DNA of 64,000 bases from Oceanimonas doudoroffii (GTDB lineage Bacteria > Pseudomonadota > Gammaproteobacteria > Enterobacterales > Aeromonadaceae): NCBI RefSeq assembly GCF_002242685.1, contig NZ_NBIM01000001.1:1054001-1118000 (forward strand), written 5' to 3'. Shown piece after piece: positions 1-64,000 of the stretch. The notes under the pieces are model-generated. The model worked only from the letters and a program-made list of their open reading frames with translations, made no database searches and was not told the DNA's origin. Made by a program: the position numbers and the translations under genes. The stretch's first letter is position 1; every line of letters begins with the position of its first letter.

Positions 1-121
1 CCTCAAGCTGCAGGTTGGTCAGGGCGGTAAAGTTCTTGGCAACCAGCTGGTTGTACTGATACAGGGGGCCAAAGGCTTTTTCGGTCTGATCGTTGAAGGT
101 TTTGAAAATATCCGTGTACAT
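1..121 (-). CDS. phaP: Phasin family protein, N-terminal part only (PHB granule-associated)
   Basis: Only the first 40 codons lie in the window; the gene continues past the left edge. The ATG at 121 follows an AAAGGA ribosome binding site. The N-terminus (MYTDIFKTFNDQTEKAFGPL) is the amphipathic, Phe-rich start typical of PhaP phasins, which coat polyhydroxybutyrate granules and limit their size. It lies downstream of phaB and phaA on the same strand, as in Vibrio and Aeromonas pha loci, where a PHB synthase gene (phaC) usually comes next. That gene would be outside this window, so its presence is inference. Confidence 0.8.
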   Translation of the reverse strand, partial: MYTDIFKTFNDQTEKAFGPLYQYNQLVAKNFTALTNLQLE

Positions 122-185
122 GGCAATGTCCTTTAAACTGAGATTCGCTGAATAAGGCGGCGGGCTGCCACCGCCTTGCTGTTGT

Positions 186-1397
186 TTACACCCGCTTGAG
201 GATAACGGCGGTACCCATGCCGCCGCCCACGCACAGGGAGGCCAGACCCAGGCTGGTATTGCTGCGCTGCAGCTCATACAGCAGGGTAACCATGATGCGG
301 TTGCCTGAAGCACCCAGGGGGTGACCCAGGGCAATGGCGCCACCATTCTTGTTGGTTTTTTCCAGCACGGCCTGCTCGGTCACATCGTGCTCGCGAGCCA
401 GTTGGCGTACCACGCCCAGGGCCTGGCCGGCAAAGGCTTCATTCAGTTCAAAACGCTCGATGTCGGTCAGTTTTAGGCCAGCCTTGTCTAGCGCCTGACC
501 AATGGCCGGCACCGGACCCAGGCCCATGATTTCCGGATCGATACCACCCTGGCCATAGCTCACCACTTCGGCCAGCGGCGTCAGGCCCAGGCGTTCAACG
601 GCAGACTTGCTGGCCACGATGATGGCACTGCCACCGTCGTTGATGCCGGATGCGTTACCGGCGGTCACCGAACCACCTTCACGTTTGAATGCAGGACGCA
701 GCTGGGACAGACCGTCGGTGGTGGTGCCGGCCTTGGGGTATTCGTCGGTGTCAAAGGTCACCACGGCCTTGCGGGTTTTCACTTCCACCGGCACGATTTC
801 GTCTTTGAAGAAGCCCGCTTCGATGGCGGCCACCGCCTTGGACTGACTGGCCACGGCCAGGGCGTCCTGCTCTTCGCGGCTGATGTTTTCCTGGGCCACC
901 ACATTTTCGGCGGTCACGCCCATATGGTACTGATTGAACACGTCGGTCAGGCCGTCGCTGATCAGCAGATCGGACAGACTCATGTCCCCCATCTTCTGAC
1001 CGTTGCGCAGGTCACCTTTGACCACATGGGGAATTTGCGACATGTTTTCACAGCCGGCGGCCACGACCACCTCGGCGTCACCGGCCTTGATGTGGGCACA
1101 GGCGTCCATCAGGGTCTTCATGCCGCTGCCACATACCATGTTCAGGGTATAGGCCGGAATGCCGGCGGGAATGCCGGCGGCCAGGGCGGCCTGACGGCCG
1201 ATGCCCATGCCCTGACCGGCGCTGACCACGTTGCCCACGATCACTTCGTTGATATCGTTACCGGACAGCTTGGCCTGCTCCAGGGCGCCCTTGATGGCGG
1301 CCGCGGCCAGGTCGGCGGGAGAAACGGTTTTCAGTGAGCCCAGGAACGCACCGATGGGAGTACGCTTGGCCGCAACAATATATACAGGTTCAGACAT
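186..1397 (-). CDS. phaA: Acetyl-CoA acetyltransferase (beta-ketothiolase)
   Basis: A 403-residue thiolase that condenses two acetyl-CoA to acetoacetyl-CoA in the cytoplasm, the first step of PHB synthesis. The nucleophilic Cys89 lies in VCGSGMK. The NEAFAGQ motif, His359 in GHPLGASG and the C-terminal Cys389 in SLCVGGG complete the catalytic set, in the positions expected for biosynthetic thiolases of about 390 to 400 residues. It starts 36 bp after phaB ends and is followed after a 64-bp gap by the phasin gene, so phaB-phaA-phaP probably form one transcript. A degradative thiolase role cannot be excluded from sequence alone, but the context favours PHB. Confidence 0.93.
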   Translation of the reverse strand: MSEPVYIVAAKRTPIGAFLGSLKTVSPADLAAAAIKGALEQAKLSGNDINEVIVGNVVSAGQGMGIGRQAALAAGIPAGIPAYTLNMVCGSGMKTLMDACAHIKAGDAEVVVAAGCENMSQIPHVVKGDLRNGQKMGDMSLSDLLISDGLTDVFNQYHMGVTAENVVAQENISREEQDALAVASQSKAVAAIEAGFFKDEIVPVEVKTRKAVVTFDTDEYPKAGTTTDGLSQLRPAFKREGGSVTAGNASGINDGGSAIIVASKSAVERLGLTPLAEVVSYGQGGIDPEIMGLGPVPAIGQALDKAGLKLTDIERFELNEAFAGQALGVVRQLAREHDVTEQAVLEKTNKNGGAIALGHPLGASGNRIMVTLLYELQRSNTSLGLASLCVGGGMGTAVILKRV

Positions 1398-1433
1398 AAT
1401 GTGTGTTCACTCCGTTAAACAGAACCAAAGGGG

Positions 1434-2180
1434 TTATTGCATGTACAGGCCGCCGTTGACCGACAGGGTTTCACCGGTCACATAACCACCGTGCTCGCCG
1501 GCCAGGTAAAGTACGGCACCGGCCACTTCTTCCGTGGTAGCCAGTCGCTTGAGCGGAATGGTGGCCTTGATGGAGTCGAGCACGTCTTCACGAATGGCGG
1601 TCACCATGGGGGTGGCGGTGTAGCCGGGCGCCACGGCGTTCACGGTCACGCCAAAACGGGCGCCTTCGGCGGCCAGCGCCTTGGTGAAACCGATCATGCC
1701 GGCCTTGGCGGCAGAGTAGTTGGCCTGACCATACTGACCCTTGAGGCCGTTTACGGAGGAGATATTGATAATGCGGCCACTGCCCTGCTCGCACATCTGA
1801 TTGAAAATCGGCTGGGTTACGCTGAACAGGCTGTTCAGGTTGGTATCCATGACTTCTTTCCACTGATCCCAGGACATCTTTTTAAAGGTGGCGTCACGGG
1901 TAATGCCGGCGTTGTTGACCAGCACATCGATGTGGCCCAGCTCACGCAGAGTTTCGGCCAGCACCTTGCCAATCGCTTCATGGTCGCTCACATCCAGAGC
2001 CAACAGCTGTACGTCCTTGCCGGCCAGGCCCTGTTCCTGCAGCCAGCTGGCAGCCTGCTGTTCCTTGCCTGGACGGTGAGTGGCCAGCACCTTGTAGCCA
2101 TTGTCTACAAACAAACGACAAACTTCTGTGCCAATTCCACCCGCAGCGCCGGTAACCAAAGCGATTTTCTTGTCGGTCAT
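1434..2180 (-). CDS. phaB: Acetoacetyl-CoA reductase
   Basis: A 248-residue short-chain dehydrogenase that reduces acetoacetyl-CoA to (R)-3-hydroxybutyryl-CoA with NADPH, the second step of PHB synthesis. The cofactor motif TGAAGGIG lies near the N-terminus, NNAG in the middle, and the catalytic Ser and Tyr-x-x-x-Lys appear as INISSVNG and YSAAKAG. The reading frame extends 21 codons further upstream, but the ATG at 2180 is preferred because AAAGGAGTGATG lies just before it and the family starts with MxxKxALVTG. It is the first gene of the pha operon. The roughly 400 bp upstream are unusually AT-rich and probably hold the promoter. Confidence 0.92.
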   Translation of the reverse strand: MTDKKIALVTGAAGGIGTEVCRLFVDNGYKVLATHRPGKEQQAASWLQEQGLAGKDVQLLALDVSDHEAIGKVLAETLRELGHIDVLVNNAGITRDATFKKMSWDQWKEVMDTNLNSLFSVTQPIFNQMCEQGSGRIINISSVNGLKGQYGQANYSAAKAGMIGFTKALAAEGARFGVTVNAVAPGYTATPMVTAIREDVLDSIKATIPLKRLATTEEVAGAVLYLAGEHGGYVTGETLSVNGGLYMQ

Positions 2181-3008
2181 GAATACATCACTCCTTTGGA
2201 TATACAATAAAAAGAAAAGCCAAACTTTAAATTTTGTGAACATTGCCGGCGAAATCTGCCAACAAGTACTACTGACACATCTGTTTTACTATATACAACA
2301 CTCGAACCAACTCCCTGCTCGAGCAAAACCACTATAACCAGATCTTCATGACAAATGCATTAAAATAATCACTAAAAATGAAAAAAAACATGCTCTATTT
2401 ACCGCGTTGACAATTCGCTTAACCGAACCATAAATACCCTTAAAAACAGACAGTAACAGCCTTACCATCGGCATTAAAGCGGCCCATAGCACCACCTTCC
2501 TTTACCGTAAAAATAAACTCGAAGTCAAAAAACAGGCCAATGAATTTTTTAATTCATCAACTCATAACATTGACATTTAACATTGTATTTACAGTGCCAT
2601 GTTATACTTCTGCACCACCGGTTTATTATTTCATTTTGCAAATAACCCTGCCCTCACTTGTTAATAGAATTTCGTGCTTCGGCGCACCAAAAAGAAGCCT
2701 CCAAATAAACTGCTTCACTACAATGGGGCGCTGGCGACCGTGTTTGCCCGATAAGCCAGGTTCAGAATACCCTACTGCAAGAGATGTACCATGCAGCGCG
2801 AATATCAGGGTGGTAAACCAAGAAACAAGCCGCGGATTGTTCCAGGCCGACGAGGCCCTGGCCCGGTTCGTCACCGGCGTTTTTATTCAGCTCAATACAC
2901 CACACCCAGGCAGCGCACGCTTTATAACCGCAAAGGTGAAGATTTCACCCTCATCCGCACACAATTGCAGCAAACAGTCTGATTTCACAGGGAAAGCCAT
3001 ATTCGCTG
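2181..3008. other. Long intergenic region between phaB and the tRNA-Asn cluster
   Basis: About 830 bp without a gene I can support. The part up to about 2650 is strongly AT-rich and carries the phaB leader; a plus-strand TTGACA occurs at 2407-2412 but has only a poor -10 behind it. Reading frames at 2540-3034 (+) and 2626-2874 (-) have no good ribosome binding site and translate to compositionally odd products without a recognisable domain. The stretch from about 2750 to 3000 is closer to the genome average in GC and could be a decayed gene, but no family is recognisable. Confidence 0.5.
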
Positions 3009-3037
3009 TTGACAGCCTAAGGGGCAGCCTTTAACAT
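3009..3037 (+). promoter_or_regulatory. Sigma-70 promoter of the tRNA-Asn cluster
   Basis: A perfect -35 TTGACA (3009-3014) is separated by 17 bp from TAACAT (3032-3037). The bases after the -10 (GCGCCACGC) form a GC-rich discriminator, which in Gammaproteobacteria is typical of stable-RNA promoters under stringent control. The predicted start near 3044 is about 20 nt before the first mature tRNA. The stringent control is inferred, not seen. Confidence 0.75.
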
Positions 3038-3063
3038 GCGCCACGCATTCAAGCGATGCCTCT

Positions 3064-3139
3064 TCCCCCTTAGTTCAGTCGGTAGAACGGCGGACTGTTA
3101 ATCCGTATGTCGCTGGTTCAAGTCCAGCAGGGGGAGCCA
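3064..3139 (+). tRNA. tRNA-Asn (anticodon GTT), copy 1
   Basis: A 76-nt cloverleaf with a 7-bp acceptor stem (TCCCCCT paired with AGGGGGA), D-arm sequence AGTTCAGTCGGTAGAAC, anticodon loop CTGTTAA with GTT, T-arm GGTTCAAGTCC and encoded CCA end. It is nearly identical to enterobacterial tRNA-Asn. It is the first of four copies transcribed from the promoter at 3009-3037. Confidence 0.97.
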
Positions 3140-3153
3140 GTTTGAAAAGTTGT

Positions 3154-3229
3154 TCCCCCTTAGTTCAGTCGGTAGAACGGCGGACTGTTAATCCGTATGT
3201 CGCTGGTTCAAGTCCAGCAGGGGGAGCCA
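3154..3229 (+). tRNA. tRNA-Asn (GTT), copy 2
   Basis: Base-for-base identical to copy 1, including the encoded CCA. It is separated from copy 1 by the 14-nt spacer GTTTGAAAAGTTGT, which recurs unchanged before copies 3 and 4. Confidence 0.97.
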
Positions 3230-3243
3230 GTTTGAAAAGTTGT

Positions 3244-3319
3244 TCCCCCTTAGTTCAGTCGGTAGAACGGCGGACTGTTAATCCGTATGTCGCTGGTTCA
3301 AGTCCAGCAGGGGGAGCCA
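3244..3319 (+). tRNA. tRNA-Asn (GTT), copy 3
   Basis: Identical to copies 1 and 2, with the same 14-nt spacer on both sides. Confidence 0.97.
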
Positions 3320-3333
3320 GTTTGAAAAGTTGT

Positions 3334-3409
3334 TCCCCCTTAGTTCAGTCGGTAGAACGGCGGACTGTTAATCCGTATGTCGCTGGTTCAAGTCCAGCAG
3401 GGGGAGCCA
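3334..3409 (+). tRNA. tRNA-Asn (GTT), copy 4
   Basis: The last identical copy. After its CCA the spacer changes to AATCATTAAAA and leads directly into the terminator hairpin at 3421-3445, so the polycistronic precursor ends here. Confidence 0.97.
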
Positions 3410-3420
3410 ATCATTAAAAA

Positions 3421-3445
3421 AAACCGGCCCAGTGCCGGTTTTTTT
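3421..3445 (+). terminator. Rho-independent terminator of the tRNA-Asn operon
   Basis: AAACCGGC (3421-3428), loop CCAGT, then GCCGGTTT (3434-3441) followed by further T residues. It sits 12 nt after the last tRNA. Confidence 0.9.
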
Positions 3446-3623
3446 GTGCACGTATGGCACAGCCCTTCCCTGACTCTCTGCCTGCTGTTCAAGACCCGGC
3501 CCAAGCGAGACCGCAATTTTCTTGTCAATCCCGAGGGGTTGTCCCATTATAACAGCGACAGAATGAGTCCTTTTATCCATATATCACATTGTTATTCATA
3601 CCATTTTCACAAGGATGCTGACT

Positions 3624-5459
3624 ATGCGGGGAGCACCTCCCTTTGGCCGGTCCCTGTTGCTGGGTGCCACCGTCTTTATACTGCTGAGTCTGCTGCTGCC
3701 CTGGTGGTCGGCGTTAAACGCCCTGGGAGATCAGGAACGGCTTGCCCGACAGCAACTGGCCACCCGCTTGAACCAGCAGGCCGAGCCCGCTCCCCTGACG
3801 CTGCCCGGCGTCGCCGACATTTACCACCAAGCCCCTCCCGGTGAAACGGGCAAGGCCTGGTGGTTTGGCGACAGCGCCTCCATTCAGCAACTGGAGGTGG
3901 AGCAGGGCGCCGTGTTTTACCTGCTGAACACCGGACCGGCAACCCGGCACTGGTTGTCCACTTCCCTGCCCCTTGTCGTCGCCACCCTGCTGCTGTTTGG
4001 CGGCCTTTATTATCGCTGGCGCCGGCAACAGACCCAGCGGCAACACACCCTGCAGGCCATGCTGCAAAATGCAGAGCTGGCCGGGGCCGCCGCCGGCCCG
4101 GATGCGATTGCCAAAAGCATCAGCGATCTGCATCAGCAACATAAAGAGCAGCTCAATGCACTGCAAAAGGAGCTGGATGCCGCCCGTCTGCAAAGCCAGC
4201 AGGACAGCCTGACCACCCTGGGCAACCGCTTTGCCTTTCGCCGAGACCTGATCCACATGCTGGGTAACGAAAACCGCCTGGCCACCGCCACCCTGATGCT
4301 GGTGCGGGCCAGCTCATTGCAGGACATCAACAGCCGCAACGGCTTTCAGGCCGGTGATCAGTATCTACAGGACATTTCCCGTCTGATCCGCAAGGTCATT
4401 CAAACCCACCCGGGCGCCCATGCCTATCGTGTGAACGGCAGCGACATCGCCGTGCTGCTGGAAGGCCAGTGCAATCCCCTGGCCAAGAGCCTGGGTGGCC
4501 AGCTGCGACAGGAACTGCATCATTACCAGCATGTGCACGAGCTGGACTGTGCCGCCTATATCGGCTTTACCCAGCTGCTGCCGGGTCAGTCGCCGGAAAG
4601 CGTGCTGATCCGGGCCGACTCTGCCCTGGCCCAGGCTCAAAGCGGCGAGCCCAACGGCTGGCGGGTGGTGCTGAAGAACAGCGACGATGAAGACATGGGG
4701 GAAAGCCAGTGGCGCCAGCGGCTGCAAAGCATTCTGGAAGGTGACAAGGTGCGGCTGATGGTGCAGCCGGCCCGATTGCTGAAGCCTTCCCTGCCCGGCT
4801 ACAACGAAATCTTTACCCATTTTCCCAACGACAAGGGTGGCAACTACCCCGCTTCTACCGTGTTCGCCATGTTGCAGCGCCTGGGCATGTCGATGCTGTT
4901 TGAGCAGAAGATCATCGAAATGATACTGCGCCAGGTGGCGGCCTGTGAGGTGCCGGCCCAGCGCTGGGCCATCAACCTGACACCGGCCAGCCTGCAGCAG
5001 AATTCCTTTCTGATCTGGCTGGAACGAGTGCTGATGCGCAATATCAATGTAACCGCCGCCCTGGTATTTGAACTCGACGAACACGTCCTTGAACATCAGC
5101 TAACCAACGGCAAGCGCCTGCTGGAAATGATACGCCGCACCGGCGCCCGCTCGGCGATCAGCAAGTTCGGTCACGGCTATGGCTCCTTTCGGCTGCTGAA
5201 AGAGCTCAAACCGGACTACGTCAAGCTGGATCCTGAGCTGGTGCACCACCTGGAAGACGACAGCGCTAACCAGCAGTTTGTGCGCATGATCATCGACCTG
5301 GCCCAGCGCCTGGGCTGCCACGTGGTGGCGGAAGGCGTGGAAACCGAAGATCAGAAACGCATGCTGGAAACCATGTATATTGACGGCGTGCAGGGTTATC
5401 TCGTCAGCAAACCGGTGCCCCTGACCGGCTTCAAGGGGCTGACGCTGACTTCAGCTTGA
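3624..5459 (+). CDS. csrD: CsrD/MshH-like membrane protein with degenerate GGDEF and EAL domains
   Basis: A 611-residue inner-membrane protein with a transmembrane helix at about 9-28, a periplasmic loop, a second helix at about 113-130, a coiled linker, a GGDEF fold (about 190-350) and an EAL fold (about 360-605). The signature motifs are broken: GSDI replaces GGDEF (about 272-275), and VQPARLL stands where an active enzyme has ExLxR. Enzymatic synthesis or breakdown of c-di-GMP is therefore unlikely. This two-helix, double-degenerate architecture is that of CsrD (MshH in Vibrio), which targets the CsrB/C RNAs to RNase E. ATG 3624 is preferred over ATG 3615 because AAGGA at 3611-3615 sits 8 nt before it. 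No msh pilus genes are nearby. The family is well supported; the CsrD role is inference. Confidence 0.75.
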   Translation: MRGAPPFGRSLLLGATVFILLSLLLPWWSALNALGDQERLARQQLATRLNQQAEPAPLTLPGVADIYHQAPPGETGKAWWFGDSASIQQLEVEQGAVFYLLNTGPATRHWLSTSLPLVVATLLLFGGLYYRWRRQQTQRQHTLQAMLQNAELAGAAAGPDAIAKSISDLHQQHKEQLNALQKELDAARLQSQQDSLTTLGNRFAFRRDLIHMLGNENRLATATLMLVRASSLQDINSRNGFQAGDQYLQDISRLIRKVIQTHPGAHAYRVNGSDIAVLLEGQCNPLAKSLGGQLRQELHHYQHVHELDCAAYIGFTQLLPGQSPESVLIRADSALAQAQSGEPNGWRVVLKNSDDEDMGESQWRQRLQSILEGDKVRLMVQPARLLKPSLPGYNEIFTHFPNDKGGNYPASTVFAMLQRLGMSMLFEQKIIEMILRQVAACEVPAQRWAINLTPASLQQNSFLIWLERVLMRNINVTAALVFELDEHVLEHQLTNGKRLLEMIRRTGARSAISKFGHGYGSFRLLKELKPDYVKLDPELVHHLEDDSANQQFVRMIIDLAQRLGCHVVAEGVETEDQKRMLETMYIDGVQGYLVSKPVPLTGFKGLTLTSA

Positions 5460-6000
5460 TCAGGTAGTTGATAAGCTCACCCAGGTGGCGGTAGCGGGTG
5501 AGCTCTTCCGGACTGTAGCGGGTAGACATGGTTGAGGCATTGTTGCGGTGCTTGAGGTAGCGCATGATCTGCAGGCGGTTAAAGCCCCCCACCTTGTACA
5601 CCAACTGCAGCAGGGTCTGTACCTGCTCTTCGTCCAGACCGGTCAGTGCAGCGTAGCCGTCATCCAGGGGGCTGTGAATGGTGACTTCAACCTGGGACAA
5701 GCGGCCCTGCTCCTGCAGGTAATCCAGCCACTGCTCCACGTCCATGGGCTTGGCGCCGGCGAGCAGCTCAAAATGGCCCCGGCCGCTGCGACAACCCGAC
5801 AGCAACACAACCGCCAGGGCGTCACTGTTGCAGCAGAATTCAACCTCTCCCTGCTCGCTCCAGTCCAGGGCCTGAATGCGAATTTCTGCCCTGGCCGCCT
5901 CGCCGTCTCTGACCTTGAAAATAAACACGCCGTCTCCGCCGGTTGCCATAAAGCAATAATCTTGGCGTAATAGCCGGTGTGAGTCAAAGCCGGACTTCAC
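5431..6000 (-). CDS. Conserved-looking hypothetical protein, about 189 residues
   Basis: I do not recognise this protein. It has no signal peptide or membrane segment. The N-terminal half is beta-rich with scattered Cys residues (EFCCNSD, LSGCRSG); the C-terminal half is helical and basic (NRLQIMRYLKHRNN, then a Tyr/Arg-rich stretch). GTG at 6000 is the favoured start because AAGGTGA lies 7 nt upstream; ATG 5949 has no comparable site. The last 29 bp overlap the 3' end of the CsrD-like gene tail to tail. It is divergent from the MerR gene, with 65 bp between the starts, so they may share a control region. Confidence 0.7.
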   Translation of the reverse strand: MKSGFDSHRLLRQDYCFMATGGDGVFIFKVRDGEAARAEIRIQALDWSEQGEVEFCCNSDALAVVLLSGCRSGRGHFELLAGAKPMDVEQWLDYLQEQGRLSQVEVTIHSPLDDGYAALTGLDEEQVQTLLQLVYKVGGFNRLQIMRYLKHRNNASTMSTRYSPEELTRYRHLGELINYLIKLKSASAP

Positions 6001-6008
6001 AGCCTGTC

Positions 6009-6024
6009 ACCTTGGGTGTAAGGT
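6009..6024. promoter_or_regulatory. Inverted repeat in the divergent 5431-6000 / merR control region
   Basis: ACCTT-GGGTGT-AAGGT is a perfect 5-bp dyad with a 6-bp centre, 42 bp before the MerR-family start. MerR proteins bind dyads between -35 and -10 of their own promoters, so it is a plausible autoregulatory site. I see no good -10 at the right distance, so the assignment is weak. Confidence 0.3.
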
Positions 6025-6065
6025 TCGCCGCTCAAACTTGTTTTTCAGCTGTAGCAGGAGTTGCC

Positions 6066-6461
6066 ATGATGCCCAATAAGGAAGTCACCTACACCATATC
6101 CGAGTTGGCCGACGAGTTTGACATTACCCCCCGAACCCTGCGTCATTACGAGGAGCTGGGTCTGCTCACCCCCAAGCGCAAGGGCAACAGCCGTATTTAC
6201 AGCCACAAGGACAGAATTCGCCTCACCCTGACCCTACGGGGCAAGCGCCTGGGGTTCAGCCTGGCGGAAATGCGCGAGTTGTTCGAACTCTATGATGCCG
6301 AGCACAGCACTCGGCCCCAGCTGCACTCCATGGTGGCCATGATCGCGGAAAAGCGCATCGTGCTGCAGCAGCAGCAGGACGACATAGAAAAGGTGCTGGC
6401 GGAGCTGGACGCCGCCGATATCAAGGCAAAGGAAGCGCTGGAAAAAATGAAGCACCACTGA
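6066..6461 (+). CDS. liuR: MerR-family transcriptional regulator, LiuR type
   Basis: A 131-residue regulator with an N-terminal MerR winged helix (YTISELADEFDITPRTLRHYEE), a second recognition wing (RIYSHKDRIRL) and a C-terminal coiled coil. The block RGKRLGFSLAEMRELFELYD is characteristic of LiuR, which controls branched-chain amino-acid and fatty-acid catabolism genes in Gammaproteobacteria. The metal-binding cysteines of metal-sensing MerR proteins are absent. ATG 6066 follows AGGAG at a good distance; the frame runs further upstream without a ribosome binding site. No liu genes are adjacent, so it acts at a distance if the assignment is right. Confidence 0.75.
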   Translation: MMPNKEVTYTISELADEFDITPRTLRHYEELGLLTPKRKGNSRIYSHKDRIRLTLTLRGKRLGFSLAEMRELFELYDAEHSTRPQLHSMVAMIAEKRIVLQQQQDDIEKVLAELDAADIKAKEALEKMKHH

Positions 6462-6484
6462 GAAATAAAACGTCAGACGCAAGA

Positions 6485-6509
6485 AAAAGCCCCGCTTGGC
6501 GGGGCTTTT
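6485..6509. terminator. Bidirectional terminator between merR and aroA
   Basis: AAAAGCCCCGC (6485-6495), loop TTG, GCGGGGCTTTT (6499-6509). A runs on the left and T runs on the right allow it to work on both strands, fitting the convergent genes on either side. Confidence 0.9.
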
Positions 6510-6512
6510 GAT

Positions 6513-7799
6513 TTATTGGTCGTGGCTGACGCTGGCCAGCTTGTCGAAGTAGTCCGGAAAGGTCTTGGAAGTGCAGCCCGGATCCAGAATCACCACGGGA
6601 GTGTCACTCAGCGCCACCAGCGAAAAACACATGGCAATACGGTGATCATTGTAGGTGGCAATCTCCGCCTCCTGCAGCGCCGGCGCCGGGGTCACCACCA
6701 GGTAGTCTTCCCCTTCTTCCACCTCGACACCCAGCTTTTTCAGCTCGGTGGCCATGGCGTAAAGCCGGTCGGTTTCCTTCACCCGCCAGTTGTAAATATT
6801 GCTGATGCGGGTGGTGCCTTCGGCAAACAGGGCCGTGGTGGCAATGGTCATGGCCGCATCGGGAATGTGGTTCATGTCCATGTCCACCGCCTTCAGCGGA
6901 CCCACATGCTCGGCCTCGATAAAGTCGTCACCCCAGGTGATCTTCGCCCCCATGGCTTCCAGCACATCGGCAAAACGAATGTCGCCCTGAATGCTGTCAC
7001 GGCCAATGCCGGTAACCCGCACTCGGCCCTTGATGGCGCCGGCGGCGAGGAAATAGGAAGCAGAGGAAGCGTCCCCTTCCACCATAAAGGCGCCCGGCGA
7101 CACATAGGTCTGATTGCCGGTAATGTAAAAGGTCTGGTAGTCGTCGTGCTCCACCACCACACCGAACTGCTTCATGATGTGCAGGGTAATGTCGATGTAG
7201 GGCTTGGACACCAGCTCGCCCTTGATATGGATGCGAGTATCACCCGACGCCATGGGGGCGGCCATCAGAAAGGCGGTCAGAAACTGGCTGGAGACGGAGC
7301 CGTCCACATGCACATCTCCGCCCCACAGGCCCTTGCCGTTGATAAACACCGGTGGATAGCCGTCGGTCTTGAGGTAGCTGATATCGGCGCCGGCTTCCCG
7401 CAGGGCATCCACCAAATGGCCGATAGGACGCTCCCACATGCGCGGCTCACCGGTCAGGGTAAACTCGCCGGTACCCAGGCACAGGGCGGCGCACAGGGGC
7501 CGCATGGCGGTGCCCGCATTGCCCAGAAACAAGGTCACCGGCTCGCCGACACTGAAGGCCCGCCCCAGTCCGTGCACCACGCACTCGGTCTTGTCTTCCG
7601 AGAGCTCATACTGCACTCCCAGCTGTTTGAGCGCATCCAGCATATGGCGAATGTCGTCGCTGTCGAGCAGGTTGGTCAGGCGGGTGGTACCCTGGGCCAG
7701 CGCGGCCAGCAACAGGGCACGGTTTGACACCGACTTGGAGCCGGGCAGGTTCACCGTGCCCGCCACCCGGGCAATGGGAGATAGTTTGAGACTTTCCAT
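6513..7799 (-). CDS. aroA: 3-phosphoshikimate 1-carboxyvinyltransferase (EPSP synthase)
   Basis: A 428-residue cytoplasmic enzyme that joins shikimate-3-phosphate and phosphoenolpyruvate on the chorismate pathway. The N-terminal [17 protein letters not shown] and [11 protein letters not shown] blocks bind the substrates and place it in class I (E. coli type). NDHRIAM and the Lys of [11 protein letters not shown] near the end complete the active site. AGGAAG precedes ATG 7799. It is the third gene of the serC-hisC-aroA series, 153 bp after hisC. Confidence 0.96.
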
Positions 7800-7952
7800 A
7801 ATCTTCCTGGAGATGGGGATAAAACGTTTGAAGCTACCCTGACGTTATCAGGGCGGGCCGGTCAGGGCAAGCGACTTGCCCGGTTGCCGTGAGCAGTGAT
7901 GGGTCGAGGACAGGGCGGCACTGAGTCTGCTCTGTCCCCCGAAGGCACCGGC

Positions 7953-9053
7953 TTAGTCCAGTACCTTTTTCAGTGCCTCGATGCAGCGCTGGTTTTCGGC
8001 TTCAAGGCCAATGCTGATACGCAGGCAGGTAGGCAGGCCGTAGCCGGCAATGGGCCGCACTATCACCCCTTCCCGCAGCAATGCCTGATAGACGGGGCCG
8101 GCGTCCCGCTGCAAATCCAGGGTGATAAAGTTGCCTCGAGAAGGAATGTATTTCAGCCCTCGCTCGTTGAAGAAGGCTTCATACATGGCCATGCCCTGAT
8201 TATTCAGCGCCACCGCCTCGGCCAGGTAGGCGTCGTCGTTCAGGGCCGCTTCCGCCGCTGCCAGCGCCAGGCTGTTGCAGTTAAAGGGCTCACGCACCCG
8301 GTTCAGCACCGCCACCAGCTCGGGATGACAGACCATGTAACCCACCCGCAGGCCCGCCAGGCCGTAAGCCTTGGAGAAGGTGCGAGACACGATAAGGTTG
8401 GGGTATTCGTTCAGCCAGTCGATGGACGGCAGGCGCTCGTCTTCGCCCACATACTCGGTATAGGCTTCATCCAGCACCACCAGCACATGGGCCGGCACAC
8501 GCTCCATAAAGGCCTTTACCTCTTGCTTGCCGAGGAAGGTGCCGGTCGGGTTGTTGGGGTTGGTAATGCACACCAGCCGAGTGGCCGGGGTAATGGCCGC
8601 CGCCATGGCGTCGAGATCGTGGCCACAGTCCACCGCCGGCACTTCCACCGCCTTGGCACCATGGGCCTGAGTGGCCAGCGCGTAAACGATAAAGGTGTAC
8701 TGGGAATAGACCACTTCCTGCTGCGAGCCCACAAAGGTGTGGAACAGCAGATCGATCAGCTCGTTCGAGCCGTTGCCCAGAATAAGCTGATCGGTGTTCA
8801 CCTTCAGCTTGCCGGCCAGGGCCGTTTTCAGGGCAAAGCCGTTGGCGTCCGGGTAGCGGGCCAGCTCCGGCAGCGCTTTTTGAATGGCTGCAATGGCCTT
8901 GGGGCCCGGGCCCAGCGGGTTTTCGTTTGATGCCAGCTTGACACTGTGGCTGATGCCGAGCTCACGCTCCAGCTCTTCCACCGGCTTGCCCGGCTGATAA
9001 GGATGCAGACCCGGTACCCCCGGGTTGGCCAGGGCCAGAAAATCAATACTCAC
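7953..9053 (-). CDS. hisC: Histidinol-phosphate aminotransferase
   Basis: A 366-residue class II PLP aminotransferase. ASNENPLGPGP at the N-terminus, NPNNPTGT, DEAYTEY and the PLP lysine block SRTFSKAYGLAGLRVGY are in canonical order, and RISIG near the end binds the substrate carboxylate. It converts imidazole-acetol phosphate to histidinol phosphate; this HisC branch can also transaminate aromatic precursors, which fits its place between serC and aroA and away from a his operon. The start is GTG 9053, with AAGGAG five bases before it. Confidence 0.94.
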   Translation of the reverse strand: MSIDFLALANPGVPGLHPYQPGKPVEELERELGISHSVKLASNENPLGPGPKAIAAIQKALPELARYPDANGFALKTALAGKLKVNTDQLILGNGSNELIDLLFHTFVGSQQEVVYSQYTFIVYALATQAHGAKAVEVPAVDCGHDLDAMAAAITPATRLVCITNPNNPTGTFLGKQEVKAFMERVPAHVLVVLDEAYTEYVGEDERLPSIDWLNEYPNLIVSRTFSKAYGLAGLRVGYMVCHPELVAVLNRVREPFNCNSLALAAAEAALNDDAYLAEAVALNNQGMAMYEAFFNERGLKYIPSRGNFITLDLQRDAGPVYQALLREGVIVRPIAGYGLPTCLRISIGLEAENQRCIEALKKVLD

Positions 9054-9147
9054 GTTGGCTCCTTGTATGTGTTGTTAATGCCTTGCTCCGCAAGGCCCGC
9101 CTACTGAAGTGACGGCTACTGACAATTTTAATTTCCATGATAAAGCC

Positions 9148-9215
9148 GTCATCTCCGCGGAGGCGGAGATCCATGACATATCGCACTGGACTCCCACCTG
9201 CGCGGGAGTGACAGC
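9148..9215. repeat. Pair of short REP-like hairpins in the serC-hisC gap
   Basis: The first hairpin (9148-9177) is ATCTCCGC-GGAG-GCGGAGAT flanked by GTC and ATGAC. The second (9190-9209) is ACTCCC-ACCTGCGC-GGGAGT followed by GACAG. The CTGGACTCCC...GGGAGTGACAG design matches small dispersed palindromes common in proteobacterial intergenic DNA. They lie 166 bp before the larger repeat that starts at 9381. Confidence 0.6.
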
Positions 9216-9380
9216 AGAGAAATACGAATTTTTCTGCAACCCGAGGCTTCAGGCCGTAGCCAGCCCCTCCAAAACGGCGCTGTATTCTTTTTTAACCTGC
9301 CGACTTAGCTGTTGGGATTCGCTGCGCTCATCACCAACCTACGGCAAACAGGCAATTCTAAAGCTTCACGAAGCAGCAGT

Positions 9381-9604
9381 GGGGATTGCCGTAGCCGACC
9401 GTCAAATGCCATGGCCGAAAAGTTGCTCCTGCATTTTCGGCATTCCCGCCATCCCTGGCGGTCAGACGCATTTGCCGAGCGCTCATGGGGCGAGCTTGCT
9501 CGCCGTGACGAAGCAGTGAATCCCGACCGAACATTAACTATGTTCGCAGCGGGGTTCACTGCTGAGTGTCATTCATGGAAGCGTGTCGGCGGAGTGCAAC
9601 CGCG
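9381..9604 (+). repeat. Dispersed structured repeat, copy A (224 bp)
   Basis: Roughly 85 percent identical by eye to the reverse complement of 63091-63315, and colinear except for a small indel near 9565-9575. Internal hairpins include CCGCCA-TCCC-TGGCGG, GGCGAGC-TT-GCTCGCC, and a compound stem in which CAGTGAATCCCG (9514-9525) pairs with CGGGGTTCACTG (9550-9561) around the inner hairpin CGAACAT-TAACT-ATGTTCG (9528-9546). It lies between hisC and serC, antisense to their transcription. An open frame across it is conserved in copy B but has no ribosome binding site; the base changes follow pairing, so structure is the simpler explanation. Confidence 0.85.
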
Positions 9605-9629
9605 CTGCTGCTTCGCATTGTAGGCTGGT

Positions 9630-10712
9630 TCAGCTGTTGCGCTTGGCGAAGTCGTCCATAAAGTCGACCAGGGCCTGTACGCCTTCAATGGGCATGGCGT
9701 TATACACACTGGCACGCATGCCGCCCACGATGCGGTGGCCCTTGAGCGCCAGCAGGCCGGCGGCCTTGGCTTCCTTCAGGAAGACCTCGTTGAGGGACTC
9801 ATCCTTCAGCTGGAATGGAATGTTCATCCAGGAGCGGGCACTGGAGTGAACCCGGTTCTCATAGAAGTCGCTGGTATCCACATAGCTGTAGAGCAGCTCG
9901 GCCTTGGCCTGATTCTGCTTGCCAATGGCTTCCACACCGCCCTTCTCTTTCAGCCACTGGAACACCAGACCGGCCAGGTACCAGGCATAGGTGGGCGGGG
10001 TGTTCAGCATGGAGTCGGCCTTGGCCATGGCGGCGTAGTCCATGATGGCGGGCACATTGGGGCAAGCCTGATCCAGCAAGTCGTCACGCACAATGACCAC
10101 CGCCAGGCCGGACGGACCAATGTTCTTCTGGGCGCCGGCATAGATAATGCCGAATTTGCTCACATCCACCGGACGGGACAGAATGGTGGACGACATGTCC
10201 GCCACCAGGGGCACATCGCCGGTATCGGGAATAAAGTCGTACTCAATGCCTTCCACGGTTTCGTTCGGGCAGTAGTGCACATAGGCGGCGGTGGGATCCA
10301 GATCCCAGCTGGTGGCCAGTTTGCGCGGGCCTTCGCCGGCTTCAAAGCCGTCCAGCACCCGGACGGTACCCACCTTCTCGGCTTCGGCTACCGCCGAACG
10401 GGACCACTGACCGGTAACAATGTAATCGGCCTTGGCGTTCTTGCCCATCAGGTTCAGCGCCACGGCGGCAAACTGGCCGCGTCCGCCGCCCTGCAGGAAC
10501 AGTACCTTGTAGTTGTCGGGGATTTGCATCAGCTCACGCAGATCCCGCTCGGCCTGCGCCGCTACCGCCATGTAATCGGCACCGCGGTGGCTGAGCTCCA
10601 TCACCGACACACTCAAGCCGTTAAAATCGCGAAACTCGGCCTGTGCCCGCTGCATGACCTCAACCGGCAACATGGCCGGACCTGCGCTGAAGTTGTAAAC
10701 CATCTTTCCCAT
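9630..10712 (-). CDS. serC: Phosphoserine aminotransferase
   Basis: A 360-residue class V PLP aminotransferase that makes phosphoserine for serine synthesis and 4-phosphohydroxythreonine for PLP synthesis. [26 protein letters not shown] and the PLP-lysine block [12 protein letters not shown] are all present, and the length matches E. coli SerC. Two starts are possible: ATG 10712 (AGGGA only 2 to 3 nt upstream) or ATG 10703, which gives MVYNFSAGP and better matches the family N-terminus. It heads the serC-hisC-aroA series, but a 576-bp repeat-containing gap separates it from hisC. Confidence 0.95.
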
Positions 10713-10817
10713 TTTCCCTGAGTTAACCTGCTAAGTTGTTTGGCGCCGAACACCGGCGCTTTCTCGTTTTACACGGCGCTTGAGCGCCAAGTCAAAGCAA
10801 AATCCGATCCAGAGCAC

Positions 10818-10839
10818 AAAAAAGAGGCCCGCAGGCCTC
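10818..10839 (-). terminator. Terminator of gyrA
   Basis: On the minus strand, GAGGCC-TGCG-GGCCTC is followed by six T residues, seven bases after the gyrA stop codon. It separates gyrA from serC, which must therefore have its own promoter or depend on readthrough. Confidence 0.9.
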
Positions 10840-10846
10840 ATGTTTG

Positions 10847-13456
10847 TTACTCGTCGGTGGCCGGTGCAGCAGCGTCATCCGCCGCCCCGGAGTCCAGCCC
10901 TTCCTCGCCTTCGATCGGCTCGTCGTCTTCCGGTTCCTCAATGCGCTGCAGCCCTACCACCTGCTCGTCTTCTCCGGTGCGGATCAAACGCACGCCGGCG
11001 GTGTTACGGCTGATCAGGCTCACTTCCGACACGCGAGTACGCACCAGGGTACCGCCGTTGGTGATCAGCATGATCTCGTTGGTTTCGTCCACCTGAATGG
11101 CCCCTACCACGGCACCATTGCGGTCACTCACCTTGATCGACATCACACCCTGCGTGGCCCGGCTCTTGGTGGGGTACTCCTCCAGGGCGGTACGCTTGCC
11201 GTAACCATTGGCGGTGGCGGTGAGAATGGCGCCCTCGCCTCGCGGCACGATCAGCGATACCACACTGTCGTTGTCGCTCAGGCGAATACCGCGCACGCCG
11301 GTGGCGGTACGGCCCATGGCGCGCACCTGATCTTCATGGAAACGCACCACCTTGCCGGCATCGGAGAACAGCATGATCTCGTTGTCGCCGTCGGTGATGT
11401 CCACCCCGATCAGCTCGTCGCCTTCGGTCAGGTTGATGGCGCGAATGCCCGAGGCCAGCGGCCGGCTGAAGGCAGTCAGCTCGGTTTTCTTCACCGTGCC
11501 CTGACGGGTGGCAAAGAACACCGCCTTGTCGTCGGCATATTCCTTCACCGGCAGAATGGCGGTGATGCGCTCGTGCTCGTCCAGCGGCAACAGGTTGACA
11601 ATGGGGCGGCCACGGGCGGTGCGGCTGGCTTCCGGCAACTGATACACCTTGAGCCAGTACACCTTGCCGGCGGTGGAGAAGCACAGAATGGTGTCGTGAG
11701 TGTTGGCCACCAGCAGGCGCTCGACAAAGTCTTCTTCCTTCATGCGGGTTGCCGACTTGCCGCGACCGCCACGGCGCTGGGCCTCGTAGTCGGTGAGCGG
11801 CTGGTACTTGACGTAACCCTGGTGGGACAGGGTCACCACCACGTCTTCCTGGGTGATCAAATCCTCCAGGTTGATTTCGGCACTGGAAGTGGTGATTTCG
11901 GTGCGGCGGGTGTCGCCAAACTGCTCTTTCAGCGCCTCCAGCTCTTCCCGAATCACTTCCATCAGGCGGGCACTGCTGTTGAGAATGTGCAGCAGCTCGG
12001 CAATCTGCTCAAGCAGCGCCTTGTATTCATCCAGGATCTTCTCGTGCTCAAGGCCGGTCAGGCGGTGCAGACGCAGCTCCAGAATGGCCTGGGCCTGTTG
12101 TTCGGTCAGGTAATAGCGACCGTCACGAATACCGTAATCCGGCTCCAGCCATTCCGGGCGGGCGGCGTCGTCACCGGCACGCTCCAGCATGCTGGCCACG
12201 TTGCCCAGCTCCCACCCTTGCGCCAGCAGGCCGGCCTTGGCTTCCGCCGGGGTCGGCGAGCGGCGAATCAGCTCAATCACCGGATCGATGTTGGCCAGGG
12301 CAATGGCCAGGCCTTCCAGGATGTGGGCCCGGTCCCGCGCCTTGCGCAGTTCAAACACGGTACGACGGGTCACCACTTCGCGGCGGTGCTGAATAAAGCA
12401 CTCCAGCATTTCCTTCAGGTTGAAGGTGCGCGGCTGGTTGTTGTCGAGGGCGACCATGTTGATGCCGAAAACGGTCTGCATCTGGGTCTGGGCATACAGG
12501 TTGTTGAGGATCACCTCACCCACCTCGCCCCGGCGCACCTCGATCACGATGCGCATGCCGTCCTTGTCGGACTCGTCGCGCAGGGCGGAAATGCCCTCGA
12601 TGCGTTTTTCCTTGACCAGCTCGGCGATTTTCTCGATCAGCCGGGCCTTGTTCACCTGATAGGGCAGCTCGGAGACGATAATGGTCTCGCGACCGGTTTT
12701 CTCGTCGGTTTCAATCTCCGCCAGGGCGCGCACGTAGATCTTGCCGCGACCGGTACGGTAGGCATCGAGAATGCCGGACTTGCCGTTGATGATACCGCCG
12801 GTCGGAAAGTCCGGGCCGGGGATCAGCTCAATCAACTGATCGAGGCTGATGTGCTCGTCATCGATCAATGCCAGGCAGCCATCCACCACCTCGTTGAGGT
12901 TGTGGGGAGGTATATTGGTGGCCATGCCCACGGCGATGCCGGAAGAGCCGTTCACCAGCAGGTTGGGTACCTTGGTGGGCATCACCGCCGGGATCAGTTC
13001 GGTGCCGTCATAGTTCGGCACCCAGTCGACGGTTTCCTTGTCCAGATCCGCCAGCAGCTCGTGAGCAATCTTGTCCATGCGCACTTCGGTATAACGCATG
13101 GCGGCGGCGGAGTCGCCGTCTACCGAGCCGAAGTTGCCCTGGCCGTCGACCAGGGTGTAGCGCATGGAAAAGTCCTGTGCCATGCGCACTATGGTGTCAT
13201 ATACCGCGCTGTCGCCGTGGGGGTGATATTTACCAATTACGTCGCCCACCACACGGGCCGACTTTTTATAAGGTTTGTTCCAGTCGTTGCCGAGCTCGTT
13301 CATGGCGAACAGCACGCGGCGATGCACCGGCTTCAGGCCGTCTCGAACATCGGGAAGGGCACGCCCCACGATCACGCTCATGGCGTAATCGAGGTAGGAG
13401 CGCGTCAGCTCTTCCTCAATGTTGATCGGCATGATTTCTCGGGCCAAATCGGTCAT
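10847..13456 (-). CDS. gyrA: DNA gyrase subunit A
   Basis: An 869-residue type II topoisomerase subunit that cuts and rejoins DNA in the A2B2 gyrase complex. The catalytic Tyr122 is in AAMRYTE, the quinolone-resistance region reads [10 protein letters not shown] with Ser83 and Asp87 as in sensitive enzymes, and the GyrA box QRRGGRGK is intact ahead of the six-bladed C-terminal DNA-wrapping domain. The protein ends in a long acidic tail (about the last 35 residues), which tunes supercoiling in E. coli GyrA. AAGG precedes ATG 13456. It is divergent from ubiG, as in many Gammaproteobacteria. Confidence 0.98.
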
Positions 13457-13506
13457 AGCAAGCCTTGTCCCCAGGTTATTGATTATATGGCTTTAAAAAG
13501 CGAGCC

Positions 13507-13515
13507 ATTCTAGCA
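13507..13515 (-). promoter_or_regulatory. Candidate extended -10 element of gyrA
   Basis: On the minus strand TGCTAGAAT is an extended -10 (TGn plus TAGAAT). A second -10-like TATAAT lies closer to the gene at 13482-13487. Neither has a good -35, so which is used is uncertain. Confidence 0.35.
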
Positions 13516-13566
13516 CAGTTCCGGCCCGACGGGAGCAGTGAAGCTGGCGACCCCTGCCGGCTTGGT

Positions 13567-13572
13567 TATAAT
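13567..13572 (+). promoter_or_regulatory. Candidate -10 element of ubiG
   Basis: A perfect TATAAT lies 34 bp before the chosen ubiG start. The region 17 bp upstream (CTGGCG) is only a weak -35. Confidence 0.5.
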
Positions 13573-13606
13573 GGGTACCCCAATCGCCCAGGCACAAGGC
13601 AGTTTC

Positions 13607-14305
13607 ATGAACGTAGATCAACAGGAAATCGACAAATTCGAGGCCATGGCCTCTCGCTGGTGGGATCTGGAGGGGGATTTCAGGCCCCTGCACAACATCA
13701 ATCCATTGCGCCTTGGCTGGATTGCCGACAAGGCCGACGGCCTCTTTGGCAAGCAGGTGATCGACATCGGCTGCGGCGGCGGCATTCTCAGTGAAAGCCT
13801 GGCCCGGGAAGGGGCCGAGGTGACCGGCGTCGACATGGGCCGGGAACCCCTGGCAGTGGCCCGCTTGCACGCCCTGGAAAGCGGCGTCAGCGTCAACTAC
13901 CGCCAGGCCACCGCCGAGCAGATGGCCGAAGAGCAGCCCGGCCAGTATGAGCTGGTCACCTGCATGGAAATGCTGGAGCACGTGCCCGAGCCGGCTTCCG
14001 TGGTGGCCGCCTGCGCCAGGCTGGCCAAACCCGGCGCCAACCTGGTGTTTTCCACCATCAACCGCAATCCCAAGGCCTGGCTGCTGATGATCGGCGCCGC
14101 CGAGCACCTGCTGAAAATGGTGCCCAAGGGTACCCATGATCACCGCAAATTCATTCGCCCCGCCGAGCTGTGCCGTTTTATCGAGGCCGCCGGTCTGGTG
14201 GTAAAGGACATTCAGGGCGTGGTGTACCGGCCGTTGCAGGGCGACTTCAAGCTCAGCCATGATGCAGACGTCAACTACATGGTTCACGCCATCAAACCGG
14301 AGTAA
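13607..14305 (+). CDS. ubiG: Ubiquinone biosynthesis O-methyltransferase
   Basis: A 232-residue SAM-dependent methyltransferase that performs both O-methylations of ubiquinone synthesis. The SAM motif [11 protein letters not shown], the acidic GVDMG strand and the EMLEHVP block are typical, as are the RWWD start and DADVNYM end. The frame opens 23 codons upstream, but ATG 13607 follows AAGGCAG and gives the standard N-terminus. Its stop lies 5 bp before the phosphatase gene, whose ribosome binding site overlaps the ubiG end. Confidence 0.95.
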
Positions 14306-14310
14306 ACGGC

Positions 14311-14985
14311 ATGCTCAAGGCGGTATTGTTTGACCTCGACGGCACCCTGCTCGACACCGCGGGCGACATGGGCGCCGCCGCCAACCATGTGATCACCGGC
14401 CTTGGCCTCAACGCCCTGTCCGACGAGGTGCTGGCCTGCACTACCTCCGACGGCTCCTATGCCCTGCTCAGGGCCGGCATTCCGCAGGCCATGATTGAGC
14501 AGCACGGGCTGGATCGGTTACGGGAACGCATGCTCGGTTTTTACCGTCAAAACCTGTGTCACCACACCCAGCCTTACGCCGGCGTGCCCGAGCTGCTGGG
14601 CTGGCTCAATCAGAATGCCATTCCCTGGGGGGTAGTCACCAACAAGCCTGCGGCGCTCACCGAGCCGCTGCTGGCGGCCTTGCCGCTGTTCTCGCAGTGT
14701 GGCGTCACCGTCAGCGCCGACACCCTGGCCCATAAAAAGCCGCACCCGGCGCCGCTGCTGCATGCCGCCGCGCACCTGGGGGTGAAAGCCGACCACTGTG
14801 TCTATGTGGGCGATCACCGTCGCGACATCGAGGCGGGGCTGGCCGCCGGCATGGCCACCCTGGCCGCGGGCTGGGGTTATGTGTCGGCGGGTGAGGATCC
14901 CCACCGCTGGCAGGCCGGGGCCGTCATGGACTCGGTTGATGCACTCAGCCACTGGCTGAAAGGGGCATTTGACGCCCCCTGCTGA
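14311..14985 (+). CDS. HAD-family phosphatase (MupP or Gph type)
   Basis: A 224-residue haloacid-dehalogenase hydrolase with the nucleophile motif FDLDGTLLDT, a VTNKP motif II, the Lys of KKPHP, and GDHRRDIEAG for metal binding. The family includes phosphoglycolate phosphatase and MupP, the N-acetylmuramate-6-phosphate phosphatase of cell-wall recycling. The adjacency ubiG-mupP is known in Pseudomonas, which favours MupP, but many genomes annotate this neighbour as gph. GGAG inside the ubiG end serves as ribosome binding site, so the two genes are an operon. Substrate is not decided by the sequence. Confidence 0.85.
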   Translation: MLKAVLFDLDGTLLDTAGDMGAAANHVITGLGLNALSDEVLACTTSDGSYALLRAGIPQAMIEQHGLDRLRERMLGFYRQNLCHHTQPYAGVPELLGWLNQNAIPWGVVTNKPAALTEPLLAALPLFSQCGVTVSADTLAHKKPHPAPLLHAAAHLGVKADHCVYVGDHRRDIEAGLAAGMATLAAGWGYVSAGEDPHRWQAGAVMDSVDALSHWLKGAFDAPC

Positions 14986-15139
14986 AAGATCCCGCGGATC
15001 CGCAAGCCGGTCATTTTTGCAAGCCAAATATTTAAAAAAAAGTTTTTCGCCGGCCACAAAAAAGACAGTGTTTTGCCAATGCCAGAGTCCCAACGGCACA
15101 CCAGTTAGTAAACGCAAACATCGGTGTATTTCACACAGA

Positions 15140-15148
15140 TTATCCACA
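15140..15148 (+). promoter_or_regulatory. DnaA box upstream of nrdA
   Basis: TTATCCACA is a perfect match to the DnaA consensus, 23 bp before the -35 of the nrdA promoter. In E. coli, DnaA binds the nrdAB promoter and links it to replication; the same arrangement is inferred here. Confidence 0.7.
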
Positions 15149-15170
15149 AGCTGCCCAGTGCCGGGGCGGC

Positions 15171-15199
15171 TTGAGAATCGTGAACCAACCCACTATATT
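15171..15199 (+). promoter_or_regulatory. nrdA promoter
   Basis: TTGAGA (15171-15176), 17 bp, TATATT (15194-15199). The -10 lies inside the first NrdR-like box, so repressor binding would block polymerase. The leader to nrdA is about 120 nt. Confidence 0.75.
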
Positions 15200-15269
15200 G
15201 TGCCCATTCCACTCAACGACAACTATATGTTGTGCTTCCTCCGCACCACGACCACACTATATAGGGTGG
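15189..15269 (+). promoter_or_regulatory. Three NrdR-like boxes in the nrdA promoter and leader
   Basis: The boxes share a CTATAT core: 15189-15204 (CCCACTATATTGTGCC), 15219-15234 (ACAACTATATGTTGTG) and 15254-15269 (ACACTATATAGGGTGG). The cores are 30 and 34 bp apart, close to the three-turn spacing of paired NrdR sites. NrdR is the conserved nucleotide-sensing repressor of ribonucleotide reductase genes. A pair is usual; a third box is less common. Confidence 0.75.
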
Positions 15270-15324
15270 TTGGACGCACGGGATTTGCCGAGCAACACAA
15301 CACCACTGGGAGAAGGTCCATCTC

Positions 15325-17601
15325 ATGAATAAACATCTGCTGGTTACCAAACGCTCCGGCGCCAAGGAGCCCATCGATCTGGACAAGATCCACCGGGTGA
15401 TCACCTGGGCCGCCGAGGGCCTGGACAATGTATCCGTGTCCCAGGTGGAACTGCGCTCCCACATCCAGTTCTATGACGGTATCCGCACCGAAGACATTCA
15501 CGAGACCATCATCAAGGCCGCCGCCGATCTGATCTCCGAGCAGAGCCCGGACTACCAGTACCTGGCCGCCCGCCTGGCCATGTTCCATCTGCGCAAGAAG
15601 GCCTATGGTGAGTTCGAGCCGCCCCACTTCCATGACCATGTGGTGCGCCTGACCGAAATGGGCAAGTACGACCAGCACATTCTGGCCGACTACAGCCGCG
15701 AGGAATTCGAGGCCATGAATGCGCGCCTGCACCACGAGCGCGACATGAACTTCTCCTATGCCGCCATCAAGCAGCTCGAAGGCAAATATCTGGTGCAGAA
15801 CCGGGTGTCCGGCGACATCTACGAGAGCCCGCAGTTCCTCTACATGCTGGTGGCCGCCTGCCTGTTCTCCAAGTACCCGAAAGAGACCCGGCTGGACTAC
15901 GTCACCCGTTTTTATGACGCCGTGTCCACCTTCAAAATTTCCCTGCCCACGCCCATCATGTCCGGCGTGCGCACCCCTACCCGCCAGTTCAGCTCCTGCG
16001 TGCTGATCGAGTGCGGCGACAGCCTGGATTCCATTAACGCCACCTCCGGCGCCATCGTGCGTTACGTGTCCCAGCGCGCCGGCATCGGCATCAACGCCGG
16101 CCGCATTCGCGCCCTGGGCAGCCCCATTCGTGGCGGCGAAGCCTTTCACACCGGCTGCATTCCGTTCTACAAGCACTTTCAGACCGCGGTCAAATGCTGC
16201 TCCCAGGGCGGCGTACGTGGCGGTGCCGCCACCCTGTTCTACCCCATGTGGCACCTGGAAGTAGAGTCCCTGCTGGTACTGAAAAACAACCGTGGCGTGG
16301 AAGAAAACCGCGTGCGCCACATGGACTACGGCGTGCAGATCAACCGCCTGATGTACCAGCGCCTGATCAAGGGCGGCGACATTACCCTGTTCAGCCCGTC
16401 CGACGTGCCCGGCCTGTATGACGCCTTCTTTGAGGATCAGGCCAAATTTGAAGAGCTCTACGTCAAGTACGAAGCCGACGACAGCATTCGCAAGCGCACC
16501 GTCAAGGCGGTGGAGCTGTTCTCGCTGATGATGCAGGAGCGTGCCGGCACCGGCCGTATCTATGTGCAGAACGTGGATCACTGCAACACCCACAGCCCGT
16601 TCGATGCCAAAGTGGCGCCGGTGCGCCAGAGCAACCTGTGCCTGGAAATCGCCCTGCCCACCAAGCCGCTGATGGACATCAACGACGAGAACGGTGAAAT
16701 CGCCCTGTGCACCCTGTCGGCCTTTAACCTAGGCGCCATCGACAAACTGGAAGATCTGGAAGGCCTGGCGGATCTGGCGGTACGCGCCCTGGATGCCCTG
16801 CTCGACTATCAGGACTACCCCCTGCTGGCAGCCAAAAAAGGCTCCATGAACCGCCGTACTCTGGGTATTGGCGTGATCAACTACGCCTACTACCTGGCCA
16901 AAAACGGCGTCAAGTACTCCGACGGCAGTGCCATCGGCCTGACCCATCAGACCTTTGAAGCCATTCAGTACTACCTGCTGAAGGCCTCGGTACAGCTGGC
17001 GAAGGAATTCGGCCCCTGCCCGGCCTTTAACGAGACCACTTATGCCCAGGGCGTGCTGCCCATCGACACCTACAAGAAGGATCTCGATGCCATCTGCCAG
17101 GAGCCGCTGCGCCTGGACTGGGAAACCCTGCGGGAAGAGATCAAGACCACCGGTCTGCGCAACAGCACCCTGACCGCGCTGATGCCGTCCGAGACCTCAA
17201 GCCAGATCTCCAACGCCACCAACGGCATCGAGCCGCCCCGTGGCCTGGTGTCGGTCAAGGCGTCCAAAGACGGCATTCTCAAGCAGGTGGTGCCAGAGTA
17301 TGAGCGCCTCAAGAGCCAGTACGAGCTGCTGTGGCAGATGCCGTCCAACGACGGTTACCTGCAGCTGGTGGGTGTGATGCAGAAATTCGTGGATCAGGCC
17401 ATTTCCGCCAACACCAACTACGATCCCGCCCGCTTTGACGGCGGCCGGGTGCCGATGAAGCAACTGCTGAAAGATCTGCTCACCGCCTACAAATTCGGTC
17501 TCAAGACCCTGTACTATCACAACACCCGTGACGGTGCGGCAGACGCCCAGAACGACCTGCAGGAAGATGACGGCTGCGCCGGCGGCGCCTGCAAGATTTA
17601 A
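15325..17601 (+). CDS. nrdA: Class Ia ribonucleoside-diphosphate reductase, alpha subunit
   Basis: A 758-residue enzyme that reduces ribonucleoside diphosphates to deoxy forms, supplying DNA synthesis. It has an N-terminal ATP cone (about 1-100) for overall activity control, the SSCVLIECGDS block with the first active-site Cys, and the NLCLEI motif with the radical-site Asn-x-Cys-x-Glu. The C-terminal CAGGACKI has the two shuttle cysteines reduced by thioredoxin or glutaredoxin. GAAGG precedes the ATG. It is followed by nrdB and yfaE on the same strand and controlled by the DnaA/NrdR region upstream. Confidence 0.98.
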   Translation: MNKHLLVTKRSGAKEPIDLDKIHRVITWAAEGLDNVSVSQVELRSHIQFYDGIRTEDIHETIIKAAADLISEQSPDYQYLAARLAMFHLRKKAYGEFEPPHFHDHVVRLTEMGKYDQHILADYSREEFEAMNARLHHERDMNFSYAAIKQLEGKYLVQNRVSGDIYESPQFLYMLVAACLFSKYPKETRLDYVTRFYDAVSTFKISLPTPIMSGVRTPTRQFSSCVLIECGDSLDSINATSGAIVRYVSQRAGIGINAGRIRALGSPIRGGEAFHTGCIPFYKHFQTAVKCCSQGGVRGGAATLFYPMWHLEVESLLVLKNNRGVEENRVRHMDYGVQINRLMYQRLIKGGDITLFSPSDVPGLYDAFFEDQAKFEELYVKYEADDSIRKRTVKAVELFSLMMQERAGTGRIYVQNVDHCNTHSPFDAKVAPVRQSNLCLEIALPTKPLMDINDENGEIALCTLSAFNLGAIDKLEDLEGLADLAVRALDALLDYQDYPLLAAKKGSMNRRTLGIGVINYAYYLAKNGVKYSDGSAIGLTHQTFEAIQYYLLKASVQLAKEFGPCPAFNETTYAQGVLPIDTYKKDLDAICQEPLRLDWETLREEIKTTGLRNSTLTALMPSETSSQISNATNGIEPPRGLVSVKASKDGILKQVVPEYERLKSQYELLWQMPSNDGYLQLVGVMQKFVDQAISANTNYDPARFDGGRVPMKQLLKDLLTAYKFGLKTLYYHNTRDGAADAQNDLQEDDGCAGGACKI

Positions 17602-17622
17602 GGCGCCTTACTGAAATAACTC

Positions 17623-17644
17623 GCGGCGGGTTTGCTCCCGCCGC
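17623..17644 (+). other. Hairpin in the nrdA-nrdB gap
   Basis: GCGGCGGG-TTTGCT-CCCGCCGC is a perfect 8-bp stem with no following T run, so it is not a simple terminator. It may be a processing or stability element that sets the ratio of the two subunits. Confidence 0.5.
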
Positions 17645-17717
17645 CGTGCGCAGCGTCGCTGATACCGCCCCAGGCGGTTGAGCGGCACTGCGCTCTTGTC
17701 TTTGCGGAATGAAAAAA

Positions 17718-18851
17718 ATGTCTTACACCACTTTCAGTCAAGTTCAGAATGATCACATGAAAGAGCCCATGTTCCTCGGCAATCCGGTGAACGTGGCCCG
17801 TTATGATCAGCAGAAATACGAAATTTTTGAAAAGCTGATTGAAAAGCAGCTGTCCTTTTTCTGGCGTCCGGAAGAAGTGGACGTGTCCCAGGACCGCATT
17901 GATTACCAGGCGCTGCCGGATCACGAAAAGCACATTTTCATCAGCAACCTCAAATACCAGACCCTGCTCGACTCCATTCAGGGTCGCAGCCCCAACGTGG
18001 CACTGCTGCCGCTGGTGTCCATTCCCGAGCTGGAAACCTGGATTGAGACCTGGGCGTTTTCCGAGACCATCCACTCCCGCTCCTACACCCACATTATTCG
18101 CAATATCGTCAACGATCCGGCCAAGGTCTTTGACGATATCGTGGCCAACGAGCACATTCAGAAACGCGCCAAGGATATCGCCCACTACTACGACGAGCTG
18201 ATCGAATACACCAACTTCTATCACCTCTACGGCGAAGGTGAGCACGAGATCAAGGGCCGCAAGGTGCTGATCAACCTGTATGAGCTGAAGAAAAAGCTCT
18301 ACCTGTGCCTGATGTGCGTCAACGCCCTGGAAGCCATTCGCTTCTACGTGAGCTTTGCCTGCTCCTTTGCCTTTGCCGAGCGCGAGCTGATGGAAGGCAA
18401 CGCCAAGATCATTAAACTCATTGCCCGGGACGAGGCCCTGCACCTAACCGGCACCCAGCACATGATTAACATTCTGCGCAGCGGTGACGACGATCCAGAC
18501 ATGGCGCAGATCGCCAAAGACTGCGAACAGCAGTGCTTTGAGCTGTTCAAGGCCGCCGCCATTCAGGAAAAGGAATGGGCCGAATACCTGTTCAAGGACG
18601 GCTCCATGATCGGCCTGAACAAGGACATTCTGTGCCAGTACGTGGAATACATCACCAACCTGCGCATGCAGGCGGTGGGTCTGGAGCCGGCTTTTGCAGG
18701 CGCCAAGCAAAACCCGATTCCCTGGATCAACGCCTGGCTGTCATCCGACAATGTGCAGGTGGCGCCCCAGGAAGTGGAAGTGAGCTCCTATCTGGTGGGT
18801 CAGATTGACTCCCATGTGAGCCACGACGATCTGGGTGACTTTGAACTGTGA
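17718..18851 (+). CDS. nrdB: Class Ia ribonucleoside-diphosphate reductase, beta subunit
   Basis: A 377-residue subunit holding the diiron-tyrosyl radical that starts catalysis in NrdA. Iron ligands lie in [14 protein letters not shown] and in the later [15 protein letters not shown] block. The tail ending in DDLGDFEL is the peptide that docks in NrdA. An ATG three codons upstream is possible, but ATG 17718 gives MSYTTFSQ, matching MAYTTFSQ of E. coli, with GGA 9 nt ahead. The stop overlaps the yfaE start by 4 bp. Confidence 0.97.
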
Positions 18852-19120
18852 GCAAAGTGCGCACGCGCGATCTCAGCTTTGAACTGCGGGCGGGGGAAAC
18901 CCTGCTCGACGGCCTGGAACGCACCGGACACGCGGTGGAATATCAGTGCCGCGAGGGCTACTGCGGCGCCTGCCGTACCCCCCTGCTTGAGGGCTGCGTG
19001 CGCTACCCGGAAACGCCGCTGGCCTTTGTGGCCAGCGGCGAAGTACTGCCCTGTTGCTGCCGGCCCGAGGGCGAGGTGCTGCTTGACGTGCCGCTGCTCG
19101 GAGTCAAAAAACAGGCCTGA
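18848..19120 (+). CDS. yfaE: 2Fe-2S ferredoxin-like protein, diferric-tyrosyl radical maintenance
   Basis: A 90-residue plant-type ferredoxin. CREGYCGAC supplies three cluster cysteines and the LPCCCRPEG segment the fourth. YfaE passes electrons to NrdB to rebuild its cofactor in E. coli. The GTG start at 18848 overlaps the nrdB stop (GTGA), indicating translational coupling. The gene ends 3 bp before the convergent DUF1496 gene, with no terminator visible. Confidence 0.93.
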
Positions 19121-19123
19121 GCC

Positions 19124-19390
19124 TCAACGCATTTTGCCGGCCTCGCCGGCATTGGGATCAAACGGCTGCCAGCTCAGCCGGCCATTTTGCTCAAACGACT
19201 TCTCCTTCGCGCACACAAACCACTGTTGTCCCATCTGGATCACCGCCCCTCGGGAATAGCGCTTGTCGGCGTAATAACACACCGGCTCAATGCCGGCGGC
19301 AATGTTCAGCTCCACCGGGGCGGTGGTAATGGTTTCGGCACCGGCCAGCGCCGGCAGCCCCCAGCACAGTCCCCACAGCAGCCTTTTCAT
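19124..19390 (-). CDS. Small secreted DUF1496 (YnjH-like) protein
   Basis: An 88-residue protein with a signal peptide (MKRLLWGLCWGLPALAGA, probable cleavage after ALAGA). The mature part contains CYYADKRYSRGAVI and WFVCAKE, the two-cysteine pattern of DUF1496, probably a periplasmic disulfide. GGGAG lies 9 nt before ATG 19390, so the longer frame to 19414 is not preferred. Function is unknown. Confidence 0.8.
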   Translation of the reverse strand: MKRLLWGLCWGLPALAGAETITTAPVELNIAAGIEPVCYYADKRYSRGAVIQMGQQWFVCAKEKSFEQNGRLSWQPFDPNAGEAGKMR

Positions 19391-19718
19391 GATGTTGCTC
19401 TCCCGCAATGACACAGATGGTTTTATGGTAGCACCGCCACCCGCCCCGAGGCTTGCTTTTCCGCTTGCCCCCGGCTAACGTGGTTATAGCTTTTTTCTTC
19501 ATTTTTAGTCACTTGCAACGCCATGAAGCGACATGGCAGCGCTTTAAGCCGGTTTGTTTTGTTGGTATTGCCATCGGGCAGCTGATAAGGGAGACATCGC
19601 CTTGAAGTAGTCGTTTTGCCGTGATCATGTAGTCACTCTGTCGTCATCACGACATTTTGCGCCCTCCAGAAAGGAAAACGGCACCTTTTTGTGGGCGAGA
19701 AATCCACGGAGCCACATC
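19391..19718. other. Intergenic region upstream of the 29-residue basic protein
   Basis: About 330 bp without a recognisable gene. It should hold the promoter of the minus-strand DUF1496 gene and of the plus-strand small gene at 19719. A TTGAAG at 19602-19607 is followed after 17 bp only by TCATGT, a weak promoter. No repeat or RNA fold was recognised. Confidence 0.4.
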
Positions 19719-19808
19719 ATGAGCAAGGAAAAAGTGAAAAAGAAAGCCCGAAAAACCCTGAAGGAAAAACGCCAGGAGAAGCGGGACAAACGTACCAACG
19801 CCGAATAA
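19719..19808 (+). CDS. Very small, highly basic protein (29 residues)
   Basis: A complete small gene: GGAG seven bases before the ATG, 29 codons, a TAA stop and a strong terminator 20 bp later. The product begins MSKEKVKKKARKTLKEKR and continues with Gln, Arg, Lys, Asp and Glu, with no hydrophobic core. It is probably an extended helix or a nucleic-acid or ribosome-associated peptide. I do not recognise a family. The ribosome binding site plus dedicated terminator make chance unlikely. Confidence 0.7.
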   Translation: MSKEKVKKKARKTLKEKRQEKRDKRTNAE

Positions 19809-19827
19809 TCCCGCCGGCAGTTACCGC

Positions 19828-19852
19828 AAGGGCGCCGCCACGGCGCCCTTTT
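19828..19852 (+). terminator. Terminator after the 29-residue gene
   Basis: GGGCGCCG (19830-19837), loop CCA, CGGCGCCC (19841-19848), TTTT. It lies between this small gene and the convergent lipoprotein gene. Confidence 0.85.
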
Positions 19853-19859
19853 GATGTGC

Positions 19860-20372
19860 TCAGTCCAGATACCACTCCCAGCGCAGCTGCCGAATGCGCC
19901 CGTCCCGCCAGGAGATGGTCACCGCCTCCGTGGTTTCCACCGAACCATAACGCCAGTAATCCGCGTGCCGCTCCGTGGGCCGGCCCAGCTGCCGCTCCAG
20001 CCCTTCTCCCGGGCTGCCCGGCTGTAGAAATGCCGGCAGCCCGGGGTGCGGCCGCGTCAGCAGCAAAAACACCGGCAGGCCGCCGGGCCGGGCGCTTTCC
20101 CGGGACCAATAGGTGCGGGCTTCCAGTCCGGGACAACGCAGAATTTCAACCTGGTCGGTCACCCCTGGCACATGGGCGTTGTCCACCAGCCGGTAATCAT
20201 AGCGAGGAGCGTCACAGGGCGCGGCCATCACCGCGTCGGCAATGCGCTCCAGGCGGGCCAGGGTTCGCTCCTGGGGGCCGGCGCAACCGGCCAGCATCAA
20301 ACACAGCGCCAGCCAGCCTGCGCCCCTGTGCAGGGGGTTCCTGGGTATCGACAAAGGGTTGGGATGGATCAT
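19860..20372 (-). CDS. Putative lipoprotein of unknown function
   Basis: A 170-residue protein whose N-terminus has basic residues, a hydrophobic stretch and the lipobox LAGC at about residues 27-30, so it is probably lipid-anchored. The mature part has two Cys residues (APCDAP and ILRCPG) and a Trp/Tyr-rich C-terminus. AAGG precedes the ATG at 20372. No family is recognised. It is divergent from the AarF-type kinase gene, 71 bp apart. Confidence 0.7.
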   Translation of the reverse strand: MIHPNPLSIPRNPLHRGAGWLALCLMLAGCAGPQERTLARLERIADAVMAAPCDAPRYDYRLVDNAHVPGVTDQVEILRCPGLEARTYWSRESARPGGLPVFLLLTRPHPGLPAFLQPGSPGEGLERQLGRPTERHADYWRYGSVETTEAVTISWRDGRIRQLRWEWYLD

Positions 20373-20443
20373 GGGGAGCCCTTGAATTCGAATGGAAATG
20401 GCCGTTTCTCGGTCTGTGTGCCCATCATCTTTGAGGAGACATT

Positions 20444-21751
20444 ATGAGCACCGACGACAAGGGGAGTAAAGTCCCTGCACACCGGCTGGCGCGCATGGGC
20501 CATCTGGCATCACTGGCCACCCGGGTGGCCGGTGGCATGCTGAGCGAAGGCGCCCGCCGCCTGGTCAGGGGAGAGCGCCCGGCGGCTCGGGAGTTGCTGC
20601 TGATCCCCCCCAACGCCCGCCGGGTGGGCGATCAGCTGGCCCGTTTGCGCGGGGCGGCGATGAAGGTGGGCCAGCTGCTGTCGATGGACGCCGGCGAACT
20701 GCTGCCCGCGGAGCTGGCCGACCTGCTGGCCCGGCTGCGGGCAGAGGGTACGCCCATGCCCTCCCCTCAGCTGGCCGGGATGCTGACGCAGGAACTGGGG
20801 CCCGACTGGCAACGCCACTTCGCCCATTTCGAGTTTCGTCCCCTGGCGGCGGCGTCCATCGGTCAGGTACACCGGGCCTGGGCCGACGATGGCGAGGCGC
20901 TGGCGGTCAAGGTGCAATACCCCGGCATTGCCGGCAGCATCGACAGTGACGTGAACAATGTCGCCAGCCTGCTGCGGCTCAGTGGCCTGGTGCCCGCCGG
21001 GGTCGATTATCAGGGGCTGCTCGACGAAGCCAAACAGCAACTGCACGCCGAAGCCGACTATCACCGGGAAGCGCGCCAGCTGGCGCGCTTCAACGCCCTG
21101 CTGGGTGATGATGACCGCTTTGTGTTACCACGGGTGCGTACCGATATCAGTACGGGCCGGTTGCTGGCCATGAGTTATGTGCAAGGTAGCCCCATTGAAA
21201 CCCTGAGTAATGAACCCCAGCCGGTGCGCAACCGGCTGATGGCGCTGTTGTTTGAGCTGCTGTTTCGCGAGCTGTTTGAATTCAATCTGGTACAGACCGA
21301 TCCCAACTTCGCCAACTTTTTCCACCATCAAGGCCGGCTGGTGCTGCTCGACTTTGGCGCCACCCGGGAATACGCCTCCGGTTTTGCGCAAGGGTACCGC
21401 CACCTGTTTGCCGCCGCCCTGCACCAGGATACTTCCGCCATGGAGCTGGCCCTGAGCGACATCGGCTTTTTCAGCCAGCATATTATTCCCGAGCAGAAGC
21501 AGGCGGTGATTCACATGGTGCAACTGGCCTGCGAGCCGCTGCACCAGGACGCCCCCTTTGACTTTGGCCACAGCAGCCTGGCCCGGCGCCTGCGCGACGC
21601 CGGCACCGCACTCAGCATGCGACAGGATTACTGGCACAGCCCGCCCGCCGATGCGCTGTTTCTGCATCGCAAGATAGGAGGCCTCTATCTGCTGGCGGCG
21701 CGCCTTGGCGCCCAGGTCAATATGCGCCGGCAGTTGCAGCCCTGGCTGTAA
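20444..21751 (+). CDS. AarF/ABC1/UbiB-family atypical kinase
   Basis: A 435-residue member of the ABC1 (COQ8/ADCK) family. The diagnostic KxGQ motif is present as MKVGQLLS, followed by the Ala-rich loop AAASIGQVHRA that replaces the glycine loop of normal kinases, the ATP lysine in AVKVQYPG, QTDPNFANFF and the metal-binding LLDFGAT. There is no C-terminal membrane tail as in UbiB, so it is a separate paralogue. GAGGAG precedes the ATG. It lies 82 bp before the CBS-GGDEF-EAL gene and may be co-transcribed with it. The substrate is unknown; a role in lipid or quinone metabolism is family-level inference. Confidence 0.88.
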   Translation: MSTDDKGSKVPAHRLARMGHLASLATRVAGGMLSEGARRLVRGERPAARELLLIPPNARRVGDQLARLRGAAMKVGQLLSMDAGELLPAELADLLARLRAEGTPMPSPQLAGMLTQELGPDWQRHFAHFEFRPLAAASIGQVHRAWADDGEALAVKVQYPGIAGSIDSDVNNVASLLRLSGLVPAGVDYQGLLDEAKQQLHAEADYHREARQLARFNALLGDDDRFVLPRVRTDISTGRLLAMSYVQGSPIETLSNEPQPVRNRLMALLFELLFRELFEFNLVQTDPNFANFFHHQGRLVLLDFGATREYASGFAQGYRHLFAAALHQDTSAMELALSDIGFFSQHIIPEQKQAVIHMVQLACEPLHQDAPFDFGHSSLARRLRDAGTALSMRQDYWHSPPADALFLHRKIGGLYLLAARLGAQVNMRRQLQPWL

Positions 21752-21833
21752 AAACCGGCGGGGCCATTGCCAAGGGTAATGGCCCCATATACAGTAGGGA
21801 GTTGAATGACAACCTACCAGCAAATCGAGCCCA

Positions 21834-24356
21834 GTGACACATCCCGACACCACTCCCGCCCATCTTTCCCTTGAACGACTGATGCACACCGGCCTGCTTA
21901 CCTGCAGCCCCGACACGCCCTTGCGGGAAGCCGCCGCAAGCATGGCTTCGCGCCGGTGCAGCTCGGTGCTGATACTGGAGCAGGGGCGAGCCGTGGGGAT
22001 ATGGACCGAACGCGACAGCCTGCGGCTGGACTTCTCCTGCCCCGACAGCCTCAACCAGCCCATTCGCCGTGTGATGAGCCGGCCGGTGCACAGCCTGCCC
22101 CGCCATACTTCCCTGACCGAAGCGGCCCGCTGGCTCAGGCAGTGGCGCTGCCGCCATGTGCTGGTGGTGGACGACGAACAGCGGCCGCTGGGCATGGTGT
22201 CACAAACCGACATGGCGCTGAAACAGGGGCTGGAGCCCTACCTCAGCCTGCGGGACGTACGCGAGGCCATGGACGCCACGCCACTGGTGCTGAACGGCGA
22301 TCTCTGCCTGTCCCGGGCCGCCGCCGCCATGCTGGAGCAAGACAAGGATGCCGCCGTGGTGCACACCGCGGGGGCGCCACTCGGCATCATCACCGAGCGC
22401 GACATGGTACGCTACATTGCCCGGCACCCGGGGGCCACGCCCATCGGGGAACTGGCCAGCCGGCCCCTGCTGTCAGTGGCCCCCACCGACACCCTGCTGC
22501 ACGCCCGGGACCTGCTGATCAATCACAGGGTGCGGCACCTGGCGGTGCTCGACGGCGAGCGCATTGCAGGACTGGTGGGCTTTCGCCAGATCATCGACGG
22601 CGTGGAGCATGGCTACCTTCAGGAAGTGCGTCAGCTACTGGAGCAGCGGGATCAGGCGCTGCTGCGCTCCCGGCTCAACCTGCAACTGGCGGAACGGGTA
22701 ATCGAGGCCTCGCTGGAAGGCATTATCATTACCGACGCCGGCGGTCGCATCGAATTTGTCAATCCCGCCTTTACCCATACCACCGGCTACAGTGCCGAAG
22801 AGGTCATGGGCCGCACGCCGGCCCTGCTCTCTTCCGGGCGTCACGACGCCGCCTTTTACCGGGCCATGTGGCAAACCCTGAACGAACAGGGTTACTGGCG
22901 GGGCGAGATCTGGAACCGGCGCAAGAGCGGTCAGCTCTACCTGGAACTGCTCACCATTACCGCCATACAGGATGACGGCGGCAACATCACCAACTTTGCC
23001 GCCCTGTTTACCGACATCACCCATATTCGGGAAAACGAGGATCGCATTCGCCAGCTGGCCTATTACGATGCCCTCACCGGTCTGCCCAACCGACGCCTGC
23101 TGGAAGACCGGCTCGCGCTGGCGGTGCGCCACGCCCATCGCAGCCGCCGGCACCTGGCGGTCATCTTTATCGATCTGGATCACTTCAAACAGGTCAACGA
23201 CACCCTGGGGCACGCCGCCGGCGACGAGTTGCTGCTGGAGGTGTCCCGACGCATTCGTGCCCGGCTGCGGGAAGACGACACCCTGGCGCGCCTCGGCGGT
23301 GACGAGTTTATCGTGCTGCTGCCCGAGCTCGAGCAGGCCGACGAGGCCAGCCGCATCGCCCAGCGGCTGATCGACGCCGTGGCCGAGCCCTTTTACATTC
23401 GCAACCAGCCGTTTCGCATTGGCTGCAGCCTGGGGGTAAGCCTGTATCCGGACGATGCCGACACGCCGGAAACGCTGCTGCACCACGCCGACTCGGCCAT
23501 GTATCAGGCCAAGCAGGAAGGCCGCAACGACTATCGCCTCTACAGCCAGGACATGAACCACCAGCAGCATCGCGCCCTGGCCATGGAAACCGCCCTGCGC
23601 GACGCGGTAGAAAGCGGCGACGGGCTCAGCCTGCACTACCAGCCCCAGGTGCACCGGCACGACCGCACCCTGGCCGGCGTAGAGGCCCTGGCCCGCTGGC
23701 AGCACCCCGACTTTGGCCGGGTCTCCCCCGCCGACTTTATTCCCCTGGCGGAGCGGGCCGGACTCATGGTCGCCCTTGGCCGCACCCTGCTCGGTCAGGC
23801 CATTAGACAACAGCGGCACTGGCTGGACCAGGGCCTGGTGCCGGTGCCGGTGTCGGTCAACCTGTCGGCCCAGCAGTTCTGGCAGCATGATTTGCTGGTG
23901 CAGCTGCGCCAGCTGCTCGCCGAGCATCAATTACCCGCCGGCCTGATTAACATTGAGCTGACCGAGAGCGTGCTGCTCGACAAGCAGCAACAGGCCATTC
24001 CCCTTCTCAACAGCCTGCGCGAACTGGGTTGCGCCATTGCCATCGACGACTTTGGCACCGGCTATTCCTCACTCAGCTACCTGCAGGATTTGCCGGTGGA
24101 CGTTCTGAAAATCGACCGCAGCTTTATTCAGCGCCTGGGCGAGTCCCGCAGCAGTGCCGCCATTCTGGCGGCGGTGACCGGACTGGCACGGGAACTGGCG
24201 TTTCACGTGGTGGCGGAAGGGGTGGAAACCGAGGCCCAGATGCAGGCGCTGGAGCGCTATCCGGTGGATCTGGTGCAGGGCTACCTGACCGGCAGGCCGC
24301 TGCCGGCGAGCGACTTTGCCGCGTTATGGCTTGGCAAAACGCGACATCAAGGGTAA
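21834..24356 (+). CDS. CBS(x4)-PAS-GGDEF-EAL signalling protein
   Basis: An 840-residue soluble protein. Four CBS motifs span about 15-275, a PAS domain about 285-395, an intact GGDEF domain (RLGGDEF) about 400-560, and an EAL domain with VEALARW, NLSAQQF, IELTES, DDFGTGYSSL and the EGVET block. Both catalytic sites look intact, so it may make or degrade c-di-GMP, with CBS domains sensing adenine nucleotides or SAM and PAS another cue. The start is uncertain: GTG 21834 has no clear ribosome binding site, and the in-frame ATG 21882 is not better. The ABC transporter gene follows after 32 bp. Confidence 0.88.
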   Translation: MTHPDTTPAHLSLERLMHTGLLTCSPDTPLREAAASMASRRCSSVLILEQGRAVGIWTERDSLRLDFSCPDSLNQPIRRVMSRPVHSLPRHTSLTEAARWLRQWRCRHVLVVDDEQRPLGMVSQTDMALKQGLEPYLSLRDVREAMDATPLVLNGDLCLSRAAAAMLEQDKDAAVVHTAGAPLGIITERDMVRYIARHPGATPIGELASRPLLSVAPTDTLLHARDLLINHRVRHLAVLDGERIAGLVGFRQIIDGVEHGYLQEVRQLLEQRDQALLRSRLNLQLAERVIEASLEGIIITDAGGRIEFVNPAFTHTTGYSAEEVMGRTPALLSSGRHDAAFYRAMWQTLNEQGYWRGEIWNRRKSGQLYLELLTITAIQDDGGNITNFAALFTDITHIRENEDRIRQLAYYDALTGLPNRRLLEDRLALAVRHAHRSRRHLAVIFIDLDHFKQVNDTLGHAAGDELLLEVSRRIRARLREDDTLARLGGDEFIVLLPELEQADEASRIAQRLIDAVAEPFYIRNQPFRIGCSLGVSLYPDDADTPETLLHHADSAMYQAKQEGRNDYRLYSQDMNHQQHRALAMETALRDAVESGDGLSLHYQPQVHRHDRTLAGVEALARWQHPDFGRVSPADFIPLAERAGLMVALGRTLLGQAIRQQRHWLDQGLVPVPVSVNLSAQQFWQHDLLVQLRQLLAEHQLPAGLINIELTESVLLDKQQQAIPLLNSLRELGCAIAIDDFGTGYSSLSYLQDLPVDVLKIDRSFIQRLGESRSSAAILAAVTGLARELAFHVVAEGVETEAQMQALERYPVDLVQGYLTGRPLPASDFAALWLGKTRHQG

Positions 24357-24388
24357 AAACGCGAGTATGTCCGTAACTGGAAGACCCG

Positions 24389-26227
24389 ATGTTCAAACTG
24401 TTTGAAAGCCTGACCCAGCCCTTTCCTGACGAAGCACCCACTCGTCCTCCCAAAGGCCTGTATGCCTTCTGCCGCCACTACACTCGAGGCTTTGAATGGC
24501 CCCTGGTGGTGATGGCGCTGCTCAGTGCCACCGTGGCCGTGATCGAAGTCGCCCTGCTTGGCTTTATGGGCCAGCTGGTGGATCTGCTGGCCAGCCATAG
24601 CCCGGAGTCATTCTGGGCCGAAGAGCGGGGTACCCTGATCCTCATGGGTGCGTTGGTGCTGGTGATCATTCCGCTGCTGGCCTTTGGCCACTCCATGCTG
24701 ATGCACCAGTCGCTGCTGGGGAATTACCCCATGTCCATTCGCTGGCAGGCGCACCGCTACCTGCTGAACCAGAGCATGAGCTTTTATCAGGACGAATTCG
24801 CCGGTCGTATTGCCACCAAGGTGATGCAAACGGCACTGGCAGTGCGGGAAACCGTGATGAAACTGCTGGACGTGCTGGTATATGTATCCGTCTACTTTAT
24901 CGCCATGCTGGTGATGATGGGCCAGTCGGATCTGATCCTGATGCTGCCCATTCTGCTCTGGCTGCTGACCTATATCGGCATTCAGTGCTACTTCGTGCCA
25001 CGCATGAAGCGGGTCGCCACCGCCCAGGCCGATGCCCGCTCCATGATGACCGGCCGCATCGTCGACAGTTACGCCAATATCACCACGGTCAAACTGTTCG
25101 CCCATGCCGACGCCGAAACCCGCTATGCCCGACGAGGCATGCGTGCCTTTCTCGATACCGTTTACGGTCAGATGCGCCTGGCCACCGGCTTTGTGCTGAG
25201 CGTGGACGCCATCAACTACCTGCTGCTGTTCACCATTACCGCCCTGTCGATCGGATTGTGGATGAACGCCTCCGTCACCGTCGGGGTGATCGCCGTGGCC
25301 ATCAGCATCGCCCTGCGCCTGCAAGGCATGTCGAAATGGATCATGTGGGAAATTGGCGCCCTGTTCGAAAACATCGGCACGGTGATCGATGGCATAAACA
25401 CCCTGTCCAAATCCGTGGCCATCGAGGACAAGGCCGGCGCCGAAGAGCTGACCGTAAACCGGGGTGCCATTCGCTTTGAGGACATCACCTTTCAATATGG
25501 CCGGGATGAGCCGGTGATCGAGCACTTCAACCTGAATATTCGGCCCGGTGAAAAGGTGGGCCTGGTGGGTCGCTCCGGGGCGGGCAAGTCCACCCTGGTG
25601 AACCTGCTGCTGCGCCTGCATGAGCTCGAAGGTGGCCGCATCACCATAGACGGCCAGGATATTACCGCCGTGACCCAGCACTCCCTGCGTGGCCAGATTG
25701 GCATGGTGACCCAGGATACCTCCCTGCTGCACCGCTCCATTCGGGAAAACATTCTCTACGGCAAGCCGGCGGCTTCCGAGGAAGACCTGGTTGCCGCCAG
25801 TCGCCAGGCCCACGCCCACGACTTTATTCAAAGCCTGGAGGACAAGGGCGGCAACCGGGGTTACGACGCCCAGGTGGGCGAGCGCGGCATCAAGCTTTCG
25901 GGGGGCCAGCGCCAGCGCATCGGCATTGCCCGGGTACTGCTCAAGGACGCCCCCATACTGGTGCTGGACGAAGCCACTTCGGCGCTGGACTCCGAAGTCG
26001 AGGCCGCCATTCAGGAAAGCCTGTACCAGTTGATGGAAGGCAAAACGGTGATCGCCATCGCCCATCGCCTCTCCACCATCGCCGCCATGGACCGCCTGGT
26101 GGTGCTTGACCGAGGCCGTATCGTCGAGCAGGGTTCGCACCAGGAATTGCTGGCCCAAAACGGCATCTACGCCCAGTTGTGGAACCACCAGACCGGCGGT
26201 TTTCTGGCCGAAGTCCTGCAACCCTGA
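24389..26227 (+). CDS. ABC transporter, fused permease and ATPase (exporter type)
   Basis: A 612-residue half-transporter with six membrane helices in the first 340 residues and an ATPase domain after that. Walker A is GRSGAGKST, the signature LSGGQRQRIGIAR, Walker B ILVLDEATSALD and the H-loop IAHRLST, all intact. The fold belongs to the MsbA/MdlB-like exporters, which act as dimers. GGAAG precedes the ATG. It follows the c-di-GMP protein by 32 bp on the same strand. The substrate cannot be told from sequence. Confidence 0.9.
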   Translation: MFKLFESLTQPFPDEAPTRPPKGLYAFCRHYTRGFEWPLVVMALLSATVAVIEVALLGFMGQLVDLLASHSPESFWAEERGTLILMGALVLVIIPLLAFGHSMLMHQSLLGNYPMSIRWQAHRYLLNQSMSFYQDEFAGRIATKVMQTALAVRETVMKLLDVLVYVSVYFIAMLVMMGQSDLILMLPILLWLLTYIGIQCYFVPRMKRVATAQADARSMMTGRIVDSYANITTVKLFAHADAETRYARRGMRAFLDTVYGQMRLATGFVLSVDAINYLLLFTITALSIGLWMNASVTVGVIAVAISIALRLQGMSKWIMWEIGALFENIGTVIDGINTLSKSVAIEDKAGAEELTVNRGAIRFEDITFQYGRDEPVIEHFNLNIRPGEKVGLVGRSGAGKSTLVNLLLRLHELEGGRITIDGQDITAVTQHSLRGQIGMVTQDTSLLHRSIRENILYGKPAASEEDLVAASRQAHAHDFIQSLEDKGGNRGYDAQVGERGIKLSGGQRQRIGIARVLLKDAPILVLDEATSALDSEVEAAIQESLYQLMEGKTVIAIAHRLSTIAAMDRLVVLDRGRIVEQGSHQELLAQNGIYAQLWNHQTGGFLAEVLQP

Positions 26228-26243
26228 CTCCCCGTGGGCTCCC

Positions 26244-26279
26244 GGCCGGGGCGGATGCCATCGTGCATCCGCCCCGGCC
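26244..26279. terminator. Perfect 15-bp inverted repeat between convergent genes
   Basis: GGCCGGGGCGGATGC (26244-26258), loop CATCGT, and its exact complement (26265-26279). It lies between the ABC transporter stop and the anti-sigma factor stop. There is no T run on either side, so it is terminator-like by position and stability, but it may rather be an mRNA end-protecting or DNA-binding element. Confidence 0.6.
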
Positions 26280-26284
26280 CGCGT

Positions 26285-26989
26285 TCACAGGGCGACCGCC
26301 CGGCCGATAAACTGGATGGGCCCGGTGGGCAGGCCGGTGGGCGAGCCGCCGGCCTGCTCCAGGGTCAGCTCAAACAATTGATTGGGCGCCAGCGGCGGCA
26401 ACTCCGCCAGCGGCACCCGCAGCGGCTGCCCCGGCTCCACCAGCCCCAAAGATACCGGCCGTGGCCAGTCTTCCCCCTTGGTCCAGAATTGCAGCACCCG
26501 ATCCGCCGGCACCGACACCGCCGCCAACGGAGTCAGCTGCACCTCCCGCGAGTCGCTGGCCTGCACCAGCCAGCCCGGGGTCTGCTGCTCCGGCGCCACT
26601 AGCACCACCACATAGCGCGGCGCGGGCGAAGGCCGCAGCCACAACAGCGCCGCCAGCACCACACAGGCGGCGAGACTGGCCATACTCAGCCCCTGCCAGG
26701 GCAAGAGGCGGCGCCACCAGGGCGGGCGCCGGTGGTCCGGTCGCACCGGCGCCAGGGCATCCAGAGTACGCTCCACCCGGGGCCAAAGCCGGGACGAGGG
26801 CGCCCTCGGCTCGGCCAGAGCGGTCAGCGGGTGCAGCCGCTCCTCCCACTGCGCCACCGCGTCCCGCAGCGCCGCATCGGCTTGCAGCCGTTGCTCCACC
26901 CGCCGTCGCTCCTCGGCGGACAAGGTCCCCAGCACATATTCGCCGGCAAGGGTATACAGTGCCGGATCCGGTTGATGCCCGTCCTTCAT
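26285..26989 (-). CDS. Anti-sigma factor, RskA family
   Basis: A 234-residue inner-membrane protein. The cytoplasmic N-terminal part (YTLAGEYVLGTLSAEERRRVEQRL) is the sigma-binding anti-sigma helix bundle. One membrane helix lies at about 104-122, followed by a periplasmic beta-rich domain ending in LFELTLEQAGGSPTG, as in RskA/anti-sigma-K proteins. No zinc-binding H-x3-C-x2-C motif is seen. The ATG at 26989 overlaps the sigma factor stop (ATGA), so the pair is translationally coupled. It should hold the ECF sigma at the membrane until regulated proteolysis. Confidence 0.88.
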   Translation of the reverse strand: MKDGHQPDPALYTLAGEYVLGTLSAEERRRVEQRLQADAALRDAVAQWEERLHPLTALAEPRAPSSRLWPRVERTLDALAPVRPDHRRPPWWRRLLPWQGLSMASLAACVVLAALLWLRPSPAPRYVVVLVAPEQQTPGWLVQASDSREVQLTPLAAVSVPADRVLQFWTKGEDWPRPVSLGLVEPGQPLRVPLAELPPLAPNQLFELTLEQAGGSPTGLPTGPIQFIGRAVAL

Positions 26990-27552
26990 GCCATGCACTC
27001 CCGCAGGGCCGCCAGACCGCGCCGAATCCAGGCCTTAATGGTGCCCAGCGGCGCGCCCATGCGGCCGGCAATTTCATGATGGGTGCAGCCGTCCATATAG
27101 GCATGCAGTATGCAGTTGCGCCGCTCCGGCTCGAGCTGTTCCAGGCAGAGCTCGACTCGAGCGCCGCACTCTTCCCAGGAGGTCTCGTCCCGGCGCTGTA
27201 GCCAGTGCTCGAACGAATGGTGCGCCTCCATGCGCTCGGCCTGCTCCGGGTCCAGGCCCAGCTCTCTGCCCCGGTTGCGTACCGTGTTCAGGGCCAGATG
27301 TCGGGCCACGCTGTAGATCCAGCCCCGGGCCGAGCCCCGGGCCGCATCAAAGCTGCCGGCCCGCAGCCAGATGTTGATCAAGGCATCGTGCACTATGTCT
27401 TCCGCCAGGGCATGATCGCGCACTATGCGCATGACCACCCCCAACAGCCGGGATCCTTCCCGTTCATAAAGCCGATGAAGGGCACTGCGCTCGCCCCTGG
27501 CACAGGCCGCCAGCAGGGCCCGGTAATCGGTATCTGTCGTCTCTGTGCTCAT
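26986..27552 (-). CDS. ECF-type RNA polymerase sigma factor
   Basis: A 188-residue sigma-70 family protein with region 2 (LYEREGSRLLGVVMRIVRDHALAEDIVHDALINIWL, a long conserved block at about 28-64, and ARGWIYSVARHLALN) and region 4 (MDGCTHHEIAGRMGAPLG plus TIKAWIRRG). Regions 1 and 3 are missing, as in ECF factors. It pairs with the overlapping RskA-type anti-sigma gene downstream and follows the DUF3455 gene by 115 bp. No strong ribosome binding site is visible before ATG 27552. It probably controls its own operon and the DUF3455 gene. Confidence 0.92.
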   Translation of the reverse strand: MSTETTDTDYRALLAACARGERSALHRLYEREGSRLLGVVMRIVRDHALAEDIVHDALINIWLRAGSFDAARGSARGWIYSVARHLALNTVRNRGRELGLDPEQAERMEAHHSFEHWLQRRDETSWEECGARVELCLEQLEPERRNCILHAYMDGCTHHEIAGRMGAPLGTIKAWIRRGLAALRECMA

Positions 27553-27555
27553 CTG

Positions 27556-27629
27556 CAGGGCCGCCCAAAAGTAGTCAAACGAAGCCTAACTCAGTTTCAA
27601 GCGTAGACCAGTTTGAACGGGCGGCCCTG
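27556..27629. repeat. 11-bp inverted repeat enclosing the ECF sigma leader
   Basis: CAGGGCCGCCC (27556-27566) and GGGCGGCCCTG (27619-27629) are exact complements separated by 52 bp. The inner arm ends three bases before the sigma start codon, so in a transcript the fold could hide the translation start. The inner segment holds repeated GTTTCAAG/GTTTGAAC words that may be the sigma promoter. Confidence 0.55.
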
Positions 27630-27667
27630 AGTTTTGCTGTTTACCCTGAGCCCGTCGATGACGTGCC

Positions 27668-28192
27668 TCAGCCGGCCTTCCAGAACAGGTAATCGGCCTG
27701 ATATTGCACGATTTGCCGCTCGCCCTGGTTGTCCTGGCCACAGGCCATGGCCGGCGCCACCCCGCCTTGCGTATTCAGCCGCTGAATGTAGGTCACCCCT
27801 GTCATGGCCCCCTCGCCTTCGGCGGGGTTCGCCCGAACCAGCTGGAAGGGTATGTTGCCATCGTCGCCCGGCGCCACCGCCAGCTGGGTGCCGGTCACAC
27901 TGGAGCCGTCGGCCGCCTGCCAGGTGGCGGGCGGACCAAAATAGCGACCCACCTCGTTGCCGCCGCTGTCCTTCAGCATCGCATCCGGCCCCATGAATAC
28001 CCAGGTCAGCTCATCGGCGGCATCGGCCTTGGCGCGGCATTCATAGGTGATTTCGCCGACCCCCACGGTTTCCAGCGCCACCTTGTTACCCGCCGGAACC
28101 TGTACGCTGTCCGGCACCGCGGCCCAGGCGACGGGCGCAAGCAACAGGGCCGAAGCCAGTACCGGAGTGATTTTGCGGTTGAAATTATGCAT
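27668..28192 (-). CDS. Secreted DUF3455 protein
   Basis: A 174-residue exported protein. The signal peptide ends at about VAWAAVPDS. The mature part has the DUF3455 blocks VPAGNKVALETVGVG, TYECRAKAD, a WVFMGPDAML block and PPATWQAADGS. Two cysteines (TYEC and MACGQ) could form a disulfide. AAGGAG lies seven bases before ATG 28192, so the upstream extension of the frame is not coding. It precedes the ECF sigma gene on the same strand and is a likely target of that sigma. Molecular function is unknown. Confidence 0.85.
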   Translation of the reverse strand: MHNFNRKITPVLASALLLAPVAWAAVPDSVQVPAGNKVALETVGVGEITYECRAKADAADELTWVFMGPDAMLKDSGGNEVGRYFGPPATWQAADGSSVTGTQLAVAPGDDGNIPFQLVRANPAEGEGAMTGVTYIQRLNTQGGVAPAMACGQDNQGERQIVQYQADYLFWKAG

Positions 28193-28300
28193 CTCATGTC
28201 TCCTTGTGACGGAAATCTCGCGTGCGGCATCTTGGCCACTCAGGTAATACCCGCCAGTTACGCATCTGGATGCACCCAACCACAAAAAAGTTTTTCTCCC

Positions 28301-30298
28301 CTAGCCCTGCAGGCTCTCCAGCAGGCCGCTTCGCCGCTCCACTCGGCGCGCAATGGCCTGCTCAAACACGCCGCGTCTGGGCTCGAGCAGGGTAAACCAG
28401 TGCCGGGCCCGGGTAATGCCGGTGTAGAGCAGCTCCTTGGTCAGCACCGGGTTCAGGGCCTCGGGCAATATCATGGCGGTGTGGGCAAATTCCGAGCCCT
28501 GGGACTTGTGTACCGTCATGGCAAACACCGTTTCCACTTCACTCAGCCGGCTGGGCAGCACAAAGCGCAACTCGCCGCTGCCGTCGTTGCGGGGAAAGGC
28601 CACCCGCAACACCGGTCGGCCGTCTTCTTCCGGCAGGCGCAGGGCAATGCCGATGTCACCGTTCATCAGCCCCAGGCCGTAATCGTTACGGGTGACCAGC
28701 ACCGGCCGGCCTTCATACCAGCCTTCCTTGCCTTCCAGCAGGCCGCGTCGGTGCAGCAGGCCGGCGATACGCTCATTTAGTCCTTCCACCCCCCAGGGCC
28801 CGCGACGCACCGCACACAGCAACCGAAACTGATCAAAGGCGGCGAGCACGCCTTTGGCCCAGTCATGCCAGGCACCATCACCATAGGCCGTGCCAACGGC
28901 GGGCCGCTCATCACGCAGTGTGCTCAGGTAGTGGCCATAGCCCAGGGCCTGGCCCCGGCCGTCACTCAGCAGCCGGTTGAGCGCACCGTCCTGCTCCCCC
29001 TTGAGTCGCACCGTGGCCACCTCGTCGCCGCCGGCGAGGTGCCGCCGCGCTTCTTCGGGCTGTTGGCGATTCACCGCCTCCGCCAACCGGCCAATGCCGG
29101 AGCCCCCGGCAAAGCGGCGGGAATAACGCAGCATCAGAATGCGCTGGGCCAGGGCATTTCGCCCGGGCTCGCCGGCCACCAGTGCCGAATGCGCCACCTG
29201 TTCGCCACTGACCGCTTCAAGCCAGGCCAGGCGCTCCGGTTGATACAGTCCCCGTTCGGCATGGCGGCACAAATCCCCCAGCAGGGCTCCCGCCTCCACC
29301 GAAGCCAGCTGATCCTTGTCTCCGAGCAGCAACAACCGGGCATGAGCCGGCAGCGCCGCCAGCAGGCTGTGCATCATTTCCAGATCGATCATCGAGGCCT
29401 CATCCACCACCAGCACGTCCAGGGGCAACGGATTGCCGGCATGATGGCGAAAATGCCGGCTATCGGGCAGGCTGCCCAGCAGCCGGTGCAGGGTGCTTAC
29501 CTCCACCGGTATACGGGCACGCACTTCGTCGTTCACCGGCAGCGACGCCACCTGGGCGCCGATCGACTCGGTGAGCCGGGCCGCCGCCTTGCCGGTGGGG
29601 GCCGCCAGCCGAATGCGCAGCGGCTGCTCGGCGGTGCCCTGCAGCAACGCCAGCAGCCGCACCACCGTCGTGGTCTTGCCGGTGCCGGGGCCGCCGGTGA
29701 TCAAGGTAAAGCCGCTGCTCGCCGCCAGCGCGCAGGCAAGCTTCTGCCAGTCGGTCTGGCGCTCACCGTTAAGCAGCAGCGGCTCGGGAAAGAGCCGCGC
29801 CAGCCAGCCGGACAGGCCGTCTGGCACGGCTCTGTCGTCACCGATGCGCGCCGCCAGCGCCCGCGCCACCCCCTGCTCATAATTCCAGTAACGGCGCAAG
29901 TAGAGGCGCTCGCCATGCAGCACCAAAGGCCGGTCCGTCTCGCCCCCGGCGGCCACCAGGGCGCTTGCCGCCAGGGCTCGAGTCCAGTGCGCCAGGGTCA
30001 GGCCCGCCAGCTGCACGGAGGGCAGCCAGGCATCGGCCAGGCCCTCCTCTCCTTCCGGCGGCAATGACAGGGCAAAGTCGGGCGCAGCCAGGGTGGCGGC
30101 CAGATCCAGACACACATGACCATGGCCCAGCTGGTGGCTGGCCAGGGCCGAGGCCAGCAGTACCACCGACTCGGCCTGGTCATCCTGCTCGGCAAAAAAG
30201 CCCGCCAGGGCCCGGTCCAGTGGCCGCAGCCAGCCCAGCGCCACCCAACGGTCAAGCAGCGCCAGCAACTCGGTGATGGTGGTATGGGGGGTGATCAT
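28301..30298 (-). CDS. recD: Exodeoxyribonuclease V, alpha subunit (RecD helicase)
   Basis: A 665-residue 5'-3' superfamily 1B helicase of the RecBCD recombination complex. Walker A is GGPGTGKTTT, followed by LAAPTGKAA, the Walker B region VVDEASMID, LLGDKDQL and the C-terminal TVHKSQGSEF and LLYTGITRAR motifs. ATG 30298 overlaps the recB stop as ATGA, which is preferred over a start nine codons earlier. It is the last gene of recC-recB-recD. Confidence 0.96.
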   Translation of the reverse strand: MITPHTTITELLALLDRWVALGWLRPLDRALAGFFAEQDDQAESVVLLASALASHQLGHGHVCLDLAATLAAPDFALSLPPEGEEGLADAWLPSVQLAGLTLAHWTRALAASALVAAGGETDRPLVLHGERLYLRRYWNYEQGVARALAARIGDDRAVPDGLSGWLARLFPEPLLLNGERQTDWQKLACALAASSGFTLITGGPGTGKTTTVVRLLALLQGTAEQPLRIRLAAPTGKAAARLTESIGAQVASLPVNDEVRARIPVEVSTLHRLLGSLPDSRHFRHHAGNPLPLDVLVVDEASMIDLEMMHSLLAALPAHARLLLLGDKDQLASVEAGALLGDLCRHAERGLYQPERLAWLEAVSGEQVAHSALVAGEPGRNALAQRILMLRYSRRFAGGSGIGRLAEAVNRQQPEEARRHLAGGDEVATVRLKGEQDGALNRLLSDGRGQALGYGHYLSTLRDERPAVGTAYGDGAWHDWAKGVLAAFDQFRLLCAVRRGPWGVEGLNERIAGLLHRRGLLEGKEGWYEGRPVLVTRNDYGLGLMNGDIGIALRLPEEDGRPVLRVAFPRNDGSGELRFVLPSRLSEVETVFAMTVHKSQGSEFAHTAMILPEALNPVLTKELLYTGITRARHWFTLLEPRRGVFEQAIARRVERRSGLLESLQG

Positions 30299-33200
30299 GG
30301 CTGAACCTCCTCGGCCTGGCCGCAAAACAGCGCGTCAAGGCGCTCTATCAAAACCCTGGGGGGCTTGTGGGAAAACAAGGCACCGGGGCGGCGTACAAAA
30401 AGATACAGGGCACCGCCCATGTGGGTGTCGTAGTCGTAATCGGGCAGCCGCAGCCGCAGCTGGCGGTGCAGCGCCAGCACATAGAGCACGTACTGCAGAT
30501 CGTAACGGTGGCGAATCATCTGATCGATCATGGCCGCCTGGGTGTAATCCTCGTCTTCCGGGCCCAGCCAGTTTGACTTGTAATCCACCACGTAATAACG
30601 GCCTTCATGTTCAAACACCAAATCGATAAAGCCCTTGAGCATGCCGTTGAGCCGCCCCGGGGCCAGCACCGGTCGCTCCTGCTCCGGCAACACATGGGTG
30701 CGTACCAGCTCGTCCAACCTGGGCACCCGCACCTGACTCACTTCGAGCCAGAACTCCAGCTCCGGCTGAAACTGTTGCAGCGCCTGCAGTGCCGGGCCGC
30801 CCTCAAACAGCGGCGTAGCCAGCAGGCCCCGCAGCCAGTCGGTCAGCGCCGGTGCCCACTCTTCCAGGTTGCGCAGCTGGCAACGCCGGGCCAGTTGGCC
30901 GGCCAGCTCCTCGGGTTGTGCCGCCAGCCCTTCGGTCAGGGCCAGCTCCAGCAAACCGTGCAGAAAGGTACCCGCCGCCGGCCCGCGAGGAAAACGGTGC
31001 AGGCTGGGGGTTTCACCGGGCCGCAGCGGCACAAAGGGCCGCTCCAGTTCGTCGTCGCCGGCCTTGCCGGCCTCGGGCCGCTCGGGGGCGGCATCGTCAA
31101 AGCGCTGGCCGGCGTCTTCCCGACTCAGCAGGGCGCTGTATGAGGCAATCCACCAGTGCTCGGCGGCCGGGCGGGCCGGCGTGGCCCAGACCGGCGGGGC
31201 GACGCCCGCCGAGGTATCCACCCAGGTTTCCACGTCCGGTTCCGGCGCCGGGCTCAGGCTGGTATGGTCGCTCACCAGTGGTGTCAGCCAGCCCTGAAGA
31301 TTGCCGTCCAGCACGGCGCCACCGCCCAGCAGCCGCCCCATGGCCGAGTCATGCAGGCGGGATGCCTTGCCGTTGCCCACACGAATGTCCGCCAGCCCCA
31401 GCCAACAGGCGTGCCGGGCCCGAGTCAAGGCTACATAGAGCAGGCGCAAATCCTCGCCCAGCCGTTCGCGCTCGGCCTGGGCCTGCTGCTCATCGGTGGG
31501 GCTCAGCACCAACCGCTTGCGCTCGCCGTCGTGCAGCTGCACCGCCGTGCCCCGGGCCCCGCTTTCCCGGAACGAGCAGATAAAAGGCAGAAACACCAGG
31601 GGGTACTCCAGCCCCTTGGATTTGTGAATGGTCACCACCCGCACCAGGGCGGCGTCGCTTTCCAGCCGCAGCACCTGCTCGTCGGCGGCCTGGCGTTCCC
31701 CGTCCATGCACTCGGTAAGGTGGCGGATCAGCGCCTGCTCGCCATCAAGGCTGGCGGCGGCCTGCTGCATCAGCTCGGCCAGATGCAATATATTGGTGAG
31801 GCTACGCTCGCCTTCCGTGCCCCGCAACAGCCGGGCCGGCAGGGCGAAGTCGTGCAACAGCCGGTGCACCATGGGCAATACTCCCTGGCGCTGCCAGATG
31901 CGGCGATAGTCCCGAAACTGCAACACGCGACGCTCCCAGTGACGCTCATCCTGGTTGAGCCGCTCCAGCTCGCCGAGACTCAAGCCCAGGGTGGTGGTGG
32001 CCAGCGCCGCCCTGAGTGTGCCGTCCTGCTCCGGCTCGGCGCAGGCGCGCAACCAGTGGCGCAAATCCGCCGCCTCGGGGCTGGCAAACACCGAGTCCTT
32101 GTCGGACAGGTACACGCTGCGCACGCCCCGGGCCGCCAGCGCGGTGCGAATGGCCTGGGCCTCGCGAAAACTGCGCACCAGCACCGCCATGTCGCTGGGC
32201 CGCACCGGGGTCAGGGTGTCGCCGTCGGCAAAGCCGGCCCGGCCCGCACCGCCCAGGTTCAGCAACCGGGTCATGTGGCTGGCGCAGCGCTCGGCCATCT
32301 GCTCCACATAGGCACCGCCGGCAAAGGGCGTATCGTCGTCCTGTTCCAGCTGCCACAGGGTCAGCGCCGGCTGCGGCGCACCCTCGCACTGCCAGCCTTC
32401 TTGTCGGCCCTTGGCCTTTACCGGCACAAAGGGCAGCGGATTGTGCTCGCCGTCGCGAAACAGAAAGGCGCCCTCGGCATGCTGCTCGGCCCGTTCAAAC
32501 AGGTGATTGACCGCCGCCACCATGGCCGTGGCGGAGCGAAAGTTGGTGTCCAGACTGTAGTGCCGGCCCTCGGTGGCGGCCCGGGCCGACAGGTAGGTAT
32601 AAATGTCGGCACCGCGAAAGGCGTAAATGGCCTGCTTGGGATCGCCAATCATAAACAGGCCGCTGTCGGCGCTGTTGTCCGCCACGCGGTAAATTGTGTC
32701 GAAAATACGGTATTGCAGGGGGTCGGTGTCCTGAAATTCATCGATCAACGCCACCGGAAACTGTTGCCTGATCACTTCGGCCAGGCGCGGGCCGTTCTCT
32801 CCGGCCAGGGCATCATCCAGGCGGGTCAGCATGTCGTCAAAGCCCATTTCGGCCCGGCGGCGTTTTTCCAGCTCAAAGCGCCGGCGCACCCAGGCGGCGG
32901 CATGGCGCAGCGCCGGCTCGGCGGGGCCGGTGAGGGCCGCCAGCTGCGCCGGCAGGGTCACCATGGCATCCAGGCCCGAATGAACGGGCGGCGTGCCGGT
33001 TTTCCAGGCCTCTGCCAGGCCGTCGGGGGTGAGCCGCACAAAGCCGGTACCGAGATCCAGCTCCGCCTCGGTGGAGCCGGCCCAGGCCCGCAGCTTGCCG
33101 AACCAGGGCTGATAGTAACGGGCCTGCAGCTTGCGACCGTTAACCACCTTGTCGGCCACCGCCTTGTCGAGCAGCAATTCCAGTTCGTCGGCCCAGGCGC

Positions 33201-33900
33201 CCCAGGGGGCCTTGAGGGCCGCGAGGTCGGCCTCGCGCTGGCTCAGGCTGTGCGCCAGCAGCTCCCCCAGCTCACCCTCGGCCTCGCCCGGCTCGCCCAG
33301 CAGCGGCCGCAGCGCCTTCAGCAGGCCACTCGGGGTCTGCCAGTGGGTCATCACCCAGTCGAGGGCGGCGCCGCCCAGCGGGTAGCACTGGCGGCGCCAG
33401 TAATCACGCACCACTTCCGCCAGCAGTTCGCTATGATCGGTTTGCAGGGTCTGGGTAAACAGGCTGCCGCTGTCAAAGGCGTGCTCCCGCAGCATGCGCT
33501 GGCACCAGCCGTGAATGGTGGACACCGCCGCCTCGTCCATCCACTGGGCGGCAATGTCGAGGCGATGGGCACAACCGGTCCACTGCTCGGGGGCAATATC
33601 GTCGCGCAGGGCCATCAGCAGGTCATCGCCCTGCGCCTCGCCGCGAAATACCGCCGCCGCCTCCACCAGCCGGGCACGAATGCGATCACGCAACTCCTGG
33701 GTGGCGGCCTCGGTAAAGGTCACCACCAGAATTTCCGGCGGCAGCAGCTCCCGGGCAAAACCCTGTTCTCCGCCGTGGCCCAGCACCAACCGCAGGTAGA
33801 GTGCCGAAATGGTAAAGGTTTTGCCGGTGCCGGCGCTGGCCTCGATCAGCCGGCTGCCGTGCAGGGGAAAGCTCAGCGCCAGCGGACGCGTTGCACTCAT
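30295..33900 (-). CDS. recB: Exodeoxyribonuclease V, beta subunit (RecB helicase-nuclease)
   Basis: A 1201-residue 3'-5' helicase and nuclease. The N-terminal Walker A is EASAGTGKTFT, motif II is VALIDEFQDTDPLQY, and later helicase motifs include TIHKSKGLEYPLVFLP and LLYVALTRARH. The C-terminal nuclease domain has YYVVDYKSNWLG with the catalytic Asp and Lys. Length matches E. coli RecB (1180). The start overlaps the recC stop and the end overlaps the recD start by 4 bp each, so the subunits are made in a coupled way. Confidence 0.97.
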   Translation of the reverse strand: MSATRPLALSFPLHGSRLIEASAGTGKTFTISALYLRLVLGHGGEQGFARELLPPEILVVTFTEAATQELRDRIRARLVEAAAVFRGEAQGDDLLMALRDDIAPEQWTGCAHRLDIAAQWMDEAAVSTIHGWCQRMLREHAFDSGSLFTQTLQTDHSELLAEVVRDYWRRQCYPLGGAALDWVMTHWQTPSGLLKALRPLLGEPGEAEGELGELLAHSLSQREADLAALKAPWGAWADELELLLDKAVADKVVNGRKLQARYYQPWFGKLRAWAGSTEAELDLGTGFVRLTPDGLAEAWKTGTPPVHSGLDAMVTLPAQLAALTGPAEPALRHAAAWVRRRFELEKRRRAEMGFDDMLTRLDDALAGENGPRLAEVIRQQFPVALIDEFQDTDPLQYRIFDTIYRVADNSADSGLFMIGDPKQAIYAFRGADIYTYLSARAATEGRHYSLDTNFRSATAMVAAVNHLFERAEQHAEGAFLFRDGEHNPLPFVPVKAKGRQEGWQCEGAPQPALTLWQLEQDDDTPFAGGAYVEQMAERCASHMTRLLNLGGAGRAGFADGDTLTPVRPSDMAVLVRSFREAQAIRTALAARGVRSVYLSDKDSVFASPEAADLRHWLRACAEPEQDGTLRAALATTTLGLSLGELERLNQDERHWERRVLQFRDYRRIWQRQGVLPMVHRLLHDFALPARLLRGTEGERSLTNILHLAELMQQAAASLDGEQALIRHLTECMDGERQAADEQVLRLESDAALVRVVTIHKSKGLEYPLVFLPFICSFRESGARGTAVQLHDGERKRLVLSPTDEQQAQAERERLGEDLRLLYVALTRARHACWLGLADIRVGNGKASRLHDSAMGRLLGGGAVLDGNLQGWLTPLVSDHTSLSPAPEPDVETWVDTSAGVAPPVWATPARPAAEHWWIASYSALLSREDAGQRFDDAAPERPEAGKAGDDELERPFVPLRPGETPSLHRFPRGPAAGTFLHGLLELALTEGLAAQPEELAGQLARRCQLRNLEEWAPALTDWLRGLLATPLFEGGPALQALQQFQPELEFWLEVSQVRVPRLDELVRTHVLPEQERPVLAPGRLNGMLKGFIDLVFEHEGRYYVVDYKSNWLGPEDEDYTQAAMIDQMIRHRYDLQYVLYVLALHRQLRLRLPDYDYDTHMGGALYLFVRRPGALFSHKPPRVLIERLDALFCGQAEEVQP

Positions 33901-36900
33901 GATAATGCCTCCTGTGGCAAGGGTTGCGGGCCATGCTCCAGCAGCGGCCGGTAAAGTTGTTCGCTCCAGGCGGCAAAACAGCCATCGGCATTCAGAACGT
34001 CAAAGTCGGGGAACTGCCGGGCCAGGGCGCCGCTCTCCGCGCGCTCACCTTGGCTGTGGTAACCGTCGCCCTCATAGGCTTTGCGGGCGGCCGGCTCGGC
34101 CCTGGTGTCGTCCTTTTGCTCGAGTCGGCTCATGGCGGTTTTCATCGCCACCGGCAGCGGCGCCGTCATGCCCGCCTGCAAAGCATTCAGCCAACCCTGC
34201 ACGATGCGTTGGGCGTCCTCTTGCGGCAGCGGTGCGCCATGCAGGGTGGTGTCTTCCCCCACCACATACAGGCTGAGTTTAATGCCGCAGGCGCAGGCCA
34301 CCGTCTGGGCCACAAAGGCGCGCAGCAGCCGGTGCCAGCGCAGGCTTTTATCGTTTTGCAGATTCCCCGGCTGCAGCTCAATCAGGGCCAACCGGTCGCC
34401 GCCCTGGCGCAGTCCGCCCAGCCAGCCTTCCAGTTGCAGACCCGAATGCTCAATCGACAGCGGCAGCGGCGAAGTCAATATTCCGGGCCAGGCATGACAA
34501 AGCGCCCTGAAACGGGCCAGCTGATCCGGCAGGGCCGCCTGCACCTCGGTCCGAATCCGCTCGCCAAAGCCCGCCAGCGGCAACCGGCCCTGCCCCTGCA
34601 GCCGGGCGGCGGCCCTGGCCAGGGCGGCATCGGGCTCCTCGGCATTCGCGGCGGCCTCCAGCAGCTCACGCTTGATCACATAACGCTCAAGGCCGTTGAG
34701 GGCAAAGGGCTCGTCGTCGAGCCCGGTGGCGGTGCTTTCATCCAGCATGACCTTGAGCCGGCGGGCAAAAAAGGCAGCCACGGGCTGGCGCAGAAACTGC
34801 TGCAGCTGCTCCAACGGCACGGGGCCGTCCGGACACCAGGCCGGCAGAGACGACTCGGTAGAGGTAGGGTTGCCCTCGGCCTGCACCCACTCCCGGGCAT
34901 AGCTGATCAGGCCGCTGCCGGGGGTGAAGTAACGCCGACTAAAGGGCTGCAACGGGTGCTCGGTGGTAATGGCATCAAGCAGCTCACCGCCCTGCGCCAG
35001 CTGCCAACCACTCAGATGATCCCTGAGCTGGCCCACCAGCACCGACGGCGGCCGCTCGGTATTGTCGCGAATGCTACGGCCCACCCAGCTGATATAGAGC
35101 CCGTCCCGGGCCGAGAGCAGGGCTTCCAGCATCAGGTAGCGGTCGTCTTCCCGGCGGGAGCGATCCCCGGGGCGGTAGTCGCCGGCCATCAGATCAAAGT
35201 CGAGGGGGGTAACGCTGCGAGGATAGTCGCCGTCGTTCATGCCCAGCAGGCAGACCCGGCGAAAGGGAATGGCGCGCATCGGCATCAGGGTGCAGAAATT
35301 CACCGCCCCGGCCAGAAAACGCTGGCTCAGCCGGCCCTGATCCACCGCGGCCAGCCAGGCTTCGCGCACCACGGTGAGCGGCAGTGGCTCGGTCAGCTCC
35401 ACTCCGGCACAGAGTTCCTGCCACTGCTCCAGGGCATCGGTGAGGCCGCCCATCAATGCCTGCTCGCGCTCACTGTCGGGCTCAAAGAAGGCACCGAGCA
35501 ACGCCAGCAGCCGCACCGACCACTCGGCGGCGGACACCGCCTCACTCAGGGTATCGTGCAGGGCATCAATGGCGTCCAGCAGGCTCACCAGGGGGCCGAT
35601 GATAACGGCGTCCAGGCCGCCGATTTCATCGTAGGGCTCAATGCCGGCCCAGGCGTCACCGGTGCCCACGGCATAGCCCAGCAGCATGCGGCGCAGGCCA
35701 AAGCGCCAGGTGTTCTGCTCCAGGCTGCCCGGCAGGCCCAGGCCGGCCCGGCGGCGGGCGTCCAGGCCCCAGCGCACCCCGGCCCCTTCAATCCAGCGCC
35801 GCAGCACCGGCAGATCCGCCTCGTGAATACCAAAACGCCGGCGCAGGGCGGCCACGTCGAGCAGATCCAGCACCTCGCTCACCGGCAACCGGCTGTCGGG
35901 CAGGCGCAGCAAGTGCTCCAGGGCGATCAACAGCGGCTCATTGCCCCGGCTGCCCTGATCCGCCAGGGTAAAGGGAATAAAGCGATCGTCGTCCCGTTCA
36001 TACTGGCCAAATACCGCCTGAATATGGGGAGCATAAACGTTGATGTCGGGCACCATAACAATGATGTCACGGGGTCGCAGGCTATCGTCTTCGGAAAAAC
36101 GGGCCAGCAGCCGATCGTGCAGAATTTCCACTTCACGCTGGGGGCTGTGGCCGACATGAAATTCCACGCTGAGCTGCTCCGGCGCCAGCGGCGGCCAGTA
36201 TTCGCGGCTTTCCGCCGGCGGCCGCAGGTTGAGAATGTCATCCTGCAGCTGACCCAGTAAATGCTCGGTGTTGCCGTCATCAAACAGATCGATGCGGCTG
36301 CCGAGGGCGTCAAAACGGGCACGGTAACTGTCGGGGTCGTCCAGACTGTCGAGCAGGTTGATGTAGTCCCGGCCCTGCTTGCCCCAGGCCGCCAGCAACG
36401 GATGGGCATGTTGATGCAGCTCCACCGCACTCAGCCCCGGGGCCTGGCCGGCCTTGCGGGCGTGCCGGCGGTACTGGTGGCGCAGCAGATCCTGATCCGG
36501 CACTATGTCGCCCCAGTGGTGCTGGCAGGGATTGTGCACGCACAGCAGCACCTGACTGAACCGAGCCATGGCCGACAGCGCTTCCAGGGTCTGTGCCGGC
36601 AACGAGGAAATGCCGAACACCACCACACGCCGAGGCAGTCCGGGGGGGCGGCGTTCGCAGGTACGCAAGTATTCCACAAAGCGCGGGTGCACCCCGGCCC
36701 GGCTGCCGGCCAGCTCCTGCTCCCCCACGTCACCCAGCAACACGCGCCATAACGCCGGCTGCCAGCGTACCGCCTCTTCCAGCGGCTGTTCGCCCCGGCG
36801 ACCGTGGATCATCACATCACGGCCGTCCGCCCAGGCCGCCAGCCAGTCGGCCCGGTACACCTGGTACTGATCGAACAAGTCCGCCAGCCGCTCGGCCAGC

Positions 36901-37313
36901 TGGTAGCGCTTGCGGCCGTCATTGTCGTCCTGCAAAAAGCGCTCAAGGGGGGCAAATACAGGATCACGCACCAGTGCCGGCAGCAGCCGCATCAGCCGCC
37001 AGGTCAGCGGCGCCTTGTCCAGCGGCGACAGCCGGGGAATGGTATGGCTGCCCAGCACCGCCCGATAGCTTTGCCACAAAAACCGGGCCGGCAGCTCCAC
37101 CTGCATGGCGGCGGCAATACCACCGCTGCGGTGCTCGGCCAGGGCCAGTTTGAGCCACTGGGCTATGCCGTTGCTCTGTACCAGTATCACTTCGTTTTCC
37201 AGCGGCGCCAGCGGATTGCGCCGCATCCAGGCCACTGCCAGCTCCCGCAGGGCTTCCAGGTGATTGCCGTGCACCACCATGAGGCCGGGGGAAAGCCCAT
37301 CGTTATTTTGCAT
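33897..37313 (-). CDS. recC: Exodeoxyribonuclease V, gamma subunit (RecC)
   Basis: A 1138-residue protein that reads the Chi sequence and organises the RecBCD complex. It keeps the RecC start LMVVHGNHLEALRELAV and blocks such as EVILVQSNGIAQWLKLALA and RVCLLGMNDGDYPRS, while the helicase motifs are degenerate as expected. AAGGA precedes the ATG. It heads the operon; unlike E. coli there is no ptrA gene between recC and recB. It is divergent from the BCCT transporter gene. Confidence 0.96.
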   Translation of the reverse strand: MQNNDGLSPGLMVVHGNHLEALRELAVAWMRRNPLAPLENEVILVQSNGIAQWLKLALAEHRSGGIAAAMQVELPARFLWQSYRAVLGSHTIPRLSPLDKAPLTWRLMRLLPALVRDPVFAPLERFLQDDNDGRKRYQLAERLADLFDQYQVYRADWLAAWADGRDVMIHGRRGEQPLEEAVRWQPALWRVLLGDVGEQELAGSRAGVHPRFVEYLRTCERRPPGLPRRVVVFGISSLPAQTLEALSAMARFSQVLLCVHNPCQHHWGDIVPDQDLLRHQYRRHARKAGQAPGLSAVELHQHAHPLLAAWGKQGRDYINLLDSLDDPDSYRARFDALGSRIDLFDDGNTEHLLGQLQDDILNLRPPAESREYWPPLAPEQLSVEFHVGHSPQREVEILHDRLLARFSEDDSLRPRDIIVMVPDINVYAPHIQAVFGQYERDDDRFIPFTLADQGSRGNEPLLIALEHLLRLPDSRLPVSEVLDLLDVAALRRRFGIHEADLPVLRRWIEGAGVRWGLDARRRAGLGLPGSLEQNTWRFGLRRMLLGYAVGTGDAWAGIEPYDEIGGLDAVIIGPLVSLLDAIDALHDTLSEAVSAAEWSVRLLALLGAFFEPDSEREQALMGGLTDALEQWQELCAGVELTEPLPLTVVREAWLAAVDQGRLSQRFLAGAVNFCTLMPMRAIPFRRVCLLGMNDGDYPRSVTPLDFDLMAGDYRPGDRSRREDDRYLMLEALLSARDGLYISWVGRSIRDNTERPPSVLVGQLRDHLSGWQLAQGGELLDAITTEHPLQPFSRRYFTPGSGLISYAREWVQAEGNPTSTESSLPAWCPDGPVPLEQLQQFLRQPVAAFFARRLKVMLDESTATGLDDEPFALNGLERYVIKRELLEAAANAEEPDAALARAAARLQGQGRLPLAGFGERIRTEVQAALPDQLARFRALCHAWPGILTSPLPLSIEHSGLQLEGWLGGLRQGGDRLALIELQPGNLQNDKSLRWHRLLRAFVAQTVACACGIKLSLYVVGEDTTLHGAPLPQEDAQRIVQGWLNALQAGMTAPLPVAMKTAMSRLEQKDDTRAEPAARKAYEGDGYHSQGERAESGALARQFPDFDVLNADGCFAAWSEQLYRPLLEHGPQPLPQEALS

Positions 37314-37419
37314 GCCGAGTCCTTGTTTACCGCGCGTCGAGGCCTATGATAGTGCCGAATGGGCGCGACATTAAGCACCGCATGTCTGCCGGCAAGCACC
37401 TGGCCCGCCTCCATCGGTA

Positions 37420-37447
37420 TTGCCAATCACCTCGAAATAATTACAAT
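37420..37447 (+). promoter_or_regulatory. Promoter of the BCCT transporter gene
   Basis: TTGCCA (37420-37425), 16 bp, TACAAT (37442-37447). The leader of about 80 nt contains a small hairpin TGCCGA-GCCA-TCGGCA (37463-37478). No osmotic-response factor site is recognisable by eye. Confidence 0.6.
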
Positions 37448-37534
37448 TCTAAGTTTTATTGTTTGCCGAGCCATCGGCACGCTTGGTGCATGAAGCGCCA
37501 GAGCCGAAAAATAACAATAACAGGGAGTCATAAA

Positions 37535-39322
37535 ATGAAAGAAAATCCGGGGCACAGCATTCATCTTGGAAGCTTTGATACCGATCTTCACCAGTATCCA
37601 CTCAAGCAGGACCACGCACCCGACACCCGTATTGATCGTTTCACTTTCTTTTCGGTCCTATTCATTCTCGCCGCCGTCACCCTGCCATTGGTACTGTTTC
37701 CCGAGCAGGGCGCCGACTGGGTGGCCCAGGCCAAGACCTGGATAACCGACACCTTTGGCGTATTTTATCTGGCACTGGGTGTTACCGCGGTGCTGTTCGT
37801 GATTTACATTTCGTTTTCGGACATCGGCAACATCAAGCTGGGCAAGCCCGAAGATGAAATGGAATTCAAAAACGGCTCCTGGGCGGCCATGATGTTCTGC
37901 GGCGGCATCGGCGCCAGCATTCTCTACTGGGGCATTATCGAGTGGGCCTACTACTATCAGGGCCCGCCCTTTGGCCTGCCGGCCGGCAGCCCCGAGGCCA
38001 TTCGCTGGTCCGCCACCTACGGCATTTTCCACTGGGGACCGGTGGCCTGGTCCATCTACCTGATCCCGGCCATTCCCATTGCCTATTTCGCCCACGTGCG
38101 CAACTCACCCCGACTCAAGGTCAGCCAGAGCCTGGCGCCGCTGTTTGGCGAAAGCTTTGCCCGCAGCAACTGGGGCAAGCTGGTGGATGTGTTCTTCATC
38201 TTCGGCATGATCGGCGGCGGAGCCACCACTCTTGGGCTGGCCTCGCCCATGGTGACCGAGGGCCTGCATGAATTGTTTGGTCTGCCGGTCAACGCCTGGA
38301 CCCGTATTCTGGTGCTGTTGGGCACCACCATGTTGTTTGCCTACAGCGCCTGGCGCGGCCTGAAAAGCGGCATTCAGTTTTTCTCCAACATCAATTTTTA
38401 CCTGGCGCTGGCCTTTCTGGCGGTGGTGCTGTTCGCCGGCCCCACGGGCTTTATTCTCAATACCGGGCTGGAAAGCATTGGCCGCTCCCTGACCCAGATG
38501 GTCACCATGATGACCTGGACCGAATCCTTTGGCCCCTTTGCCGAGCACGGCTTTAACGAAACCCGCTTTCCCAAGGACTGGACCATTTTTTACTGGGCCT
38601 GGTGGCTGGTGTTTGCCCCCACGGTAGGGCTGTTTATCGCCAAAATCTCAAAGGGACGCACCATTCGGCAGATGGTGGTGGGCTCGATTTTTTTTGGTTC
38701 CCTGGGTTGTGCGGTGTTTTTTGTGGTGCTGGGCAACTATGGCCTGTATCTGCAGCTGTCCGGCGGCCTCGACATTGTCACCATTCTCAATCAGCAAAGC
38801 CCCACGGCGGCCATCTTTGCGGTGCTGCACACCCTGCCCATGAGCTGGCTGATGATCGCCGTGTTTACCCTGCTGGCCATCATTTTTACCGCCACCACCT
38901 TTGACTCCATCTCCTATATTCTGGCGTCGGTGGTGCAGCGGGAAGTGGACGACGAACCCCACCGCTGGAACCGGCTGTTCTGGGCCTTTACCCTGTGCTT
39001 TATGCCGGCGGTACTGATGTTTTTGGGTGGGCTGTCGACCCTGCAGACCGCCTCCATCTTTGCCGGCGCGCCGCTGATTATCATCATGGCGATGATGATG
39101 GTATCGATTATCAAGGCCGCCAAGTACGATCTGCACTATCAGCCGGACTATTCCCTGAAGACCATTCATATCGAGGAGCTGCCGGAAAACGCCCCCTGGG
39201 AGCAGGGCGAAACCTCGGAAGCGCCGGAAGGATCCGTGCTGGCCCAGCAGGCGGAATACGAGGAAATTCGTCAGCAGCAGGAAGAGGATGACGGAGACAA
39301 GGTCACGCCGCTGAAGGTGTGA
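37535..39322 (+). CDS. BCCT-family betaine/carnitine/choline transporter
   Basis: A 595-residue, twelve-helix membrane protein of the BCCT family. The fourth-helix motif reads GGIGASILYWGIIEWAYYYQ, which resembles the CaiT/betaine branch, and a Trp-rich block FYWAWWLVFAP lies in helix 8. The last 55 residues form an acidic cytoplasmic tail of the kind that senses osmotic state in BetP-like carriers. GGGAG precedes ATG 37535; the frame opens 63 codons earlier but that part is the promoter and leader. With the ectoine operon in the same window, uptake of a compatible solute is likely, but the substrate is not proven. Confidence 0.88.
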   Translation: MKENPGHSIHLGSFDTDLHQYPLKQDHAPDTRIDRFTFFSVLFILAAVTLPLVLFPEQGADWVAQAKTWITDTFGVFYLALGVTAVLFVIYISFSDIGNIKLGKPEDEMEFKNGSWAAMMFCGGIGASILYWGIIEWAYYYQGPPFGLPAGSPEAIRWSATYGIFHWGPVAWSIYLIPAIPIAYFAHVRNSPRLKVSQSLAPLFGESFARSNWGKLVDVFFIFGMIGGGATTLGLASPMVTEGLHELFGLPVNAWTRILVLLGTTMLFAYSAWRGLKSGIQFFSNINFYLALAFLAVVLFAGPTGFILNTGLESIGRSLTQMVTMMTWTESFGPFAEHGFNETRFPKDWTIFYWAWWLVFAPTVGLFIAKISKGRTIRQMVVGSIFFGSLGCAVFFVVLGNYGLYLQLSGGLDIVTILNQQSPTAAIFAVLHTLPMSWLMIAVFTLLAIIFTATTFDSISYILASVVQREVDDEPHRWNRLFWAFTLCFMPAVLMFLGGLSTLQTASIFAGAPLIIIMAMMMVSIIKAAKYDLHYQPDYSLKTIHIEELPENAPWEQGETSEAPEGSVLAQQAEYEEIRQQQEEDDGDKVTPLKV

Positions 39323-39333
39323 CCCAGAGCCAA

Positions 39334-39363
39334 AGCCGAAAGCTCGCCGCTTTCGGCTGTTTT
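39334..39363. terminator. Terminator between the BCCT and MscS genes
   Basis: AGCCGAAAGC (39334-39343), loop TCGCC, GCTTTCGGCT (39349-39358), followed by GTTTTA. It overlaps the stop codon of the convergent MscS gene. Confidence 0.85.
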
Positions 39364-40183
39364 ACCCCGCGTTGCTCTCTCCGCCCCCGACCATGGCCTC
39401 CACGCGCGCGAACTCCACCGGAATGGCCTGCAATGCGGCCTTGCCCCGGGCGGTGAGATCGGTCACAAACTGAAACTGCTGACGCGGGTCAAGCGGATAG
39501 GCCTTGACCCGGTAACGGCTGCCCCAGGGCGCGTCTTCCATCACCACCACCACGGGCCGGTTCAGCTGCACAAAAGGGCTGGACAGGGCCACGTCGTGCA
39601 GCACCCGGCGCACTCGGTGGGCATCGTGCGCCGGGGCCAGGTAAAAACTGGCCACGCACATCAGGCTGGCCTCGCCGTTGTTGGCGTTGCGGATCAGTTC
39701 GGTCCACAGCTTGAGGTGAGGCACCACCACCACGGTGTCGTCGGGAGTCACCATTTCCAGCGCCCGCAGGCCGATATGGCGCACCTCGCCGTAGCAACCG
39801 TCCACTTCGATCCAATCTCCGGGCCGGTAGGGCCTTTCATAGGCCGCCACCACCCCGGCAAACAGGCTGCTGACATAGTCCTTGAGGGCAAACCCCAGGG
39901 CCAGGCCCACGGCGCCCAGAATGGCCACCATGTTGCGCAGCGACGGCTCGATGATCAGGCTGACTACCCAGCCCACGGCCACCGCCACCACCACAATGCG
40001 CAGGGTCGGGATCAGCGCCAGCACCCAGTGCCGGCGCCGGCCATGCAACCGCGACGCCAGCCAGGGCAGCAGGGTTTGCACCATCCAGGCCAGCACCATG
40101 GCCGCCAGCAGCACCACCACCAGCTCGATGACCAGGGCCGGAGTAATGCGGCGAAACAGGTTGGTCAGCTGCTCTGCATCCAT
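39362..40183 (-). CDS. MscS-family mechanosensitive channel
   Basis: A 273-residue small-conductance channel with three N-terminal helices. The pore-lining third helix (ILGAVGLALGFALKDYVSSL) runs into the beta domain (RPYRPGDWIEVDG), and the rest forms the cytoplasmic cage. Length matches E. coli MscS (286). GAGGAG lies before ATG 40183. The gene starts 10 bp after the unknown ATPase-like gene, so both are on one mRNA. It releases solutes during hypo-osmotic shock, complementing the solute accumulation systems in this window. Confidence 0.9.
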   Translation of the reverse strand: MDAEQLTNLFRRITPALVIELVVVLLAAMVLAWMVQTLLPWLASRLHGRRRHWVLALIPTLRIVVVAVAVGWVVSLIIEPSLRNMVAILGAVGLALGFALKDYVSSLFAGVVAAYERPYRPGDWIEVDGCYGEVRHIGLRALEMVTPDDTVVVVPHLKLWTELIRNANNGEASLMCVASFYLAPAHDAHRVRRVLHDVALSSPFVQLNRPVVVVMEDAPWGSRYRVKAYPLDPRQQFQFVTDLTARGKAALQAIPVEFARVEAMVGGGESNAG

Positions 40184-40193
40184 GACATGCTCC

Positions 40194-41177
40194 TCAGAAG
40201 TCGTCCAGGCAGTGATCCCGGCCAGCCAGAAAGTCCCGCACCTGGGGATAGGCCACCGGGCTGAGCTGCCAGCGTTTACCGCGCAACACCAGCTGGCCGC
40301 AATACTCCAGTCGCTGCAGCCAGGCCGCCAGCTGTTCCGGCGCCAGCATGGGCAATACCCGCAGCAGTTGCAGCGGAGTCAGGCCGTTGTGCAACAACAG
40401 GGCATAAAACACAAAGGCCGCCACATCACCGGCCTCGGCGGGCAATTCGGGCCGCGGGATTTGCTGCTGATGATCCGTGGCCCAGAGTGCCAGGGCCACA
40501 CCGGGATTGCCCCTGGCCTCGGCGGCCAGTGCCTCCAGCCGCCGCGCCTTGGCACGAATGCCCAGCGCCTGCAGCAGCGCCGGGGTGGCCGGCGCAAAGC
40601 AATAGCAATGAGGCAGCACCAGCTCAAAACCCTGAGCCACAAACCGGCACAGCCAGCTGTTGCACACCACTAGGCCCGAGCCAAACTCACCCTGCAGCAG
40701 CCGCACCAGCAAGGCGCGTAAGAACACCATGCCATTCGGGGTACGCAGAAAATAACGGGCCAGATCGTCCAGCAGCCAGGGACCGTGCACGCCCTGGCGC
40801 GCCCACCAGTCGTCCACCCGCTGCGCCAGCAGTTCGGCTTCGTCGGGGGGCTGCAGCACCGGCCAGCCGCGCCGTTCGGCCCAGTCACGGGCGATGGCGG
40901 CGCTGCCGCTGAACGGCGGATCAAGTAAAAAACGCACCTCGGGCCGGGCCTGGGGCCAGTCCTGGCAAAATGCCGATAACGCCTCTAGCGCCGGATCGCG
41001 GTCAAAGCCTTCAAAGTCGGGCACTTCGGTATGTTCGCCGCCGTCGGCCTCTTGCCGCCATCCCAGAACGCGCCCCAGCCGGCGCAGTCCCTGGCGCAGC
41101 CGGCTGCTCGCCGGCGGCGCCGGGCATGCAAACTCGCTCAGGGTGATCAGTTGCCAGCCATTGTCCTCACTCGCCAT
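40194..41177 (-). CDS. Degenerate P-loop (STAND/AAA-like) protein linked to MscS
   Basis: A 327-residue soluble protein I cannot place in a named family. The order of blocks resembles STAND-type ATPases: a P-loop-like LLDPPFSGSAA (about 84-94) without the GK[ST] lysine, a Walker-B-like WLLDDL (134-139), a sensor strand VVCNS (170-174), a GNP motif (223-225) and a predicted winged helix over the last 80 residues. With the lysine missing it may bind but not hydrolyse nucleotide. GGGAGGGG precedes the ATG. It ends 10 bp before the MscS gene, so a regulatory partnership with the channel is possible but inferred. Confidence 0.6.
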   Translation of the reverse strand: MASEDNGWQLITLSEFACPAPPASSRLRQGLRRLGRVLGWRQEADGGEHTEVPDFEGFDRDPALEALSAFCQDWPQARPEVRFLLDPPFSGSAAIARDWAERRGWPVLQPPDEAELLAQRVDDWWARQGVHGPWLLDDLARYFLRTPNGMVFLRALLVRLLQGEFGSGLVVCNSWLCRFVAQGFELVLPHCYCFAPATPALLQALGIRAKARRLEALAAEARGNPGVALALWATDHQQQIPRPELPAEAGDVAAFVFYALLLHNGLTPLQLLRVLPMLAPEQLAAWLQRLEYCGQLVLRGKRWQLSPVAYPQVRDFLAGRDHCLDDF

Positions 41178-41250
41178 GCGCCCCTCCCGGTCTTTCCCCT
41201 ATAGCCAAGGGTAAGCCAGAGTGGCGGGTTAGGCCGGTAAAAACAGCGGT

Positions 41251-41601
41251 TCAGGCCGTCACAGGGGCAAACCGCAACCAGGTCAGCAACAGCAGGGCGG
41301 CGCAGCCTCCCCATATCAGGGTGGCCAGGCTCAGGGTGGCAACGAGTTCAAACCGGTAACTCAGCCAGTACACCGCCAGCAGATAGGCGGCATAGGGCAG
41401 CAGCGAATAAAGCCCGAACAGGGCCGTCACGCGCAGGTCGGCCAGGGTGCGTTCGGTGCCCACCAGATAGTGGGCAATCAAGGCGAAGGTGGGAAACAGG
41501 GGCACCAGGCCGGCAATAAAAAAGCTTTTGCTTTTCGACAGCAAGGCGATAAGCAACACCGCCAGGGCCCCCAGCAGTGACTTGAGAAACAATGACAGCA
41601 C
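41251..41601 (-). CDS. glpM: GlpM-family small membrane protein
   Basis: A 116-residue protein with four predicted membrane helices. The start FLKSLLGALAVLLIALLSKS and the PLFPTFALIAHYLVG block are characteristic of GlpM, a membrane protein first seen with glycerol-3-phosphate and alginate genes in Pseudomonas. No glp gene is adjacent. It starts at GTG 41601 with AGGAGG close upstream. Its biochemical role is not established. Confidence 0.85.
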   Translation of the reverse strand: MLSLFLKSLLGALAVLLIALLSKSKSFFIAGLVPLFPTFALIAHYLVGTERTLADLRVTALFGLYSLLPYAAYLLAVYWLSYRFELVATLSLATLIWGGCAALLLLTWLRFAPVTA

Positions 41602-41658
41602 AACCCCTCCTGATGATTGGCCTCATGGCCGCAAGGTGAAGTCCGTTATTCTGCCCGA

Positions 41659-41865
41659 TCAGGGTCGGTCGGGAGCCGCGCCCCGATCACACTTTTTGCA
41701 GTCAAGCAGGATGCCCAGTTTGGCCGTGCGCCCCGCCGCCGACACCACCCAGGGCCGGTTGATGAAAGGCGGCTGGTGACGCACATGCTGGTTATGACCG
41801 CAGGCGAGCTCCGCCACCCAGTGGCCTTCGTCATCCTGATGATAACCGGTGATGGGTTGTTGCAT
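41659..41865 (-). CDS. DUF3565 small protein with probable zinc-binding residues
   Basis: A 68-residue protein matching the DUF3565 pattern ITGYHQDDEGHWVAELACGH and QHVRHQPP. Cys and His residues (ACGH, CKKC) suggest a metal site. The ATG shares one base with the stop of the DUF3087 gene (TAATG), so it is translated by reinitiation after that gene. Function unknown. Confidence 0.82.
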   Translation of the reverse strand: MQQPITGYHQDDEGHWVAELACGHNQHVRHQPPFINRPWVVSAAGRTAKLGILLDCKKCDRGAAPDRP

Positions 41866-42371
41866 TAAAAGCGCTCAAGCATAGACTCGTCATAACGTTC
41901 CGCGTCCAGCGTCACGCCATGGGCCTGTGCCAGGTTGTTGAGCTCGGTCTGCCTGGCCGCCAGCTCATCCATCACCAGGGTATTGTCGTCCAGCAACCAC
42001 AGCTGGCGCGAGCCGGCATAGCTGAACTGCAGCACCTGCATGGCGGTTTCGTCCCCTTGTTGGGCGGCGGCCTCCACCTGGCGGCGCTTGCGGCTGATTT
42101 TGTTGAGTCGCTGTTTCAGCTCCCACACATAAACCACTTCGGTCATAAAGGGGTGACGGCGCAGCCGGCTGAGTCCGGCCCCCACCAGCAGGGCGCCGGC
42201 CACCACTCCCAGCAGGTTCCAGTGAAAATGGCTGCCATCGGGATCGGGAAACAGCGCGATCAGCAGCTGGGAAATGCCCAGGCTGAAGGCAGCCAGCGCC
42301 AGGGCCGAGCCGATAAACACGCGGTTGAGATGCCGGCGATAGCGGCTTTTGTCGATGTCTTGAAGCGTCAT
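41865..42371 (-). CDS. DUF3087 membrane protein
   Basis: A 168-residue protein with two membrane helices at about 20-68 and a helical cytoplasmic C-terminus that includes a charged coiled segment (ELKQRLNKISRKRRQVEAAA). The start YRRHLNRVFIGS is typical of DUF3087. ATG 42371 is preferred over GTG 42377 because AGGTGA fits it. It is coupled to the DUF3565 gene. Function unknown. Confidence 0.78.
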   Translation of the reverse strand: MTLQDIDKSRYRRHLNRVFIGSALALAAFSLGISQLLIALFPDPDGSHFHWNLLGVVAGALLVGAGLSRLRRHPFMTEVVYVWELKQRLNKISRKRRQVEAAAQQGDETAMQVLQFSYAGSRQLWLLDDNTLVMDELAARQTELNNLAQAHGVTLDAERYDESMLERF

Positions 42372-42443
42372 AATCACCTGAAAGAGAATATAAAAACGGC
42401 CGCATTATAATCGCGGCCGTCCATTCTTCCCATCCTCTTGGGG

Positions 42444-42836
42444 CTAGCGCCGGCCCTTTGCCCGGTCCAGGCTCCAGCTGCCGCCACCGGCAAACACCAG
42501 GTAGAAAAACACAAAGCAGAACATGATGGCCAGCTCGCCGCCGTTGTTGAGCGGCCAGAACCCCTGGGGATGGTGGACCATAAAATAGGCAAACGCCATC
42601 AGCCCAGAGAGCACAAAGGCCACCGGACGGGTAAACAGCCCCACCAACAGCAGGGCGCCGCCAAACAGCTCCAGTACCCCGGCCGCCCCGGAAAGCGAAA
42701 ACAGTTCAAAGGGAGCCCGGGCCGGTGCCGGAAAGCCCAGTATTTTCTGGGCGCCGTGCTGCATAAATAAAAACGCCGAGACCATGCGTACCAGACTCAG
42801 CACTCGAGGCCGCCAGGCCGTCAGAAATGAATCCAT
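42444..42836 (-). CDS. DoxX-family membrane protein
   Basis: A 130-residue protein with four hydrophobic helices. R-LVRMVSAFLFMQHGAQKILGF and GVLELFGGALLLVGLFTRP are DoxX hallmarks. AAGGAG lies six bases before ATG 42836, excluding the 12-codon upstream extension. DoxX proteins take part in thiosulfate or redox-stress functions in some organisms; here the role is open. Confidence 0.85.
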   Translation of the reverse strand: MDSFLTAWRPRVLSLVRMVSAFLFMQHGAQKILGFPAPARAPFELFSLSGAAGVLELFGGALLLVGLFTRPVAFVLSGLMAFAYFMVHHPQGFWPLNNGGELAIMFCFVFFYLVFAGGGSWSLDRAKGRR

Positions 42837-42914
42837 GGGTTTCTCCTTGTGGTGGTTTCTTCTTAAATACAAGTGCCATTCACGACCGGACGCAAGGCAA
42901 AATGCAGCCTGCGG

Positions 42915-44060
42915 TTACAGAAGCCGCTTCAGCCACTGACGCAGCGGGTAGAGGGTTTGTGCCATAAAGGTACGCGGCAGCCGCACCGTGGTGCCATATT
43001 CCGCCGGCCAGTGCGCCACCGGCATGTGGTAGGTACCGAACAGCCGATCAAACAGCACGGTATGGGCCGAATAGTTGGTGTCGAGCGCCGGCTGCTCCGA
43101 GCCGTGATGCCAGTGGTGAAACTGGGGAGTGACCAGCAGGTATTTGAGCGGCCCGAACGGCAGCCCCAGGTTGCAGTGGATCAGCACCGCCTGCAGCGCG
43201 GCAAAGGCCACATAGGCGTTCAGCGCCGCCTCGCTGGCCCCAAGCAGGTAAAGCGGAATCATCACCATGGCCCGTTCGGAGAAAATCTGCACGAAATGCC
43301 CGCGCGAGCCGGCCAGCCAGTCCATGTGCTCTACCGAATGGTGCACGGCATGCACCGGCCACAGCCAGCGTACCTCATGAAACAACCGGTGCTCCCAGTA
43401 GAGCACAAAGTCGGCACACAGAATGATGAGCACGACCTGCAGCCATACCGGCATGGCCTGTACGGCCCCCTGCACCGACGGGCTGATGGCCCAGTCAAAG
43501 TGGCTGGCATGATAGTTGGCGTAAATGAGAATGGCCGAGATGGCCAGGTGATTAATACAGAAATACAGCAGATCCAGCCCCCATTCCGGGCGCAGAATGT
43601 TCTGGTTACGATATTTGGGAAACAGTTTTTCCAGGGTGGTGAACACCGCCACCGAGCCGAGAAAGGCCAGGATAAGCCAGTCTACCCCCAGCGACAGGGT
43701 CCGCGGCTCGACCTGCCCCACCGGCACCCGGTAGCCCCCCAGGGCAAAGGCGCCCAGGGTGAGCACCATGCCCAACGCGCCCAGGCGCCGGTAGCCGTTC
43801 AGCGCAAAGGTCAGCACGCCAAAAAACAGCGAAAAATACATGCCGTATTTCAGCACCTGCTGCAGCTGGCCGGCATCGTAGACACGGCGCAGCTCTGTGG
43901 TGGTGAGCCAGGACGGGTACAGGTATGCCAGCACCGCCAGCAGGCTGAGTGCACCAAGTGCCACCGAGCAATACCCACTGATCTTGCCCTCGCCCAGGCG
44001 AAACGCGTTTTGAGGATCGGGCGGCACCTGCCGCCCCTGGTATCTGTATGGCTGCTTCAT
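42915..44060 (-). CDS. Sterol desaturase / fatty acid hydroxylase superfamily protein
   Basis: A 381-residue membrane enzyme. The diiron histidine motifs are all present: HRLFH, HAVHHS, a later HCN block, and HHWHHG. About seven hydrophobic helices flank them. The 110 or so residues before the catalytic part form extra helices. Such enzymes hydroxylate or desaturate lipids with oxygen; the substrate is unknown. It is not clearly in an operon: 78 bp to the DoxX gene and 122 bp from the GNAT gene, all on the minus strand. Confidence 0.85.
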   Translation of the reverse strand: MKQPYRYQGRQVPPDPQNAFRLGEGKISGYCSVALGALSLLAVLAYLYPSWLTTTELRRVYDAGQLQQVLKYGMYFSLFFGVLTFALNGYRRLGALGMVLTLGAFALGGYRVPVGQVEPRTLSLGVDWLILAFLGSVAVFTTLEKLFPKYRNQNILRPEWGLDLLYFCINHLAISAILIYANYHASHFDWAISPSVQGAVQAMPVWLQVVLIILCADFVLYWEHRLFHEVRWLWPVHAVHHSVEHMDWLAGSRGHFVQIFSERAMVMIPLYLLGASEAALNAYVAFAALQAVLIHCNLGLPFGPLKYLLVTPQFHHWHHGSEQPALDTNYSAHTVLFDRLFGTYHMPVAHWPAEYGTTVRLPRTFMAQTLYPLRQWLKRLL

Positions 44061-44182
44061 AACACCGGCTCATATAAAAAGAAGGTCGCACAGGACCTTC
44101 ATGGTTTTAATATTATCGGTACATTACCCTACCCGGCACGGCAAACAAACGCCGTATCGAGCCAGGGAATGGCAATTTACAC

Positions 44183-44659
44183 TCAAATGTCCATTTGCAT
44201 AAGTTGCGCCCCCAGGCCGTAACTCGAGCACACCGCTGTAGCCATGGGAGTAAACCCCATTTTTTGCCAGAACCGATTGGAGTACTGAATCGATACCAGA
44301 CGAATGTGACGGCAACCCAACAAGGCGGCCGTATTTATTAAATGCGCTGTCATCGCCGAGCCGATGCCTTGTCCTGCCGCATTCTGGCTGACTACCAGAT
44401 CATGCAAAAACAAATATGAATTTTCGCTCCTTTCAGGCAGTGGCTTGAACAAGCTCGGTGGCGACTCGCCACCCCAGGCATGGGCCAGCAAATACCCCAT
44501 TAACCGCTCACCATCCTGATACACAAAGCAGCTGTCGGGAGACCTCAGCCATTTACTTTTCAGCACATCAAGGCTCTCCGGTGCAACCTGGGCATAGGCT
44601 TCATGCTGCAACTTCAGGATGGCCGGCCACATTGCCCCTGTGAGGGAAGTTATCGACAT
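44183..44659 (-). CDS. GNAT-family N-acetyltransferase
   Basis: A 158-residue acetyltransferase. The acetyl-CoA loop QNAAGQGIGSAM matches the Q/R-x-x-G-x-G/A signature, and YSNRFWQKMGF is the usual late GNAT motif. AAGGG precedes the ATG. Substrate unknown; it lies among unrelated small enzyme genes. Confidence 0.85.
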   Translation of the reverse strand: MSITSLTGAMWPAILKLQHEAYAQVAPESLDVLKSKWLRSPDSCFVYQDGERLMGYLLAHAWGGESPPSLFKPLPERSENSYLFLHDLVVSQNAAGQGIGSAMTAHLINTAALLGCRHIRLVSIQYSNRFWQKMGFTPMATAVCSSYGLGAQLMQMDI

Positions 44660-44739
44660 ATTCGGCCCTTAAAAAAGAGAATGGAGTGACACCCACCCTT
44701 CGCCGGGCAAGCGCATGATGAGGTTTACCGCCATTGCCG

Positions 44740-45099
44740 TTATTGTTCGGCATCGGACCATACCGCAAATTCATTGCCACCCGGCTCGGTAAAGTGAAAA
44801 CGGCGCCCCCCCGGAAAACTGAAGATGGGCCTGACAATGCTGCCGCCGGCGGCGCTGACCTTGTTGAGCGTCTCTGCCAGGTCCCGGCTGTAAAACACCA
44901 GCAGCGCCGCCCCATTGGCCGTGCTGGAAGTCATGCTCGCCTTGCAAAATCCGCCGTCCAGGCCTTGACCGGAAAACGCCGTATAGTCGGGCCCATAGTC
45001 GACAAAGGACCAGCCGAATGCCTTTTCAAAGAAGGCCTTGGTGGCATGCAAATCAGGCGACGAAAATTCAACATAGTTCAGCTTTTCATGTTCGTTCAT
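44740..45099 (-). CDS. VOC-family (glyoxalase-like) protein
   Basis: A 119-residue protein with the vicinal-oxygen-chelate fold: YVEFSSPDLHATKAFFEKAFGW at the start and FTEPGGNEFAVWS at the end. The His of NYVEF-type VOC enzymes is missing at the first position, so metal binding is uncertain. AAGGGA lies seven bases before ATG 45099, so the nine-codon upstream extension is excluded. Function is not known. Confidence 0.8.
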   Translation of the reverse strand: MNEHEKLNYVEFSSPDLHATKAFFEKAFGWSFVDYGPDYTAFSGQGLDGGFCKASMTSSTANGAALLVFYSRDLAETLNKVSAAGGSIVRPIFSFPGGRRFHFTEPGGNEFAVWSDAEQ

Positions 45100-45153
45100 G
45101 ACATGGTCCCTTGTTAAACCGAACATTCAATGCACATTAAAACCCGTATGAGT

Positions 45154-45732
45154 TTACCGGCTACCCTTGTATACCAGCAGCTCCCCCTTGCCCACGGGGA
45201 CCAGGGACAGACTCAGGTTATTCTGCATGGTTATCCAGTCGGTAAACGCTCGCAGCTCATCACGATGGGAAACGGCGTTGTCGCAAACCAACAGTCCGCC
45301 GTTCTTCAGCAAACCAAAGAGTGATTCGGCCAGCGCCAGATAGGTTTTTCTGTCCGCATCCAGAAAAATGAAGTCAAGGTTGGCGGGAACCCCGGGTAAT
45401 ACATCACCCACGTCCCCCTGGATCTGCACGATCCTGTCACTCAGGTTAACGCGTTCGAAGTTCACGGCGGCTTCAGCGACTTTCTCGGGATTGGATTCAA
45501 TCGTATAAACCTTGCCGTGTTCCGGCAGGGCCGAAGCCAGCCACATGGTGGAATAGCCATTGGATGTGCCGATTTCCAGCACTCGGCTCGCTCCCGTCGC
45601 CTTGACAAGCACAGACAGGAACTCCCCCGTGTCTCGCGTGATATTCAGGTATTTTCTGGCTTTATCGGATTGCCGCAAGTCATTGGCTGCCCCATGCCGT
45701 TCCAGCTCTTCCATCACCGTTTTAAAGGTCAT
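45154..45732 (-). CDS. SAM-dependent O-methyltransferase
   Basis: A 192-residue class I methyltransferase of the caffeoyl-CoA/catechol O-methyltransferase type. The SAM site VLEIGTSNGYSTMWLA, IESNP, and FIFLDADR for the metal-binding acidic residues are present, followed by GGLLVCDN. Three ATG codons stand in a row; the third (45732) is best spaced from AAGGA. The methyl acceptor is unknown. Confidence 0.82.
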   Translation of the reverse strand: MTFKTVMEELERHGAANDLRQSDKARKYLNITRDTGEFLSVLVKATGASRVLEIGTSNGYSTMWLASALPEHGKVYTIESNPEKVAEAAVNFERVNLSDRIVQIQGDVGDVLPGVPANLDFIFLDADRKTYLALAESLFGLLKNGGLLVCDNAVSHRDELRAFTDWITMQNNLSLSLVPVGKGELLVYKGSR

Positions 45733-45859
45733 CATCATTTCCTTATCACACCGTACACGCCATTAGTTATACATGCTTCGAGGGCACGGGGTATACCGGA
45801 CCACCACTTGCCGGCGAGCCCCATGCTGAAAGAAGCGGGCGGCGAATTTGAAAAGCAGG

Positions 45860-47173
45860 TTACAAACTCTGCCTGAACTGGCCGATGGCATCCACCACCT
45901 GCCGGGCCCCCTGCTGAATCTCCTGCATTACATTGCCGGCGTCATTGGACAGGGTCAGGGCGCGCTGGGCCCGGGACATGCTTTGTTCTATCAGTGAGAC
46001 GGCGTTTTCGGTAAGTTTACGGTTTTCCGCCACCACACGAATAATTTCTTCGGTGGCGGCACTGGTGCGGGCGGCCAGATTTCTGACTTCATCGGCCACC
46101 ACGGCAAACCCCCTGCCCTGCTCCCCGGCGCGGGCGGCCTCGATGGCCGCGTTCAACGCCAGCAAATTGGTCTGATCGGCAATGCCGCGAATACTGGTTA
46201 CCAGCTCGGATACCCGCTGTGACTGGGTATCCAGTTCAAAAATGCCGTCACCGGCGTTGCGCATCTGGGTCGACAATTCGTTCATGGTCTCGATGGTAGC
46301 GTCGAGGACTTCCATGCCCCTGAGGGTGTTTTCACCGGTCGACTTTGAAATGTCGTAGGCAATGTCAGAGGTGTCGGCGGTGGCCAGCTCCCGGTTAACC
46401 TGCTCGGTGATCACGGTGGCAAACTTCACCACCTTGTAGAGTTCGCCGGCCTCGTCGTGAATGGGATTGTAGGACGCTTCCAGCCACACCACATTGCCCT
46501 GGCTGTCGATGCGCTGAAACCGGTCTGACACATACTCCCCCGCCCCCAGCCGCTGCCAGAACTGCCGGTAATTGCCGGACTCCGCCTCCACGGCGTCGCA
46601 AAACATGCGGTGATGCTTGCCGGTGATCTGGCCCAGGGAATACCCCATGGCCCGCAGAAAATTGTTATTGGCATGCAGAATAACGCCATCCAAGCTGAAC
46701 TCGATCACGGCCGAGGAGCGGTTAAGGGCGGCCAGCATGTCTTCCTGCTCCCGGGAGCGGGAAATGGTGCGGGTCAGTTCGGTGGAATAGGCGGCCAGCT
46801 CCACTTCCCCGGTGTTATTGCCGGCCCGTGGCTGAAAAATGGTTCTGTACCAGGCTTCACGGCCGGCCCTGGTAACCAGTTGCAGGGCTCCATGCCAGTG
46901 CCGTCCACGGCGAATGGCGTCCAGCATCTGCCGGCAGTGGGGCTTGTCGATGGCGCTGGGCACAATCATCTCTGCCAGCGGACGCTGCAACAGTTCACCC
47001 TGGGAATAGCCCAGGGATTCATAGAGCCGCTCATTGCCATCAATCAGCCTGCCCTGCTGGTCGAGCGAGAAATAGATCATTTCCTCCCTCAGATCCTGTT
47101 GCATGCTGTGGAACAGGCCGAGTTCGGCTTCCAGCTCGTCAATGCGTTGTTGCAGCTTTTTGCTTTTAAACAT
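45860..47173 (-). CDS. Soluble chemoreceptor with two PAS domains
   Basis: A 437-residue methyl-accepting-type protein with no membrane helix. A coiled start (about 1-30) is followed by PAS 1 (about 30-140), PAS 2 (about 148-262) and a short signalling hairpin whose tip reads [30 protein letters not shown] 2 resembles the heme or flavin PAS of Aer-like sensors. A PAS-PAS-MCP layout suggests cytoplasmic redox or oxygen sensing. The CheR-docking pentapeptide is absent. No che genes are nearby. Confidence 0.88.
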
Positions 47174-47214
47174 GCTTGTTATCCATGCAGGGTTCCCCGA
47201 TTGTGTGCATGGAA

Positions 47215-47220
47215 ATTATA
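47215..47220 (-). promoter_or_regulatory. Candidate -10 of the chemoreceptor gene
   Basis: On the minus strand TATAAT, within GGCGATATAAT. The overlapping GGCGATAT also resembles the flagellar sigma-28 -10 (GCCGATAA), but no matching -35 (TAAAGTTT-like) is seen, so the sigma factor is undecided. Confidence 0.4.
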
Positions 47221-47309
47221 TCGCCAATAAGACTCGAATGAACATAAATGTGAGTAAACAACCTGCCCCTGAGCACAAAAACCGCCGCGCGGCATGTTTG
47301 CACAACATG

Positions 47310-47353
47310 GTTGACACCATCAACTAACAACCCATATAGTTGACACCGTCAAC
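47310..47353 (+). promoter_or_regulatory. MarR-gene promoter with two palindromic operators
   Basis: The promoter is TTGACA (47311-47316), 18 bp, TATAGT (47335-47340). Two near-identical 15-bp palindromes cover it: GTTGACACCATCAAC (47310-47324) over the -35 and GTTGACACCGTCAAC (47339-47353) just after the -10. Their starts are 29 bp apart. A dimeric regulator bound at both would fully block transcription, so autorepression by the MarR protein is likely. Confidence 0.8.
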
Positions 47354-47371
47354 AATGTTATGGATTGTTTT

Positions 47372-47824
47372 ATGACTCATCCCGCCTTCAATGACTCGCT
47401 GCATCGCCTGATGCATGCCTACAAACGGCAACTGCGCGCCGGCATTCGGCAACATCACATTTCGCTGCCCATTACCCATATTCGTGTTCTGAAAGCCATC
47501 TGCCGCATTCCCGACGTTACCGCGCGGGACATCGCCCAGCGCATGGATCAGGACAAGGCACAAATTACGCGGGCCCTGAACGAGCTGACCCGGTCGGGGT
47601 TCATAGCGCGCACCCCCAACCCGCACGACAAGCGCAGCCAGCTTCTCGCGCCTACCGCCGAAGGCCAGGCGCTGCTGTCAAAGATCGAGCGGCTTGAACA
47701 GCAGGCCGTGACCCAAATGACCCACAACCTCGACAGCCAGGAGCTCGCCTCTTTCGTGCGCATCGCCAACATCATGATCGACAACGTCGCCCACTCCCGT
47801 CCCGACTCCAAAGGAGAACAGTAA
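47372..47824 (+). CDS. MarR-family transcriptional regulator
   Basis: A 150-residue winged-helix regulator. The helix-turn-helix is in VTARDIAQRMDQDKAQITRA and the wing in PNPHDKRSQLLAPTAEG. ATG 47372 has a GGAT five to six bases upstream, while ATG 47360 has none; which is used is not certain. Its stop is immediately followed by the start of the siderophore-interacting protein gene. It probably represses the pair through the operators at 47310-47353. The signal may be iron- or redox-related, by inference from the partner. Confidence 0.88.
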   Translation: MTHPAFNDSLHRLMHAYKRQLRAGIRQHHISLPITHIRVLKAICRIPDVTARDIAQRMDQDKAQITRALNELTRSGFIARTPNPHDKRSQLLAPTAEGQALLSKIERLEQQAVTQMTHNLDSQELASFVRIANIMIDNVAHSRPDSKGEQ

Positions 47825-48577
47825 ATGCTCAAATCCGACCTGAAAGAACTGGTGGTGCTTGCTTCCACCCACGTCAGCGACAACATGCTGCGTATCACCC
47901 TGGGGGGAGACGACATCGCGCGGTTACCCGCGGATCAGGAAAGCGCCTATATCAAGCTGGTGTTTCCTCAGGAGAAAGGCGAGCGCCCGCTGCTGCGCAC
48001 CTACACCATTCGGCACCAGCGCGAGGCGGAGATCGACGTTGATTTCGCCCTGCATTCGCCCATGGGACCCGCCACCCGCTGGGCAGTGAACGCCCGACCC
48101 GGCGACCGTATTCTGGTGGGCGGGCCCGGTGACAAAAAAATGATTTACCAGCCCGCCGACTGGTTTTTGCTGGCCGGAGACATGGCCGCCCTGCCGGCGC
48201 TCAGCGTTAACCTGGCGAGGCTGCCAGAGCGGGCTCGAGGATATGCGGTGATTGAGGTGGTCAGCGAGGCGGATATTCAGGATTTGTCCCACCCGGAGCA
48301 CCTCAGGCTGCACTGGGTGATTAACCCTCATCCGACTCCGGAGCGCTCTGCCCTGCTCGACAAAATTCAGTCCCTGCCGCGACTGGACGGCGATCCCGCG
48401 GTGTGGGCCGCCTGCGAGTTCAACGCCATGCGCGCCTTGCGCCGCTACCTCAAGCAGGAATATGACCTGGCCAAAAGCCACCTGTATATCTCCAGTTACT
48501 GGAAGCTTGATCAGTCCGAGGATGAGCACAAGGTTGTTAAACGCCAGGACAGCGAGCAGGAAGCCGCCGCCCGCTAG
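47825..48577 (+). CDS. Siderophore-interacting protein (FAD-dependent ferric-siderophore reductase)
   Basis: A 250-residue flavoprotein of the SIP/ViuB/YqjH family. RTYTIR binds FAD, and LAGDMAALPALS plus FNAMRALRRYL bind NAD(P)H. It releases iron from siderophores in the cytoplasm by reducing it. AAGGAG lies eight bases before ATG 47825, which abuts the MarR stop codon, so the genes are coupled. No siderophore synthesis or receptor genes are in the window, so it may serve imported chelates. Confidence 0.9.
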   Translation: MLKSDLKELVVLASTHVSDNMLRITLGGDDIARLPADQESAYIKLVFPQEKGERPLLRTYTIRHQREAEIDVDFALHSPMGPATRWAVNARPGDRILVGGPGDKKMIYQPADWFLLAGDMAALPALSVNLARLPERARGYAVIEVVSEADIQDLSHPEHLRLHWVINPHPTPERSALLDKIQSLPRLDGDPAVWAACEFNAMRALRRYLKQEYDLAKSHLYISSYWKLDQSEDEHKVVKRQDSEQEAAAR

Positions 48578-48660
48578 CCGGTGCCGCAGCACATGCCCCT
48601 TGCCCACGGCCGGTGAACTCTGTACGATACGCGGCCTTTTTGACCCTGGGGGGCCTGAGC

Positions 48661-50019
48661 ATGATCGGATTTGACTACGGCACATCTAACTGCGCCGTTG
48701 GCGTGATGGAAGGAAACCGCCCGGCCATTCTGCCGCTGGGCGATCATGGCCGCTATATCGCCTCTAACCTGTATGCCCCGAGCCGGGAAGTGATTGTTAA
48801 CTGGCTGTACCGGCAGCTGCCTTCGGCGGAGCAGGCCACCTTCAAGCAACAGCGCGCCCTTGCCCTGCAAAAGGGCCAGGCCGAGATCAGGGAGCTGGCG
48901 CTGGATGGCATTCCTGCCGAATTGTCCTTCGGCCGCGATGCATTAACCCACTATCTGCAAGAGCCCGATGAGGGCTACTACATCAAATCGCCCAAATCCT
49001 TTCTGGGTGCCAGTGGCCTGCTGCCGCCGCAAATAGAGCTGTTTGAAGACATAGTGGCGGCCATGATGAGCAATGTAAAAACCCTGGCCGAGGCCGCCCT
49101 GGGCCGAAACATTACGCAGACGGTGATTGGCCGCCCGGTAAATTTTCAGGGCTTGCGGGGGGAAGAAAGCAACCGCCAGGCCCTGGCCATTCTGACCCGG
49201 GCCGCCAGGCGAGTGGGTTTTAAGGACGTGGAATTTCAGTTTGAGCCGGTGGCCGCAGGCTTTGAATATGAAGCCAGTCTCGACCAGGAAACCCGCGTGC
49301 TGGTGGTGGACATTGGCGGCGGTACCACGGACTGCTCCATGCTGCTGATGGGGCCCCGGCAGGCGGCCTCTCAGGACCGCGGCCGGGATCTGCTCAGTCA
49401 CAGTGGCGAACGGGTGGGCGGCAACGACTTTGACATTGCCTTTGCGCTGAAAGGCATGATGCCGGCCTTTGGCCTGAACAGCTCCCTTGCCAGTGGCAAG
49501 GCCATTCCGGCAAACGGCTACTGGCAGGCGGTGGCCATTAACGACATTAATCAGCAAACCGAGTTTTACAGTGCCGCCAATGGCCGTTTTCTTCGGCAAC
49601 TGGTGCGCGATGCGGCCCAGCCCGAGCTGGTAAAACGCCTGCTCACGGTGCAGCAACACAAGCTCAGTTACCGAGTGGTGAACGCCGCCGAACAGAGCAA
49701 GATTGCGCTGACGGAGCACACGCACCAGCAGGTAGACCTTTCAGATATTGATGACGGCCTCAGTATTCGGCTGGACCGAGAAGGCTTTGGCCTGGCCTGC
49801 CAGCGGGAGCTGAACAGCATTGCCAGCCTGATGAAGGATGCCATAGACCAGGCTGGCACCCAGCCGGAGGTGGTGTTTGTGACCGGCGGTACCGCCCGCT
49901 CACCGGTGCTTAACCAGTTTCTGCAACAGCAGTTTCAGCACACCCCCATTGTGATTGGGGATCACTTCGGCAGCGTGACCGCCGGCCTGACCCGCTGGGC
50001 CAGGCACGTATTCTCGTAA
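48661..50019 (+). CDS. yegD: Hsp70-family chaperone-like protein YegD
   Basis: A 452-residue DnaK-like ATPase without the substrate-binding lid. MIGFDYGTSNCAVG is the first phosphate loop, VVDIGGGTTDCSML the second, and VFVTGGTARSPVL the adenosine motif. Length matches E. coli YegD (450). ATG 48661 follows a purine-rich stretch; the frame extends 16 codons upstream without support. The gene stands alone between SIP and DUF302 genes. Its cellular role is not well defined. Confidence 0.92.
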   Translation: MIGFDYGTSNCAVGVMEGNRPAILPLGDHGRYIASNLYAPSREVIVNWLYRQLPSAEQATFKQQRALALQKGQAEIRELALDGIPAELSFGRDALTHYLQEPDEGYYIKSPKSFLGASGLLPPQIELFEDIVAAMMSNVKTLAEAALGRNITQTVIGRPVNFQGLRGEESNRQALAILTRAARRVGFKDVEFQFEPVAAGFEYEASLDQETRVLVVDIGGGTTDCSMLLMGPRQAASQDRGRDLLSHSGERVGGNDFDIAFALKGMMPAFGLNSSLASGKAIPANGYWQAVAINDINQQTEFYSAANGRFLRQLVRDAAQPELVKRLLTVQQHKLSYRVVNAAEQSKIALTEHTHQQVDLSDIDDGLSIRLDREGFGLACQRELNSIASLMKDAIDQAGTQPEVVFVTGGTARSPVLNQFLQQQFQHTPIVIGDHFGSVTAGLTRWARHVFS

Positions 50020-50091
50020 CGACGCATAGTCGCCCGGGGCACCCAACCAAGATGGCCCCGGGCAATGCCCCTCCATAACGGCACGGTCGGG

Positions 50092-50544
50092 TTATTGGCT
50101 TGTGGCCGCCTGACTCAGCGTACCCAGCACACCCGATATTTTATCAATCACCTCGTCACAATCCTGTATGTTGTGACGCTGCTTTAAATACGCCGGGTCA
50201 TTGTATGCCAGCCACACCTTGCCCTCGGCGTCCTCCCAGATCAGCGCCTTCTGGGGCAGCTCTATGGCCACTTCCTGAGCGCACTGCATAAGGGGCGTAC
50301 CGACCACCGGATTGCCAAACAAGATCACCTCGGTCGGCCGTAAATCAAGATTAACCCTTGTGGCATTTTCGGCATGATTGACACGTGTAAACAGGGTCAG
50401 GCCCTTTTCTTCGACGATCTGGACAAAACGCGTGGCGGTTTCCTCGGCCGAGAACTGACTCGGAATGGCAACCATTCCATCAGAGGCCATGGCAGAACAT
50501 GAGAGCAGGGCCCCAAAGGCACAGGCGGTGATGGTTTTTTTCAT
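50092..50544 (-). CDS. Secreted DUF302 protein
   Basis: A 150-residue protein with a signal peptide ending at about SCSAMAS. The mature part contains FTRVNHAENA and RPTEVILFGNPVVGTPLM, which are DUF302 signatures, and ends with a short helical tail. GAGGAG precedes the ATG. DUF302 proteins are often linked to redox or reactive species stress, but no activity is proven. Confidence 0.85.
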   Translation of the reverse strand: MKKTITACAFGALLSCSAMASDGMVAIPSQFSAEETATRFVQIVEEKGLTLFTRVNHAENATRVNLDLRPTEVILFGNPVVGTPLMQCAQEVAIELPQKALIWEDAEGKVWLAYNDPAYLKQRHNIQDCDEVIDKISGVLGTLSQAATSQ

Positions 50545-50717
50545 GCTGGCTCCTCAGCTAATGATCCATGCTTATCAAGGGGCTTCAGTGTTGCACTATC
50601 GGCCACATCCTACAAACTTTGCACTTGAGGAGCGTCCGCCGTTTCAGGCGCTTCGGCTCATCCTGCCCCTGCAGTTTGCCTTCTGCGCTCCCACTAAACA
50701 CTCTTGGTTAAAAAGTA

Positions 50718-51314
50718 TTAAAGATATGTACCGACGACGGACATGCAATGTTTAACCGTACTTTCTTTTTCACCGACTGGCGCAACATAATGAATGGCCG
50801 ATTCAGCCTGTGCCCTACCTGACAGCTTGCTAATTACCCACGCAGCCAAGTACGTTGATGACAAACAACCACCTGCCGTCGCAATATTGCCTTCGGCATA
50901 AAAGGGTTGATCTAAAACCGTAATTCCTGACTCAACGACCCAGGGTCTAGTAGTTAAATCTGTACACGCTGGCACCTGATGTAGCAAACCTAGTACAGAC
51001 ATCAGCAATGTCCCTGAACATTGACCACCAATTAACTGAGTTAGAGGATTAAGTTTTAGTCTTGATAATATGTCACTGTCTTGTGCAATATCACGGGTTA
51101 GAACGCCACTACCAAATAATACGACGTCAGCATCATTGGCAAACTCAAGAGGTTGTTGAGACTGAATGGTAACACCATTCATGGATGTGACAGAATCTGA
51201 AGGACTCGTTATCTTTACATTCCAACCAGCGTCTCTCATTCGGTTCAAAATGCCCGATGCCACAAATGAATCCAGCTCATTAAATCCATCGAAAGTTAGT
51301 ACTGCAATGTCCAT
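50718..51314 (-). CDS. DJ-1/PfpI-family protein
   Basis: A 198-residue glutamine-amidotransferase-like protein. IAVLTFDGFNELD is the usual first strand, GGQCSGTLLM is the nucleophile elbow with its reactive Cys, and TAGGCLSSTYLAAW is the following helix. AAGGAG precedes ATG 51314. The gene is visibly richer in A and T and uses different codons (many TTA, AAT, AGA-like choices) from its neighbours, and an IS3-family relic lies upstream, so horizontal acquisition is likely. Members act as chaperones, deglycases or isonitrile hydratases; which applies is unknown. Confidence 0.85.
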   Translation of the reverse strand: MDIAVLTFDGFNELDSFVASGILNRMRDAGWNVKITSPSDSVTSMNGVTIQSQQPLEFANDADVVLFGSGVLTRDIAQDSDILSRLKLNPLTQLIGGQCSGTLLMSVLGLLHQVPACTDLTTRPWVVESGITVLDQPFYAEGNIATAGGCLSSTYLAAWVISKLSGRAQAESAIHYVAPVGEKESTVKHCMSVVGTYL

Positions 51315-51352
51315 ATTTTCTCCTTTTCCCTAAAGCAGCGGCGGCTTTAGCT

Positions 51353-51540
51353 GTGATCTTCCCCCGATAAATCGGACACGCGCCCCCCACTAGGCCACCA
51401 AGGCTTCATATTCGACTGAACTCATATCACTTAGACTTGAGCAGTTGAAATCGATTATTAAAATGCTGGAGGTATTCGGCCAGTTTATTCCGCAGATGCA
51501 TCTCACCATAAAGCGGTTTTCTCTGCTTAACTCAGCCTTC
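51353..51540 (-). mobile_element. IS3-family relic: end of orfB and terminal repeat
   Basis: On the minus strand, one frame reads EYLQHFNNRFQ and the next frame continues as CSSLSDMSSVEYEALVA before a TAG at 51390-51392. Together these match the C-terminus of IS3-type OrfB transposases (HSSLGYxSPVEYE), with a frameshift between. The segment after the stop, TGTCCGATTTATCGGGG followed by GAAGATCA (51377 down to 51353), begins with TG, ends in CA and looks like an IS terminal repeat. The rest of the element is missing. It marks a past insertion beside the AT-rich DJ-1 gene. Confidence 0.6.
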
Positions 51541-51767
51541 AGGGTATGGCAAAACGATGCCAGCTCGCGTTGTCAGTACACATACCAGGCCGATTTGTCC
51601 TGGCCCTGATCCCGTGTCGTTTCAGGCCGCCCTTCCCTGTCACAAACAGTGCACGAAAGGGTCTATTTTGGCGGGATAACGCGGCAGGCTCAATGGCGAA
51701 AGTAAAAATATGCCATGTAAAGTGCGTGAGTGCTGTTTGCGGTGCTTTTACCCTGACCCAGGGGCAT

Positions 51768-51795
51768 AAAAAAACCGCCTTGCGGCGGTTTTTTT
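51768..51795. terminator. Bidirectional terminator downstream of rplY
   Basis: AAAAAAACCGCC (51768-51779), loop TTGC, GGCGGTTTTTTT (51784-51795). It lies 19 bp after the rplY stop on the minus strand. The 227 bp on its other side (51541-51767) hold no gene I can recognise. Confidence 0.9.
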
Positions 51796-51813
51796 ATCTG
51801 AAACTTGTATCGC

Positions 51814-52101
51814 TTAGGCGCGAACGAAGTCCAGGTGAGTCAGCTTCGGCTTGTAAGGGTGACGCTGAATGTCCTGCGCCTTAACCTTAACTTCCTGGCC
51901 GTTGATCACCAGGGTCAGCACTTCGCTGTAGAAAGCGTCGTCGGCTTGAGCGATGTTTACTTTTTTGTGGTCCAGAGCAATAGCTACCGGCTCCTGGCCA
52001 GCACCGTAAACGATGGCGGGCACTTTGTCTTCATGACGCAGGCGGCGGCTCGCACCTTTCCCCAGGTCAGAACGAACTTCGGCTTCAAATACGAATGACA
52101 T
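51814..52101 (-). CDS. rplY: 50S ribosomal protein L25
   Basis: A 95-residue short-form L25 that binds 5S r[21 protein letters not shown] and [15 protein letters not shown] are typical, and [15 protein letters not shown] forms the end. It is the E. coli-length protein without the CTC extension. AAGAGAG precedes the ATG. It has its own promoter and terminator. Confidence 0.96.
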
Positions 52102-52165
52102 AATGGTCTCTCTTAAGGTTAATGGCGAAAACTGCGACCGGTCTTCGCCTGTAAAAAGCGCGCGG

Positions 52166-52194
52166 ATATTAACACAGCCCCTCTATCGGGGCAA
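52166..52194 (-). promoter_or_regulatory. rplY promoter
   Basis: On the minus strand TTGCCC (52194-52189), 17 bp, TAATAT (52171-52166). The -35 region overlaps a GCCCC-GATAGA-GGGGC hairpin just after the hrpA stop codon, so the end of hrpA and the rplY promoter share DNA. Confidence 0.65.
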
Positions 52195-52208
52195 GCAGAA
52201 GGCCGGCT

Positions 52209-55200
52209 TCAGAGCGCTTCTATCTGCTGCAATACGCGCTTGTCCGACACCGGGTAGGGCGTACCCAGTGTCTGGGCAAAATAAGACACGCGCAGCTCTT
52301 CTATCATCCAGCGCACGGCTTTGACATCCGCATCCAGCGGCTTGCCTTTGGGCTGCTTCTTCAGCAGGGCCTGATAGGCGGTCTGCACGTTCTGAATTTT
52401 CAGCAGGTGTGCCCGGTCCCGGTGCGGGTCTATGCCCAGCTTGTCGAGCCGGCGGCTCAGGGCCTCCAGGTAGCGGCACACGTCTTTCAGCCGCTCGGCA
52501 CCGGTGTCGGTCACAAAGCCGCGATAAATCAGGCCGTCTAGCTGGGCCTGTATGTCCGACATGGCCATGGCCATGGCCAGATCAATCTTGCCCTTAAGCC
52601 GCTTTTTAATGGCTTGAGCCCGGCTCAGCACTTCTTCCACCTGCAGGGCAATGGCGGCTACGGTTGGGTTGAGCTCGCCGGCCACGCTGTCTTTCAGGGC
52701 CTCGAATGCTTCCGGGGTCCAGGCCGGGGCACCGTGCTCGCGCATAAGCGCATGAATGCCGGCGCGAATGCAGTCGTCCACCAGATCCAGCACCTTGCCG
52801 TAGGGGTTGAAATACAGCCCCAGCTTGGCCTTGTTGGGCAGCTTGTCCTGCAAATATTTGATGGGCGACGGCAGTTGCAACAGCAGCAGCTTGCACTGGC
52901 CGTCCCACATGGTCTGGGCCTGGCTGGTTTCGTCTTCGCACAGCTGCAGCGCCACGCTGTCCCCCTGATCCGCCAGCGCCGGATAGGCCTTCACCTCAAA
53001 GCCGGCCCGCTTGGCGGCAAAGGTTTGCGGAATGGCCCTGGCGGGAAAGCTCAGCAGGCCGTCCTGCTCAAAGCGGTCGTCGTCCACCGCCTCGGTCAGC
53101 GCGGTCTGCACCTGCCCCTGCAGGCTGAGCTTGATGCTTTCCAGATCCCGTCCGGCGGCCAGCTCCTTGCCGTCGGCGTCCACCACCGCAAAGCGCATGA
53201 TCAAGTGCGCCGGCAGTGCGCTCCAGTCCCAGTCTTCGCGGGGCACGGTCACCCCGGTCATGCGCCGCAGGTGTTTTTCCATCTGATCGAGCAGCGGGCC
53301 CTCGAATGGGGTCATGGCCGCCAGCAGCGCCTCGGCAAAGTTAGGCGCCGGCACAAAGTGCTTGCGCATGGGCTTGGGCAGGGATTTGATCAGCGCCACC
53401 AGCAGCTCCCGGCGCAGCCCCGGCACCTGCCACACAAAGGGCTCGGCGGCCACCTGGTTGAGCAGCGGCAGCGGAATGCGCACGGTCACGCCATCTTCTT
53501 CCTTGCCCGGCTCAAACTGATAGTCCAGGGGCAGGTTCAGGCCATCGTGCTGCCAGGCGTCCGGATAATCGCGCGTGGTCACGGCGCCGGCGCGCTCGTT
53601 GAGCAGCATATCTTCGGTAAAGTGCAGCAGCTCGGGGTTGGCCTTGCGCGCCCCTTTCCACCATTTGTCGAAATGACGAATGGAGACGATGTCGGCGGGC
53701 AGGCGCTCGTCGTAAAAACAGAACAGGGTGTCGTCGTCGATCACCAGATCCCGGCGGCGGGACTTGTGCTCCAGGGTCTCGGCCTGATCCAGCAGCGCCC
53801 GGTTGTGATGAAAGAACTCGTGGCGGGTATGCAGCTCCCCTTCCACCAGGGCCTGACGAATAAACAGCTCCCGACACAGCTTGGGGTCAACACTGGAGTA
53901 ATTCACCCGGCGGCGCACCACCACCGGCAGGCCAAACAGGCTTTTGCTCACATACCCCATGACCGCGCCCTGCTTTTTCGACCAGTGCGGCTCGCTGTAG
54001 CTGGACTTGAGCAAATGGTCCCCCGCCTCTTCCAGCCAACCCTGCTCAATGCGGGCGGCGGTGCGGCCATATAAACGGTGGGTTTCGGTGAGTTCGGCCA
54101 CCATCAGCCAGCGGGGCGGCTTTTTAGCAAGTTGCGAGCCCGGCACCAGCACAAAGCGGGCATTGCGCGCGCCCATTATTTCCTTTTTGTCGCCATCTCG
54201 CAGGCCGACCTGGCTGAGCATGCCGGTGAGCAGGGCCCGGTGCAGGCCATCAAACCCGGCGGGCGTGCTGTTCAGGGCAAAGCCCAGCTCACGCACCACC
54301 AGCCGCAGCTGGCTGTAAATGTCCTGCCACTCCCGCACCCGCAGGTAGTTGAGAAACTCATTCATGCACTGCTTGCGGAACTGATTGCCGCTCAGCAATT
54401 TCTGCTGCTCTTTCAGGTAGTTCCACAGATTGATATAGGCGACAAAGTCCGAGTCCTTGTCGGCAAAGCGGCGGTGCATTTCGGCGGCGGCCTGCTGTTT
54501 CTCCAGCGGCCGCTCGCGAGGGTCCTGAATGCTGAGCGCGGCGGTGATCACCATGACTTCGGTCACGCAGCCGTAATCCCGGGCCGCCAGCACCATGCGC
54601 CCCAGGCGCGGGTCCACCGGCAGCCGGGACAGGTCCCGCCCCAGGGGCGTGAGCGAGAGCTCGTTTTTCTCGCTCTCGACCGCGCCCAGCTCTTCCAGCA
54701 GGCGAATGCCGTCGGAGATGTTCTTGTTTTCCGGTGCTTCCACAAAGGGAAAGGCGGAGATGTCGCCCAGGCCCAGGGAGAGCATCTGCAATATCACCGA
54801 GGCCAGGTTGGTGCGCAGAATTTCCGGGTCGGTAAATTCCGGCCGGCTTAAAAAGTCTTCTTCGCTGTACAGGCGAATACAGATGCCCGCTTCCACCCGA
54901 CCACAGCGGCCCATGCGCTGGTTGGCGCTGGCCTGGGATACCGGCTCAATGGGCAGGCGCTGCACCTTGGTGCGGTAGGAATAGCGGCTGATGCGGGCCG
55001 TACCCGGATCAATCACATAACGAATGCCGGGCACGGTGAGCGAGGTTTCCGCCACGTTGGTGGCCAGCACAATGCGCCGGCCGGAGTGGGATTCAAAAAT
55101 GCGGTTCTGCTCGGCGTTGGACAGCCGCGAGAACAGCGGCACTATCTCGGTGTGGCGCAGCTCCAGCTTGCGCAGGGCGTCGGCGGTGTCGCGAATTTCC

Positions 55201-56090
55201 CGCTCGCCGTTCATAAAGATCAGAATGTCACCGGGGCCTTCCTGGGTGAGCTCGGTCACCGCATCAAAAATGCCCTGCAGCTGATCCCGCTCCCGGTTGT
55301 CGTCCACCAGCGGGCGGTAACGCAGCTCCACCGGATAGGTGCGGCCCGACACCGAGATAATGGGCGCGTCGTTAAAGTGACTGGAGAAACGCTCGGGATC
55401 TATGGTGGCCGAGGTGATGATCACCTTGAGATCGGGGCGTTTGGGCAGCAACTGGCGCAGGTAGCCCAGAATAAAGTCGATGTTGAGGCTACGCTCGTGG
55501 GCCTCGTCGATAATGATGGTATCGTACTGGCGAAGCCAACGGTCCTGCTGAATTTCCGCCAACAGAATACCATCTGTCATCAGCTTGACCTGGGTCTCAG
55601 TGCTGGCCTGATCACTGAAACGCACCTTGAAGCCGACCCGCTCGCCCAGCTCACAGCCCAGCTCCTGAGCCAGTCGGGTGGCCACGCTGCGGGCCGCCAG
55701 CCGCCGGGGCTGGGTGTGGCCTATGGTACCGTCGACCCCCAGTCCCAGCTCAAGACACATTTTGGGGATCTGAGTGGTTTTGCCCGAGCCGGTTTCACCG
55801 GCGATGATCACCACCTGATGATCCTTAATGGCCTGTTTGATGATGTCGCACTTGTCGCTCACCGGCAGTTGCGGGGGATAGGCGATGGGGCTTTGCAGCA
55901 ATGCCAGTCGGCGGCTGCGCTCGGCCATGGAGGTGGCCATTTCCAGGGCGATCTTCTCCAGCACCTGTTGCCGTTTGGACTCATTGAGCTTTGCCACGCC
56001 CTGCAGCCGACGGCGAAACCGCCCGCGCTCTGCGCCCCTGCATTCCTTCAGCCTTGCCTGCAACTGTTCAACCGACTGCGCCAAACTCAA
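52209..56090 (-). CDS. hrpA: ATP-dependent RNA helicase HrpA
   Basis: A 1293-residue DEAH-box helicase. Walker A is GETGSGKTT, motif II DEAH in IIDEAHERSLN, motif III SAT, and motif VI QRMGRCGR; the helicase core is about 80-580. The remaining half has the HA2, OB and large C-terminal (DUF3418) domains of HrpA. In E. coli HrpA it rescues stalled ribosomes and helps mRNA processing. The frame starts at TTG 56090 after AGGGG; another TTG two codons later is possible. It is followed by rplY on the same strand. Confidence 0.95.
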   Translation of the reverse strand: MSLAQSVEQLQARLKECRGAERGRFRRRLQGVAKLNESKRQQVLEKIALEMATSMAERSRRLALLQSPIAYPPQLPVSDKCDIIKQAIKDHQVVIIAGETGSGKTTQIPKMCLELGLGVDGTIGHTQPRRLAARSVATRLAQELGCELGERVGFKVRFSDQASTETQVKLMTDGILLAEIQQDRWLRQYDTIIIDEAHERSLNIDFILGYLRQLLPKRPDLKVIITSATIDPERFSSHFNDAPIISVSGRTYPVELRYRPLVDDNRERDQLQGIFDAVTELTQEGPGDILIFMNGEREIRDTADALRKLELRHTEIVPLFSRLSNAEQNRIFESHSGRRIVLATNVAETSLTVPGIRYVIDPGTARISRYSYRTKVQRLPIEPVSQASANQRMGRCGRVEAGICIRLYSEEDFLSRPEFTDPEILRTNLASVILQMLSLGLGDISAFPFVEAPENKNISDGIRLLEELGAVESEKNELSLTPLGRDLSRLPVDPRLGRMVLAARDYGCVTEVMVITAALSIQDPRERPLEKQQAAAEMHRRFADKDSDFVAYINLWNYLKEQQKLLSGNQFRKQCMNEFLNYLRVREWQDIYSQLRLVVRELGFALNSTPAGFDGLHRALLTGMLSQVGLRDGDKKEIMGARNARFVLVPGSQLAKKPPRWLMVAELTETHRLYGRTAARIEQGWLEEAGDHLLKSSYSEPHWSKKQGAVMGYVSKSLFGLPVVVRRRVNYSSVDPKLCRELFIRQALVEGELHTRHEFFHHNRALLDQAETLEHKSRRRDLVIDDDTLFCFYDERLPADIVSIRHFDKWWKGARKANPELLHFTEDMLLNERAGAVTTRDYPDAWQHDGLNLPLDYQFEPGKEEDGVTVRIPLPLLNQVAAEPFVWQVPGLRRELLVALIKSLPKPMRKHFVPAPNFAEALLAAMTPFEGPLLDQMEKHLRRMTGVTVPREDWDWSALPAHLIMRFAVVDADGKELAAGRDLESIKLSLQGQVQTALTEAVDDDRFEQDGLLSFPARAIPQTFAAKRAGFEVKAYPALADQGDSVALQLCEDETSQAQTMWDGQCKLLLLQLPSPIKYLQDKLPNKAKLGLYFNPYGKVLDLVDDCIRAGIHALMREHGAPAWTPEAFEALKDSVAGELNPTVAAIALQVEEVLSRAQAIKKRLKGKIDLAMAMAMSDIQAQLDGLIYRGFVTDTGAERLKDVCRYLEALSRRLDKLGIDPHRDRAHLLKIQNVQTAYQALLKKQPKGKPLDADVKAVRWMIEELRVSYFAQTLGTPYPVSDKRVLQQIEAL

Positions 56091-56585
56091 AACCCCTGTT
56101 CGTTTATAAACACGTTAATGCCAAAAAAGCTGGCGCGCAGTCTAGCAGAAAGCGGCGCGCTAATGCAGTGGCCCCGGGCCGCGGGATCCACCTTGGGCAC
56201 CCGGCGGTTGACGAGGCCCATGGTAATCGACGGTCATTTATTAAGCTCACCAGCCCATCGAAAGCCCAGACTCCGTTCACACGGGGCGCCGACGGCAATA
56301 CTTTTTCCATAAAAAGGGCTGTTTTGCCACACATCACCACCAGCGTCACCACAAACAACGAAAAACCACAATGTATTGATTTTTATATAAAATATTTTTT
56401 TATCGAGCATATCTAAAAACAGAAAAAGGCCACCAATGTCAGCTTTTGGCAATGAAAACTAACAAAAACAGGAGGTACAGCAACCAACCACTACAAAAAC
56501 CACATCAAAAACAAAAATGGCGATTGAAAAGCACCCACCATGCCGGTATAGTGATCACACAGCCCACTGTTGAGGAAGGTAAACA
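56091..56585. other. AT-rich intergenic region upstream of hrpA and the 27-residue gene
   Basis: About 495 bp. The half next to hrpA is GC-normal and contains paired GCGCGC words around 56134-56160. From about 56360 it is strongly AT-rich with long A and T runs, probably containing the plus-strand promoter of the small gene at 56586. A perfect AGGAGGT at 56470-56476 has no start codon behind it. Reading frames here do not look coding. Confidence 0.45.
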
Positions 56586-56669
56586 ATGAAAGAGTTAGTG
56601 ATAACCGTCATTTTTACAGTCTGCGCAACCATGCTTGCCATTTCTGCACCTTCCTTGGCACAATTCTAA
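56586..56669 (+). CDS. Small hydrophobic peptide (27 residues)
   Basis: A short gene with a good ribosome binding site (GAGGAAGG, about 6 nt before ATG), 27 codons and TAA, followed by a strong terminator at 56730. The product starts MKELVITVIFTVCATMLAIS and ends SAPSLAQF. It could be a single-helix membrane peptide, or a signal peptide with nearly nothing after the SLA-Q cleavage site. It is unlike any small protein I know. The combination of ribosome binding site and terminator argues it is expressed. Confidence 0.6.
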   Translation: MKELVITVIFTVCATMLAISAPSLAQF

Positions 56670-56729
56670 CTGAGCCCGGGAAGACAGGACTGTAAAACAC
56701 TAAGAAATAATAAATATTTCCTGTGAAAC

Positions 56730-56757
56730 AAAAAAGGCGCCTTGCGGCGCCTTTTTT
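56730..56757. terminator. Bidirectional terminator between the small gene and slyB
   Basis: A6, GGCGCC (56736-56741), loop TTGC, GGCGCC (56746-56751), T6. It serves the plus-strand small gene and the minus-strand slyB, whose stop lies 17 bp further on. Confidence 0.9.
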
Positions 56758-56773
56758 GTTTTTATCGGTTTTC

Positions 56774-57247
56774 TCAGTAAGGTGCCACGCTCATGCTGCT
56801 GCCGGAGCCTATCATGCGCACCCGCTGGCCCGCTTGCCAGCTGCGATCCGCCTTTTGCACCACCACCAGGTTCTCGCCGCTGTCGGTGCGAATTTCCAGC
56901 TCCACCGCGTTGACCTGGTTGATTTTTTCCTCGGCCTTGGAGCCGACCATGGCGCCGGCAATGGCACCGGCGGCGGTGGCCAGGGAACGGCCGGTGCCGC
57001 CACCGATGCTGCTACCGGCAATGCCGCCAATAACACCGCCACCTACCGTGCCGATTACGTTGGGATTCTGATCCCCGGCCTGAATTTTAACCGGCCGCAC
57101 CGACACCAGGGTGCCGTAGGTCACGTTTTGTGCCCGGCCCGCGGCACTGCTGCCGTAAACATCGCCGGAATAGACGTCGGTATTGGCGCAACCGCCCAGG
57201 CCCAGCGCAGCCAGCACGGCCACCATGGATAACTGTTTGATGTTCAT
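56774..57247 (-). CDS. slyB: Outer-membrane lipoprotein SlyB (glycine-zipper)
   Basis: A 157-residue lipoprotein with lipobox LGGC. The glycine-zipper segment GTVGGGVIGGIAGSSIGGG and the end VELEIRTDSGENLVVVQKAD align closely with E. coli SlyB, and the length is the same. It is a stress-linked outer-membrane lipoprotein. A terminator follows the gene at 56730-56757. Confidence 0.93.
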   Translation of the reverse strand: MNIKQLSMVAVLAALGLGGCANTDVYSGDVYGSSAAGRAQNVTYGTLVSVRPVKIQAGDQNPNVIGTVGGGVIGGIAGSSIGGGTGRSLATAAGAIAGAMVGSKAEEKINQVNAVELEIRTDSGENLVVVQKADRSWQAGQRVRMIGSGSSMSVAPY

Positions 57248-57346
57248 GACAAACCCCCTGTAACTAGAACACGGATCGTTATTATGCAGACATTACACCC
57301 TTAAGACCGGGTCGTCATCCGCGGGGTTTCATTCTGCACAAAAGCA

Positions 57347-57370
57347 AAAGGCCTGCTTGCGCAGGCCTTT
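57347..57370 (-). terminator. Terminator of the MFS transporter gene
   Basis: AAAGGCCTGC (57347-57356), loop, GCAGGCCTTT (57361-57370). On the minus strand it is followed by a T run, 48 bp after the transporter stop and 100 bp before slyB. Confidence 0.85.
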
Positions 57371-57417
57371 GAGTGGCATTCACGGGCATGACGAGAGCGA
57401 AATTGCGTCCACTCCCG

Positions 57418-58557
57418 TTACACCGCATCGCCCAGGGGCTTGTCGAGTACCAGGCGAGCCAGCAGCAACCACAGGGCCCACCCCGCCACCAGCAAAATGA
57501 TAAACAGGAACAACCCGGCCTGAAACCGCTCCAGCATCATGCCGGCAATTACCGGGCCGGTGAGCGAGCCAATGCTGTAGGCAAACATCAGCTTTTGGGT
57601 CATGCGCACCAGGGCACGGCCATGCATCTTGCCGCAGGCATAGGACATGGTGGTCGGATACAGGGTAAAGGCGCCCGCGCCCACCAGGGCAAAGGCCAGG
57701 ATCAGCACACTGTTGCCACCAAATTCCCATACCAGCAGACAACCGCCGCCCACCATCAGGGTCTGCACGCCCATCATGGTGCGCTTGCCCAGCCGGTCGG
57801 CCAGGCTGCCATTGGGCAGCTGAAAAGCCATGCCGCACAGAATAAGCCAGGCCATATACAGCCCCACCTCGTCACCCAGGGCCAGCTGCTCCAGTTGAAT
57901 GGGCATCAGCGCATAAAGGGCGCCCAGGAGCATGCCTGCCACCAGGCAACCGGCCAGCCCCAGGGCCCGGTCGGCACGGGGCGGCTTGCCAGCCATGGCA
58001 CCATCGGCGGCGCCTTCGGCGTCAAGGTTTGGCGTGCTCGCCCAGCACAGCGGTAACAACGCCGAAGCACAGAGGCCGGCGGCCAGCCAGAAGGCGAGCT
58101 GGCTGCTGGCGGGAATCCAGTCAATAAACAGCTGGCTGCCACCGTAACTGAAGTAATACACCAGCATATAACGGGCCATGGCGCTGGAACGACGGTTCAG
58201 CGGTGCCACACCCAGCACCCAGCTTTCCACCGCCACAAAGCTGATGGCCGCCGCCATGCCCGCCACCATGCGCAGCACCAACCACACCGGCAACAGGCTG
58301 GTCCAGGTCAGCGCCACCGCCGCCAGCGCCAGCGCGGCACTGCACACCACCAGGGCACGCACATGGCCGAGGCGCTGAATGAATTTGTCGGCAAAGAAAC
58401 TGGCGCCCAGCATGCCCAGGTAAAAGGCCGCCCCCACCAGGCCGATCTGCGCCGCCGGCGCGCCCTGGCCGTTCAAATACACGGCAACCAGGGTCACCAA
58501 AAAGGCATTGCCCAGGGTCAGCAGGATTAAATGGGTGTAAAGGGGAACAAGGTGCAT
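57418..58557 (-). CDS. MFS transporter, YcaD-like
   Basis: A 379-residue permease with about twelve membrane helices. FFADKFIQRLGHVR in the loop after helix 2 and SLADRLGKRTMM in the later half are the MFS A-motif and its repeat. FVAVESWVLGVAP and RYMLVYYFSYGGSQL resemble the YcaD subgroup. GGAGG lies five bases before ATG 58557. The substrate is unknown. Confidence 0.85.
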   Translation of the reverse strand: MHLVPLYTHLILLTLGNAFLVTLVAVYLNGQGAPAAQIGLVGAAFYLGMLGASFFADKFIQRLGHVRALVVCSAALALAAVALTWTSLLPVWLVLRMVAGMAAAISFVAVESWVLGVAPLNRRSSAMARYMLVYYFSYGGSQLFIDWIPASSQLAFWLAAGLCASALLPLCWASTPNLDAEGAADGAMAGKPPRADRALGLAGCLVAGMLLGALYALMPIQLEQLALGDEVGLYMAWLILCGMAFQLPNGSLADRLGKRTMMGVQTLMVGGGCLLVWEFGGNSVLILAFALVGAGAFTLYPTTMSYACGKMHGRALVRMTQKLMFAYSIGSLTGPVIAGMMLERFQAGLFLFIILLVAGWALWLLLARLVLDKPLGDAV

Positions 58558-58649
58558 GACGCCTCCGAATCAAGAGGCGCGCATTCTAGAAAGCGCCAAA
58601 TCACAAGTACAACGAGAAAAATTTGTGACTTGGCGAGAAAATTTGATGT

Positions 58650-59378
58650 TTAACTAATGTTACCGGCCATGTGCCAGAGCATGCCCTGCCCCAGGGTGAG
58701 CGCCCCGATAATTAACAGTGCGGCAACGGCGATCACCGGTGGTTTGGTCTGCTCCTTGCGCAACAGTGGCAAGAACCACACCAGGGCACCAATGAGCACG
58801 GCGGCACTTACCTGCACAAAGGGCAACACCAGGGATTCAAGGGCCGCTTCGTCAATACCGGCGGCGCGCACCGCCAGTGCCAGCAGCCAGAGCACACCAA
58901 AGGCGGAGCCGACCAGGGGCAACAGCACGTTAAAGGCCTGCAGCCGGTGTTTGGCACGCACCATGATAAGGTGGGCAAATACGCAGCCCCCCGCACCCGC
59001 CGCCAGCAGTGCCCAGCCCGGGCCCATGCGCCAGCCCACCAGGGCGGCATAGAGCAGCGCCAGCACCAGCGCCGGATAATGCCAGCTCACTCCCAGGCTG
59101 CGCTTGCCCTGCATGCGCGCCTGATACAACACGGTGCCCAGGCCCACCGCCAGGGTGGCCCCCCCCAGCCACAGCAGGGAGGCCGGCACGCCCGCCTCCA
59201 CCCCCAGCATCAACGCCAGGCCAAACACCGCCCATACCGAGATGGCGCCGTCGCCGATGCGCCGGCGCTGGCCGGGGCAGAGATCGCCGTTTTTCAGTAC
59301 CCACACCAGCAGCGCCAGGGCCGCCACCGCGCTCAGAGCCAGGGGCGCGAACAACCGCGCCGGCAGCAATTCTGTCAT
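58650..59378 (-). CDS. Integral membrane protein of unknown function
   Basis: A 242-residue protein made almost entirely of seven or eight hydrophobic helices, with short basic loops (GQRRRIGDG, ARMQGKRSL, RAKHRLQ). No transporter or enzyme motif is recognised. GGAGG lies seven bases before ATG 59378. It lies 32 bp after the OLD-family nuclease gene on the same strand and could be co-transcribed. Confidence 0.7.
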   Translation of the reverse strand: MTELLPARLFAPLALSAVAALALLVWVLKNGDLCPGQRRRIGDGAISVWAVFGLALMLGVEAGVPASLLWLGGATLAVGLGTVLYQARMQGKRSLGVSWHYPALVLALLYAALVGWRMGPGWALLAAGAGGCVFAHLIMVRAKHRLQAFNVLLPLVGSAFGVLWLLALAVRAAGIDEAALESLVLPFVQVSAAVLIGALVWFLPLLRKEQTKPPVIAVAALLIIGALTLGQGMLWHMAGNIS

Positions 59379-59410
59379 GGTTTGCCTCCGTTAAATGTTC
59401 AGGGCGCATT

Positions 59411-61033
59411 CTACCGTTGTCGGCGGGCCAGTGCGACCATACGGGCAAACATGCGCCGCAATTCCACCGGCACCCGCTCGGAGCCGTGGGGCTCAATGGC
59501 TTCGACCAGCGCCAGCGCCATGCCCGGCTTGCTGCGCCGGCTCAAGGCCCGTTCGATGATGCGCGACGGCGGGGTATGCTTGTCGAAGATATTGGCTTCC
59601 TGGCGGAACACCGGCTCCAGGCCGTTGTGATACATGTAATGCTCAATGTCGGCCCGGGGCAGCACGGTGAGATGATCCCCTTCCCGTTCGCCGCGCAGCA
59701 TGCTGCGCACCCCCTGAGCGTATTTCTGCCCGGCCTCGTCGCCATCGGTGAGCAGGTGCCAGCCAATGCCGAAGTCCCGCGCCACCTTGATAAGGGGGCT
59801 GTGCCCGCACTGGGCAAATTCGATAATGCGCACCCCTTCGGCCGGCAGCACATAGCCGCAAATACGTGCCAGCTCCGACAGCAGCCAGATTTCGGTTTCG
59901 CCTTCCACCAATAGCCAGTAACGGGCAAAGAGCGACATGGGCCGGTTGATGCGCACATGAAAGGCAATGCGGCGCATGTCTTCGGCGCTGTAACGCTCGT
60001 TGCCCAGGCCAAGGCTGCGGGTTTCGTGCTCCAGCCGCACCAGCCGGCGCAGATGGTTCAAAGGAAAGGCAGACAGCAGATCGCCGGAATTGGTGGTAAC
60101 CAGCTTCTGGCCGGGAAAACGGTCCAGAATGCCCCAGGTGGCCGCCAGCATGGTGGGGTGCAGCCGGCTTTCCGGATCTTCAATCAGCAGCATGGGCCGG
60201 GCGCCGGGCTCGATGGGCCGTCCGCCCCGGGCCTGCAGTATGGTACGGGCCACCGCCGCCAGCGCCAGCGACAGTCCGCTTTCCTCGCCCAGGGGTTGCC
60301 AGTCATTGAACTTGCCCAACTGACTTAAGGTGACCGGGTGAATGGCGATGTCCCGGGCCCGGCGTGGCGCCCGGCTGGTGGCGCCCTGTGGTGTGAAATA
60401 GTGCTCAAACAGCTGGCGCACCGCGTCCAGCCCGGCCTTGATCTCACCCCGGCTGAGCTCATCTTCCTCCGCCAGCTGATCGCTGAGCCGGCCCAGCAGC
60501 TGCTCGTAGTCGCCATTGAGGTTGACGATGGGCAGATCCTGGGGCGCGCCCCGGGAATCCCGCAGCCGGAACACCGGATTCATTTCAATCAGTTGGTGCA
60601 CCAGGCCGTGGGTGTCGGGCAACGTAATGGGATTACCGGCACCGTCAAGAAACTCGTGGCGGCTGATGACGCCGCCGCTGCCCCGCCGGGCACTGGCGCG
60701 GTAATGCACTCGGCTGAAGTGATCCTTGTGGGCCACCCAGACCGGCTCCAGTCGCGCCAGCCGATTGGAATGGCGGCTGACCCCGGGCCTGTGCTCCCGG
60801 TAGGTCAGGGTAATGGACAAGGTGGTGGCCGGCTCCCCCTCTTCCACCCGGTAGAAGTCTTCTTCGGCAAAATCGTAGCAGCAGGCGCCCCGGCCCATCA
60901 GCCGCCACAGGGCACGAAACAGGCTGGTTTTGCCCCAGGCGTTTTCCCCCATCAGGGCGGTGCTCTGTTCCAGCGGCAGGGAAAGCTGGTTCAGCCCGAG
61001 GAAATTGCGAATCTCGACATGCTCAAGATACAT
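59411..61033 (-). CDS. ybjD: OLD-family ATPase-nuclease, YbjD-like
   Basis: A 540-residue protein with an ABC-type ATPase split by a coiled insert and a C-terminal Toprim domain. Walker A is GENAWGKTSL, the signature region lies in GEESGLSLALAAVA, and Walker B is MLLIEDPESRLHP. The Toprim metal motif is LLVEGETE, followed by DGDEAG. Length and motifs match E. coli YbjD (552). It stands alone and lacks the UvrD-like helicase of Gabija, so it is a single-gene OLD protein. Function in E. coli is not established. Confidence 0.88.
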   Translation of the reverse strand: MYLEHVEIRNFLGLNQLSLPLEQSTALMGENAWGKTSLFRALWRLMGRGACCYDFAEEDFYRVEEGEPATTLSITLTYREHRPGVSRHSNRLARLEPVWVAHKDHFSRVHYRASARRGSGGVISRHEFLDGAGNPITLPDTHGLVHQLIEMNPVFRLRDSRGAPQDLPIVNLNGDYEQLLGRLSDQLAEEDELSRGEIKAGLDAVRQLFEHYFTPQGATSRAPRRARDIAIHPVTLSQLGKFNDWQPLGEESGLSLALAAVARTILQARGGRPIEPGARPMLLIEDPESRLHPTMLAATWGILDRFPGQKLVTTNSGDLLSAFPLNHLRRLVRLEHETRSLGLGNERYSAEDMRRIAFHVRINRPMSLFARYWLLVEGETEIWLLSELARICGYVLPAEGVRIIEFAQCGHSPLIKVARDFGIGWHLLTDGDEAGQKYAQGVRSMLRGEREGDHLTVLPRADIEHYMYHNGLEPVFRQEANIFDKHTPPSRIIERALSRRSKPGMALALVEAIEPHGSERVPVELRRMFARMVALARRQR

Positions 61034-61063
61034 GAACGCCGTCCGGATGAATGAGTGAAAAGA

Positions 61064-61345
61064 TCAGCTGCGGTAAAGCACCTTGATCAGATGATAGCCA
61101 AAACGGGTTTTCACCGGTCCCTGTACCTTGAGCTCGGGGCCGGTAAACACCGCCTTGTCAAAGGGGCCGACCATATCGCCCTTGTTGAACTCGCCCAGAT
61201 CGCCGCCCTTTTTGCCGGACGGGCAGATGGAGTGCTTTTTGGCCAGCTTGTGAAAATCAGCGCCCTTGTCGATCTGGGCCTTGAGGGCGAGACATTCGGC
61301 TTCGGTTTTTACCAGTATGTGCAGGGCACAGGCACGTTTTGCCAT
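61064..61345 (-). CDS. ppiC: Peptidyl-prolyl cis-trans isomerase C (parvulin)
   Basis: A 93-residue stand-alone parvulin, the length of E. coli Ppi[23 protein letters not shown] and the end [12 protein letters not shown] are family motifs. It is cytoplasmic, with no signal peptide. It precedes ybjD on the same strand by 30 bp. Confidence 0.94.
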
Positions 61346-61470
61346 AACGGGTTCTCATTGAAATAAAGCAGTACCTGCAGTGTGCCAAAATGCGGGGATG
61401 GACGGAAGGCGTGGAATATTGCAGGCGCCGCTTTGGCGGGTGCAAACCCGCCGGCAACGCCAATGAAAAA

Positions 61471-61489
61471 GGGCCGGCAGTGCCGGCCC
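61471..61489 (-). terminator. Terminator of the ectoine operon
   Basis: On the minus strand GGGCCGG-CACTG-CCGGCCC is followed by five T residues, 41 bp after the aspartokinase stop. It probably ends the ect transcript. Confidence 0.85.
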
Positions 61490-61529
61490 CGTCAACTTAA
61501 CATGGCGGCGACAAGGCGGCCGCCACTTG

Positions 61530-62966
61530 TTACGCCACCGCCAGAGCCACGGTGTCGGCGTGGGTCTGTACCAGTTCATCGTGCAGGGCCACCACCGCCT
61601 GCTCGTAGAACTCGTCATCCACGATAAACTGCATTTCCACCGCTCGCAGCGACTGATGCACGGCGCGCACCGGCACCTCGGCGCGGTTGAGGGCGCCCAC
61701 CGAGCGGGCCAACAGGCCGGGAATGCTCATGTCGCTGCCCACCGCCGACACCAGCGACACCTTGTGGGTGTTCACCTCGGCATTGCCGAAACGACGCTGC
61801 AGTGAACCGACCAGTCGGCGCACCTGCTTGCGGTTGCCCGCCACATAATAGGTCAGGGTATTGGCGTTCATGTCCTTGGCTACCAGGTTCAGGTGCATCT
61901 TGTCGAGCTCGTCGGTAAAACCTTCGGCGTAATGGGACACTCGGCCCACCATGTCCTGATCAAACAACTCCAGCGCAAACAGGTTGCGGCGGCCGGCGAC
62001 CATTTCCACGCAGGGCGCCGGACTGCGGTAATCGGTGGTGATCAACGTCCCCTCATGATCCGGTTCAAAGGTGTTGCGCACTCTGAGCGGAATATCCTGC
62101 TGGCGCAGGCCCTTGGCGGCCTGGGGATGAATGGCCTCCATGCCAAGGTTGGACAGCTGATCGGTCACGTCATAATTGGTGCGGCCGATGGGAATCACCT
62201 CGTCCTCACCGGCCAGGCGCGGATCGGCACTGCTCAGGTGATATTCCTTGTGAATAATGGCTTCCCGGGCGCCGCTCAGCACCGCCAGCCGGCTGAAGGT
62301 CATTTCGCTGTAACCCCGGTCAAAGCTGCTCATCAGCCCCTCCTTGCAGTGGGCGTAACCGGTCACCACCGGCAGCTGCGAGGACAGATCCACCCGGGCC
62401 AGGGCCTGGGTCAGTACATCGTCCAGCGGCAGGGCGTCGTCGGTGCGCCAGCCGGTCAGATCCATCAGAATGGCGTTTACTCCGCTCTGACGCAGATACA
62501 GCACCATGTTGTGGGCACTGTGGGCCTCGCCCATGGCCGCCAGCAGCTCTCGTATGGTCTGCAACTGCTCGGCCAGCTGAAACTGGCCAAAGGCACAGAC
62601 CCGGCGCAGCTGGTGCAGGCAGTCGCGAATGCCGGCAATGCGCTCTTGCAAAAAGGCATCGGCCAGGGCCCGTTCCGGCGTGGCGCCAAACATTTCTTCG
62701 TTGATCTGGGCCATGCGCTGGCACACGTTGTCCAGCGCCTGCTCCCAGGCCTGGTCGTCTTCGGCGTCGGCAAAGGTGGCATACACCCCCGGCGCGCCGG
62801 TGCGCTTGCACTCCAGCAGGCCGTCGGTAATGCCGCCAAAGGCGGACACCACCAGCATGCGCTGGTAGTAGTTATCGTTATTGCGGTTATACAGCACTAT
62901 GTTGTCGCGCACCGCCTGATACTGGCTCATGGAGGTGCCGCCGATTTTTTCTACTGTATGTAACAC
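61530..62966 (-). CDS. ask: Aspartate kinase of the ectoine pathway (Ask_Ect)
   Basis: A 478-residue aspartokinase that makes aspartyl phosphate, the entry step toward ectoine. HTVEKIGGTSMS replaces the usual KFGGTS motif and is typical of Ask_Ect, the paralogue encoded with ectABC and known in some species to resist feedback. Two ACT domains lie at the end. GTG 62966 with GGGAG upstream is the best start; the frame opens 56 codons earlier, in the repeat. It follows ectC after a 376-bp gap that holds repeat copy B, which is an unusual separation. Confidence 0.93.
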   Translation of the reverse strand: MLHTVEKIGGTSMSQYQAVRDNIVLYNRNNDNYYQRMLVVSAFGGITDGLLECKRTGAPGVYATFADAEDDQAWEQALDNVCQRMAQINEEMFGATPERALADAFLQERIAGIRDCLHQLRRVCAFGQFQLAEQLQTIRELLAAMGEAHSAHNMVLYLRQSGVNAILMDLTGWRTDDALPLDDVLTQALARVDLSSQLPVVTGYAHCKEGLMSSFDRGYSEMTFSRLAVLSGAREAIIHKEYHLSSADPRLAGEDEVIPIGRTNYDVTDQLSNLGMEAIHPQAAKGLRQQDIPLRVRNTFEPDHEGTLITTDYRSPAPCVEMVAGRRNLFALELFDQDMVGRVSHYAEGFTDELDKMHLNLVAKDMNANTLTYYVAGNRKQVRRLVGSLQRRFGNAEVNTHKVSLVSAVGSDMSIPGLLARSVGALNRAEVPVRAVHQSLRAVEMQFIVDDEFYEQAVVALHDELVQTHADTVALAVA

Positions 62967-63090
62967 GTTATTGCTCTCCCGTTCCCTGAAATGAATGTTT
63001 GAATGGTGTGGAGCGCACATTTTCAGTGGGCCTGGGTCTTTACCGCCCTGCCCAGTGAAAAGGTGCGAAATAATGCCTTGGCAAATCACC

Positions 63091-63315
63091 GGCGTGGTTA
63101 CATTCCGCCGGCACGCTTCGGGGAGGCCACTCACCAGTAAAGCCTGCTGCGAACATACTTAATGTTCGGTCAGACTTTACTGATTCGTTACGGCGAGCAA
63201 GCTCGCCCCATGGGCGCTCGGCAAATGTATCTGACCGCCATGGATGGCGGGAATGCCAAAAATGCAGGAACAATTATTCGGTCCTGGCATTTGACGGTCG
63301 GCTACAGCAATCCCC
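63091..63315 (-). repeat. Dispersed structured repeat, copy B (225 bp)
   Basis: Reverse complement of the element at 9381-9604, roughly 85 percent identical by eye. The compound stem is CAGTAAAGCCTG (63135-63146) with CAGACTTTACTG (63171-63182) around CGAACAT-ACTTA-ATGTTCG (63150-63168). Compared with copy A, three base pairs of the outer helix changed on both sides and one changed to a wobble, while all 12 pairs remain. It lies between ectC and ask, in the sense orientation relative to their transcription, whereas copy A is antisense to its operon. Confidence 0.85.
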
Positions 63316-63342
63316 GCCGATGCTTTGCACAGATGACTTGCC

Positions 63343-63750
63343 TCAGCCTTCCGCGGTTTCCGTTTCCAGCGGATAAACGCCGTCGGCGTCGTGCACTTCC
63401 TTGCCGGTGAGCGGCGGGTTGAACACGCAGGCCAGCTTCATGTCTTCACTGCCACCACGCAGCAGGTGCTCGTCGTGCTGGTCGAGAATGTAGAGGGTGC
63501 CCGGCTCAATCTGGTAAATCTTGCCGGTGGCCAGATCCTCGATTTCGCCGTTGCCGCTCATGCAATACACCGACTCCAGGTGGTTCTGGTAGTGAATGTG
63601 GGTCTCGGTGTTGGCATAGATGGTGGTGATATGGAACGAAAAGCCCATCTTGTCGTCCTTGAGCAGCATACGGGTGCTTTCCCAGGTGCCGGTCTCGGAC
63701 TCAACGCGGCGCTCGGTTTTCTCACAGTCGGCAAGCGTACGTACGATCAT
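63343..63750 (-). CDS. ectC: Ectoine synthase
   Basis: A 135-residue cupin enzyme that closes gamma-N-acetyl-diaminobutyrate to ectoine. [16 protein letters not shown] is the standard start. [18 protein letters not shown] holds metal and active-site residues, and [15 protein letters not shown] completes the cupin. Length matches the family. It follows ectB by 86 bp and precedes ask. Confidence 0.96.
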
Positions 63751-63777
63751 GATGTTTCCTTTGGTTGTTCGTATTTG

Positions 63778-63801
63778 ACGCCATGGCTCATGCCATGGCG
63801 T
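63778..63801. other. Perfect 10-bp hairpin between ectB and ectC
   Basis: ACGCCATGGC, loop TCAT, GCCATGGCGT. It has no T run, so it is probably an mRNA processing or stability element between the two ectoine genes rather than a terminator. Confidence 0.6.
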
Positions 63802-63836
63802 TGATGGTTCTGACTTCCCGCCTTAGCGGTAATGAC

Positions 63837-64000
63837 TCAGGACGCCTTTTTCAGACGCTTGGCGGCCACGTCGACAATGGCCTGCTCCAGCCAGTCAAGG
63901 CCCTGGGTCAGCTCGGCTTCGGTGATGATCAGCGGGCACAGGCACTTGACCACTTCGTCATCGGGGCCGGCGGTTTCAATCACCAGGCCCAGCTCAAAGG
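63837..64000 (-). CDS. ectB: Diaminobutyrate-2-oxoglutarate transaminase, C-terminal end only
   Basis: The last 54 codons of a gene that begins beyond the right edge. The translated end includes GLVIETAGPDDEVVKCLCP and TEAELTQGLDWLEQAI, matching the C-terminus of EctB, which makes diaminobutyrate from aspartate semialdehyde. The gene lies just before ectC on the same strand, and ectA would be expected further upstream. Confidence 0.93.
   Translation of the reverse strand, partial: FELGLVIETAGPDDEVVKCLCPLIITEAELTQGLDWLEQAIVDVAAKRLKKAS

Follow-up and report, generated by a model that had tools for sequence, protein, structure and literature searches.

The two similar stretches found in the window, i.e., the whole 64-kb stretch of Oceanimonas doudoroffii DNA that was analysed here, are the rarer, long-arm form of a family of dispersed intergenic repeats. 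That the element is structured and dispersed is near certain. The initial annotation had proposed a mobile, non-coding, hairpin-rich and possibly regulatory element, and this is borne out by the many copies, the strong covariation, the intergenic sites and the presence or absence of copies at orthologous gaps. More specifically, we give an about even chance to the reading that the element belongs to the non-autonomous dispersed repeats of the YPAL kind and forms a mobile RNA structure that would present paired putative CsrA-type sites.

Copies in the window

The region 9381-9604 (+) and the region 63091-63315 (-) are alike over their full length, as initially noted, with 86% identity by alignment and BLASTN. 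An element is indeed present at 9381-9604, but its actual span is slightly longer, 247 bp (9369-9615; Table 1). The 12-pair helices 9514-9525/9550-9561 and 63135-63146/63171-63182 pair as had been claimed, with three double changes and one wobble, and the folding of the 135-nt 3' halves of copies A and B was better than that of 200/200 dinucleotide shuffles (z -6.0 and -4.9, respectively). Both copies had been described as lying opposite to transcription; this is correct for copy A, where the F1 sense (see below) is antisense at serC/hisC, but not for copy B, where F1 is in sense at ectC/ask. The operons at the two copies (amino-acid and ectoine) appear to be incidental to the element. Among Rfam families, four tRNAs and nothing else were found in the window.

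Table 1. Features of the two repeat copies in the window
Feature	Position	Strand	Context or remark	Basis
Copy A, F1 unit with long arms 1 and 2	9369..9615	+	hisC/serC gap, genes on - strand	Module-seed BLASTN, alignment, genome search
Copy A, base-stem 5' side and arm 1 foot	9369..9414	+	97.8% against F1 seed 1-46	
Copy A, long arm 1, inserted at hairpin 1 tip	9415..9469	+	98.2% against arm-1 seed; missing from short copies	
Copy A, ANGGAX-type loop hairpin (CCAGGGATGG)	9446..9461	-	F1 - strand, which is the serC/hisC sense	Sequence
Copy A, long arm 2 including covarying helix 9514-9525/9550-9561	9484..9577	+	Seed match 9484-9556, remainder up to F1 3' side	
Copy A, base-stem 3' side	9578..9615	+	100% against F1 seed 80-117	
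Copy B, F1 unit with long arms 1 and 2	63084..63325	-	ectC/ask gap; F1 sense is transcription sense	
Copy B, base-stem 5' side	63285..63325	-	Private stem variant, also in orthologous copies of other species	
Copy B, long arm 1	63229..63281	-		Module-seed BLASTN
Copy B, ANGGAX-type loop hairpin (CCATGGATGG)	63235..63250	+	F1 - strand; antisense to ectC/ask	
Copy B, long arm 2 including helix 63135-63146/63171-63182	63124..63212	-		Sequence, seed BLASTN, helix check
Copy B, base-stem 3' side	63084..63119	-		Module-seed BLASTN

Other repeats lie close to the two copies. A GTAG-type REP (9311-9344) shares the gap with copy A, and a pair of short palindromes reminiscent of the CGTC/dRS3 class (TCTCCGCGGAGGCGGAGA and CTCCCACCTGCGCGGGAG) occurs in the same gap at 9146-9212, so this gap houses several kinds of repeat. 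Upstream of ask, a separate inverted repeat at 63017-63062 (CATTTTCAGTGGGC..GCCCAGTGAAAA) was seen in 13/13 compared genomes, the element-free ones included; it may serve the ectoine-linked aspartokinase as a leader or attenuator.

Structure of the units and changes of their arms

Many copies in O. doudoroffii consist of only the two ends of copy A lying close together, and this short form of ~117 bp, to which 56 of the 75 extracted F1 copies belong, is the basic unit, F1. It folds as a three-way junction with a base stem of up to 19 pairs, six inner pairs and hairpins 1 and 2. A second unit type, F2, follows the F1 plan with a different base stem. Gene contexts were studied for 60 units, which were the best-scoring listed short F1 copies of three genomes (24 in G002, 15 in G005 and 21 in G013). 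F2 adjoined F1 in 29 of these contexts, and in 28 of them it stood upstream of F1 in inverted orientation. The spacer between the two units was mostly 46-57 nt long and itself hairpin-like (64 non-redundant spacers), and no promoter was seen by eye among the 64. Either unit type may be extended by long arm 1, which sits on the tip of hairpin 1, and by long arm 2 within hairpin 2. The window copies have both long arms and some other copies have one only. Chimeric units of the O. doudoroffii genome (L003 and L005) appear to have an F2-like outer stem and an F1-like inner part, which suggests recombination between units.

At the ectC/ask gap, the short form is present in Zobellella denitrificans (L091), long arm 1 in Z. 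taiwanensis (L077), and both arms in O. smirnovii (L090), O. doudoroffii and genome G005. All these units have the private base stem AAAGCA(A/T)CGGCGGGG in common, and the element at this gap would therefore most simply be one old insertion with changed arms. Two relatives carry a unit with the ordinary base stem in reversed orientation, one of them with long arm 2 (G003) and the other without hairpin 1 (G007). The ectC/ask gap was element-free in 9/13 genomes, which show another hairpin there. The hisC/serC gap held F1, F2, both of these or a third type of stem (G008) in 10/13 genomes and none of them in 3/13.

Distribution and genomic placement

A search of the whole genome and of related genomes had been advised in the initial annotation; performed with BLASTN and a covariance model, it yielded dozens of further, intergenic copies. 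In the O. doudoroffii genome, BLASTN gave 58 matching pieces at E<=10 and 32 at E<=1.1e-4. Matches were found in 18 of 31 relatives, all of the same genus (18/19 of its genomes), and in none of the 12 genomes from 12 other genera. The covariance model, with at most 150 candidates scored, matched 23/23 genomes of the genus with 2 to at least 148 matches each, counts in which some units are possibly included on both strands; the E-values of the model are rough. A pattern of 22 set letters, searched in 84,980 species, occurred at 51 loci in Oceanimonas, Oceanisphaera, Zobellella and one gammaproteobacterial bin. Of 148 genomes of the order, 21, from 11 genera, gave model matches; leaving Oceanimonas aside, these are 17 genomes from 10 genera, in which the matches were weaker. 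Five genomes of another genus in the family had no model match. In the matches from other genera that were inspected (34 matches in 10 of the 17 genomes and 9 genera, with g6 and its five genomes left out), the core was kept and the outer stems differed. The Oceanimonas element had no BLASTN match on plasmids or phages and no match in E. coli. In one genome (G118; L311:2500-3800), a tandem array with a period of ~300 bp, near a TPP riboswitch, is built of F1-like units in alternation with F2-like ones.

Genes around the units were called with a purpose-made codon-usage caller, by which 59 of the 60 contexts were resolved. The units occupied 29 convergent, 25 unidirectional and 5 divergent gaps, compared with 21, 80 and 50, respectively, among the other gaps of at least 40 bp in the same stretches; convergent gaps were thus enriched (p 3.7e-7) and divergent gaps depleted (p 1.9e-4). 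The 3' end of F1 was directed toward a stop codon in 47/60 contexts, at a median distance of 26 nt, and the nearest mRNA therefore usually carries the - strand of the unit. In convergent gaps, the F1 3' side was the nearer of the two in 29/29 cases, and in unidirectional gaps F1 was antisense in 17/25 (p 0.11). In the other genera, 7 sense and 5 antisense units were counted in unidirectional gaps (28 of the 34 matches assessed). At one site, an F1/F2 dimer in G002 (L240:3003-3277) takes the place of a GTAG REP in O. marisflavi (L075:2759-2788), each right after a terminator-like hairpin, which indicates a landing site common to different repeat families.

Selection on structure and strand

In the alignment A2 of 45 short F1 copies, from which 11 of 56 copies had been removed by hand as near-orthologues, 16 of 41 pairs were altered on both sides (shuffles 8.3+-1.6, with 0/500 reaching this value; slid controls 4-8 pairs), and 95.6% of the cells (45 copies by 41 pairs) were paired. 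The arm-2 helix, compared in 22 non-redundant and widely differing copies, comprised 242 cells, of which 214 were Watson-Crick, 13 G-U, 1 A-C and 14 others. Selection on nucleic-acid structure, which had been suggested from the two window copies, is thus upheld by the paired changes both in the short copies and in the arm-2 helix. The alignment of the 34 matches from other genera, which was fitted to the model and includes tandem copies, had 33 of 41 pairs altered on both sides (shuffles 29.9; 11/500 reach 33); paired cells amounted to 94.9% vs 61.2% and the covariation score to 0.768 vs 0.189, both values above those of 500/500 shuffles.

The wobble pairs of the F1 base stem were biased toward the + strand, on which 47 G-U and 9 A-C cells were counted (the binomial test used 47 of 55 base-stem cells). 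In 55 further copies not identical to A2 (5 of 60 were dropped as identical to A2 or to one another), the numbers were 48 and 6; this second set was found with a model scoring the + strand and may favour wobble, while the first came from letter patterns and BLASTN and is unbiased in this respect. Arm 2 had 13 G-U against 1 A-C on the + strand, and F2 had 13 against 9 in the pairs common to both folds, with no clear bias. The RNA fold was better on the + strand in 51/55 F1 and 52/52 F2 units. A single dimeric RNA is doubtful as the selected unit, since either unit type has its best fold in its own + sense, yet F1 and F2 sit on opposite strands.

Hairpin loops

On the + strand of short F1 and F2 units, both loops read CANGGANG (C-A-N-G-G-A-X-G); in short F1 units they lie ~25 nt apart. 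The loop A was kept in 45/45 and 44/45 F1 copies and twice in 52/52 F2 copies, and each letter of GGA in 44-45 of 45 (F1) and 50-52 of 52 (F2); N and X vary, and the A-X pair is often broken. The high-affinity consensus of CsrA/RsmE is described in PMC4005645 as an ANGGAX hexaloop directly on a stem with a closing C-G, and the loops of the units are close to the CsrA SELEX consensus RUACARGGAUGU (PMC7652899). Short units have the ANGGAX hexaloop on a C-G-closed stem; the + strand of the window copies does not. Both window copies are without the two + strand loops, with one A.GGA on the + strand in copy A and none in copy B, and each has one ANGGAX-type loop hairpin on the - strand of F1.

Hairpins were also surveyed in 431 kb, made up of the window and 60 stretches that had been selected around units; the units themselves account for 12 kb. 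C[ANGGAN]G hairpins with stems of at least 5 bp fell inside units in 89 of 94 cases, 84 of the 89 being on the + strand, and eight control loops in the same survey occurred 0-3 times inside units and 1-9 times outside. In the other genera, CA(N)GGA was present in hairpin 1 of 34/34 matches and CANGGA in hairpin 2 of 32/34 (10 genomes, 9 genera, tandem copies included). Each unit has 4.0-4.5 GGA on the + strand and 0.5-0.7 on the - strand, compared with 2.2-2.4 in shuffles. A csrA gene and a CsrB-like RNA occur in 23/23 genomes of the genus, with CsrB above the Rfam cut-off in 22.

Relationship to YPAL repeats

The F1 model R1 matched repeats of genome G145 at 58.7-60.1 bits, and the three matches that were fetched from this genome were all Rfam Ysr224 (RF02770; 70.6-100.4 bits) on the opposite strand. 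In Table 1b of PMC2759123, RU-2 (the YPAL repeat) shows the Ysr224 core by eye, including the loops CAAGGATG and ACATGGATG. Through this chain from R1 to Ysr224 to RU-2, the YPAL/RU-2 fold, i.e., a long stem bearing neighbouring hairpins, both with CANGGANG loops, was recognised. As to the letters of the YPAL core outside the loops, F1 and F2 share stretches such as CGTC, GAGC and GCGT, but in seven loci of Oceanimonas, where no Rfam family came close to its cut-off, the sole Ysr224 match was on F2 of L122 at 23.2 bits (cut-off 70); since these units stay below the cut-off, the YPAL link leans on the model and the loops. The Oceanimonas family is likely YPAL-like, a distant relative of the Yersinia palindromic sequence as judged from these similarities.

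Besides the fold, both families share intergenic position, many copies and internal inverted repeats. The outer stem and flanks of the Oceanimonas units are completely different, however, and the Yersinia outer sequence and the YPAL length were not found here: the short F1 has 117 bp, compared with ~168 bp, and an unrelated outer stem. F1/F2 dimers with a spacer hairpin and long-arm modules also set the Oceanimonas family apart, although some of these may be already described for YPAL. According to PMC2229807, YPALs are intergenic repeats of ~168 bp with target duplications of 3-26 bp beside dyads, empty and filled sites and recent mobility. No target duplication was seen by eye in five pairs of occupied and empty sites, from genomes at most ~94% alike.

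Two further observations concern the Yersinia side. Rfam RF02770 Ysr224, listed as a Yersinia sRNA, is apparently the reverse strand of a YPAL repeat, and its structure is given without the three-way junction. The G145 repeat at L321:2960-3140 has relatives of 77% identity both in five E. coli genomes out of 5,426, where four are plasmid-borne, and on 15 plasmid records (Klebsiella, Citrobacter, Escherichia, Shigella), of which 14 are predicted to be conjugative.

Discussion

A CsrA-type function is the best single reading of the loops, about as probable as its rivals taken together. On this reading, the unit would act as RNA, reached by read-through from a neighbouring gene, and once transcribed it would offer two putative sites to a CsrA dimer. 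The scattered copies could serve as CsrA sites at 3' ends or, alongside CsrB, as a decoy spread over the genome. A transcript would meet one unit in the + sense from whichever side it entered an inverted F1/F2 dimer, and long arms, as in both window copies, would replace the GGA tips and may alter the CsrA output. The units resemble the sponge RNAs CsrB, CsrC and RsmZ in having GGA-loop hairpins, and CsrB-like RNAs are present in these genomes. They differ in holding ~4 GGA each, compared with 19 in each CsrB-like RNA of the genus itself, and in being dispersed in many copies; no promoter or terminator of their own, as a CsrB-type RNA would have, was seen by eye. Several points speak against CsrA. 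The + loops are gone in the window copies, the + strand is not favoured by gene orientation, F2 has no clear wobble bias, and Rfam places the Yersinia relative Ysr224 as an sRNA on the opposite strand. Moreover, most CsrA SELEX ligands have four or fewer contiguous pairs, according to PMC7652899, and the stems of the units are longer. A DNA-processing enzyme might also just as well recognise a three-way junction with conserved loops.

Dispersed bacterial palindromes are usually regarded as selfish DNA. It is possible, though we consider it rather unlikely as the whole explanation, that the element is only selfish, like a MITE or a REP: the folded + strand (single-stranded DNA or RNA) would be recognised by a host enzyme, gene effects would be incidental, and stem, loops and wobble bias would be kept as only well-folded copies make progeny. 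Consistent with a selfish element are the variation from 2 to at least 148 model matches per genome within one genus, the presence or absence at orthologous gaps, with decayed remnants there by eye, the inverted dimers (28/29), as in REP dimers, and the folding bias in each unit's own + sense even where units lie on opposite strands; the empty and filled sites and target duplications reported for YPALs (PMC2229807) point the same way. A target duplication was not seen by eye in the cleanest pair, however, and the letter-by-letter match of the loops to the CsrA consensus, with N and X free, would be left unexplained.

A link to a Y1_Tnp transposase was not found either. Of 32 Y1_Tnp matches, 30 loci were examined over up to 1.5 kb; none of them had F1 or F2, and only 12-22-nt arm-seed pieces (E 0.24-0.85) occurred there; five of the 23 genomes have no Y1_Tnp match and yet hold 3-75 model matches each. 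A RAYT as mover is unsupported by these 30 loci. The one Y1_Tnp (RAYT) match of the O. doudoroffii genome (L147) is flanked by a GTAG-type REP as at 9311-9344.

GTAG REPs and REPINs, which go with RAYTs, are like the present units in being intergenic, at 3' ends, in inverted dimers and in unidirectional and convergent gaps (PMC3733652). They differ in that GTAG occurs in some Oceanimonas units only and inside the stem (A2 column 25 varies), and in having one hairpin of 20-40 bp where the Oceanimonas units have a three-way junction. Similarly, hairpin 1 of F1 begins with CGTC and has a stem of 8-9 bp and a short loop, as do CGTC-tagged REPs, a class given as without known transposase in PMC3733652. 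F2 is without the tag, however, and the Oceanimonas units are two hairpins on a common stem; only hairpin 1 of F1 agrees with the CGTC REP features, which are the tag, a stem of 8-9 bp, a loop of 4-5 nt and a short tail. The pneumococcal BOX, compared by its description (PMC3049150), is likewise modular, and its inner parts are optional and differ between strains at one site, but there tandem boxB units vary, whereas in Oceanimonas two hairpin tips do. Identity with integron attC sites is unlikely in view of the dispersed intergenic placement.

It is quite improbable that the units are merely bidirectional structures of mRNA 3' ends without CsrA, i.e., exonuclease barriers, RNase sites or ends of transcription, with copies replacing terminator hairpins. 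The enrichment in convergent and depletion in divergent gaps, the short distance to stop codons and the ectC/ask gap, where 9/13 genomes have another hairpin in place of the element carried by the other four, would all suit such structures. No T run was seen by eye after the unit, though, and terminator-like hairpins lay between stop codon and unit in 7/47 cases compared with 42/265 in the background; a function as terminator was rejected for this lack of enrichment. A barrier would also need no conserved unpaired loop letters. The last alternative, that the copies are recent duplicates of a protein gene or alike by chance, is negligible: short open frames do cross the copies, but dozens of copies exist, they are intergenic in many contexts, and their substitutions track base pairing, so that the outcome named beforehand as fatal to the proposal (no further copies and no significant covariation, or protein-gene duplicates) did not occur.

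Base-resolved conservation sets the free parts of the unit (stems, N and X) apart from the fixed ones (A, GGA and the closing C-G), and it is these fixed letters that correspond to the target of a well-studied global regulator. A literature search, outside which the original YPAL description lay, found no paper linking CsrA with dispersed repeats, and CANGGANG loops matching the CsrA/RsmE consensus in YPAL-like units appear to be new here. A broader proposal is more tentative and somewhat less probable than the reading itself: YPAL-like repeats of marine and enteric Gammaproteobacteria might form a self-spreading reservoir of paired putative CsrA hairpins, acting as a distributed sponge or as 3'-end tags that couple transcripts to Csr, with dimers giving orientation independence and arm exchange switching sites.

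Even without CsrA binding, the family clearly illustrates how arms change as modules at a single insertion and how selection acts on the structure of a mobile repeat. If CsrA does bind, the amount of a master regulator that is free would depend on a mobile repeat, and YPAL and related repeats would have to be counted among functional RNA elements.
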